Virus record (IMG/VR): IMGVR_UViG_3300030116_004499
Location: 1 to 32,586 of that record
Strand: one strand, 5' to 3'
Length of the DNA stretch: 32,586 bases
Source: a virus
This document shows, one piece after another, positions 1 to 32,586 of this stretch (positions are counted from its first letter, which is position 1; each line of letters opens with the position of its first letter). The notes below the pieces were generated by a model. It was not told the DNA's origin. It did not search any database and saw nothing but the letters and a program-made list of their open reading frames with translations. The position numbers and the translations under genes are program-made.

Positions 1-2
1 TA

Positions 3-1823
3 TCTACAGGAAGCAAACAAGGTAATTTTATTATAGGAACAAGAGGTGGTGATTCAGATGCAAATGTTACTGAAAAAGTAAGAGTTTCTTATGATGGAAA
101 TGTGGGTATTGGAGTATCAGACCCAGATAGTAAATTGGAAGTTCAAGGAAGTGATTTATTAGCAAATTTTGGTGGAACAAATGCTGGTTTCTACATTAGG
201 AATAATACAGCAAACTATATATCTTTTCAAGGATATGGTAGTGATGGTTTTATTTTTAAGGATGGTGGTAATGAAAGGATAAGAATTGAAGCTAATGGCA
301 ATGTTGGTATTGGAACTTCGAGTCCTTCTAATGAACTTGAAATAAAATTTGATACTGATAAACACATGGTATTTTCAGATAGTCAAGGTGAGGTAGGAAG
401 CTGTCCATCTATACACACTACTAATACTGCTGGAGATGCGTTAGTAGAATTTGGCATAAGAGCATCTGAAATACAATTAGCAACAGGAAGTGCTAAAAGA
501 ATGGTGCTTGATGACAACTCCAGAATCTCACTATCTAACAATGATGGTGGTAACAACACAAATACTTTCTTTGGAAAGTTGGCTGGTGATTCAATTCAAA
601 GTGGTGGAAATGATAATTGTTGTTTTGGTCATGAAGCTGGAAAAGCTCTTACAACTGGTGATACAAATACTTTGATTGGACATAAAGCTGGTACAGCAAT
701 GTCTAATGGGCAAAATAATGTTATGATTGGAAATTTAACAGGAGATGCTACAGATGGCTCTTCTTTAAATGTTTTTATTGGTTCTGGTGCTGTAGGAGCT
801 TCTGATGCAACTCAAAACGGAACTGTAGCGGTGGGGTATAATAGCCTTCATGAATTGACTTCCGGTTCTGGAAATACAGCAGTAGGTTATCAAAGTTTAA
901 GTTCTGAAACAGTAGCAAATCAAAGTACTGCCATAGGTTATCAAGCATTAGGAAATCAAGTTGGTGGAAGTGGTAATGTTGGAAATATTGGAATCGGATA
1001 CCAAGCTGGCTTTTCCATTACATCGGGTACAAATAATACTATTATTGGAACATCAATGGATCAAGGCACTTGCACAGGAACTCATAATACAGTTGTAGGA
1101 AGATTGGTAGCAAGAACGCTTACAGATGGTACAAGAAATACAGCAGTAGGCTGGAACTCAATGGCTACAGTTACCACAGGAGATAATAATGTATGTATTG
1201 GCGATCAAAGTAATGTAAGTGGAGCAGATGCTCAAAATCAAACTGTAATTGGTCAGGGTGCAACAGCAGTAACAAATAATTCAGTAACACTTGGTAATGC
1301 CTCTGTAACTTCTGTTTATATGGCACAAGATAGTGGTGCTACAGTTTATTGTTCTGGAATAAACTTTCCAGATGATGCAAGTAGTAGTGCAAGTGCAGAT
1401 GCAAATACTTTGGATGATTACGAAGAAGGTACATGGAATATGGAGCTTTTTCAATCTTCAAATCAAATATCTTTTGCAAGTCAAAGTGCTACTTATCAAA
1501 AAATAGGAAATGTAGTTACAGTTTTTTTTACTGCATACGATGTTACTTCGTCTGGCACAACTACTACAGGACAATTACAAATTAGAAATTTTCCATTTAC
1601 AGCAAAAAGTAATTGTTTTTTTGTAGGAACAAATGTGGGTTATTATGGAGGCATTTCTTTTGCTACAAGTGGAGATGGTTCTGCTCCTTTTATCTTTTTG
1701 GGTGGAGGAACTACGATTGCAAATATTTACACACAAAGTGATGGTGGTGGAGTAGCTAATGCCACTATTGACGCTGTAGGAGCAAATTCTAGTTTTGCTT
1801 TTTCAGTAACTTATCAAGTTTAA
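3..1823 (+). CDS. Tail fibre / adhesin with YadA-like head repeats (5' truncated)
   Basis: The frame is open from base 3, so the gene starts before the window; the GTG at 102 is only an internal codon. The N-terminal visible part carries two GNVGIG-type motifs followed by S/D and P, typical of phage fibre repeats. The central part (about residues 150-430 from the GTG) is a series of roughly 14-20 residue repeats such as NTAVGYQSL and NNVMIGN, like the left-handed beta-roll head repeats of trimeric autotransporters. Near the C-terminus, LDDYEEGTW begins a terminal domain common in marine phage fibres. It probably forms a trimeric host-binding fibre. No intramolecular chaperone motif was recognised. 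Confidence 0.8.
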   Translation, partial: STGSKQGNFIIGTRGGDSDANVTEKVRVSYDGNVGIGVSDPDSKLEVQGSDLLANFGGTNAGFYIRNNTANYISFQGYGSDGFIFKDGGNERIRIEANGNVGIGTSSPSNELEIKFDTDKHMVFSDSQGEVGSCPSIHTTNTAGDALVEFGIRASEIQLATGSAKRMVLDDNSRISLSNNDGGNNTNTFFGKLAGDSIQSGGNDNCCFGHEAGKALTTGDTNTLIGHKAGTAMSNGQNNVMIGNLTGDATDGSSLNVFIGSGAVGASDATQNGTVAVGYNSLHELTSGSGNTAVGYQSLSSETVANQSTAIGYQALGNQVGGSGNVGNIGIGYQAGFSITSGTNNTIIGTSMDQGTCTGTHNTVVGRLVARTLTDGTRNTAVGWNSMATVTTGDNNVCIGDQSNVSGADAQNQTVIGQGATAVTNNSVTLGNASVTSVYMAQDSGATVYCSGINFPDDASSSASADANTLDDYEEGTWNMELFQSSNQISFASQSATYQKIGNVVTVFFTAYDVTSSGTTTTGQLQIRNFPFTAKSNCFFVGTNVGYYGGISFATSGDGSAPFIFLGGGTTIANIYTQSDGGGVANATIDAVGANSSFAFSVTYQV

Positions 1824-1864
1824 TTTTTAATTGGATAATTAAATGGAACAAACAAGGAGTTAAG

Positions 1865-2110
1865 ATGGCACTAAGTAAAGAAATAAAATATGATTATGAA
1901 GTTCGTGGTGAATTTAAATGTATTCAAAAAAGAACTAGAACTGCTATTGTAGAAGATGGCAAAGAACTCTCATTTTCGTATCATAGAGATTCATTTATGC
2001 CAGACGCAGACATAAGTGCAGAAAGCGATGAATTAAAAGCACTTGCTAATGCTTTATGGACAGATGAAGTAAAAAAAGCTTGGGCAGATAAACAAGCTGA
2101 AGAAGTTTAA
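1865..2110 (+). CDS. Small conserved-looking phage protein downstream of tail fibre
   Basis: An 81-residue protein starting at ATG 1865 behind a strong AAGGAG. It is mixed-charge, with an N-terminal part of probable beta strands (YDYEVRGEFKCIQKRTRT) and an acidic, helical C-terminal half ending KKAWADKQAEEV. There is no signal peptide or membrane segment. It follows the fibre gene by 41 bases and shares the leader AACAAACAAGGAGT with the next gene, so the two are probably translated similarly. Its position suggests a fibre accessory or virion component, but I do not recognise the family and assign no function. Confidence 0.75.
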   Translation: MALSKEIKYDYEVRGEFKCIQKRTRTAIVEDGKELSFSYHRDSFMPDADISAESDELKALANALWTDEVKKAWADKQAEEV

Positions 2111-2127
2111 CAAACAAGGAGTCAATC

Positions 2128-2376
2128 ATGGCAAAAAAAGAAAAAGAAAAAAAGCCAGTTTTGAATCTTGATGGTAAAGAATACATCATAGAGGATATGA
2201 CTGATGAACAAAAAGAACTAGCTGGTAAAGTAGTTATTAATCAAAATCATGTAAATGATATACAGAACAAACTAAATACAAATGCTTTTATGAGAGAACA
2301 ATTAGTTGAATGTGAAAAAGTATTTGTAAGTAAGTTTGATGAATCTGTAAAAGAGCTAAAGGAAGCTTTAGACTAA
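2128..2376 (+). CDS. Small hypothetical protein, coiled-coil C-terminal half
   Basis: An 82-residue protein with start at 2128 behind CAAGGAGTCAATC. It has a lysine-rich N-terminus, then VLNLDGKEYIIEDMTDEQKE, which reads as a short beta hairpin followed by helix, and a long amphipathic helix to the end. This layout resembles small DUF6447-type phage proteins, but that comparison is from memory and unverified. The next start follows the stop by one base, indicating translational coupling. Function unknown. Confidence 0.7.
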   Translation: MAKKEKEKKPVLNLDGKEYIIEDMTDEQKELAGKVVINQNHVNDIQNKLNTNAFMREQLVECEKVFVSKFDESVKELKEALD

Positions 2377-2377
2377 A

Positions 2378-2668
2378 ATGATTATAAGACAATGCTCCCA
2401 TGATTATGATATTACTATTCACTTAAATAATAAAAAAGGAATAGTAAAAACATTTTCTTTAGTTGATGGCACACCTGCTACAGTAACATATCCAAACTCT
2501 AAACAGTATTTTCTTTTAGTTGATGGAGAGATTGTAAAACGATCTGATTCATTTAAGACTATAGAGGAAGAATATGTAAAAGAAGTTGCTAAAAAAACTT
2601 CACATGGTCATGGGAGAATTGATCTATCAAAACATAAATTAGTAAATAATAAAGTGGTAAGTAAATGA
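2378..2668 (+). CDS. Hypothetical protein
   Basis: A 96-residue protein starting one base after the preceding stop and overlapping the next gene by an ATGA. The N-terminal half looks beta-rich (DYDITIHLNNKKGIVKTF, QYFLLVDGEIVKRSD). The C-terminal third is basic with a His-Lys stretch (KTSHGHGRIDLSKHK). No transmembrane segment or signal peptide is visible. It sits between the fibre accessory genes and the lysis-type membrane genes. I do not recognise the family. Confidence 0.65.
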   Translation: MIIRQCSHDYDITIHLNNKKGIVKTFSLVDGTPATVTYPNSKQYFLLVDGEIVKRSDSFKTIEEEYVKEVAKKTSHGHGRIDLSKHKLVNNKVVSK

Positions 2669-2958
2669 AAACTCCAATATCAAAATTAGTTGCATGGCAA
2701 TTAAAAACAGGACAGCTAGACGGATGGACTGCTTATCATATAGGTGCAGGAGCTTTTTTCTGCAAAATATTTCAATGGCTAGACTGGAGTAATTTCTGGT
2801 GTGTAATGGGCGTTTTTATACTAGGTGTATTGTGGGAAATCTTTGAATGGTTTATAGAGGGAGATGAAGAAACCTATGGTACAAAAAAAGCATGGGCATA
2901 TAATACCATGTCTGATATAGTTGTAGAAACTGCTATAGCGTGGTGGATGGTATTATGA
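2665..2958 (+). CDS. Small membrane protein, holin-like candidate
   Basis: A 97-residue protein, coupled to the upstream gene by ATGA. It has two or three hydrophobic stretches rich in aromatic residues: about 26-40 (HIGAGAFFCKIFQWL), 44-62 (FWCVMGVFILGVLWEIFEW) and the C-terminal ETAIAWWMVL. Acidic residues (EGDEE) lie between the second and third. The size, the membrane segments and the location just ahead of lipoprotein and endolysin genes fit a holin or other lysis membrane protein. The WEIFEW motif recalls some YjdF/VanZ-like membrane proteins, so this is a positional inference. Confidence 0.6.
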   Translation: MKTPISKLVAWQLKTGQLDGWTAYHIGAGAFFCKIFQWLDWSNFWCVMGVFILGVLWEIFEWFIEGDEETYGTKKAWAYNTMSDIVVETAIAWWMVL

Positions 2959-3119
2959 ACAAAACAATTAAAGTATTAAATAATGGCGATTTTAAAGTTA
3001 TTAGTACAACTTATGACATTCCTGTTAAGTATGTCAATACTAAGTTGCAGTCAGGGGTGGACAATAGCAGGGGTAGAAATAACTCCAAGCGACACAACAA
3101 AAAACACAGTATTTATTGA
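2955..3119 (+). CDS. Possible 54-residue overlapping ORF
   Basis: An ATG inside the preceding stop (ATGA at 2955) opens a 54-codon frame that runs through the first 137 bases of the lipoprotein gene in another frame. The product is soluble and ends in a basic tail (RGRNNSKRHNKKHSIY). The ATGA junction is like those of real genes here, but the product resembles nothing I know. The frame may only serve to deliver ribosomes to the start at 2983. Confidence 0.3.
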   Translation: MNKTIKVLNNGDFKVISTTYDIPVKYVNTKLQSGVDNSRGRNNSKRHNKKHSIY

Positions 3120-3225
3120 AATAATAGGTGCTGATTCTGTAGAGCATTGGTATCATGGTAGAATACACAGCGATGGTAACTGGTGCTACAAACATGAACA
3201 ATATGAATATGTTGAGGCAAAATAA
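2983..3225 (+). CDS. Putative phage lipoprotein (outer-membrane spanin candidate)
   Basis: An 80-residue protein whose N-terminus reads as a lipoprotein signal: a short start, a hydrophobic core (LLVQLMTFLLSM) and SILSC at about residues 18-22, a plausible lipobox with the lipidated Cys at 22. The mature part is about 58 residues, with one further Cys and several aromatics. The stop overlaps the next start (TAATG at 3223-3227), which supports translation of this frame. There is no clear ribosome binding site at 2983, so ribosomes may arrive from the ATGA-coupled frame at 2955. Next to a coiled-coil membrane protein it could be an o-spanin, but it is not proline-rich like Rz1. Confidence 0.6.
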   Translation: MAILKLLVQLMTFLLSMSILSCSQGWTIAGVEITPSDTTKNTVFIEIIGADSVEHWYHGRIHSDGNWCYKHEQYEYVEAK

Positions 3226-3560
3226 TGGATACTACAGCAATGTTAGAAGCTTATGGGGAGCTAGGTGTAATAGGAATCTGCATGATTCTTTTTGGTTTTA
3301 TGATAACTAATTTAATAAAAGAAAATAAATCTCAAACAGCACATATTGATGAAATACAGCAAGATTTATCTACAATGAAATCAGAGCTAAATAACACTAT
3401 GAATATTTGTGTAAAACTTATTGATTCTATAAATGGTTTTAAGGGTAGTATGCACGATAAAATGGATCGTAGGCATGAAGCTTTAATGAAAGATGTAGAT
3501 GATTTAAGTGATAAAATTAGCTATATGTCTGGAAGATTAAATGGGGGAGGTAAACATTAA
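3225..3560 (+). CDS. Membrane-anchored coiled-coil protein (holin or i-spanin candidate)
   Basis: A 111-residue protein with one transmembrane helix at about residues 12-31 (GELGVIGICMILFGFMITNL), followed by a long hydrophilic helical region with heptad-like spacing (IQQDLSTMKSELNNTMN, then DDLSDKISYMSG) to the end. Starts and stops are coupled to both neighbours by TAATG. One N-terminal membrane anchor plus a coiled coil fits an inner-membrane spanin or a BhlA-type holin. With the lipoprotein upstream it could form a two-component spanin. Orientation in the membrane cannot be settled from the sequence. Confidence 0.6.
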   Translation: MDTTAMLEAYGELGVIGICMILFGFMITNLIKENKSQTAHIDEIQQDLSTMKSELNNTMNICVKLIDSINGFKGSMHDKMDRRHEALMKDVDDLSDKISYMSGRLNGGGKH

Positions 3561-3697
3561 TGGATAGTTTAAAAGTTGCTTCAATAAGCTTTGCAAATTA
3601 CGGAGTTTACTTAGCTGAAATCAACTTACTATTACAATGTATCGTAGCAATAATGAGTATAATATACTTAGGAATAAAAATAAAAGGAAAAAAGTAA
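3560..3697 (+). CDS. 45-residue membrane peptide, small holin candidate
   Basis: A short gene coupled on both sides: its ATG shares bases with the stop before it (TAATG at 3558-3562), and its stop TAA 3695-3697 overlaps the ATG at 3697. The peptide has a hydrophobic helix from about residue 17 to 40 (YLAEINLLLQCIVAIMSIIY) and a basic end (KIKGKK). A single membrane span plus a positive tail is typical of minimal phage holins. The family is not recognised, but the gene is well supported by its junctions. Confidence 0.65.
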   Translation: MDSLKVASISFANYGVYLAEINLLLQCIVAIMSIIYLGIKIKGKK

Positions 3698-3921
3698 TGG
3701 ACATCAAGTCAATGTTAGTAAAAGTTGCTGAAGAGCAAGCAGAAAAAATGAAAGAACAAGCTGTAGGCTATACCCAATCAGAAGAGTTTGCAGATAAAAT
3801 GGCTCAGTTAATGAACGATAAAATAAACATCCCTTTCGTAAAAGAAGAAAAAGAAGGTGAATTATTTAAAGAGTTTGCTGAAGTAGTGCAAGATTTAATT
3901 GCAGGAATATTTAAAAAATAA
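3697..3921 (+). CDS. Small helical hypothetical protein
   Basis: A 74-residue protein. I place the start at ATG 3697, which overlaps the previous stop; a longer in-frame start at 3637 lies inside the 45-residue gene and has no ribosome binding site. The product is strongly helical and charged (VAEEQAEKMKEQAVGYTQ), with a hydrophobic C-terminal helix (FAEVVQDLIAGIFKK) that could touch a membrane. It sits between the lysis-type membrane genes and the basic-protein genes. Function unknown. Confidence 0.65.
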   Translation: MDIKSMLVKVAEEQAEKMKEQAVGYTQSEEFADKMAQLMNDKINIPFVKEEKEGELFKEFAEVVQDLIAGIFKK

Positions 3922-4211
3922 TGTCTAGAAAACGTGATCCAAGATTATCTAGATATGGATTGAGTGGGTACAATAAGCCGAAGCGTACTCCTAACCATCC
4001 TAAGAAATCCCATGTAGTTCTTGCAAAGGTTGGTAGCAAAGTAAAGCTTATTAGGTTTGGTCAGCAAGGTGCTAAAACAGCAGGTAAACCTAAAAAAGGT
4101 GAGTCTGCTAGAATGAAAGCAAAACGTAGATCATTTAAGGCTAGACATCGTAAAAATATAGCAAGAGGCAAAATGAGTCCAGCATGGTGGGCAAATAAGG
4201 TTAAGTGGTAA
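3921..4211 (+). CDS. Very basic phage protein ending WWANKVKW
   Basis: A 96-residue protein coupled to the gene before it by TAATG. It is rich in Lys and Arg along its whole length, with short motifs RLSRYGLSGYNKPKRTPNHP and IRFGQQGAKTAGKPKKGE, and an aromatic end (PAWWANKVKW). I have seen closely similar small proteins in marine phages and cyanophages; the motif pattern, not a search, is the basis. Strong positive charge suggests nucleic-acid or capsid binding. It is the first of five consecutive small basic proteins ahead of the endolysin. Confidence 0.75.
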   Translation: MSRKRDPRLSRYGLSGYNKPKRTPNHPKKSHVVLAKVGSKVKLIRFGQQGAKTAGKPKKGESARMKAKRRSFKARHRKNIARGKMSPAWWANKVKW

Positions 4212-4215
4212 TATT

Positions 4216-4359
4216 ATGAGAGTAAAAGCACCAAAAGGTTATCATTGGATGAAAAAAAAGGGGAGTTACAAATTGATGAAGAATCCAAAATCAGGTTACA
4301 AAAAACATAAGGGTTCTTCTTTGTTTGCTAACTTTAGTGTGGCAAAGAGACATGGCTAG
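4216..4359 (+). CDS. 47-residue Lys/Gly/Tyr-rich basic protein
   Basis: A short gene from ATG 4216 to TAG 4359, overlapping the start of the next gene by eight bases. The product is basic (MRVKAPKGYHWMKKKGSYKL, then KNPKSGYKKHKGSS) and ends SLFANFSVAKRHG. It contains Tyr-His-Trp and Tyr-Lys motifs recurring in this cluster. A weak ribosome binding site and the four-base gap to the previous stop suggest coupling. It is probably a nucleic-acid-binding or virion-associated peptide of unknown role. Confidence 0.55.
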   Translation: MRVKAPKGYHWMKKKGSYKLMKNPKSGYKKHKGSSLFANFSVAKRHG

Positions 4360-4540
4360 AAAAAAAAGAAAAAAATCAAGAGTTAATGAGGCAGGTAACT
4401 ATACAAAGCCTGCTATGAGAAAAAGGCTTTTTTATCGTATCAAAGCAGGTAGCAAAGGTGGAAGAGCAGGACAATGGTCTGCCAGAAAAGCTCAAATGCT
4501 TGCTAGGGCATATAAAAAAGCTGGGGGTGGTTATAAATAA
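4352..4540 (+). CDS. Small basic protein, GSKGGRAGQWSARKAQ family
   Basis: A 62-residue protein. The start chosen is ATG 4352, inside the end of the preceding gene and just before the basic run ARKKRKKSR; an ORF opened at 4325 would read through the neighbour without a binding site. The core NYTKPAMRKRLFYRIKAG followed by GGRAGQWSARKAQMLARAYK and a GGGYK end matches a motif I know from many marine phage and some large-virus genomes, annotated only as a domain of unknown function. It is probably a DNA-associated structural or packaging protein. TAATG couples it to the next gene. Confidence 0.75.
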   Translation: MARKKRKKSRVNEAGNYTKPAMRKRLFYRIKAGSKGGRAGQWSARKAQMLARAYKKAGGGYK

Positions 4541-4785
4541 TGGCTTTGAAAAAAACACAGAAAAGCTTAAAAAAGTGGACAAAGCAAGAGTGGGGATACG
4601 TTACAAAAGGTGATGAAAAAAAACCAAGAAGAAAGCGTGGGCGTTACCTACCTAAGTCAGTTAGGAAACGTCTTAGTGCCAGTGAAAAAGCTTATACAAA
4701 TAGGCAAAAAAGAAAGGCTTCTGCCAAAGGTAAGCAGAGAGCAAAATACAGTAAAAAAGTAGCAAAACGAGTAAGGAGAGCATAA
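4540..4785 (+). CDS. Lys/Arg-rich small protein with WTKQEW motif
   Basis: An 81-residue protein, coupled by TAATG at both ends. It opens with KSLKKWTKQEWGYVTKGDEKK and contains RGRYLPKSVRKRLS; the C-terminal half is almost wholly basic and alanine-rich (KRKASAKGKQRAKYSKKV). The W-x3-EW plus YLP arrangement matches a small basic family found in marine phages, known as a DUF (I believe DUF5872, not checked). Its composition is histone-like, which implies DNA or RNA binding. It lies between two other basic peptides. Confidence 0.7.
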   Translation: MALKKTQKSLKKWTKQEWGYVTKGDEKKPRRKRGRYLPKSVRKRLSASEKAYTNRQKRKASAKGKQRAKYSKKVAKRVRRA

Positions 4786-4871
4786 TGCCATATCACTACG
4801 GACACAGTTCAAAAAAGAAAAAGAACGGAAAAAAGAAAAAAAAGAAAATGATGAAAAGGAAGAAGAGATAA
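4785..4871 (+). CDS. 28-residue polylysine peptide
   Basis: A tiny gene placed between two TAATG junctions (ATG 4785 shares a base with the stop before it; TAA 4869-4871 overlaps the endolysin ATG). It encodes MPYHYGHSS followed by a tail of almost nothing but Lys and Arg with one Asn, one Gly and two Met. Coupling on both sides in a tight operon argues that it is translated. It may bind DNA or RNA, or act at the membrane at lysis. No function is known to me. Confidence 0.6.
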   Translation: MPYHYGHSSKKKKNGKKKKKKMMKRKKR

Positions 4872-5251
4872 TGTATAAGTTCGGTAGACGGAGTCGAGAA
4901 AGACTCAAAGGGGTAGATGCTAGGTTGATAAATGTTTTAAATGAATTAATTAAAATGATGGATGTTACTATTATTGAAGGACTCCGTTCTGCTGAACGTC
5001 AAGAAGAACTTTTAGCAAAGGGAGCTACTAAAGTAAAGTACTCTAAACACATGGAAGGTAAAGCAGTTGATCTTGCTCCATACCCAATAGATTGGGAAAA
5101 TAGAGATGGATTTTATTATATGGGTGGAATGATTCGTGGTATAGCTAAACAAATGGGAGTGGACATAAGATTTGGTGGAGACTGGGATAGCGATGGAGAC
5201 ACTAAAGACAACAGCTTTGATGATTTAGTTCATGTAGAGTTAAAAGAGTAA
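4871..5251 (+). CDS. Endolysin, M15-family peptidase
   Basis: A 126-residue zinc peptidase that cleaves peptide cross-bridges of host peptidoglycan. The M15 signature is complete: GLRS at 37-40, S-x-H-x2-G-x-A-x-D at 58-67 with likely zinc ligands His60 and Asp67, and D-L-V-H-V-E at 118-123 giving a catalytic acidic residue and third zinc ligand His121. The length matches the single-domain L-alanyl-D-glutamate peptidases of T5-like phages. There is no signal sequence, so it would need a holin, and candidates lie at 2665-3697. The start is fixed by the TAATG junction. Confidence 0.9.
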   Translation: MYKFGRRSRERLKGVDARLINVLNELIKMMDVTIIEGLRSAERQEELLAKGATKVKYSKHMEGKAVDLAPYPIDWENRDGFYYMGGMIRGIAKQMGVDIRFGGDWDSDGDTKDNSFDDLVHVELKE

Positions 5252-5256
5252 AAAAA

Positions 5257-5273
5257 AGTTAAGGAACTTAACT
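5257..5273 (+). promoter_or_regulatory. 17-bp palindrome, site A (late region)
   Basis: AGTTAAG-GAA-CTTAACT is a perfect 7-bp inverted repeat with a 3-base centre, 46 bases before the neck gene start at 5320. It is identical to site D at 22590-22606 when that is read on its transcribed strand. It may be a dimeric repressor or activator operator, or, in RNA, a small triloop hairpin. No U-run follows, so it is not an intrinsic terminator. Confidence 0.55.
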
Positions 5274-5281
5274 ATTTACTC

Positions 5282-5310
5282 TTGCATTAAAAACATTTAT
5301 AACATAAGTT
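5282..5310 (+). promoter_or_regulatory. Possible promoter for the neck/tail operon
   Basis: TTGCAT (5282-5287) is followed 17 bases later by TAAGTT (5305-5310), with TATAAC also present at 5298-5303. The first half, CTTGCATTAAA, resembles sequences in front of both terminase genes. It lies in the only gap between the lysis and neck genes, directly after palindrome A. The -10 match is weak, so this is a candidate only. Confidence 0.35.
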
Positions 5311-5319
5311 AGGAACAAT

Positions 5320-6270
5320 ATGGCGTATTGTACAACAAGAGATTTAAAAGATGTGTTTCCATCTATAGATGAATTTGACACCAAAACTGCTTTATATGGT
5401 TTTGTAGTAAGTGCTGGAAGCAGATATGTTGCAAACAATGTAGGATTAGTTACTCAGTTGTTTGCTAATGGTGAAAATTTAGGGGCAGGACAATCAAGCA
5501 TATCAGATGTAAACGCCAATGGGAGATGGTATTACGATGATTCAAATGATGCTGTTTACTATTATAACGATACAACAAACCCAAATGATATGCTTATTGA
5601 GTCAGGTGATGATTGGGATACTCTACGAACACGCTATATATCAAATGCCGAAAAATACCTTGATTCTAGGTTAGATGGCAGACTGCCCCGAAAACAGTTC
5701 AAAGATAAAGATGGCAACTATGATTACTCTATAGTAAGAACAACTGCATTAATTGCTTGTTATTTTCTTATTAGAGCAAATGATCCTACATCTGAAGTAG
5801 GAACTGCTTTATTTGAAGAAGCAGAAAGAAACATACTATCATTGAATGATGGTAGCACCAAGTTATCTTGGCAGGTTTCAGGTGATGCTAGCAAAGGAGT
5901 AATTAGACAAGTATCTGTAAGTGGTTCTATAAATATAGTAGATACAAGAGGTCATTACTATGATGTGTATGATAAAGTTGGTGTTAAAATTACAACTGCT
6001 GGTGCTATAGGAACTGCTATATATTCTGTTTGGCAAAAAGATGCTGATAGATTAGGTTCTGAAAGAATGAATAATGGTGAAGTAGCAGACTACACAGAAA
6101 CGATCAATGGTCAGTATCAACCACTAGCTAATGATGTTTACATTAGATTTGCAGGTGACACAGCAGATACAGCTACACTAAATGACAAATGGGAAATAGA
6201 GTTCTTTGGCAAGAATGAATCAGTAGATGATAATGGAATGCCATACTCAATTAGGATGACTAGAACCTAA
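5320..6270 (+). CDS. Head-tail connector / neck protein
   Basis: A 316-residue protein with a start behind TTAGGAACAAT. The N-terminus (CTTRDLKDVFPSIDEFD) and the helical segment at about 105-160 (YISNAEKYLDSRLDGRLP, then TTALIACYFLIRAND) resemble DUF1320/gp36-type head-completion adaptors, which sit under the portal. The C-terminal third is beta-rich and seems to be an added domain, making the protein about twice the usual adaptor length. It is the first gene of the neck-tail operon and overlaps the next gene by one base. The connector assignment rests on position and weak motif likeness. Confidence 0.55.
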   Translation: MAYCTTRDLKDVFPSIDEFDTKTALYGFVVSAGSRYVANNVGLVTQLFANGENLGAGQSSISDVNANGRWYYDDSNDAVYYYNDTTNPNDMLIESGDDWDTLRTRYISNAEKYLDSRLDGRLPRKQFKDKDGNYDYSIVRTTALIACYFLIRANDPTSEVGTALFEEAERNILSLNDGSTKLSWQVSGDASKGVIRQVSVSGSINIVDTRGHYYDVYDKVGVKITTAGAIGTAIYSVWQKDADRLGSERMNNGEVADYTETINGQYQPLANDVYIRFAGDTADTATLNDKWEIEFFGKNESVDDNGMPYSIRMTRT

Positions 6271-6704
6271 TGGCAATTACATTTGTAAACATTTGGGAAA
6301 CAAAGATTTTGGATACTATTAGAACTTTTCTTAATGATGAGTTTGCAGGTAGTATCCCAGTATATACAGGAAATTTTAAGGATATGGGCAATCAATCAAT
6401 TCGCCTAAATCCAATAGGCTCTGATTTAATTGAGTATAATACTACAGCAGAGACTAGAGAATATATTTTGGATGTATCTTATACATTCAAAGAAAAAATG
6501 TTAAAAAAGGATACTTGGGAGCATATACTTCGTCAAGTATCACATATAGAAGCATTGTTTTTTAACAATCAAAATAACACCTTTTTTAATGGCAGATTTA
6601 ATACAGCTAGAATAAATGAAAAGCAAGAAGCTGAAGAAGCTATAGAGGGATTAAATGTTGTGAGATGGGAATGGCGAGCTTCTTATATGGGTAACATATC
6701 TTAA
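6270..6704 (+). CDS. Neck / tail-terminator-like protein
   Basis: A 144-residue protein, coupled to the connector gene by TAATG. Its pattern of alternating strands and one helix (ETREYILDVSYTFKEK, then HILRQVSHIEALFF, then VVRWEWRASYMGN) and its place just before the tail tube fit a tail-terminator or tail-completion protein that caps the tube and meets the neck. No catalytic motif or signal is seen. The family name cannot be settled without a profile search. Confidence 0.5.
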   Translation: MAITFVNIWETKILDTIRTFLNDEFAGSIPVYTGNFKDMGNQSIRLNPIGSDLIEYNTTAETREYILDVSYTFKEKMLKKDTWEHILRQVSHIEALFFNNQNNTFFNGRFNTARINEKQEAEEAIEGLNVVRWEWRASYMGNIS

Positions 6705-6721
6705 AGAAATAAGGGAGAGGT

Positions 6722-6895
6722 ATGAAAGTTAAACTAAAAGATAAATCAATCAAATTGCCGAATTGTTGGAAAGAATGTGGATGCTCTTTTGAAGATTGGG
6801 AAGAACTTCAAAAAGGCAAAAGCGTAGAAGTAAGCAATTTAAATAACCTAGATCATCTATTTGATGTATCTAAATCCAAAAAAGGAGATAAATAA
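6722..6895 (+). CDS. 57-residue protein before the tail tube gene
   Basis: A short gene with a good ribosome binding site (AAGGGAGAGGT) and a stop that overlaps the tail-tube start (TAATG at 6893-6897). The product opens MKVKLKDKSIKLPNCWKECG and has three Cys (15, 19, 21) and a mixed-charge end. The clustered Cys could bind a metal or be redox-active. The role is unknown; small genes at this site are common in siphovirus tail operons. Confidence 0.6.
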   Translation: MKVKLKDKSIKLPNCWKECGCSFEDWEELQKGKSVEVSNLNNLDHLFDVSKSKKGDK

Positions 6896-7881
6896 TGGCA
6901 TATCAAAGTCACGGATTTTCACCAAAAGAATGGAAAGTTGGAATAGTCTCAGATGCTTCTGATGCTGGTGCAACTGGTATCGGATCAACTATGTTGCAAT
7001 TAGACGTTGATTCTGTTTCAATGCCTTCGTTAAATGTTAATCAAATGTTAGATGTAAGAAGTGGAGCAGGAAGAACCTTAAAAGATGAGGATTTTTTTCA
7101 AGACAATACTTTAAAAATTCCTGAAATATCTTTATCTGGAACAATGCACTTAGATGATGGGCATAAATTATTATTACAAAATATATGTAATGATGTTAGT
7201 GGAGATATAGCGGTAGCAACAAATTTTAGTCCTGCAACTCAAAAATATGGAGCAAGCGTTGCAAATTCAGCATCATCTTTAACATTGGTAATGCAACCTT
7301 CAGATGTTGCAAACCAACAAGGAATGGAATTTTTTGGATGTGTTGTGACAAGTTTTACTTTATCAGCAGATTCTACAACAGAAGGTGGTAGGTATAAATT
7401 TTCTGCAACATTGCAAACTGGAAAAGTTCCAGATTTAGCCTCTACTGCTACTCCAACTATTACAGCTTATGCAAATACAACAGATTGCTTTTTAAGTACG
7501 GCTAGTGGGATAAAAGTTTATGCTACTGATGCTATTATGCAATCATTTTCAGTAACGATTGAAAATCCTGCTATTTTTTCTGGATTTGAATCTACTGGAT
7601 TTCAAACAGTAAATAGAGGTGCAGAGATTTCTGTTACATCAGAATCAACAGTAAAATATGATGGAAGTACAAAAGGTTTGATAAATTCTTTTGGAACTCA
7701 AACTTCTCATTTAGCAGGAAATGCTTTAGTAATTACTAACAATAATTCTTATGGAGTTTCAATGCCAAATGCTGTATTAACCAATGTTGCTTTAAATGAA
7801 GGCGATTTAATGATGCTGGATGTTACTATGAAAGCAGTTGATGCAGGTGCTGACCTAATAACATTTGATATAACAAGTTAA
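6895..7881 (+). CDS. Major tail tube protein
   Basis: A 328-residue protein that should polymerise into the hexameric tail tube around the tape measure. It is Ser/Thr/Ala/Val-rich and beta-strand-dominated, with few Lys-rich stretches. Typical parts are SGTMHLDDGHKLLLQNIC (about 80-97) and repeated S-x-T-x-E strands in the C-terminal half. Its position before the chaperone pair and tape measure is the classic place of the tube gene. At 328 residues it may carry an extra immunoglobulin-like domain. There is no sheath gene, consistent with a siphovirus. Confidence 0.75.
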   Translation: MAYQSHGFSPKEWKVGIVSDASDAGATGIGSTMLQLDVDSVSMPSLNVNQMLDVRSGAGRTLKDEDFFQDNTLKIPEISLSGTMHLDDGHKLLLQNICNDVSGDIAVATNFSPATQKYGASVANSASSLTLVMQPSDVANQQGMEFFGCVVTSFTLSADSTTEGGRYKFSATLQTGKVPDLASTATPTITAYANTTDCFLSTASGIKVYATDAIMQSFSVTIENPAIFSGFESTGFQTVNRGAEISVTSESTVKYDGSTKGLINSFGTQTSHLAGNALVITNNNSYGVSMPNAVLTNVALNEGDLMMLDVTMKAVDAGADLITFDITS

Positions 7882-8135
7882 TGAAATTATCTACAGGTAA
7901 AGAGGTTAAGTTAAAAGAAATGTCTGTTGATGACATTGATTACTGTAATGATCTACCTCAAATGAGATATGAAGGCAACGAAGTTGTAGCTATCACTAAT
8001 TTAGCAAAAGCAAGAACTGCTTGGATTCGTAAAGGCGTTGAAGGCTCTGATGATAAATTTATCAAAGCATTAACAGAAAATGAAAAAAATGAACTATCAT
8101 TGGCTGTACAAGAGCATCAACGCTTGGGGGAGTAG
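7881..8135 (+). CDS. Tail assembly chaperone, short (G-like) form
   Basis: An 84-residue protein, coupled to the tube gene by TAATG. It starts KLSTGKEVKLKEMSVDDIDY, a beta-hairpin and helix typical of tail chaperones, and has a helical rest. Its place between tube and tape measure matches the G gene of lambda-like phages. The end (HQRLGE, TAG at 8133-8135) lies right on a G5 run where the -1 frame continues into the next gene, so a fraction of ribosomes probably make a longer G-T fusion. It should help fold the tape measure and is not expected in the mature virion. Confidence 0.65.
   Translation: MKLSTGKEVKLKEMSVDDIDYCNDLPQMRYEGNEVVAITNLAKARTAWIRKGVEGSDDKFIKALTENEKNELSLAVQEHQRLGE
8124..8135 (+). 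other. Candidate -1 ribosomal frameshift site
   Basis: The zero frame reads TTG GGG GAG TAG. Slipping back one base on the G5 run (8126-8130) reads GGA GTA GAA TCC and continues without a stop to 8587. The -1 frame is open from 8093, so the overlap is 43 bases. The site is not a perfect X-XXY-YYZ heptamer: the GGG codon can re-pair but the following GAG cannot fully. Confidence 0.5.
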
Positions 8136-8587
8136 AATCCCTCACTCTCGAAGCAAACTTCTTACTAGATAAAAGATGTGAGGGGTGTATGTATCACGAG
8201 TACCCCTATAAGGCTCAAATTCCTGTCTTAATCGAGGGAAAATACACAACTCGCACATTTACATCAAATGATGAAGTTTGGGATGTTATTCGACTAATAA
8301 TAGACGAAACCAAAGAAGAAAATAAAAAGGGTGGAAGTTTCAATATCGCTGGATCGGTAATGGCACAACTACCCTTTTTTGCTTGTACGAATATAATAAT
8401 GGATACCAAAGCACAACAAGACATAGCAAGATTTATGTACTCAAGACAATTTAATATATCACCATACAAAGGGAGTTATGGAGAGCAACCTAAAAAATGG
8501 GTTGAAAAAAGTTTCTTATTAAACAACTTAATAGAAACTCAAAAAGCAAAGGCAATAAGAGATGGCAGACAACACAGTAAAAATTAA
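8129..8587 (+). CDS. Tail assembly chaperone, T-like extension
   Basis: This frame is -1 to the G-like gene and continues from the G5 run, giving a fusion of about 235 residues if read from 7881. The first ATG is at 8189, behind a possible GAGGGG, so separate initiation is a real alternative. The joined sequence (GVESLTLEANFLLDKRCEGC) is protein-like ahead of that ATG, which favours frameshifting. The rest is mostly helical, with a Cys pair (C-x2-C) near the junction and a KWVEKSFLLNNLIETQ segment. It overlaps the tape-measure start by 26 bases. Such T domains recruit the tape measure during assembly. Confidence 0.55.
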   Translation, partial: GVESLTLEANFLLDKRCEGCMYHEYPYKAQIPVLIEGKYTTRTFTSNDEVWDVIRLIIDETKEENKKGGSFNIAGSVMAQLPFFACTNIIMDTKAQQDIARFMYSRQFNISPYKGSYGEQPKKWVEKSFLLNNLIETQKAKAIRDGRQHSKN

Positions 8588-11078
8588 TTTTAAAGCTACT
8601 GGAAATGTTCCATTAGAAAAAGCAATTAAATCACTTGATGAAGCTACAAAAAGTTTAATACAATCTCAGGTAAAATTAGTTTCTGAAGGTAAAAAAGTAT
8701 CTGATGTTCAGAAAAAAACTACAGCTACTACTAAAAAACTTACAGATGCTCAAAAAAAACAAACTGCAAGAACTAGAATATTAGGTGGTACTTTTGCAGT
8801 AGTAAGATCAAGATTATTGCTTTATAATTTTGCGATGGGTTTAGGTATAAGGCAAACTTTAAAATTTGCAGAGTCAGCATCTAAACTTGAAAGTGTATCT
8901 ACTGCTTTTAATACATTAACAGGAAGTACAAATGCGACATTTAGTAGCTTAAATAAACTACAACAGGCAACAAATGATACAGTTTCCGAAATAGATTTAC
9001 TAACACAAGCTAATAATGCTTTAATATTAGGGGTTACAGACAATACAGATGAAATGGCTGAAATGTTTGATATTGCTCAAAGGCTAGGTAGGGCATTAGG
9101 TAGAGATACTGCAAGTTCTGTTGAATCTTTAATTACTGGTATTGGTAGGCAGTCAAGGCTTATGCTTGATAACATTGGTATTATAGTAAAAGCCGAAGAA
9201 GCTTACGAGGCATTTGCAGAGGCTAATGGTACAACGGCAGATAAATTAACAGATGCTGAAAAGAAACAAGCATTTTTTAATGCTACTATGGAATCAGCTA
9301 AAACAAAAGTTAGTGCTTTAGGTGCAGAAACATTAACAAGCCAAGATATTTTTGATCAATTTTCTGCATCTATGTCCAATCTTGCAAGTGCTTTTGGTGG
9401 CTTTATGTCTGGTGGTTTAGAGCCTGTAATAAAAGGTTTTACAAATTTAGCTAATTCAGCTAGTGATTTTTTTAGAGGATTAACTGAAAGTCCATTAGAA
9501 ACAACCATTAGGCAATTAAAAGATTTAGGTGCTGAAACAGAATCTTTAATGCAGTTGCAAAAAATACAATTACAAAGAAATGTAATAAAATTAAATCAAG
9601 AGTTAAATTCTAGTAAAGATTTTTATACTGATATTGATTTACTTCAAGCTAAAATACAAGAAAATACTGATAAAACAAATAAAGAAGTACAAAACATTAC
9701 ATCTTCTCAGTTAGAATTAAATAATTTAGTAGATGCTGAAAGCAAAGCAAAAGAACAAGCATTCTTAATAGATCAACAAATAAAAAGTGTTACAAATGAT
9801 ATTAAAAATAATGCAGGTAATACTAGAAATCTTGCTGGTCAAATATTACAATCTTTAGAAGAAGAGCAAGTAAAACAATATGATATTTTATTTACATCTC
9901 AAGCAAAACAAAAATCTTTAGAAGAAAGCATTGAAAACTCAAATAATATTTTAAATAATTTAAGTGAAGAAGGTAAAGTTTTAGAAAAAAATCTTGATAT
10001 TCAGTCTAAGATTAAAGCAACTGAAGCTGAATTATTAGCTTTAGGAAAAGAAAGAGTAAAATCAGTTACTAGCGGTCAAAAACCTGAAGCTGGAACAGGT
10101 ATGGATGATGAAGCAAAAAATACATTAAGAAAAAAAGTTCTTGGAGATACTATTCAGTTTCAATTAGACGAACTAGCAAAATTAGAATCTCAATTTAATT
10201 CTATATATGGAGCTACTGCTGAGTCTGAAAAGATTTTTATGGATAGAAGAAAAGAAATTATTCTAAATGGAAATCAAGAATTAATTGAAATGACTAAGCT
10301 ATTAAGAGGCGATGAAAGGCAAGATGAGATAGATAGGGTAATGGAACACGCTCAAAAAATGAATGAGCTTGGTTTTGAAAGTATTGAAGTTGAAGCATTT
10401 ATTGCAAGAGAGAAAAAAAGAATTAATAGTGAATTTAATCAAAAAGCCATAGAGGAAGCTAAAAAAAGAGCAATGGCAGAAACAGAAGCAGTTAAAACAA
10501 TATTAAATGCTGGAAAAGGAATAGTAAAAGCACAGGAAGATGATTTAAATCAAAGAGTGGAAAATGAATTAAATGCTTTGAAAAAAACTGATGCTTATAA
10601 AAAAGCAAGTGCCGAGCAAAGAGAAATAATGGAAAATAAAGTTAATGCAAGTTTTGCATCAGAAAGAAAGAAACTTTTTAGTTTTAATAAAGGTGTTGCC
10701 TTTGCTGAAGCAACTATTGCCCTTGCAGAAAAAATAATACAATTTTCAGGTAATCCAGTAATGCAGGCTTTAATTACTGCTTTAGGTGCTGTTCAATTAA
10801 GTACAATATCTGCACAAAAACCGCCTGAATTTGAAACAGGTGGTTTAGTTGGTGGTCGTAGGCATTCTCAGGGTGGAACATTAATTGAAGCAGAGCAAGG
10901 TGAATTTGTAATGTCTAGGAGTGCTGTACAGGCAGTAGGGTTGGAACAAATGAATGAAATTAATCAGGGTAATACTGGTGGAGTTACAGTAAATGTAACA
11001 GCACCACTTGTAGATGAAACAGTAGTAGATTCTATTATACCTGCAATAGAAAAAGCAACGAGGTTAAACTTAGCATAA
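8562..11078 (+). CDS. Tape measure protein
   Basis: An 838-residue protein that sets tail length and is ejected ahead of DNA. It starts inside the chaperone gene. It is helical almost throughout: a Lys/Thr-rich N-terminus (about 1-75), a hydrophobic conserved part around 75-300 (NFAMGLGIRQTLKFAESASK, RDTASSVESLITGIGRQSR), and long coiled coils at 310-660. Near the C-terminus there is a hydrophobic helix (MQALITALGAVQLSTIS) and then GGLVGGRRHSQGGT with EAEQGEFVMSRSAVQ, a common tape-measure end. At the usual 0.15 nm per residue the tail would be near 125 nm. No muralytic domain was seen. Confidence 0.85.
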   Translation: MADNTVKINFKATGNVPLEKAIKSLDEATKSLIQSQVKLVSEGKKVSDVQKKTTATTKKLTDAQKKQTARTRILGGTFAVVRSRLLLYNFAMGLGIRQTLKFAESASKLESVSTAFNTLTGSTNATFSSLNKLQQATNDTVSEIDLLTQANNALILGVTDNTDEMAEMFDIAQRLGRALGRDTASSVESLITGIGRQSRLMLDNIGIIVKAEEAYEAFAEANGTTADKLTDAEKKQAFFNATMESAKTKVSALGAETLTSQDIFDQFSASMSNLASAFGGFMSGGLEPVIKGFTNLANSASDFFRGLTESPLETTIRQLKDLGAETESLMQLQKIQLQRNVIKLNQELNSSKDFYTDIDLLQAKIQENTDKTNKEVQNITSSQLELNNLVDAESKAKEQAFLIDQQIKSVTNDIKNNAGNTRNLAGQILQSLEEEQVKQYDILFTSQAKQKSLEESIENSNNILNNLSEEGKVLEKNLDIQSKIKATEAELLALGKERVKSVTSGQKPEAGTGMDDEAKNTLRKKVLGDTIQFQLDELAKLESQFNSIYGATAESEKIFMDRRKEIILNGNQELIEMTKLLRGDERQDEIDRVMEHAQKMNELGFESIEVEAFIAREKKRINSEFNQKAIEEAKKRAMAETEAVKTILNAGKGIVKAQEDDLNQRVENELNALKKTDAYKKASAEQREIMENKVNASFASERKKLFSFNKGVAFAEATIALAEKIIQFSGNPVMQALITALGAVQLSTISAQKPPEFETGGLVGGRRHSQGGTLIEAEQGEFVMSRSAVQAVGLEQMNEINQGNTGGVTVNVTAPLVDETVVDSIIPAIEKATRLNLA

Positions 11079-13564
11079 TGGCGTATCCCTCATCAATAAA
11101 AACATCAAACATAACAGAAAACTGGCTCTTTGAATTAGGATTTTATAATGGAGATGCACAGGGTTCTGGAGAAGGTGGATTTGATGCTGTAAAACAAGCT
11201 GATGGAAATCCTAATTTAGTTAAAGGAGCTATTAATGATGCAACATCGACATCTTTTGATGTAGATGATACAACAGTTTTTGCTGTAGGTGATTATATTA
11301 AAATTGGCAACGAAATTATATTAATTACAGCATTAACAGATAATGATACGTTAGCAGTTACTCGTGGTCAAAAAGGAACTACTGCTTCAACACACTCAGA
11401 TAATACACAAATATATTGGAACAATTTTTTACCATTAGCTTTTTCGGATTACACAGATAATGAAACATTTTATCATGGAGTTATAACAAACAAGCCAGCT
11501 ATTCGTGAAGCTATAGATTTAAAAACTTCTACAAATAAAACAAGTAATATATCTATTAATTTTGCAAACTTTACCTATAAAGGCAGTCCAATATATAAAG
11601 AATTAATTAGCACTAATTACTATATAAATAGAGAATGTAATGTTTATGTAGTAGTAAATGGGCAAACAAAAACAAAAATAGCTTCTTTCAGGATTAGTGA
11701 TATATCTTTTTCAAATGATACAGTTAAGGTATCTATGGTTAGTCATCGCCCGTGGGATAATGTAACGATTCCTCAGTCTCAAACTACAACTACTAATAGA
11801 TTTTTTCCAGTTGTTTATGGAAATTTTACTGGAACAACAAGTGAATTTGATGACGAAAAATATATTGCACAATTTCCAAACACCTTATGCCCCCTTGAAG
11901 TTGATAAGTATGGATACTATTATAGTTGTTTAGCTCCTTATGATTTTGCATCAACTGGAACTAGGTTAAATTACTACGATGAAGGATTAGATAAATTTAT
12001 TCCACTAGCCGTAAAATATGATGCAGAAAGCTATGAAGGTGGATTTATCCTTAAAACAGATTGGAATTTAAAAAGACATTTTAAATTTAAACCTATTAAT
12101 ACCATATCTAAAACATTTGGAAATGATGTAGGTAATATTTTTGATGATGATGATAGTGACGATACATTGACCTATGCTGATCTGGATATTCATATTTCTG
12201 CTGGTAGCGGTACAATATCAGCAAATTATGACAATATATTTAATATGCCTGCATTTGATGATGCTCCTGATAAAACAAGCACAACTGATAATAATGGATT
12301 GACTTGCGAAGTAAGATGGGAATATAAAAATTATTTAGCTACAACAAATACAACTGATGAAGGAGTTATTTTTAATAGATTTTTTATACAAGATGCTTCA
12401 GATACTAGCTCTGTTATAAGTTTTGGAGCAAATGGAAGCTTTGATGATGTTAGCGATGCTTATACAACTGGAGATGGAGCTGATATATCTGCAAGAACTG
12501 CATCGCATAACCTTGCTACTAATTATGCAAACACAGGGGGATTCCAAGAAGGTTTTAGGTTAAGATTTTCACGAACAGCAAGCTCGGCAGGAACAACAAC
12601 AGTACCAGACACAACAAGTATTAATGTAAATTATTTAAGAATGTATGATATAAGATTTAAGGCTACCTGTTCTATTGACAAATTAAATACAAGTGACAAT
12701 AGTAGGGTGACACAAATAAAAAAATTATACACCAACCACGATGGTCTTGCACTTGGAATAACAGGGGGTGGTAGCATAAATTGCGAAGAGGTGCATGAAG
12801 CTCATTTAGATGTATTAAATAGATTTTGCGGATTAGATGTAGAAACCAATCCAGCTACAGATATTGATGGATGGAGTGCCTTAAACTCTGTTAGAGGTAA
12901 CTTTGATATTAGATGGTGGGTACATGACACTATTGAATTAAAAAAAGTTTTAGAACAAATGCAATATGAGGGGCAATTTATATTTAGATTTAAACAAGGC
13001 GATTTTAATCAACCTCAATACATACATATACCCAATAGTCCTAGTTCTGTTTTAACATTAAGTAAACACGACTTAGAAAAAATAAATTTACAATCATCTA
13101 GTCCTGCCGATATAGTGACTAAGCAAGTAATTAACTATGATGTTCACCCTGCAAAAGAAACATATCAATCAACTATTACCGCTTTAAATTCAACATCAAG
13201 AAAAAACTACAATATTCAAGACAAAGAGAATATCGAAACAATAGATTTAGGTATGCTAGTTGGTGCTATAGGTGATACTGATCCTACCAATGACAATAGG
13301 AATGATTCATTTGCAAGTTATAGGCATAAACTATTTGGGGATTTATATTTAAAGATAAGTTGTGACATTATAAATCCTGCAAAATGGGTAGATTCATCAT
13401 TGAATCCAATAGAAGTAGGATCAATAATTGAATTTGATGAAAATAATATGTATCCAGAAACACCAATAGGATTTAACTCAGATGACTGGAATGGATTAAA
13501 ATTTATAATAACAAGTACATCAAGATCACTTGGCAAACTTTCAATACAAGCTAGGAGCTTATAA
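11078..13564 (+). CDS. Large tail-tip / baseplate hub protein
   Basis: An 828-residue protein directly after the tape measure and coupled to it by TAATG. It begins with a strand-rich segment (NITENWLFELGFYNGDAQ) and has a small repeat-like insertion (TTVFAVGDYIKIGNEIILIT ending in RGQKGTTASTH) resembling beta-sandwich domains in tail-tip proteins. The remaining parts are beta-rich with many aromatic and Asp residues, and the C-terminal domain (SIIEFDENNMYP to the end) looks hub-like. Its position suits a distal-tail or hub protein that closes the tube and carries fibres. It could equally be a receptor-binding tip protein. Confidence 0.55.
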   Translation: MAYPSSIKTSNITENWLFELGFYNGDAQGSGEGGFDAVKQADGNPNLVKGAINDATSTSFDVDDTTVFAVGDYIKIGNEIILITALTDNDTLAVTRGQKGTTASTHSDNTQIYWNNFLPLAFSDYTDNETFYHGVITNKPAIREAIDLKTSTNKTSNISINFANFTYKGSPIYKELISTNYYINRECNVYVVVNGQTKTKIASFRISDISFSNDTVKVSMVSHRPWDNVTIPQSQTTTTNRFFPVVYGNFTGTTSEFDDEKYIAQFPNTLCPLEVDKYGYYYSCLAPYDFASTGTRLNYYDEGLDKFIPLAVKYDAESYEGGFILKTDWNLKRHFKFKPINTISKTFGNDVGNIFDDDDSDDTLTYADLDIHISAGSGTISANYDNIFNMPAFDDAPDKTSTTDNNGLTCEVRWEYKNYLATTNTTDEGVIFNRFFIQDASDTSSVISFGANGSFDDVSDAYTTGDGADISARTASHNLATNYANTGGFQEGFRLRFSRTASSAGTTTVPDTTSINVNYLRMYDIRFKATCSIDKLNTSDNSRVTQIKKLYTNHDGLALGITGGGSINCEEVHEAHLDVLNRFCGLDVETNPATDIDGWSALNSVRGNFDIRWWVHDTIELKKVLEQMQYEGQFIFRFKQGDFNQPQYIHIPNSPSSVLTLSKHDLEKINLQSSSPADIVTKQVINYDVHPAKETYQSTITALNSTSRKNYNIQDKENIETIDLGMLVGAIGDTDPTNDNRNDSFASYRHKLFGDLYLKISCDIINPAKWVDSSLNPIEVGSIIEFDENNMYPETPIGFNSDDWNGLKFIITSTSRSLGKLSIQARSL

Positions 13565-14634
13565 TGGCAAACATGAACATTAGAACACCAAGATTTTATC
13601 CAGATTTAATTTCCCATTTAATATCAAGAGGAGTTACGATAGGAACAGTTCAAACAGGAACAAGTCTTGAAGGATTATCAACTGGAACAGCATCAGAAAT
13701 ATTTGATTTAAGACCATTAAATCAAGTTGTTTTCCGAACAAGTAGAGCTACATCTAACCATGTTCTAACAAATTTTGTTTTTCCTGTTGCTACTTATAAA
13801 GTAAACTATGTAGCTATATTAAATCATAATCTTACTAGCTCTAAAGGAAAAATTAGAATTTTTGCAGGTGATCATTCAAACGACATCGAAACTTTTGATG
13901 CAACAGAAGCAGATGTAGGTGACATAAACTGGCAAACGGCAGGAATGAGTGTTTTAAATGGTACAACAAGCTTAGGGGCAAGTAATGAATCATTAGTAAT
14001 CGAGCCATCCCATGACGGAACTACGATTATTCGATTTAACGAACAATCCTTACAGTATTGGGCAGTTCAGTTTGAAGGTGCAAATGGTGCGAGTGGAGGA
14101 TCAGCTACAGATGAAACATGGGATGGTAGTACGGATTTTAAATTAGGTGGAATAATGATAGGAGAATTTTATAATATGCCTAATTCTCCAGACTTAAATG
14201 TTAAGAGAACTATATCGTATGATAATAACAAAGTAACTGAGTCTTTAGGTGGTCAAAAATATGGACACATGATTAATTTAGGAAGAACAGCTACAAGTGG
14301 TTCTAAAAGTCCATTTACAACGGCATCTAATAATTACGAAGTTCATGGAGGCAGGATACAATATGATATGAGTTTTTCTTATTTAAATAGCACAGATATA
14401 ATGCCAGATGAATATCATATAAGACAATCTACAGATGATAACTTTATTAGTGATGTTTGGAACATAACAGATGGAAACCATAGACCTTTTATTTTTAATG
14501 TAGATAGTGATTCAACTGGAACTGGTTTTGAAAGTGAGCATATATTTGCAAGATTTGATCAAAATAAACTTGATATGAGTCAAGTTGCTCCAGATGTATT
14601 TAATATGAAACTCAAGATTGAAGAAGAGTTTTAG
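13564..14634 (+). CDS. Tail-tip structural protein
   Basis: A 356-residue, beta-rich protein, coupled by TAATG to the hub gene and the last gene of the plus-strand tail operon. It opens NMNIRTPRFYPDLISHLISR. Central segments such as NYVAILNHNLTSSKGKIRIF and LQYWAVQFEGANGA resemble galactose-binding or discoidin-like jelly-roll modules seen in marine phage tails, so sugar binding is possible. The 3' end overlaps the convergent minus-strand NinB-like gene by 23 bases, leaving no space for a terminator. Function is by position; the family is not recognised with certainty. Confidence 0.55.
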   Translation: MANMNIRTPRFYPDLISHLISRGVTIGTVQTGTSLEGLSTGTASEIFDLRPLNQVVFRTSRATSNHVLTNFVFPVATYKVNYVAILNHNLTSSKGKIRIFAGDHSNDIETFDATEADVGDINWQTAGMSVLNGTTSLGASNESLVIEPSHDGTTIIRFNEQSLQYWAVQFEGANGASGGSATDETWDGSTDFKLGGIMIGEFYNMPNSPDLNVKRTISYDNNKVTESLGGQKYGHMINLGRTATSGSKSPFTTASNNYEVHGGRIQYDMSFSYLNSTDIMPDEYHIRQSTDDNFISDVWNITDGNHRPFIFNVDSDSTGTGFESEHIFARFDQNKLDMSQVAPDVFNMKLKIEEEF

Positions 14635-14968
14635 GATCAGGAATAACTATGTTCATCTCTACAGCACTCCATCTAATTAAACGCTCTATAAATACTGAAA
14701 ATTCTTTTGTTGATAGCGTTTTAGTGCTATCTATGTTAAAATGATTTTTTATAGTGGAGTGCATTTCTTGTTCAGTATATCCCAGTTCCTCACCCAATAT
14801 ACCTACAATCTTCCAGTAATAGTTATTTTGCTGGGCAGAGCGTACACCAGTTTCTTTTAGTTCAATATAATACTCGCCACTTAATGTAGATATAACCTTA
14901 TCAAATTCATCTCGATTTAATAAGGTCATTTTACCATCTTTTATTTTACATGGAAATCGTAATTTCAT
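14612..14968 (-). CDS. NinB/Orf-like recombination protein candidate
   Basis: A 118-residue protein and the last gene of the minus-strand block. The motif ELKETGVRSAQQNNYYW (R-S-x-Q-Q-N-x-Y-W) at about 37-53 is like the RS-x-x-QN-x-x-W core of lambda NinB (Orf), a single-strand-DNA-binding recombination mediator. It is followed by GYTEQEMHSTIKNHF and an STKTLSTKEF turn with IVIPDP near the end, patterns seen in phage NinB-type proteins. It abuts the Mom-like gene by a one-base overlap. An HNH gene of NinG-like type lies in the same block, as in lambdoid nin regions. The family likeness is from motif memory only. Confidence 0.55.
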   Translation of the reverse strand: MKLRFPCKIKDGKMTLLNRDEFDKVISTLSGEYYIELKETGVRSAQQNNYYWKIVGILGEELGYTEQEMHSTIKNHFNIDSTKTLSTKEFSVFIERLIRWSAVEMNIVIPDPKTLLQS

Positions 14969-15666
14969 TAGAATAATTTTACTTGAGTTTTGGGTTTAAA
15001 GTTTGCTTTATAACGAGAATTAGAACCTTTAGGATATGGTAAGCAACGAAAATTAGCATGCTTTTTAAATAGTTTAATTTGTTTTTTACTACCTAATAAT
15101 TTTATATATCTATATTTTGGCTCTCGCCTTACCTGATATAAAGCATCTCCATATTTTTCTTTTAATTTATTAATCCTATCTTTTTCAAAGGCAAATTCAT
15201 CCATTAATGTTCTACTATGGATATGTTCTCGCCCTCTTAATTTCCAATCCATCTGTGTATGAGATTCTCCAGTATATATAAAGTTAGTAGATTGATATAT
15301 ATAACCATTGTGTCCAATAGATTGATCTGCATAACTTACAATAATAATAGGTTTTGGCAGTAATTTAAAAATTTGACCTAAAAAAAAACTATTAGCATTT
15401 TTATCTAAATTATCATTAGTGCATAATCTATTTAATTCATATACTAAGTGCATATATTTTTCACCACAAATAGATTTTTTCATTTGTAAAGGTACAGCAT
15501 TACCAAAAGTACAAACTCCTACAAGTATATCGTTATTAAATAATCCAAAACTATAAGAAATAGATGTTTTTCTTTTTAAATAATGCTTGTATAATAACCA
15601 TTCGTATGTTTCGTGTTTAGGAATAGACTCTACTGAATAACTATTTTTTATTGACAATTTGGACAT
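14968..15666 (-). CDS. Mom-like DNA modification protein (GNAT fold)
   Basis: A 232-residue protein resembling the phage Mu Mom family, which turns adenines in phage DNA into N6-carbamoylmethyl-adenine and so blocks many restriction enzymes. The visible core is VGVCTFGNAVP (49-59), YELNRLC (76-82) and SYADQSIGHNGYIYQSTNFI (111-130), the order and wording of the GNAT-like fold. The C-terminal half is basic and may bind DNA. It overlaps by 19 bases a small zinc-finger gene, the same arrangement as Mu com-mom. Whether the chemistry is identical cannot be read from sequence; a plain acetyltransferase is the alternative. Confidence 0.75.
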   Translation of the reverse strand: MSKLSIKNSYSVESIPKHETYEWLLYKHYLKRKTSISYSFGLFNNDILVGVCTFGNAVPLQMKKSICGEKYMHLVYELNRLCTNDNLDKNANSFFLGQIFKLLPKPIIIVSYADQSIGHNGYIYQSTNFIYTGESHTQMDWKLRGREHIHSRTLMDEFAFEKDRINKLKEKYGDALYQVRREPKYRYIKLLGSKKQIKLFKKHANFRCLPYPKGSNSRYKANFKPKTQVKLF

Positions 15667-15896
15667 ATCTTAGCTTCCCATAGTTTCATATCAGAGGACT
15701 TCCAGAGTTCACCTTCAAATATATTCCATTTCTTGCGACACTCTGGACACCACCAGAGATCTTCATCTGCTCTGATTTCATCTGTTTTATGATTTTCCCT
15801 AAATCTTGTTTCTACTACATGGCTATCGAGAGCATCAATAACCCATTGAATAGAGCCAAATTTATTTTGGTTTTCCTTTACTTTTTCTTTCTTCAA
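15648..15896 (-). CDS. Zinc-ribbon protein, Com-like candidate upstream of mom-like gene
   Basis: An 82-residue protein with two Cys pairs, CPEC and a C-terminal CPNCQ, separated by about 24 residues rich in Trp and charged residues (WNIFEGELWKSSDMKLWEAK). This is a single zinc ribbon. In phage Mu the zinc-finger protein Com binds mom mRNA and permits its translation, and com overlaps mom; here the stop lies 19 bases inside the Mom-like gene. The start is uncertain: no ATG is in frame before the zinc region, and a TTG at 15896 inside the upstream gene is the best choice. It may instead be an ordinary zinc-ribbon accessory protein. Confidence 0.6.
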   Translation of the reverse strand: MKKEKVKENQNKFGSIQWVIDALDSHVVETRFRENHKTDEIRADEDLWWCPECRKKWNIFEGELWKSSDMKLWEAKICPNCQ

Positions 15897-16188
15897 TTAT
15901 ACCGCCTAACAATAATAAATAATTTCGTGCATCCTGTATTCTACCAACTATAGGTTCTTCTGATACTTCTTTGCCGTTTAACACATAGTTTCTTATTGAA
16001 TCCATATGCTTTAATAAATAAATAAGAGCTACCTGCTCTGCTCTTAAATTCATTCTGTCACCAATGCTTTTAAAGTTTTTAAACTTATCCTCATCTGATA
16101 CTGTATATTCCTCACCCTTAACTAGCATAAGTCTATTCTCTTCATCTTGCATAGATTTTGCCCATCTCATAAAGTGGCTAACCTTCAT
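15862..16188 (-). CDS. DUF1599/MazG-like all-alpha protein
   Basis: A 108-residue all-helical protein. The motif KGEEYTVSDEDKFKNFKSIG (24-43), a LLKHMDSIRNYV helix and an EEPIVGRIQDARNYLLLL helix (about 77-94) match the layout of DUF1599-type nucleotide-modification-associated proteins and related MazG-like NTP pyrophosphatases. It may act on nucleotides, perhaps in support of the DNA modification gene two positions downstream. Metal-binding acidic residues are present (E, D in the last two helices). The start follows GAGAGGTTTCAGT. The 3' end overlaps the zinc-ribbon gene by 35 bases. Confidence 0.6.
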   Translation of the reverse strand: MKVSHFMRWAKSMQDEENRLMLVKGEEYTVSDEDKFKNFKSIGDRMNLRAEQVALIYLLKHMDSIRNYVLNGKEVSEEPIVGRIQDARNYLLLLGGIIEERKSKGKPK

Positions 16189-16315
16189 ACTGAAACCTCT
16201 CTATGATTTGTAGGCAGACATGAAAAGCAATTAAAAAAGCTATAGAAAACAACAGAGAGCTTAAACTAAAAAAAAAGAAAGTTACAACCCATTCCGTAAT
16301 ATTAAACAATATCAT
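16178..16315 (-). CDS. 45-residue hydrophobic membrane peptide
   Basis: A short gene with ATG 16315 coupled to the previous gene by ATGA. It encodes a single very hydrophobic stretch (WVVTFFFFSLSSLLFSIAFLIAF, about residues 9-31) followed by VCLQIIERFQYEG. It overlaps the next start by 11 bases. It is a one-span membrane peptide placed among early genes, possibly acting on the host membrane or a host transporter. I do not recognise it. Confidence 0.5.
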   Translation of the reverse strand: MILFNITEWVVTFFFFSLSSLLFSIAFLIAFHVCLQIIERFQYEG

Positions 16316-16467
16316 TTTACTCCCCTTATTTCATCAATAATATCTTGCTTATCTTTTTTTCTATCCCATCTATCCAGATAGTGATATGATATTATTGAAA
16401 ATATGATAATAGTAACGATGAAAACGTCAAAGGCATTTTCTTGTAGTGATTGTAGCCAATAGCTCAT
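16312..16467 (-). CDS. 51-residue membrane peptide
   Basis: A short gene behind a strong AAAGGAGAAATC, so translation is likely. The product has one transmembrane helix at about 15-29 (VFIVTIIIFSIISYHY) and a charged cytoplasmic-type tail (DRWDRKKDKQDIIDEIRG). Its stop is coupled (ATGA) to the next membrane peptide. Palindrome B lies 17 bases upstream of its start. Function unknown. Confidence 0.6.
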   Translation of the reverse strand: MSYWLQSLQENAFDVFIVTIIIFSIISYHYLDRWDRKKDKQDIIDEIRGVK

Positions 16468-16483
16468 GATTTCTCCTTTAAAT

Positions 16484-16500
16484 AGTTAAGGTTCTTAACT
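16484..16500 (-). promoter_or_regulatory. 17-bp palindrome, site B
   Basis: On the transcribed (minus) strand it reads AGTTAAG-AAC-CTTAACT, a perfect 7-bp inverted repeat, 17 bases upstream of ATG 16467 and just before AAAGGAG. It is one of six related sites in the window. Confidence 0.55.
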
Positions 16501-16542
16501 TTTTAGCATAGGTAGGAAAGGTCAAAGTCTAGCAAAAGTCTT

Positions 16543-16644
16543 TTACTGTCTCCTACCGCCACTAATTTTTTGCCCCAGTTTTCTTTTAGTGCCAACCATA
16601 AGAAAACATCTGTCATTCATTTTTACAAACATACTTAACCACAT
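16543..16644 (-). CDS. Possible 33-residue peptide
   Basis: ATG 16644 lies six bases after an AGGA. The frame encodes MWLSMFVKMNDRCFLMVGT and a basic end (KRKLGQKISGGRRQ). It sits in a 240-base gap between palindrome B and the CxxC gene at 16708. The length and composition are plausible for a phage microprotein, but chance cannot be excluded. Confidence 0.3.
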   Translation of the reverse strand: MWLSMFVKMNDRCFLMVGTKRKLGQKISGGRRQ

Positions 16645-16707
16645 ATCTTCCTGTTTGCTTATGTGTTCAGCTTACAGGTTTAGTTATTGATTTATTGGGG
16701 CAATTCA

Positions 16708-16929
16708 TTAAATTGATTTTGCCATGTCATCTAAGCAACTTGAACATATATCCTTACTGCAAACATTACAGGTGGTTATCTTATCTAAGTCATTCATAAC
16801 ACTGTTAACTATATAGCTAATAGCTGATAGTTCTTTCTGTAAACCAATTTTTGATAAATCTGACATTTCTAATTCTGTATGATTCCAAATACTGCTAATT
16901 TTATTTCTTATTTTTTCTATATCTTTCAT
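16708..16929 (-). CDS. Small CxxC-containing protein
   Basis: A 73-residue protein with start at 16929 behind AAGGAGAACAAAA. The N-terminal 50 residues form one or two helices (IEKIRNKISSIWNHTELEM). The end carries CNVC-x4-CSSC, a compact four-Cys zinc site. It lies downstream of the HNH gene in the same operon. Possibly a small nucleic-acid or protein-binding zinc finger; no family recognised. Confidence 0.6.
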   Translation of the reverse strand: MKDIEKIRNKISSIWNHTELEMSDLSKIGLQKELSAISYIVNSVMNDLDKITTCNVCSKDICSSCLDDMAKSI

Positions 16930-16940
16930 TTTTGTTCTCC

Positions 16941-17303
16941 TTAAAAATTGAATGATTCTTGAGCTAGTTTTGTGATGATCTCCTCATAATCATCATCATT
17001 GAATTTTACTATTTTATTTTTTCTTTCCTTTAATACTTCGTACCATCGGATGCCACGCTTTTCTACTGCCCATTCAACAAACTCCGCAGGAGTCTTATGA
17101 GCAGAGAATTTTGAGGAGAACACATGGCATCCGACACAGAGACAAAAACCATTATCAATATCCCAACGAACCGAGCGAATAGATCGTGAATAAAAGTGAT
17201 GTGCATTTAGGGGTTTCGTCTTGTGGCAATATTCGCACATACCATATTCTTTTATTTTGTCCGACCATACTTTATCTAGCTTTTTTGATAATGATTTCTT
17301 CAC
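16941..17303 (-). CDS. HNH endonuclease (NinG-like)
   Basis: A 120-residue HNH nuclease. The zinc pairs C-E-Y-C (23-26) and C-L-C-x2-C frame the catalytic part LNAHHFYSRSIRSVRWDIDN, with the tandem His and the Asn of the HNH motif, then GFCLCVGCH. This is the pattern of phage NinG/Rap-like recombination nucleases and small HNH proteins. It follows the SSB-like gene by seven bases, and the start appears to be GTG 17303 with no ribosome binding site, suggesting reinitiation. Likely roles are branched-DNA cutting in recombination or terminase-assisted cleavage. Confidence 0.75.
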   Translation of the reverse strand: MKKSLSKKLDKVWSDKIKEYGMCEYCHKTKPLNAHHFYSRSIRSVRWDIDNGFCLCVGCHVFSSKFSAHKTPAEFVEWAVEKRGIRWYEVLKERKNKIVKFNDDDYEEIITKLAQESFNF

Positions 17304-17309
17304 AGAGAA

Positions 17310-17801
17310 TTAAAATGGGGAATCATCCTCTGTTGATTCAGATGGTGACTTACCTTCTAATACATTCAACAAACTCATCATATTAGCTTCTATAACAACC
17401 AATTCTCCAGTAGTCAGCACCTTGTCTTTTGTACTTATCATATCAACAGCCAACTTCAAACATACCTGCTTGTGAATATCGTGAGTTCTATTATCTATAC
17501 TGCTATTTGCAGATGTAGATATAGGTTTAGGTTGAGTATCTCCTTGAGGAATAACATTCCATGCAAATTTACCCGGGGCATACTCATCTTTCCTAATATT
17601 AACTTTAGCACCTCTACCAAATGTACTTAGTTTCTTATGCAGGTTCTCGGTTGCAAAAAAGCTAGTCTCTCGACCTTCTTTATTTACACCATATAAATAC
17701 CAAGCACCATAAGAATTTTGACCTTGTTTTGGCTGATCATAAAGTAACTCTACAATGTTATCTTTATCTTTTGATAATTTAAATGAATCTTTATTTTCCA
17801 T
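17310..17801 (-). CDS. SSB-like single-stranded DNA binding protein
   Basis: A 163-residue protein with start at 17801 behind AAAGGAGAAAC. The N-terminal ~95 residues look like an OB fold: several strands (GAWYLYGVNKEGRETSFFAT, then AKVNIRKDEYAPGKFAWNVI), then a disordered linker, a helix and an acidic C-terminus ending ESTEDDSPF. That end mimics the DDDIPF tail by which bacterial SSB recruits partner enzymes. The primase-helicase, replication loader and HNH gene are close by. It is not a canonical SSB by sequence, so the function rests on the tail, fold pattern and context. Confidence 0.6.
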   Translation of the reverse strand: MENKDSFKLSKDKDNIVELLYDQPKQGQNSYGAWYLYGVNKEGRETSFFATENLHKKLSTFGRGAKVNIRKDEYAPGKFAWNVIPQGDTQPKPISTSANSSIDNRTHDIHKQVCLKLAVDMISTKDKVLTTGELVVIEANMMSLLNVLEGKSPSESTEDDSPF

Positions 17802-18054
17802 GTTTCTCCTTTGCTTTTAATATGGTTTTAACTGATTCTGTAATATCTTTCCATTTCTCGACATCATGCCCTTCATAGGTTTCAAATGATGCACATTCCA
17901 AATATGGATCACGAGCTTTGAAAAGTAAAAGATACTCACTAACTCCTTCAAGAAGATCGTCTATGCTATATCTGACTATTGTTTGTTCTCCATCTGTATT
18001 TTCAAAATACCTGCCATCATCATCAACATATCCATCCCAACAAATAGTAGCCAT
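17791..18054 (-). CDS. Small hypothetical protein upstream of SSB-like gene
   Basis: An 87-residue protein. I choose ATG 18054 (MATICWDGYVDDDGRYF) because AGGAAAG precedes it; a longer frame opening at a TTG (18105) would run inside the preceding gene without a binding site. The first 40 residues look beta-rich, the rest helical and acidic. It overlaps the SSB-like gene by 11 bases. Function unknown. Confidence 0.6.
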   Translation of the reverse strand: MATICWDGYVDDDGRYFENTDGEQTIVRYSIDDLLEGVSEYLLLFKARDPYLECASFETYEGHDVEKWKDITESVKTILKAKEKHGK

Positions 18055-18067
18055 ATAAACATCTTTC

Positions 18068-18202
18068 CTATTCAACTGGAACAACCTTACAGTTGTTACG
18101 CTCAAGAAGTTTTACAACCATCATTCTGATAGCATCAATCTCCTCTTGAGTTAGTTCTTCTGGAAATTCTACCCTGAATTTTCCTTGTGTTATTTCTTTC
18201 AT
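18068..18202 (-). CDS. 44-residue helical peptide
   Basis: A short gene behind AAGGAGAACGT, with a promoter-like sequence immediately upstream (18221-18250). It encodes MKEITQGKFRVEFPEELTQE, then a helix (EIDAIRMMVVKLLER) and NNCKVVPVE. It appears to be the first gene of a separate downstream operon (peptide, small protein, SSB-like, HNH). Function unknown. Confidence 0.55.
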   Translation of the reverse strand: MKEITQGKFRVEFPEELTQEEIDAIRMMVVKLLERNNCKVVPVE

Positions 18203-18220
18203 ACGTTCTCCTTATGTTTG

Positions 18221-18250
18221 AATATAATAAATTGAAATAATATAAATCAA
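18221..18250 (-). promoter_or_regulatory. Sigma70-like promoter, minus strand
   Basis: On the minus strand TTGATT and TATATT are separated by 18 bases, ending 19 bases before the start of the 44-residue gene. It lies directly after the stop of the metallophosphoesterase gene and would start the SSB/HNH/Mom-like part of the block. It matches the standard bacterial consensus moderately well. Confidence 0.45.
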
Positions 18251-18252
18251 GT

Positions 18253-19017
18253 CTATCCCTTAATTAATTCACCCCACAACGATGTTTTACCATTCACTAT
18301 TTGAACTAAGTGGACTGTAAAAAATCCTGAATAATAAAAATCAACGATAGCAAAAGCGTGTTGCCAATTATGCTGTCTATTACCTAACCACTCATTTGAT
18401 TCTGCACTCATATCTTTTAAGCAACCTATTGACCAAGCCGATTTGACTCCATCAATATGGGTAACGGAAGATTGCTGTATATCGTGATGGTGTCCATACA
18501 TAACATTACCACCAAGACGAAGCAGATGGTTGCGAGTGTGATTAATACCAGCGAAATGATGTCCATGATAAAAGTTGAGCTTTCCAATTTTAAGCATCTT
18601 GCCCAATGGGTGGTATTTATAACCACGCTGTCCCAATTTAATAGCATTTTTAACCAAAAAATCCTTAGCAAGGTAGGGATTTTCTTCAACAAATCTGTTA
18701 AGCCAGTCCTCATGGTTTCCTTCAACAAAATGTTTCTCCTTTACGTTTACTTTATCTAATGATTCATCAATTATATCCATCCCCTTATTTACTTCTTCAA
18801 TCTCTTTTGCAACGAATGGTAATTGATATTCTAATGGTGGTCTTTTCTTTTTCTTCCATTGCCAATGGGAAACCGATTCCCATTCTCCAGTATCCCCAAG
18901 ATCAATATAACCATCAGGTTTTATAATCTCGATAGCCTGACATACAACACTTATAGCTTTCATATCTGCCATAGGAAAATGCTTATCAGGTGTGACAATA
19001 TACCTCTTCACTTTCAT
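18253..19017 (-). CDS. Calcineurin-like metallophosphoesterase
   Basis: A 254-residue phosphoesterase with a two-metal site. Ligand motifs are present in order: D-K-H at 11-13, G-D-T at 41-43, G-N-H-E-D at 100-104, H-G-H-H at 151-154 and G-H-H-H at 175-178. The family cleaves phosphomonoesters or diesters of nucleotides and DNA; substrates in phage proteins are mostly unknown. It overlaps the preceding gene by ATGA and lies just downstream of the primase-helicase, which suggests work on DNA ends, cyclic nucleotides or replication by-products. The first motif is D-x-H as required. It is not a Mre11-type nuclease by length. Confidence 0.85.
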   Translation of the reverse strand: MKVKRYIVTPDKHFPMADMKAISVVCQAIEIIKPDGYIDLGDTGEWESVSHWQWKKKKRPPLEYQLPFVAKEIEEVNKGMDIIDESLDKVNVKEKHFVEGNHEDWLNRFVEENPYLAKDFLVKNAIKLGQRGYKYHPLGKMLKIGKLNFYHGHHFAGINHTRNHLLRLGGNVMYGHHHDIQQSSVTHIDGVKSAWSIGCLKDMSAESNEWLGNRQHNWQHAFAIVDFYYSGFFTVHLVQIVNGKTSLWGELIKG

Positions 19018-19184
19018 ATTAACTCCGAATTAAGCCACATATCGAGTGCTTTTTCCCATTGCTGATAAGTAGCTTTATTGTTATTATAATTAACCCATAC
19101 TTGGTCAAATTCTTTCCAGTATCTATTTCTCATATGCCTTATGTGTCTTTCCATGCTTTGATTGTTCCATTTATTTATATCCAT
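19014..19184 (-). CDS. Small basic helical protein
   Basis: A 56-residue protein with start at ATG 19184 (MDINKWNNQ), preceded by AGGAG only two bases away; a longer frame from 19235 would begin inside the primase-helicase gene. It is helical and rich in Trp, Tyr, Arg and Asn (RHIRHMRNRYWKEFDQVW). It lies between primase-helicase and metallophosphoesterase and is coupled to the latter by ATGA. Function unknown, perhaps a replication accessory factor. Confidence 0.5.
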   Translation of the reverse strand: MDINKWNNQSMERHIRHMRNRYWKEFDQVWVNYNNNKATYQQWEKALDMWLNSELI

Positions 19185-19194
19185 ATCTCCTAAC

Positions 19195-20874
19195 CTATTC
19201 AAAAAGATTTTCTTTAGGTTCTTCGATGTATTCATAATATTTTCCTCTAACTATATCGTATTTTAATTTAATGGGGGAATTTTGATTTGGCTTTCCATTT
19301 TTATACTGAAATCTAATCTTATGAACATGAATACCTGCATAATCTTCCTCATCACTTCTGTGTCTATGCACAGTAATTGCATTGTCACATTTATTAAACC
19401 AGTTAGCTGATCCAGAAATATCATATGGTGTAGGCACAACTGGTTTACGATCAACCCCATTCTCCATCTTTCTAGGATGTGCTACAACCCATATGTGCAT
19501 CTCATTAACTTTGGAAAATGCACTTAGTTGAGCAAGTACCCTTGAAACATATAAAGTCTCATTCTCGCCATCTCCAAACTTATGTTCTAATGTATTCCAC
19601 GGATCAATAATTAATCCATTTAAACCAAATCTAAAATTTAAAATCTTAGCTTGTTCTATAATGGATTCTATTGTAACGGAATCTTCCTGAGTTCCAATAA
19701 ATTTTATATGCTCATTTAATATTTTCATTGAACTTCTGGCTGTATCTTCATCTAACTTTTCATCTCCCCAAAATGGCTTTCCAGTAAATTTACCAACCAG
19801 TTTTAATAAGTGGTGTTCAACTGGAAAGTTCTCTGCTGAAAAAACACCAAACTTCCATCCATAAGATTGAACCATATTAATCATAACAGAATCCATCCAT
19901 TCAGACTTCCCCATATTTGGCACACCAGTTATAACAGTAACCTCTGATGGACTTACTAAATAATGAGGATCAACACTAGACCAACCAGTAGATAGACCTT
20001 GAACTTGTGGCTTTAATAATAAATCAATGGCATCATCTTCAATATCTTGAATCATAACAACACCATCAATAGGATATGGATGTGCATTACTTACAATATC
20101 CTGAACCGCATCTTCTCCATGCTTTATAAGTACATCATTCATGTCCTTACATCCATCTGGATATACCACTCTAAAGCATTTTTCACGCCCTATACGCCTA
20201 GATAATTCATCTCTTAGGTGTTTACCTGCCCCATCGGAATCTGTGCATAATATAATAGTATTTGCACTCATTAAGTGATCTTCTGCCGATATAAGGTAGC
20301 TAAATTTTCTATCACTAGGTTTTGAATTTGGGGCAGTTGCACCATCTGGAACAGATACAACATTCATAAATCCAGATTGAACTAATGCTAGTGCATCCAT
20401 CTCGCCCTCAGTTATAATAATTGTCTCCATCCCTTTCATGTGGTCAAATCTATAAAAACATTTTTCAGCATTTTTAGATTGCATAAATTTCTTATCAGAT
20501 GTCCTAGATTTTATATTAACAACTTCACCATCCTTATAAAAGGGAAATTGTATCCATCTATTGTTATATCCAATTTTTTCAGAATCTACAACAACCCTAG
20601 AAATTCCACGATCCTCAAACCATTGATAGACTTTTTCAGGAATCTCAGTTGCGGGTGGGTTAGGTCTCTTGACTTCTTTAAATTTGTTAAGCTCCTTAAC
20701 TTTTTTCAATGTTCCCTTCCACCCACAATGATGGCAATTCCAAACTCCCTCATCTATGTTAACAGACAAGCATGGATCAGATGTTTTCTTTCTACTACTA
20801 GAACACTGTGGGCATTGTATTTTTTCTTGCCCAGATGTTCCCTTTACAAAAATCCCATTCTCCTCAAATGTCAT
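19195..20874 (-). CDS. Primase-helicase (T7 gp4-like)
   Basis: A 559-residue bifunctional replication enzyme. The start is at ATG 20874, after GGGAG in the overlap with the previous gene. The N-terminus has a zinc ribbon (CPQC 21-24, CHHC 47-50). The TOPRIM primase core is next: ITEGEMDAL at about 154-162 and TDSDGAGK at 211-218. The C-terminus is a RecA-type helicase with Walker A GVPNMGKS (317-324), Walker B LIIDP (421-425) and IWVVAHPRK (461-469), as in T7 gp4 and Twinkle. It should unwind DNA and make primers at the fork. Palindrome C falls within its codons 59-63. Confidence 0.9.
   Translation of the reverse strand: MTFEENGIFVKGTSGQEKIQCPQCSSSRKKTSDPCLSVNIDEGVWNCHHCGWKGTLKKVKELNKFKEVKRPNPPATEIPEKVYQWFEDRGISRVVVDSEKIGYNNRWIQFPFYKDGEVVNIKSRTSDKKFMQSKNAEKCFYRFDHMKGMETIIITEGEMDALALVQSGFMNVVSVPDGATAPNSKPSDRKFSYLISAEDHLMSANTIILCTDSDGAGKHLRDELSRRIGREKCFRVVYPDGCKDMNDVLIKHGEDAVQDIVSNAHPYPIDGVVMIQDIEDDAIDLLLKPQVQGLSTGWSSVDPHYLVSPSEVTVITGVPNMGKSEWMDSVMINMVQSYGWKFGVFSAENFPVEHHLLKLVGKFTGKPFWGDEKLDEDTARSSMKILNEHIKFIGTQEDSVTIESIIEQAKILNFRFGLNGLIIDPWNTLEHKFGDGENETLYVSRVLAQLSAFSKVNEMHIWVVAHPRKMENGVDRKPVVPTPYDISGSANWFNKCDNAITVHRHRSDEEDYAGIHVHKIRFQYKNGKPNQNSPIKLKYDIVRGKYYEYIEEPKENLFE
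20685..20701 (-). promoter_or_regulatory. 17-bp palindrome, site C (inside primase-helicase gene)
   Basis: On the transcribed strand it reads AGTTAAG-GAG-CTTAACA, with a one-base loss of symmetry at the outer edge. It lies inside coding sequence and encodes VKELN, unlike most other copies, so its presence could be chance or a genuine internal site. Confidence 0.4.
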
Positions 20875-20875
20875 T

Positions 20876-21670
20876 TTATCTCCCATTTAAATATTTATGT
20901 TGAATGTTCTGAAACTTAGTAAATCCATTTTCAGATTTTTTTCTTAGTGACTTTATGCTGAGTAAAGTCTTGCCCCAAAACTTATCATGTACTGCCCAGC
21001 TTATAACATTCTTAATATCATCATACTCAAAACCATCTTTTTTAATTAAATCATAAAGTATATTTATACTGCCATTTACAATATCAAGGTTATCATTCCA
21101 ATTTTTTTCTATTATGTTTGGGTATCTCGATTCTTGTATATTATAAAAATCTTTTACAATTTTATACAAAGCATTTTTCTGCTTTCCATTGATCTGATTA
21201 TTTAGCTTAGTATCTTTAGAATTGCCATTGGTATATACTTTACTTATACTATTATTATTATATAATAATGATTGGGTATTTTGACTAGGCATATTGCCAT
21301 TAAATTGCAATCCACCCTCGCTATTATTATTACCCCCTACGTTATTTTGCACATAGGGTAATTTATAATTATTATTTAGGTATAGGGAATTTTGTATAGG
21401 GGTAATATATCTTTTCTTAAATTTTTTAGTGTTTTCTTCATACTCCATTACTATTTTTATAAACCCATATTTTCTCAAGCTAGATATACTTCTTGAGGCT
21501 GTGTCTTTGCTCATGTTAAACACCCTGCTAAAATAAGAATTATTCTTAACACAAACCCCATCTTTTTCTAAACAAGCCATAATCTCTGCAAAAATTAATT
21601 TGGCATTTGCTGTTAATTCAGTATGGTATCTCACATCACTAGGCATAACTGCATAATAACTACTTTGCAT
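20876..21670 (-). CDS. Replication initiator / helicase loader with winged helix
   Basis: A 264-residue protein with start 21670 behind AAAAGGAGAAGAAATA. The N-terminal ~95 residues form a winged-helix DNA-binding domain (LTANAKLIFAEIMACLEKDG, NNSYFSRVFNMSKDTASRSI). Then comes a long Asn-rich linker (NNVGGNNNSEGG and a run of NNN), and a C-terminal helical domain with VISWAVHDKFWGKTLLSIKS, the DnaD/phage-O-type helicase-loading pattern. It should bind an origin and recruit the primase-helicase encoded right after it. It overlaps the ribosome binding site of that gene. A strong hairpin precedes its leader. Confidence 0.75.
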   Translation of the reverse strand: MQSSYYAVMPSDVRYHTELTANAKLIFAEIMACLEKDGVCVKNNSYFSRVFNMSKDTASRSISSLRKYGFIKIVMEYEENTKKFKKRYITPIQNSLYLNNNYKLPYVQNNVGGNNNSEGGLQFNGNMPSQNTQSLLYNNNSISKVYTNGNSKDTKLNNQINGKQKNALYKIVKDFYNIQESRYPNIIEKNWNDNLDIVNGSINILYDLIKKDGFEYDDIKNVISWAVHDKFWGKTLLSIKSLRKKSENGFTKFQNIQHKYLNGR

Positions 21671-21689
21671 TTATTTCTTCTCCTTTTTG

Positions 21690-21721
21690 ATTGGGTAGGG
21701 CAATTTATAAAACCCCACCCA
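21690..21721 (-). other. RNA hairpin in leader of replication initiator gene
   Basis: Arms 21690-21699 and 21712-21721 form ten pairs on the minus-strand RNA with one G-U (TTGGGTGGGG against CCCTACCCAA) and a 12-base loop. It lies between the stop at 21737 and the start at 21670. It is not followed by a U-run, so it looks like a processing, stability or attenuation element rather than an intrinsic terminator. Confidence 0.5.
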
Positions 21722-21736
21722 ACCTATTGCCTTATG

Positions 21737-21955
21737 TTATTTATTACCTTGTACTGGTTTTAGGCATAGTTCAAAATATTCACATTTCTTCCCATCTAAA
21801 ACAGCACACTTTTTATAAGCATATTCTTCATTGATCCATTGATTAAGTTTCTCACCTATCATTATACCAGAACATTTAAAACCGACATTATAATTGGCAC
21901 ATTCTTTTTTTATGAATGTCTCTATGTTGTTTTTTTCTCGGTTCATTCTTAGCAT
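21737..21955 (-). CDS. Cys-rich small protein
   Basis: A 72-residue protein starting at ATG 21955 behind GGAGAATCTA. It has Cys at about 20, 28, 50, 58 and 64 (ECANYNVGFKCSG, then KKCAVLDGKKCEYFELCLKP), an arrangement for a metal site or iron-sulphur cluster. It is at the end of the small-gene run preceding the replication initiator. I recall C-x-YF-E-x-C-x-x-P endings in other phage and bacterial small proteins but cannot name the family. Confidence 0.65.
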   Translation of the reverse strand: MLRMNREKNNIETFIKKECANYNVGFKCSGIMIGEKLNQWINEEYAYKKCAVLDGKKCEYFELCLKPVQGNK

Positions 21956-21982
21956 TAGATTCTCCTCTATCTCTTACGATTT

Positions 21983-22246
21983 TTAAAAAAGAATGGCATC
22001 TTTGATCCAGAATTTTATTGGAACTACTAGCTTGTTTTCGCCACCCAATAGCTTAACCCATCCATGTTGAATCGCCCCTTTTTTTAAAATGCTATACCTA
22101 TACCGATTGGTAATATAAACAATTTTAGTTAAAGATTCAAGAGAAACCTGATCTAAATTAATTGTCCATGATCCACCGCCCATCCTTAATTTACTAGATT
22201 CTTTTTCATATTTAGTTAGTACACCATCTTTTATAAATTGCTTCAT
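21983..22246 (-). CDS. Hypothetical protein
   Basis: An 87-residue protein, coupled to the previous gene by ATGA at 22243-22246. It contains a Gly-rich turn (LRMGGGSWTINLDQVSLESL) and a beta-rich rest (KIVYITNRYRYSILKK, HGWVKLLGGENKLVVPIKF). No metal motif or membrane segment is present. Probably a small DNA- or protein-binding phage protein; not recognised. Confidence 0.6.
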   Translation of the reverse strand: MKQFIKDGVLTKYEKESSKLRMGGGSWTINLDQVSLESLTKIVYITNRYRYSILKKGAIQHGWVKLLGGENKLVVPIKFWIKDAILF

Positions 22247-22575
22247 GATACACCATGCTCCGTGAATTTTCCAAAGGGATAATCTTCTTTCATTTTTTCA
22301 TCTGCCATTCTTCGGATTTTTTCTCCATGTTTTTCATAAATAGCCTTCCTTATAAAGTTTAGGTAATGATCTATACTTTCTTGATTGACTTTAAAATAAT
22401 GTATGAAGTGACTTGCTAAAAATTCATGAAACACCATAGGAACAATTATTTCTGTTGAATCTAGTTCTTCGTGGTTTGTTTCTTGCCATTCTGTTATAGC
22501 ATCTTCAACTAAGTCAAAAAGATCGCTATAATCCTGCTTTAGCATTTCATTATTTTCTTTGTCATGTTTGCACAT
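22243..22575 (-). CDS. Acidic helical hypothetical protein
   Basis: A 110-residue protein with start 22575 behind AAGGGAGAACAAT. It is helical and acidic in its first half (MLKQDYSDLFDLVEDAITEW) and His/Phe-rich in the middle (VFHEFLASHFIHYF). Palindrome D is 14 bases upstream of the start, inside the end of the preceding gene. Function unknown. Confidence 0.6.
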   Translation of the reverse strand: MCKHDKENNEMLKQDYSDLFDLVEDAITEWQETNHEELDSTEIIVPMVFHEFLASHFIHYFKVNQESIDHYLNFIRKAIYEKHGEKIRRMADEKMKEDYPFGKFTEHGVS

Positions 22576-22587
22576 ATTGTTCTCCCT

Positions 22588-22860
22588 TTAGTTAAGTTCC
22601 TTAACTTTTATTCTTCTTGTGTAGAACTTATTTACAAACTCTTCCTGAGATAAGTTTGAGCAATGTAAACAAGTTACTTTTTCTTTTCCATAGCTAGGAA
22701 AATTTTTATAATAATATACATTTTTCAATGATACTTTTTTGCGGTCTATTGACGTTATTCTCCTTACTACTTCCCAACATTGCCTACAGCTAGTACAATA
22801 CCTGATGGTTTTATCCGCCAATTTTGCTTCAAATTCATAATCTATATTTTTTTGTCTCAT
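22588..22860 (-). CDS. Four/five-Cys zinc-finger protein
   Basis: A 90-residue protein. I use ATG 22860 (MRQKNIDYEF) because GAGGAG lies seven bases before it; the longer start at 22887 is inside the upstream microgene. It carries CTSCRQC near residue 23 and CLHC near residue 64, consistent with one zinc ribbon, plus basic residues between them. The last codons (KVKELN) lie in palindrome D. It could bind nucleic acid; no family recognised. Confidence 0.6.
   Translation of the reverse strand: MRQKNIDYEFEAKLADKTIRYCTSCRQCWEVVRRITSIDRKKVSLKNVYYYKNFPSYGKEKVTCLHCSNLSQEEFVNKFYTRRIKVKELN
22590..22606 (-). promoter_or_regulatory. 17-bp palindrome, site D
   Basis: On the transcribed strand it reads AGTTAAG-GAA-CTTAACT, identical to site A at 5257-5273. 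It overlaps the last codons of the zinc-finger gene and lies about 14 bases before ATG 22575, directly before AAGGGAG. It may be a translational operator or a DNA operator. Confidence 0.6.
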
Positions 22861-22864
22861 TTTA

Positions 22865-22963
22865 CTACTCCTCATCTTCCCAAGCATCGCAATGCTCTAA
22901 ACATTCTGAGCAAATATCGGTATCATCATATACCTTTGCCCCACAACATTCTGATATATTCAT
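22865..22963 (-). CDS. 32-residue zinc microprotein
   Basis: ATG 22963 follows TTGGAGATAATT and the frame ends TAG at 22865. The peptide MNISECCGAKVYDDTDICSE has Cys-Cys, then C-x2-C and a further Cys-His-Cys arrangement (CSECLEHC), ending acidic (DAWEDEE). It is a miniature zinc-ribbon-like protein of a kind common in phages, where ECCGA-x-CSxC peptides recur. Too short for many gene finders. Its stop is five bases before the next start. Confidence 0.65.
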   Translation of the reverse strand: MNISECCGAKVYDDTDICSECLEHCDAWEDEE

Positions 22964-22965
22964 AA

Positions 22966-23139
22966 TTATCTCCAAGTTGCTATGTTATTTAATTTAAGAA
23001 TACGATTTTTAATCAAGGCTTGATCTCTGTAAAAATCTAGCTTATGATTCATAATATTAAGGTCTGTTTTAAGTTTTGCCACCCATAACATAGGTAGGCA
23101 AAATATAAGACCTAATATAATTGAAAGTATAAACTCCAT
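22966..23139 (-). CDS. 57-residue membrane-anchored peptide
   Basis: ATG 23139 overlaps the stop of the preceding gene (TAATG) behind GAGGAGAAG. The product has an N-terminal membrane helix (FILSIILGLIFCLPMLWVA, 3-21) and a basic soluble tail (KLKTDLNIMNHKLDFYRDQ). It is a single-span protein with its tail likely in the cytoplasm. Function unknown. Confidence 0.6.
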   Translation of the reverse strand: MEFILSIILGLIFCLPMLWVAKLKTDLNIMNHKLDFYRDQALIKNRILKLNNIATWR

Positions 23140-23348
23140 TACTTCTCCTCTTTATGTTTTTTAAATCTATTATTTAAACATGGATCGCATAACCAATCAT
23201 CCTCAGTAAATAAATCATTCATCCATTTATCATCATAATCATGTACTTTATTTAAACTGCCATATAATTCATCCATGTCTTTTACCTTAAAACAATCTGT
23301 ACATTTTGCCTTATGATCTTCACATAAATAAACATCTGTTTCTAACAT
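23139..23348 (-). CDS. Small Cys-rich zinc-binding protein
   Basis: A 69-residue protein. ATG 23348 (MLETDVYLCEDHKAKC) has GAGGAGATAAT before it; a start at 23399 would lie in the -35 region of a promoter. The motifs C-x2-H-x3-C-x2-C near residues 9-19 and C-x2-C near 57-60 give five Cys and one His, enough for one zinc site. The middle is acidic and rich in Asp (HDYDDKWMNDLFTEDDWL). Probably a small protein-interaction factor; not recognised. Confidence 0.6.
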   Translation of the reverse strand: MLETDVYLCEDHKAKCTDCFKVKDMDELYGSLNKVHDYDDKWMNDLFTEDDWLCDPCLNNRFKKHKEEK

Positions 23349-23370
23349 ATTATCTCCTCTAGTTAATTTG

Positions 23371-23399
23371 AAATTATATATACTAAGTATAAAAGTCAA
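23371..23399 (-). promoter_or_regulatory. Candidate promoter before Cys-rich gene
   Basis: On the minus strand TTGACT is followed by either TATAAT (15-base spacer) or TAATTT (17-base spacer), just after the stop of the PD-(D/E)XK gene and about 23 bases before ATG 23348. The -35 is nearly consensus. It would make an internal transcription start in the early block. Confidence 0.45.
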
Positions 23400-23402
23400 C
23401 CC

Positions 23403-23966
23403 CTATTTTTCCATTCTGGATTGTATTAATTTATCCCAACCATTTTTAGGTTTTGGTGTTGGTAGGTCATACCATTTTTTTGCCCATCTGCGAGGGTTTT
23501 GGTTTTTATATTTTGATTCAATATGTTTTTCCTTAAAAGAAAATTCTCTAACATGCCTAACCCCTTTATTTTCATTGGGATAATAAATAATATGATCATA
23601 ATCATCTATAAAACCACGATCAATAGGTACGGCAATCCAATCAGCATAATTCTCAGTAATATTTACCTTTAAAGATTTTCCATAGGAAGTATTATAAGCT
23701 ATGGTATGATACTTTACTTGGATCGTTATTAAATCAATTTTCCATTTATTTTTCCACAGTTTCGGTTTAAAACAAACTAAATCAATTCCCCAAGTGTCTG
23801 CGGATTGGTTGAATACTTGATAATCATTCTCAAGTAAATGGTTTTCTACCCGATTTTCCCCTATTTTACCAATGATTGCCGTATTTAGATGTGCAATCTT
23901 AGTATCATCTTGCAATCTGGTAGATTTATAAGGGGCGTGTTTACCCCCTTGATGTTTTTTTCTCAT
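23403..23966 (-). CDS. PD-(D/E)XK nuclease-like protein
   Basis: A 187-residue protein with a PD-(D/E)XK-type core: GKIGENRVENHLLENDYQVF with Glu37 in the first helix, WGIDLVCF with Asp62, and ITIQVKYH with Gln83-x-Lys85, the usual Q/E-x-K motif. This is the arrangement of Holliday-junction resolvases, homing and restriction-type nucleases. The C-terminal third is basic with Trp and Tyr residues (NPRRWAKKWYDLPTPKPKN). It shares one base (ATAATG) with the previous gene. A resolvase or DNA-degrading role is likely, but the family cannot be split by eye. Confidence 0.65.
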   Translation of the reverse strand: MRKKHQGGKHAPYKSTRLQDDTKIAHLNTAIIGKIGENRVENHLLENDYQVFNQSADTWGIDLVCFKPKLWKNKWKIDLITIQVKYHTIAYNTSYGKSLKVNITENYADWIAVPIDRGFIDDYDHIIYYPNENKGVRHVREFSFKEKHIESKYKNQNPRRWAKKWYDLPTPKPKNGWDKLIQSRMEK

Positions 23967-24229
23967 TATATTTCGCCCTTTATAATTTGTGAAATAACCT
24001 CTAATTTATAAAGTAGCGTTTTAGCGTTGCCGGTTATACCGAAATATTTTCTAACGTCTTTTAATCTAAATTTTCTATTTGCTACACCTATAATATTTTT
24101 ATTCCAAAGTTTTAAAGCACCTTTAGTAGTTATCAAATTATAAACACCTAGTGATACCCCATTATAATTTGGCTTCGATTCAATATCTTTTAAAAATTGG
24201 CAGTCCTGATCTATTTCTATTTTTTTCAT
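23966..24229 (-). CDS. Small hypothetical protein, possible DNA-binding
   Basis: An 87-residue protein behind AGAGGAGTTAATAATAAA. The C-terminal part (RKFRLKDVRKYFGITGNAKT) has a shape that could be a helix-turn-helix. It is basic and overlaps the nuclease start by one base, so the two may work together. I cannot name the family. Confidence 0.55.
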   Translation of the reverse strand: MKKIEIDQDCQFLKDIESKPNYNGVSLGVYNLITTKGALKLWNKNIIGVANRKFRLKDVRKYFGITGNAKTLLYKLEVISQIIKGEI

Positions 24230-24240
24230 TTTATTATTAA

Positions 24241-24267
24241 CTCCTCTTATTTTACAATTTTTCTTAT
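24241..24267 (-). repeat. 27-bp direct repeat, copy 1
   Basis: CTCCTCTTATTTTACAATTT and the next seven bases are identical to 24448-24474. On the minus strand it encodes the last residues IRKIVK, the stop codon and the ribosome binding site (GAGGAG) of the next gene. Copies are 207 bases apart. Confidence 0.7.
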
Positions 24268-24441
24268 TTGATTATATGTATCTACAAAATCTTCGTGATC
24301 ATAATAATCAAGGTTTATACAATCTTTATTTTTAAACCCAATGGTGAGTGTCCATTCCTTGTATTTTTTTAATTGCTTTATATAAACAATTTGTTCTTTG
24401 TTTATTAAAACATTGCCGTTTGGTGTTTTTATTTCTATCAT
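24247..24441 (-). CDS. Small hypothetical protein (paralogue-like end with upstream gene)
   Basis: A 64-residue protein behind AGAGGAGTAAATA. It is beta-rich (MIEIKTPNGNVLINKEQIVY, EWTLTIGFKNKDCINLDYYD) and ends NQIRKIVK, matching the HQIRKIVK end of the upstream 54-residue gene at both protein and DNA level. It is probably a small SH3-like or ligand-binding domain. Function unknown. Confidence 0.6.
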   Translation of the reverse strand: MIEIKTPNGNVLINKEQIVYIKQLKKYKEWTLTIGFKNKDCINLDYYDHEDFVDTYNQIRKIVK

Positions 24442-24447
24442 TATTTA

Positions 24448-24474
24448 CTCCTCTTATTTTACAATTTTTCTTAT
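24448..24474 (-). repeat. 27-bp direct repeat, copy 2
   Basis: Identical in 27 bases to 24241-24267. It spans the last codons and stop of the 54-residue gene and the ribosome binding site of the 64-residue gene. The match beyond it falls off after one mismatch. Confidence 0.7.
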
Positions 24475-24618
24475 CTGATGTAAATAAAACCAAAGATTTT
24501 TAGAATAAGCAATTTCAACTTTTTTTTCTTCATCATAATCAAAACCTTCAATTATTACAATTTCATAATTTAAATCATGGTTTAATTCTACCTGATCACC
24601 TATTTTATATTTATTCAT
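24454..24618 (-). CDS. 54-residue SH3-like small protein
   Basis: ATG 24618 shares bases with the preceding stop (TAATGA), and the frame ends at 24454. The product opens NKYKIGDQVELNHDLNYEIV and has an acidic turn and a Trp-Phe-Tyr strand (NLWFYLHQIRKIVK). The strand-turn pattern recalls KOW/SH3-type small folds, which is an inference. It shares its last residues and downstream DNA with the next gene, suggesting a duplicated end. Confidence 0.55.
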   Translation of the reverse strand: MNKYKIGDQVELNHDLNYEIVIIEGFDYDEEKKVEIAYSKNLWFYLHQIRKIVK

Positions 24619-24707
24619 TATTTACCCCCAAATATTTTTAAACCTATATATCGGAATAATAAAAACATTAAAGCCATATATAATAATTCTATGATAGTAA
24701 TTAACAT
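24618..24707 (-). CDS. 29-residue membrane peptide
   Basis: ATG 24707 follows GGGGGTAAA, and the frame ends TAA 24618-24620, overlapping the next start. The whole peptide is a single hydrophobic helix (MLITIIELLYMALMFLLFRY) with a basic end (IGLKIFGGK). Coupling on the 3' side supports it. Function unknown. Confidence 0.5.
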   Translation of the reverse strand: MLITIIELLYMALMFLLFRYIGLKIFGGK

Positions 24708-24708
24708 T

Positions 24709-24924
24709 TTACCCCCTTCTACCAATGTTTTTAATTGAAGAAACCTCTAGTGTGATGTCCTCTATTTTTCCAATTTCATCCCCGCTTATTTTATGTCCAA
24801 ATAGATCATGCAATATATATTTAAATTCAATTCCATTTTTTCTTTCAAAGTCTGATTTATATAAAGTTATTTCCTCTTTATAAAAACCCTCTTTTAATTC
24901 CTTTGCTCTTTTTTTACTTAACAT
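24709..24924 (-). CDS. Small hypothetical protein
   Basis: A 71-residue protein with start 24924 behind AAAGGGGGTTTAAA. It is Lys/Glu-rich (SKKRAKELKEGFYKEEITLY) with a C-terminal strand segment (EIGKIEDITLEVSSIKNIG). It follows the papain-like gene by 12 bases and palindrome E is 41 bases upstream. Not recognised. Confidence 0.6.
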   Translation of the reverse strand: MLSKKRAKELKEGFYKEEITLYKSDFERKNGIEFKYILHDLFGHKISGDEIGKIEDITLEVSSIKNIGRRG

Positions 24925-24936
24925 TTTAAACCCCCT

Positions 24937-25446
24937 TTAAAATTTTGAAAAATCAAATTTATAAAAGTTATGTTCCTTAACTTTTTTATTTGATTCAACT
25001 TTGATTATTTCTGTTATTGGTATTTTCTTATCGGCTGTCCAATCATGGACTACATTATTTTTAACGGCTAGGACATGGTTTTTAACCCCTAATAAATAAT
25101 CACCCTTTGGCAAATAGTTATCGAAATTATTTACTGTTAATGCGGTTCTTGAATTAACAAAACACAAGGCTTCATTTTCTCTATTTTGCCAACTCCATGT
25201 ATTTTTGATAAGGTATTTTGTTAGCTCATAGGTGCATAGCTTAAAGCCGTATTTTTCAGCTAAATTCCGCATTAAATTCTTGTAGGTGTACCAACCTAAG
25301 CCTTTACCATTTTTCCGCCCATTTTGGGCAAAATACGAATGAATTTTGTTATAGTCTTTATTGAATATTATACTAGCACTGATCACAGTGCAACAGTTAT
25401 TATCATTCTCAAAAGCTATCTTTTTAATATCTTTGTAGTTTTGCAT
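24937..25446 (-). CDS. Papain-like cysteine hydrolase
   Basis: A 169-residue protein with a candidate catalytic triad: Cys18/19 in NNCCTVISASI at the start of a helix, His124 in LGVKNHVLAV on a strand, and Asp135 in VVHDW. Between them are a GLGWYTYKNLMRNLAEK helix and GDYLLGVKNHV strand, the usual papain/C39-like layout. Such phage proteins may act as deubiquitinase-like, protease or transglutaminase-like enzymes against host targets. Its leader (25447-25519) has a strong hairpin and possible pseudoknot on the ribosome binding site. Palindrome E lies in its last codons. Confidence 0.6.
   Translation of the reverse strand: MQNYKDIKKIAFENDNNCCTVISASIIFNKDYNKIHSYFAQNGRKNGKGLGWYTYKNLMRNLAEKYGFKLCTYELTKYLIKNTWSWQNRENEALCFVNSRTALTVNNFDNYLPKGDYLLGVKNHVLAVKNNVVHDWTADKKIPITEIIKVESNKKVKEHNFYKFDFSKF
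24966..24982 (-). promoter_or_regulatory. 17-bp palindrome, site E (imperfect)
   Basis: On the transcribed strand it reads AGTTAAG-GAA-CATAACT, one mismatch from the palindrome consensus. It lies in the last codons of the papain-like gene (VKEHN) and 41 bases before ATG 24924. Confidence 0.4.
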
Positions 25447-25519
25447 TTATTCCCCTCATTGATACCTAGACCTTTCGGTTTCGGGGGGATCAATGAAAAT
25501 CCCCCCTCTTCAGTAGGAT
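25447..25519 (-). promoter_or_regulatory. Structured leader of the papain-like gene (hairpin plus possible pseudoknot)
   Basis: The minus-strand RNA contains GGGGGGAU (25506-25499) and AUCCCCCC (25490-25483) around an 8-base loop, in a region otherwise AT-rich. UCAUUGAU in the loop and 3' arm is complementary to AUCAAUGA (25463-25456), which overlaps the ribosome binding site GAGGGG (25457-25452), five bases before ATG 25446. Alternative pairings would hide or free the site. No U-run follows the hairpin. Confidence 0.5.
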
Positions 25520-26137
25520 TTATAAGCCGTTTTTTTCTATGCTTTCAATCACAGCTTTTAGAGATTCAAAATCATACATCTCTAAATTTTTTGAATCTGC
25601 TTTTGTACCATTAAATAAACCCTCTCTTTTTTCTGATCTCATCCATTTTAATAATCTTTCTTCTAGTCTGTCGGCTTTCTGTTCTTTGTGCATTCTCACA
25701 AGTCTATATTTTCCGAGATCAGACTCATTAAAATTATCAACATATTTCCCATCTACATTTTCAATCATTGGCTTATTTACTTTTTTTAGAGTTGCTGTCA
25801 TTACCTTATGGTTATCCTCTAAAATTGCCAACTGTGTTGGCTTTTCTTTTACTAGGGTTTGAATCTGAGTCTTTACAAACCTCTTTAACTGTTTTCTAAC
25901 TTCTAATAATTCCTGAAGTTTTTCACCTTTGATTTTATCATCTTTTGTACTGTCCATGATATTGTCAAATTTTTTTGTTAATTGGGTTTCGTTGTTTTCG
26001 TCCGCGTGGTGTAAGTCTCTAGTTATTACATCTGTTACCGATTTACTCTTTTCAACCAAAATTAAACCATCATTTAAAACCTGATCAATTTCTTTTTTGG
26101 TTGGTTTTTTCATTGTTACTTTGGTGTTACTTTTCAT
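25520..26137 (-). CDS. Charged helical hypothetical protein
   Basis: A 205-residue protein with start 26137 behind AGGAGAAATAAAACC. It is nearly all helix and very charged: a Lys/Asp-rich N-terminus, a long helix (KLQELLEVRKQLKRFVKTQI), and DRLEERLLKWMRSEKREG near the C-terminus. No catalytic motif is seen. It is the second gene of the early operon, so an early host-takeover or DNA-binding role is possible. Confidence 0.6.
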   Translation of the reverse strand: MKSNTKVTMKKPTKKEIDQVLNDGLILVEKSKSVTDVITRDLHHADENNETQLTKKFDNIMDSTKDDKIKGEKLQELLEVRKQLKRFVKTQIQTLVKEKPTQLAILEDNHKVMTATLKKVNKPMIENVDGKYVDNFNESDLGKYRLVRMHKEQKADRLEERLLKWMRSEKREGLFNGTKADSKNLEMYDFESLKAVIESIEKNGL

Positions 26138-26154
26138 GGTTTTATTTCTCCTCT

Positions 26155-26481
26155 TTATCTATTTAATATTAATGTATTTGAGGTAAATTCTTTCACCTCG
26201 CCTTTGAACTCAGCAAACCAAACCCAATTCTTCTGGAATACTCTAAAGCCTAAATTGAATTGGTCGGCTGTTTGGTTCATTCTCTTTTTTGTGGTTGGTG
26301 TTTCCCAGCCACCTGTGTTTAATACTATTTTTTCAGAATCAAATCCTACTACTGTTGTATTATGAAACACAACTCTAGTGAAGTTATCACTATCTGTAAA
26401 AACAGTTGTTTTATGTGATCCAATCATTTTTTGTTTCTCCTCATGGCTAACGCCATTGTTATATGAATTAATATTTAACAT
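26155..26481 (-). CDS. First early gene, conserved-looking phage protein
   Basis: A 108-residue protein, beta-rich in its second half. The motif GGWETPTTKKRMNQ (57-70) and LGFRVFQKNWVWFAEFKG (75-92) recur in small cyanophage and marine phage proteins that I recall only as hypothetical. It is the first gene after the leftward promoter, and the predicted transcript would start at or next to its ATG. No ribosome binding site is present, and an inverted repeat covers the base right before the start. Function unknown. Confidence 0.65.
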   Translation of the reverse strand: MLNINSYNNGVSHEEKQKMIGSHKTTVFTDSDNFTRVVFHNTTVVGFDSEKIVLNTGGWETPTTKKRMNQTADQFNLGFRVFQKNWVWFAEFKGEVKEFTSNTLILNR

Positions 26482-26498
26482 GGTGTAAATCTTACACC
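26482..26498 (-). promoter_or_regulatory. Operator-like palindrome on the early promoter
   Basis: GGTGTAA-ATC-TTACACC is a perfect 7-bp inverted repeat with a 3-base centre. It overlaps the -10 hexamer of the leftward promoter and abuts the start codon. It is distinct from the GTTAAG family but has the same size and centre, as expected of a second regulator's operator. Confidence 0.55.
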
Positions 26499-26516
26499 CT
26501 TTAGACTAATAATCAA
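26489..26516 (-). promoter_or_regulatory. Leftward early promoter
   Basis: On the minus strand TTGATT (26516-26511) and TAAGAT (26494-26489) are 16 bases apart. The start of transcription would fall at about 26481-26483, at the start codon, giving a leaderless message. Operator-like palindromes cover the -10 and lie upstream of the -35. Confidence 0.5.
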
Positions 26517-26520
26517 GTAA

Positions 26521-26543
26521 AAAAGTTAAGTTTCTTAACTTTT
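26521..26543 (-). promoter_or_regulatory. 17-bp palindrome, site F (extended arms)
   Basis: AAAAGTTAAG-TTT-CTTAACTTTT has perfect 10-bp arms. It lies 40-62 bases upstream of the first early gene, next to the -35 box, as an activator or repressor site would. It is the longest of the six copies. Confidence 0.6.
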
Positions 26544-26945
26544 ATTTACTCCTATATATATGAAAGAGAAAAAAACTCTAGTTTTTTTATTGAATTGATG
26601 CCAATTAATTCAATAGTCTATGTAATTATTTAGAATGCTGTTTTTTGGGGTTATTTAGTGCCTTAAATCAATTATTTTAAGTATTCATACATTTACATTA
26701 AAAAATCTTTTTATGGCTTTCTAGGGTACGTTTAAGGCTTTTACTCTCAGATAAACGCTCAAAAAGTGCGACCTAAATCCTCATACAACTAATCAAGGAC
26801 ATATACAAGTAAAACCTTTATAGGATAGTAATATTTAATTAGAGTGATTTGGCATAATGCAAGTTATTTCTTTTGTGATTGGATTTTAATTTACATACGC
26901 CCATCCACCGCACAAAAGCAAGTACAAAATAAAATTATTTTAATT
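26544..26945. other. Gene-free AT-rich spacer
   Basis: No credible ORF is seen in either direction. It holds AAAAAAACT-CT-AGTTTTTTT (26569-26588), an 8-bp inverted repeat ATTGAATT/AATTCAAT (26589-26614), and one inverted copy of the iteron element (CGCTCA at 26756-26761). These are weak or A/T-only structures and I do not call a terminator. Confidence 0.5.
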
Positions 26946-27026
26946 TGAGCGATATGAGCGTTTAATATATTATATATATGAGCGTTTTGAGCGTTAGAGG
27001 TGTAGGGCGGATGAGCGTTATGAGCG
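26946..27026 (+). repeat. Phased iteron array (3 pairs of TGAGCG)
   Basis: TGAGCG occurs at 26946, 26955, 26979, 26988, 27012 and 27021. Within each pair the spacing is 9 bases; pair-to-pair spacing is exactly 33 bases (26946, 26979, 27012). Only the first 15-17 bases of each 33-base unit are conserved, and an A/T-only stretch separates the first two pairs. It is a candidate small-terminase packaging site (pac/cos) or replication origin, lying 129 bases before the small terminase gene. Confidence 0.7.
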
Positions 27027-27117
27027 GTTGCGTTATTCCGTGTTCCCCATAAAATAAATAAAAACAAAGTCCTACAGGCTGTTCCGTAAAAAAAGTCAAA
27101 AGAAAGTCCATAAATCC

Positions 27118-27146
27118 TTGCACTAAAGTAATAAAGTCCGTATAAT
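27118..27146 (+). promoter_or_regulatory. Promoter of the small terminase gene
   Basis: TTGCAC (27118-27123) and a perfect TATAAT (27141-27146) are 17 bases apart. The start would fall at about 27152-27154, leaving no room for a ribosome binding site before ATG 27155, so the message is probably leaderless. Confidence 0.65.
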
Positions 27147-27154
27147 ATACCATA

Positions 27155-27793
27155 ATGAGTGTTGTCCTACCAGATAAATTAAAGCCGGCTATGGGTATTG
27201 CCATAGATATGTTAGTTACTGATCCAGAGGCTAAAATGAAGGATGTAGCTGAGAAATCAGGTGTTAATGTTTCTACTTTGCGGAGATGGATGAAAGATCC
27301 TGAGTTTGTAGAGGTGTTCTATCAGAAGTATATGGTTACTTTTGGTTCTAGGTTGCCAACTGTGCTTAATAGTATGGTTCGTGAGGCTGAAGCTGGTAAT
27401 GTGCAGGCTGGTAGGTTGGTTTTGGAACATTCAGGTAAACTTATCAAGCGAGTTGAGGTAAACAATCATCAAAGTCCTTTTGAGAAATTTCTTAATTCAC
27501 AAGCATCAGACATGGAAGAGGTTGAGGTTTTAGAAGCTGACTATGAAGATATTGAGGTTTTGCCCCAGCGACCTATTGTGCCAGAAAAACCCCCTACTAA
27601 AAAAGAGTTATCTACTCAACAAAAGAAAGCAGACAGAAAGAATGAAAAGCGTAGAAAGGCTAGGCGTTGGAGACAGAGAGCTGAAGCCGTAGGTGTTGCA
27701 AGACCAAATAAAGGCAGGCAAACCCCAGCACAAAGAAAAGCTTGGCAGGAACAAATAATAAAAAGAGAAAAAGCACTCAATATTGCTTCTTAA
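27155..27793 (+). CDS. terS: Terminase small subunit
   Basis: A 212-residue protein. The N-terminal domain has a helix-turn-helix (AKMKDVAEKSGVNVSTLRRW, about 26-45) of the small-terminase type, used to recognise packaging sites. Then comes a coiled helical segment and EAGNVQAGRLVLEHSGKLIK, an oligomerisation region. The C-terminal third is acidic then extremely basic (KADRKNEKRRKARRWRQRAE), typical for contact with the large subunit or DNA. The large subunit is on the opposite strand at 29903. The promoter directly upstream and the iteron array fit a pac site next to its gene. HTH family choice is by motif. Confidence 0.75.
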   Translation: MSVVLPDKLKPAMGIAIDMLVTDPEAKMKDVAEKSGVNVSTLRRWMKDPEFVEVFYQKYMVTFGSRLPTVLNSMVREAEAGNVQAGRLVLEHSGKLIKRVEVNNHQSPFEKFLNSQASDMEEVEVLEADYEDIEVLPQRPIVPEKPPTKKELSTQQKKADRKNEKRRKARRWRQRAEAVGVARPNKGRQTPAQRKAWQEQIIKREKALNIAS

Positions 27794-27917
27794 AAATTTT
27801 AACATCGTATGATTTACATTCAGGGCATTCCTGATCTTTATCAACTGTGACAGCTAATACTTCCCACACCCAATAACAATTCATACATATACAGTTTACA
27901 AGTGTAAACTTTTTCAA
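27777..27917 (-). CDS. 46-residue zinc-ribbon peptide (TTG start)
   Basis: This frame starts at TTG 27917, just after the stop of the gene at 27919, and ends TGA 27777, overlapping the small terminase end on the other strand. The peptide has C-I-C-x2-C and, 18 residues later, CPEC, a zinc-ribbon pattern (CICMNCYWVWE, then QECPECKSYDV). No ATG is in frame upstream, so TTG or the internal ATG must be used. It is the last gene of the large-terminase operon. Short length leaves doubt. Confidence 0.45.
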   Translation of the reverse strand: MKKFTLVNCICMNCYWVWEVLAVTVDKDQECPECKSYDVKIFKKQY

Positions 27918-27918
27918 A

Positions 27919-28173
27919 TTATGCTTTTCCCCATTGTTCTAGCTCTGCTGAATATTTTATCAACTCTTCCCATAATTCTTTGCTAAATGGAATATTAAAA
28001 TTAACAATAGGACTATCTGAGGAATTTTTGGCTAAAAATCCCAATAAATCATTATTCATTAGAGATAACTCTTGTAATCCCTCTAATTTTTTATTTAATT
28101 TTTCTATTGAGGACTCTTGAGCAGATAAACATTCAAGCAATAAGCGTAATAAATGATCTTCTATTCTATTCAT
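27919..28173 (-). CDS. Helical hypothetical protein
   Basis: An 84-residue, mostly helical protein (EDHLLRLLLECLSAQESSIE, KLNKKLEGLQELSLMNNDLL). It starts at ATG 28173, where the inverted repeat CATACTC/GAGTATG (28171-28195) covers the start codon. No ribosome binding site is clear. It follows the gp10-like gene and may be a head or packaging accessory. Unrecognised. Confidence 0.55.
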   Translation of the reverse strand: MNRIEDHLLRLLLECLSAQESSIEKLNKKLEGLQELSLMNNDLLGFLAKNSSDSPIVNFNIPFSKELWEELIKYSAELEQWGKA

Positions 28174-28214
28174 ACTCTAATATAACTTGAGTATGTTCTT
28201 TAATACAATGTTTA

Positions 28215-28625
28215 TTATTTTTTTAGTGCTTTATTTATGTCTTGAATAAGTTTTTTACTCATTTTATCTACTTCTTTTATATCAGTAATACTTAGTCCAG
28301 AGATAAAAGGTCTAGCAACAGTAGTTGGAACTTTGCCATCATTGTGATATTTACCATATTTTAGCAAAGACAACTTATTACCCTCTGCTTTTATACTGTC
28401 ATACATTTTACCAGATGCTTTTAGCGGTGGAGATGCAGGAAAACCCTCTCTCTTTCTCCATTTTTTAGTAGATTCTTTTAATGGAGCAAGCCTCCCACTG
28501 TCTATATTAGCTTTTGATATTTTTTCTGAATTTAAAGCTACTTTCTCTACAAAATTATTAGATATTTTTTCTATTTGACTTGCCAGTTTACTAAAGCTAA
28601 AGTTTGTTGTTATTTTTATATCCAT
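28215..28625 (-). CDS. HK97 gp10-like / virion morphogenesis protein
   Basis: A 136-residue protein next to the portal gene. The N-terminus is helical (FSKLASQIEKISNNFVEKVA), followed by a middle segment typical of gp10/Mu gpG-type neck proteins (LAPLKESTKKWRKREGFP, PPLKASGKMYDSIKAEG) and a C-terminal TVARPFISGLSITDIKEVDK, the RPF-x-G-L end common in that family. It likely joins head and tail, sitting beneath the portal. It lies directly after the portal stop without overlap. Assignment by motif order. Confidence 0.65.
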   Translation of the reverse strand: MDIKITTNFSFSKLASQIEKISNNFVEKVALNSEKISKANIDSGRLAPLKESTKKWRKREGFPASPPLKASGKMYDSIKAEGNKLSLLKYGKYHNDGKVPTTVARPFISGLSITDIKEVDKMSKKLIQDINKALKK

Positions 28626-29906
28626 TTATGACTGTTCTGGTTGTTGATTTGATTCTAAGCCGTTTGTAGCCTTATTTTCTTCAATAATAACTTGTGCTTG
28701 CTCAACTGTAAGGTCTTTATTGTCACGAACCATTATTTTTGCTCTGGTAGTGAGATTGTTTTGAATGTCAAACTGATCTTTGAGTATCTGATCCTGTACT
28801 GTTTTAGGATAATCAATCTCTTCAAAATCAACTCCGAACTGTTCTGGCAGTTCAATTCCATTATACCCTGCTATTACACGCTCAACATTGTAAAAATCCT
28901 GTTCATACATTCTCCAGAGAGCAATATCATCGTAATAATCCTCTTTTCTCTCCATATCTTTAATCATTAGTGATATTCCACTAGGAACTTCACCCCCTGA
29001 CTCTGCCCATTGTATCCACAAGTGATTATTTGTAGCTACAAGCTCCATTTGAAACTTTATATTCTGTATTGCTTCTATAATGTTGCCTGATGGACTTGTA
29101 ATATTGTAAGCACCATCTTCCCCCATGTCTAGGATTGTATTAGAACCTGCTCTAAGCATACTTTGATCTGCTCTAAGTCCTGTAACCCACGGCTGACCAA
29201 ACATATTGAATCTCATGCCTAAATTCATTTCAGTAAGAGCTATATTTACCTGTTCATTGCAATTTATGATGTCAGAAGCACCTTCAACAAAAAAAGAGTC
29301 TATTTGATCTTCTCTATGAGTAAAAACAAAAGGAATAATGCCATAGGGATTAGGTATCTCACTCAACATCTTACCTTCTTCATCCATTAGTCCATATTTT
29401 TCACTATCCCAATATTCCCATTGCATATTATCCGTGTTAGATAGGTCGGCTGTATTATTAAGTAGCGGATATACAATAGAACTAGGTGTAAATGGATCAT
29501 CATCAAAGTAAACTTCAAAATAGTAAATAGGTCTATAGTCAAAATAGCCATCTTTCCAATGAACTCTGTTGGCAACAGTACCTAGAAGTCTAGTCATTCT
29601 TTCAGAGTGTTTCATACGAACATTTTTTGTTGGTATTAATTGCTCATAGCGTTCCGTAGAATCTCCTACGTTTCTTTTTGCTCCTAAACTGTAAATACGG
29701 CTTATTTTATTAATAAATTTTCTGGTAAAGTTGGTTACACTTGGTGGAATTTCCCTAAAAGCATCTCCGTTAAAGTAGTTGGTTATATACTGCTCTACTG
29801 AAACACCAGAATAGTAATCTAAGTGCTTTCTTATCTCATTTCTCCTAGCATGGGAAATCATTAGCTTTGTTTCTAGCAACTTGTCTTTTAACACTCTTTG
29901 AATCAT
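28626..29906 (-). CDS. Portal protein
   Basis: A 426-residue protein, the dodecameric DNA gate at the capsid vertex. It is placed directly after the large terminase with a 4-base overlap, the usual order. The N-terminal part has RNEIRKHLDYYSGVSVEQYI and a helical stem, the centre has NPYGIIPFVFTHREDQIDSF and INCNEQVNIALTEMNLGMRF (the portal stem/crown signature area), and the C-terminus is a helical acidic tail (IVRDNKDLTVEQAQVIIEEN in similar form). Length is typical. No frameshift or protease fusion is present. Confidence 0.8.
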   Translation of the reverse strand: MIQRVLKDKLLETKLMISHARRNEIRKHLDYYSGVSVEQYITNYFNGDAFREIPPSVTNFTRKFINKISRIYSLGAKRNVGDSTERYEQLIPTKNVRMKHSERMTRLLGTVANRVHWKDGYFDYRPIYYFEVYFDDDPFTPSSIVYPLLNNTADLSNTDNMQWEYWDSEKYGLMDEEGKMLSEIPNPYGIIPFVFTHREDQIDSFFVEGASDIINCNEQVNIALTEMNLGMRFNMFGQPWVTGLRADQSMLRAGSNTILDMGEDGAYNITSPSGNIIEAIQNIKFQMELVATNNHLWIQWAESGGEVPSGISLMIKDMERKEDYYDDIALWRMYEQDFYNVERVIAGYNGIELPEQFGVDFEEIDYPKTVQDQILKDQFDIQNNLTTRAKIMVRDNKDLTVEQAQVIIEENKATNGLESNQQPEQS

Positions 29907-31216
29907 CTTTGAATCCTCTTCATTTCGTTATTCCTCATAGGAAACCTGTTAATAATAAAATACCTAAAAGCATCATTTCCGTGGTCATGTGTACCATCTT
30001 TTAATGGTTCTTCCTTTATTGGTTTCCCATCTTCACTTTCAGGGTATCTGTACTCCTCAAAATCTTCTATCAAATCCTTGCATTTTCTATCTACATGAAC
30101 TCTTCTTACTCCATCTGCACTTTCAAAAAATCCTCTAGTATATGCAATGCTGGCAACAAGGTTTCTACTCATTCTGTCCCTTGCAGATATAATTCTAATA
30201 CCACTACGTCTAAAAATCTCCATATCCCCAGCACCACTTTGACCTTGAACATTGCTACCAGCAGGATCACCATAGTAAGACATAATGGGATAGCCTTTAG
30301 TTTTGATCATTTTAATTAAATCTTCTGTTTTAATGTTTTGTTTGTGTAGGATAGAGTCAAAAACACGAATATGCTCTAATTCTCCATCCCAATAAGTTTG
30401 CAAGAATAAAACTGCTGGCATTCTAAAGCCAAAGTCAATAGAACAATATGTAGGCAAATTTGGATCATATGGGAAATCGCCAGTATCCAAATCTCTGTTA
30501 AAATCCCAAACTTTACCCTCAAATACAGAAAACTCTGCTCCAAACTCTTGACCAAAAAGCTCTTTTGACATATTTCTCTTTCTTTCTATGATAGCAGGAT
30601 CACTCAATCCTAGTGGAAACTCATGCTCATTTATCCACGATGGCGATGTATGACTTTCCCACATTGGATCATCTGCACCTAGTTTAAACAAATCATATAT
30701 CCAGTTTCTGCCTTCTGGCGTTGTTATAAATATAACTTTACCTTTTCTACCTGCTACTGTTGGAGATAAATACATATCCCAAATCTTTTTATTCATTTTG
30801 GCAACCTCGTCAATTACTAAAAGGTCTAAACCCTCACCAACAAGACTTGATGGATTGTCTGCTGACATCCCTTCTACGATTGTACCCCATTTAAAACGAA
30901 TGTACATATCTTTTTCTGATGCCTTGTCTATGTCATCCGCATGACCAATAACCATACGTTGCCAAATTTCACGAAATATTAATCTAGCTTTTTTGTATGA
31001 CATTCCCACTACCCAAATTCTTTTGTTTGGCTGAGATGCTACATAAGTAGCTTCCATTGCACTTGCCCAAGTCTTACCAAATCTACGCCCACATACTACA
31101 ACTTGAAATCTGGCATCTTGTTTTGTAGGGTAATGCAAAGGGATTTGCCCACTATGAGGTTTGTAACCTAAGTAGTCAAACCATTTTTTCTTAAATTCGT
31201 AATTTTTTTCTTGCAT
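29903..31216 (-). CDS. terL: Terminase large subunit
   Basis: A 437-residue packaging motor. Walker A is GRRFGKT at 43-49, Walker B is DLLVIDE at 131-137 and the coupling motif is ITTP at 164-167. The C-terminal RNase-H-like nuclease has IDFG (Asp261), YYGDP (Asp317) and HDHGNDAFRYF (Asp411, Asp415), the expected three acidic clusters. It translocates DNA into the procapsid and cuts concatemers. The ATG 31216 is near a strong -10 on the minus strand. It is encoded opposite to the small subunit and capsid, which is unusual. Confidence 0.92.
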   Translation of the reverse strand: MQEKNYEFKKKWFDYLGYKPHSGQIPLHYPTKQDARFQVVVCGRRFGKTWASAMEATYVASQPNKRIWVVGMSYKKARLIFREIWQRMVIGHADDIDKASEKDMYIRFKWGTIVEGMSADNPSSLVGEGLDLLVIDEVAKMNKKIWDMYLSPTVAGRKGKVIFITTPEGRNWIYDLFKLGADDPMWESHTSPSWINEHEFPLGLSDPAIIERKRNMSKELFGQEFGAEFSVFEGKVWDFNRDLDTGDFPYDPNLPTYCSIDFGFRMPAVLFLQTYWDGELEHIRVFDSILHKQNIKTEDLIKMIKTKGYPIMSYYGDPAGSNVQGQSGAGDMEIFRRSGIRIISARDRMSRNLVASIAYTRGFFESADGVRRVHVDRKCKDLIEDFEEYRYPESEDGKPIKEEPLKDGTHDHGNDAFRYFIINRFPMRNNEMKRIQR

Positions 31217-31237
31217 TAGATTACTTTACTAACTTAC

Positions 31238-31266
31238 ATTATAGCATATCTTTAATGCAAGGATAA
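31238..31266 (-). promoter_or_regulatory. Promoter of the large terminase operon
   Basis: On the minus strand a perfect TATAAT (31243-31238) has an extended TGC before it, and TTATCC (31266-31261) lies 17 bases upstream. The transcript would begin about 14 bases before ATG 31216. The -35 is weak but the extended -10 makes up for it. Confidence 0.6.
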
Positions 31267-31275
31267 TTCTTGCAT
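31255..31275. promoter_or_regulatory. Inverted repeat between divergent terL and scaffold genes
   Basis: ATGCAAG-GATAATT-CTTGCAT is a perfect 7-bp inverted repeat with a 7-base centre. It covers the -35 of the large terminase promoter and lies in the only gap between the two divergent operons, so a bound protein could control both. CTTGCAT also occurs before the neck gene. Confidence 0.5.
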
Positions 31276-31302
31276 AATTCATAACTCACTAAAGAGGTAA
31301 AA

Positions 31303-31806
31303 ATGTCTGAAGAAACGACCATCGAGCCAGATGTAAAACAGGAAAACGTCACACAAGGCGATAACAATGTACCGATTTCAAGATTAAATGAAGTTATTTC
31401 AGAAAGAAATGAACTCAGGCAAAGTCTTGAATCTTTTAAAGCTAAAGAGGAAGAAGAGAGAAGAACTAAACTTAGAGAAGAAGAAAAATGGCAAGAATTA
31501 AATGCCGATCTTGCTCAAGAAATAGAATCTTACAAGCCATATAAAGAAAGATGGGAGGCAATGGATTCTAGGCTAAGAGAGGGGGCATTAGCTCAACTTC
31601 CTGAATCTAAACGAGAAAAATTTTCTAATGTTGATACTGAGGTTCTCTTAAATATCGTTGAAGAGTTTACAGAAATAGAAAAAGTAAACCCACCTGACAA
31701 TAAAGGAACAATCCCTACTGAAAAAGTAGGAGATTGGACTAAGATGTCTAGTGAAGAACGTAGAAGGAACTGGGGTACGATATTGGAGTCATACGTTAAA
31801 AGGTAA
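31303..31806 (+). CDS. Scaffold-like protein
   Basis: A 167-residue protein directly before the capsid gene, behind AAGAGGTAAAA. It is highly charged and helical: SRLNEVISERNELRQSLESF then a long Glu/Lys coiled coil (KAKEEEERRTKLREEEKWQE), with a C-terminal helix (SEERRRNWGTILESYVKR). This is the standard shape of a capsid scaffolding protein that is lost from the mature head. No protease motif is seen. The function is inferred from composition and position. Confidence 0.65.
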   Translation: MSEETTIEPDVKQENVTQGDNNVPISRLNEVISERNELRQSLESFKAKEEEERRTKLREEEKWQELNADLAQEIESYKPYKERWEAMDSRLREGALAQLPESKREKFSNVDTEVLLNIVEEFTEIEKVNPPDNKGTIPTEKVGDWTKMSSEERRRNWGTILESYVKR

Positions 31807-31811
31807 AATAA

Positions 31812-32586
31812 ATGTCTAAACATTATCAAGGTAGTGCTGTAACTAACACGACTGACCAACATTTTATACCAGAAATTTGGGCAGATGGAATTTATAAGTA
31901 TTTTGAAAGAAAATCTGTATTCCGTGGATTAGTAGATGATTATTCTGCTCTTTTTGCTGGAAAAGGCTATGGAGATGTTCTTCATATTCCAGAAATGAGC
32001 TTGATAAGTGCATCTGATAAATCTGCTGGTGCTGATGTATCTTATGATGCAACTGCAACTACAGAAACTCAGCTAACTGTTAATAAGCACAAATATGTCG
32101 CTAAGTTGTTTGAAGATTTGACTTTGATCCAATCTGAAGCTGATTTAGTAGAAAAGTATTCAAGAATGATGGGTGAAGCTCTTAGCCGTCAAGTAGATGC
32201 TGATATATGGACTGAGCTACAAAGCTTAGAAGATTCATTGAATCTATCTGCTGATGATACTCTAACTGCTGGAAAATTTGAAGAAGCTTTGGCTACTTTA
32301 GGTGAAGCAGATATTCCCTACATGGATGGAGAGTGTGCAATGGTTGTTAATCCAACTTTATTTGCTGACATCTTAAATCCTTCTGCTGGTATTGCACAAT
32401 ACTTTATCAGAAATGATGCTGTTGGCGAAGGAAATAGAGGTTTACGCTCAGGTCTTGTTGGATCACTTTACGGAATTGACGTTTATATGTCAAATACTGT
32501 AGATACAGCTAACGAAGGTGGAGCAGGTGCTAATACAATTAGTGGAGCTATTTTCCATAAATCAGCCGTAGCTTTTGCTTCTCAGC
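31812..32586 (+). CDS. Major capsid protein (3' truncated)
   Basis: Starts at ATG 31812 and runs open to the window end, 258 codons visible. The N-terminus (KHYQGSAVTNTTDQHFIPEI, then WADGIYKYFERKSVFRGLVD) and the later segments KYVAKLFEDLTLIQSEADLV and GEALSRQVDADIW match the capsid proteins of marine podo- and siphoviruses with an HK97-like fold. LRSGLVGSLYGIDVYMSNTV near the visible end is the P-domain-like part. It should form the icosahedral shell. Position after the scaffold supports the call. The end lies outside the window. Confidence 0.85.
   Translation, partial: MSKHYQGSAVTNTTDQHFIPEIWADGIYKYFERKSVFRGLVDDYSALFAGKGYGDVLHIPEMSLISASDKSAGADVSYDATATTETQLTVNKHKYVAKLFEDLTLIQSEADLVEKYSRMMGEALSRQVDADIWTELQSLEDSLNLSADDTLTAGKFEEALATLGEADIPYMDGECAMVVNPTLFADILNPSAGIAQYFIRNDAVGEGNRGLRSGLVGSLYGIDVYMSNTVDTANEGGAGANTISGAIFHKSAVAFASQ

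Follow-up and report, generated by a model that had tools for sequence, protein, structure and literature searches.

How the small terminase subunit finds viral DNA is well defined in few phages. Between the related phages lambda, 21 and N15, the R sites and the TerS recognition helix differ together, and N15 has an inverted extra site ~200 bp away (PMC4669245). The pac site of P1 comprises seven hexamers in pacA (PMC10028697). The SPP1 pac holds direct repeats that extend across promoters and the start of the TerS gene, and for SF6, binding of pac DNA by the TerS DNA-binding domain showed no sequence specificity (PMC4737164).

How does the locus studied here compare? The window, by which we mean all 32,586 nucleotides analysed, is an incomplete virus record with a phased repeat array upstream of terS that we liken to lambda cosB, P1 pac and SPP1 pac, membership in any of these being a candidate assignment. 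With the cosB sites of lambda, 21 and N15, it shares repeated sites at the TerS gene or upstream of it, mixed orientation, and sites and helix that change together; an inverted half-unit at some distance recalls the extra site of N15. Unlike lambda cosB, it is paired with a phBC6A51-type TerS, not with lambda Nu1, and is built of tandem 9-mer doublets in a 33-bp register, and the likeness lies in R-site-like repeats and the helix rather than in cosN, cosQ or cohesive ends. The TGATCA/G hexamers of P1, bound by PacA, resemble TGAGCG in form and likewise cluster at the small terminase gene, but they lie inside pacA, whereas the units of the window are phased doublets and TGAGCG lacks the Dam methylation site GATC. 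SPP1 and SF6 also have direct repeats at the small terminase gene. Their repeat sequences and architecture differ from ours, and site and helix co-vary in the group of the window whereas specificity was not found for the SF6 domain, a result that counts against the proposal that TerS reads the array. Iteron origins of phages and plasmids share the short direct repeats and helical phasing; here, however, the initiator is neither co-varying nor adjacent, and a conserved A/T-rich element was not found. Judged by the limited literature consulted, tandem 9-mer doublets in a 33-bp register, in a slot that holds other motifs elsewhere, appear to be a new variant.

The sequence-only reading had placed six TGAGCG copies at 26946, 26955, 26979, 26988, 27012 and 27021, with 9 bp within pairs and 33 bp between pairs, and a seventh, inverted copy at 26756-26761. 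All of these positions and spacings are exact, the seventh copy lying on the minus strand. TGAGCG occurs 11 times in the window against 3.05 expected, a count reached by none of 100 shuffles. Within the intergenic region 26482-27154, dinucleotide shuffles give at most three copies of any GC-rich hexamer (0/2,000 reach six), and three pairs of one hexamer at 9 bp arose in 3 of 5,000. The region was said to be gene-free, and indeed it contains no convincing gene; an antisense 80-aa ORF (26962-27204) overlaps the terS start. An Rfam search returned no known RNA element. The three units, stepping by exactly 33 bp and located 126-209 bp upstream of terS, are each an 18-letter doublet of a 9-mer in tandem, TGAGCGWTW-TGAGCGDTW (Table 1). 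The inverted half-unit is a good half, and its neighbour at 26762-26770 is degenerate, weakly resembling the second half.

Table 1. Array, terminase and replication features of the window.
Feature	Position	Strand	Sequence or product	Remark
Replication initiator	20876..21670	-	HTH_36, O-like	not co-varying with array
Inverted half-unit	26753..26761	-	TGAGCGTTT	~190 bp from array
Unit 1	26946..26963	+	TGAGCGATA TGAGCGTTT, two 9-mers in tandem	consensus over relatives
Unit 2	26979..26996	+	TGAGCGTTT TGAGCGTTA	consensus over relatives
TAGGGCGGA core	27003..27011	+		directly 5' of unit 3; conserved in array-less relatives too
Unit 3	27012..27029	+	TGAGCGTTA TGAGCGGTT	consensus over relatives
AAAGTC(C) repeats	27066..27139	+		at 27066, 27092, 27103, 27133
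terS promoter	27118..27146	+	TTGCAC-N17-TATAAT	read from sequence; conserved in relatives
terS	27155..27793	+	small terminase subunit, 212 aa	Pfam PF13022, PHROG 2538, fold match 2AO9
TerS recognition helix	27269..27295	+	VSTLRRWMK, codons 39-47	co-varies with array
terL	29903..31216	-	terminase large subunit	tree marker

Is the array a peculiarity of one record? Relatives, all related uncultured phages, were gathered through TerS and TerL, and a search for a paired element upstream of terS recovered 26 distinct arrays with 64 units in total that retain the 33-bp register. Their consensus is TGAGCG-W-T-W-TGAGCG-D-T-W, with T at position 8 in all 64 units and at position 17 in 63. The unit search required neither T, and their conservation indicates that each apparent pair consists of one 9-mer duplicated in tandem. 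The earlier statement that pairs but not spacers are conserved therefore holds for the 15-bp stretches between units, which vary, but not for the trinucleotide within the pair, which is constrained to W-T-W with an invariant T. TGCACG is a variant half-site able to stand in for TGAGCG. From one direct unit to the next the distance is 33 or 34 bp in most cases (single exceptions at 23, 46 and 55). Inverted units, at 31 and 35-36 bp from the units beside them, fall close to register, and in one group of relatives with four-unit arrays an additional unit is inserted at half register (17+16). The register thus survives the gain or loss of copies, insertions at half register and the presence of inverted units. 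Unit 3 is the commonest survivor in relatives with one unit. The inverted half-unit of the window is retained in three relatives (G001-G003), and a fourth (G026) has a CGTGCA pair in its place. Two further loci, L008 and L017, fit the array pattern yet have no gene for any protein of the window; we discarded them as apparent chance repeats.

Phasing was originally taken to set all pairs on one side of the DNA. The 33-bp step is exact, but it amounts to 3.14 turns and hence a drift of ~50 degrees per unit step, and the half-register units of four-unit arrays would face the opposite side.

Which protein would read such an array? TerS of the window belongs to the phBC6A51 (2AO9) type with an N-terminal HTH, as indicated by Pfam PF13022 (4.8e-10) and a PHROG terminase small subunit assignment. 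Its AlphaFold2 model has a mean pLDDT of 72, about 86 in the HTH, with a recognition helix predicted at residues 39-47; the PDB entry that Foldseek ranks first for this medium-confidence model is 2AO9, a phage protein (probability 1.00, E=0.005). On the strength of sequence comparisons, we favour with moderate confidence the reading that the array is a TerS-binding packaging and possibly autoregulatory site that would work like lambda cosB or P1 pac. The TerS HTH would read the 9-mer TGAGCGWTW, two tandem 9-mers would form one unit, and the 33-bp repeat would let a TerS oligomer engage several units at once and wrap or bend the DNA beside terS. If TerS is like 2AO9, that oligomer would be a ring. 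The array would thereby mark phage DNA for packaging, a pac or cosB-like function, and its position immediately upstream of terS suggests a possible second role in the expression of that gene. Adjacency to terS, a mark of pac- and cosB-type sites, is found in the window and in its relatives alike. The strict element is present in 14 of 31 whole records, always in the terS-upstream region and with a second site in none (the contig of one of these records, G028, stops before terS), and this restriction supports the TerS packaging reading.

Residues 49-105 of TerS are almost invariant among the relatives and the recognition helix is highly variable, and the array varies with that helix, as expected of a pac- or cosB-type site. 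A VST[L/I][R/Q]RW helix is present at every one of the 13 loci that have at least three direct units. Across 47 loci, helix similarity predicts unit number in a partial Mantel test (r=0.46, p=0.0005) once TerL, the DNA separating array from terS, and the terS codons on either side of the helix are taken into account; kinship among the loci is incompletely corrected by the permutation. Residues 27-48 have the highest mean informativeness about the array of the four parts of TerS compared, and residues 38, 39, 40 and 44 are among the 11 most informative columns. A TerL tree of 50 loci implies at least six changes of helix class and at least seven of the multi-unit array. Five independent contrasts fall on supported branches, array and helix moving in the same direction in 4.7 of them on average and in opposite directions never (p=0.0625, the smallest value possible with five). 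Since unit number goes with the DNA-reading helix of TerS across related viruses, packaging probably starts at the array.

Array and helix lie within 0.35 kb of each other. Could they simply travel together in one recombining block, with the array having no strong function? To a degree, the DNA from array to terS goes with the array as well, and part of the association between array and helix is explained by the two recombining jointly over so short a distance. As a full account, this is very improbable. It sits poorly with a register and a 9-mer consensus retained over 26 distinct arrays and with two mosaic relatives, L006 and L007. In these, the array and codons 28-48 are 84-87% and 81-84% identical to the window, and the 125 bp just upstream of terS follow the array. 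Their codons 1-27, in contrast, are 83-86% identical to array-poor phages versus 70-72% to the window, and their TerL is 93-97% identical to array-poor phages versus 91-92% to the window. The codons between array and helix thus break away from both, which weakens physical linkage as the sole cause without excluding it. Counting against the TerS reading are the proximity of array and helix, the number of contrasts, only five, and the lack of a one-to-one code from helix to motif. Some HNW-type helices, too, accompany TGAGCG units (L264, L231-L234, L246-L267), two different helices go with TACGCCA repeats, and one locus with a VST helix bearing N in place of R/Q (L362) has no array.

The sequence-only reading had left the choice between a TerS packaging site and a replication origin. 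The former has gained from helix co-variation and the mosaic relatives; the latter has lost ground. An origin would make the repeats iterons for the phage initiator, a replication initiation protein by PHROG, and the A/T-only stretch their unwinding element. Direct repeats, helical phasing and the adjoining A/T-only stretch all suit this proposal. The stretch is indeed present at 26961-26978, but it is restricted to close kin of the window (absent from G004, G021, G024, G030 and G031), and the initiator gene lies ~5 kb from the array. Moreover, the initiator DNA-binding domain is 88% identical between G002 and G006, of which G002 alone has the array, and 49% identical between G000 and G002, which have the same array; given the TerS helix, initiator and array correlate at r=-0.11. 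Neither mark of an iteron origin, co-variation with the initiator or a conserved adjacent A/T-rich unwinding element, was found. We consider an origin unlikely and disfavoured, and we reject the initiator as the array binder for its failure to co-vary. The initiator itself is 37-50% identical between relatives, the closest one excepted, versus 72-87% for the adjacent primase-helicase.

What occupies the slot when the array is missing? In many array-less relatives it holds strong sigma-70-like promoters, TTGAC-N17/18-TATATT or TAAATT, which point to a transcriptional role and against the packaging reading. The array could instead be an operator or upstream activating sequence for a host regulator or some other phage regulator, governing the leftward early promoter, rightward transcription into terS, or both. 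Its place within a divergent intergenic region fits, as do the lower sigma-70-like promoter scores in the slot at loci with TGAGCG units (p=0.011) and a GGGTAGGGCG core common to array-bearing loci and to array-less loci with a promoter. The TAGGGCGGA core, too, lies within a promoter spacer in array-less relatives. Such control gives no reason, however, to expect the array to vary with the TerS recognition helix, and phage genes co-occur with the array no more than phylogeny gives: we found no array-specific phage regulator gene among the relatives, the best correlated genes following phylogeny. By inspection, relatives also show no consistent -10 downstream of the units, and on this ground we rejected CII-like activator sites straddling a -35. 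Overall, we regard transcriptional control as the less likely function, though one with appreciable probability.

Between array and terS, the terS promoter and AAAGTCC repeats are conserved with or without the array. These repeats overlap the promoter and are another candidate target of TerS or of a regulator. In the clade of the window the -10 box lies very near the start codon (27141-27155), and mRNA from this promoter would be nearly leaderless.

In other lineages the 7-mers TACGCCA, ATGGTAG and CATTGAC are over-represented in the terS-upstream slot. Carriers of ATGGTAG, TACGCCA and CATTGAC include L346, L348 and L349 (about -302 to -219 from terS); L263, L269, L272, L291 and L277; and L296. 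We tentatively propose that the slot is a swappable specificity cassette, in which motif arrays or a strong promoter alternate to match changes in the TerS helix, TerS being both packaging initiator and transcriptional regulator. It is likewise possible, though speculative, that phased arrays of TGAGCGWTW, TACGCCA, ATGGTAG and CATTGAC all serve as cassette motifs within one phage family. If the cassette is real, lineages would vary the way their DNA is recognised for packaging, rather as temperate phages vary their immunity. The pairing of a regular array with a nine-residue helix in closely related uncultured phages provides ready-made swap pairs for studying TerS-site specificity in vitro with no need of a culture, and opens a route to packaging-site prediction from metagenomes.

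Near-complete relatives measure 36-38 kb, with permuted contig starts. Contig ends cluster near the array, but the tail-fibre region has a similar cluster, and bridged scaffold gaps account for some of the breaks here; the hotspot probably reflects assembly breaks in variable DNA and does not serve as evidence of genome termini. No close cultured relative was found: TerS and portal are without match in phage records, and TerL, primase and capsid are about 30% identical to entries there. An 86% identical TerS is encoded on a 3.3-kb low-coverage contig in a Flavobacterium MAG (L380, JALRGT010000068.1), a weak clue to host or habitat and too little to name a host.

Two other intergenic elements stand out. 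A palindrome, AAAAGTTAAG..CTTAACTTTT, at 26521-26543 precedes the leftward early operon, where relatives have different palindromes, and the stretch 26690-26750 (CATACATTTACATTAAAAAATCTTTTTATGGCTTT...TTTACTCTC) is conserved among relatives amid variable intergenic DNA. Elsewhere, the window encodes a Mom-family DNA modification gene (14968-15666; Pfam PF25680, 2.5e-37) that is shared by few relatives (G007 and G023).
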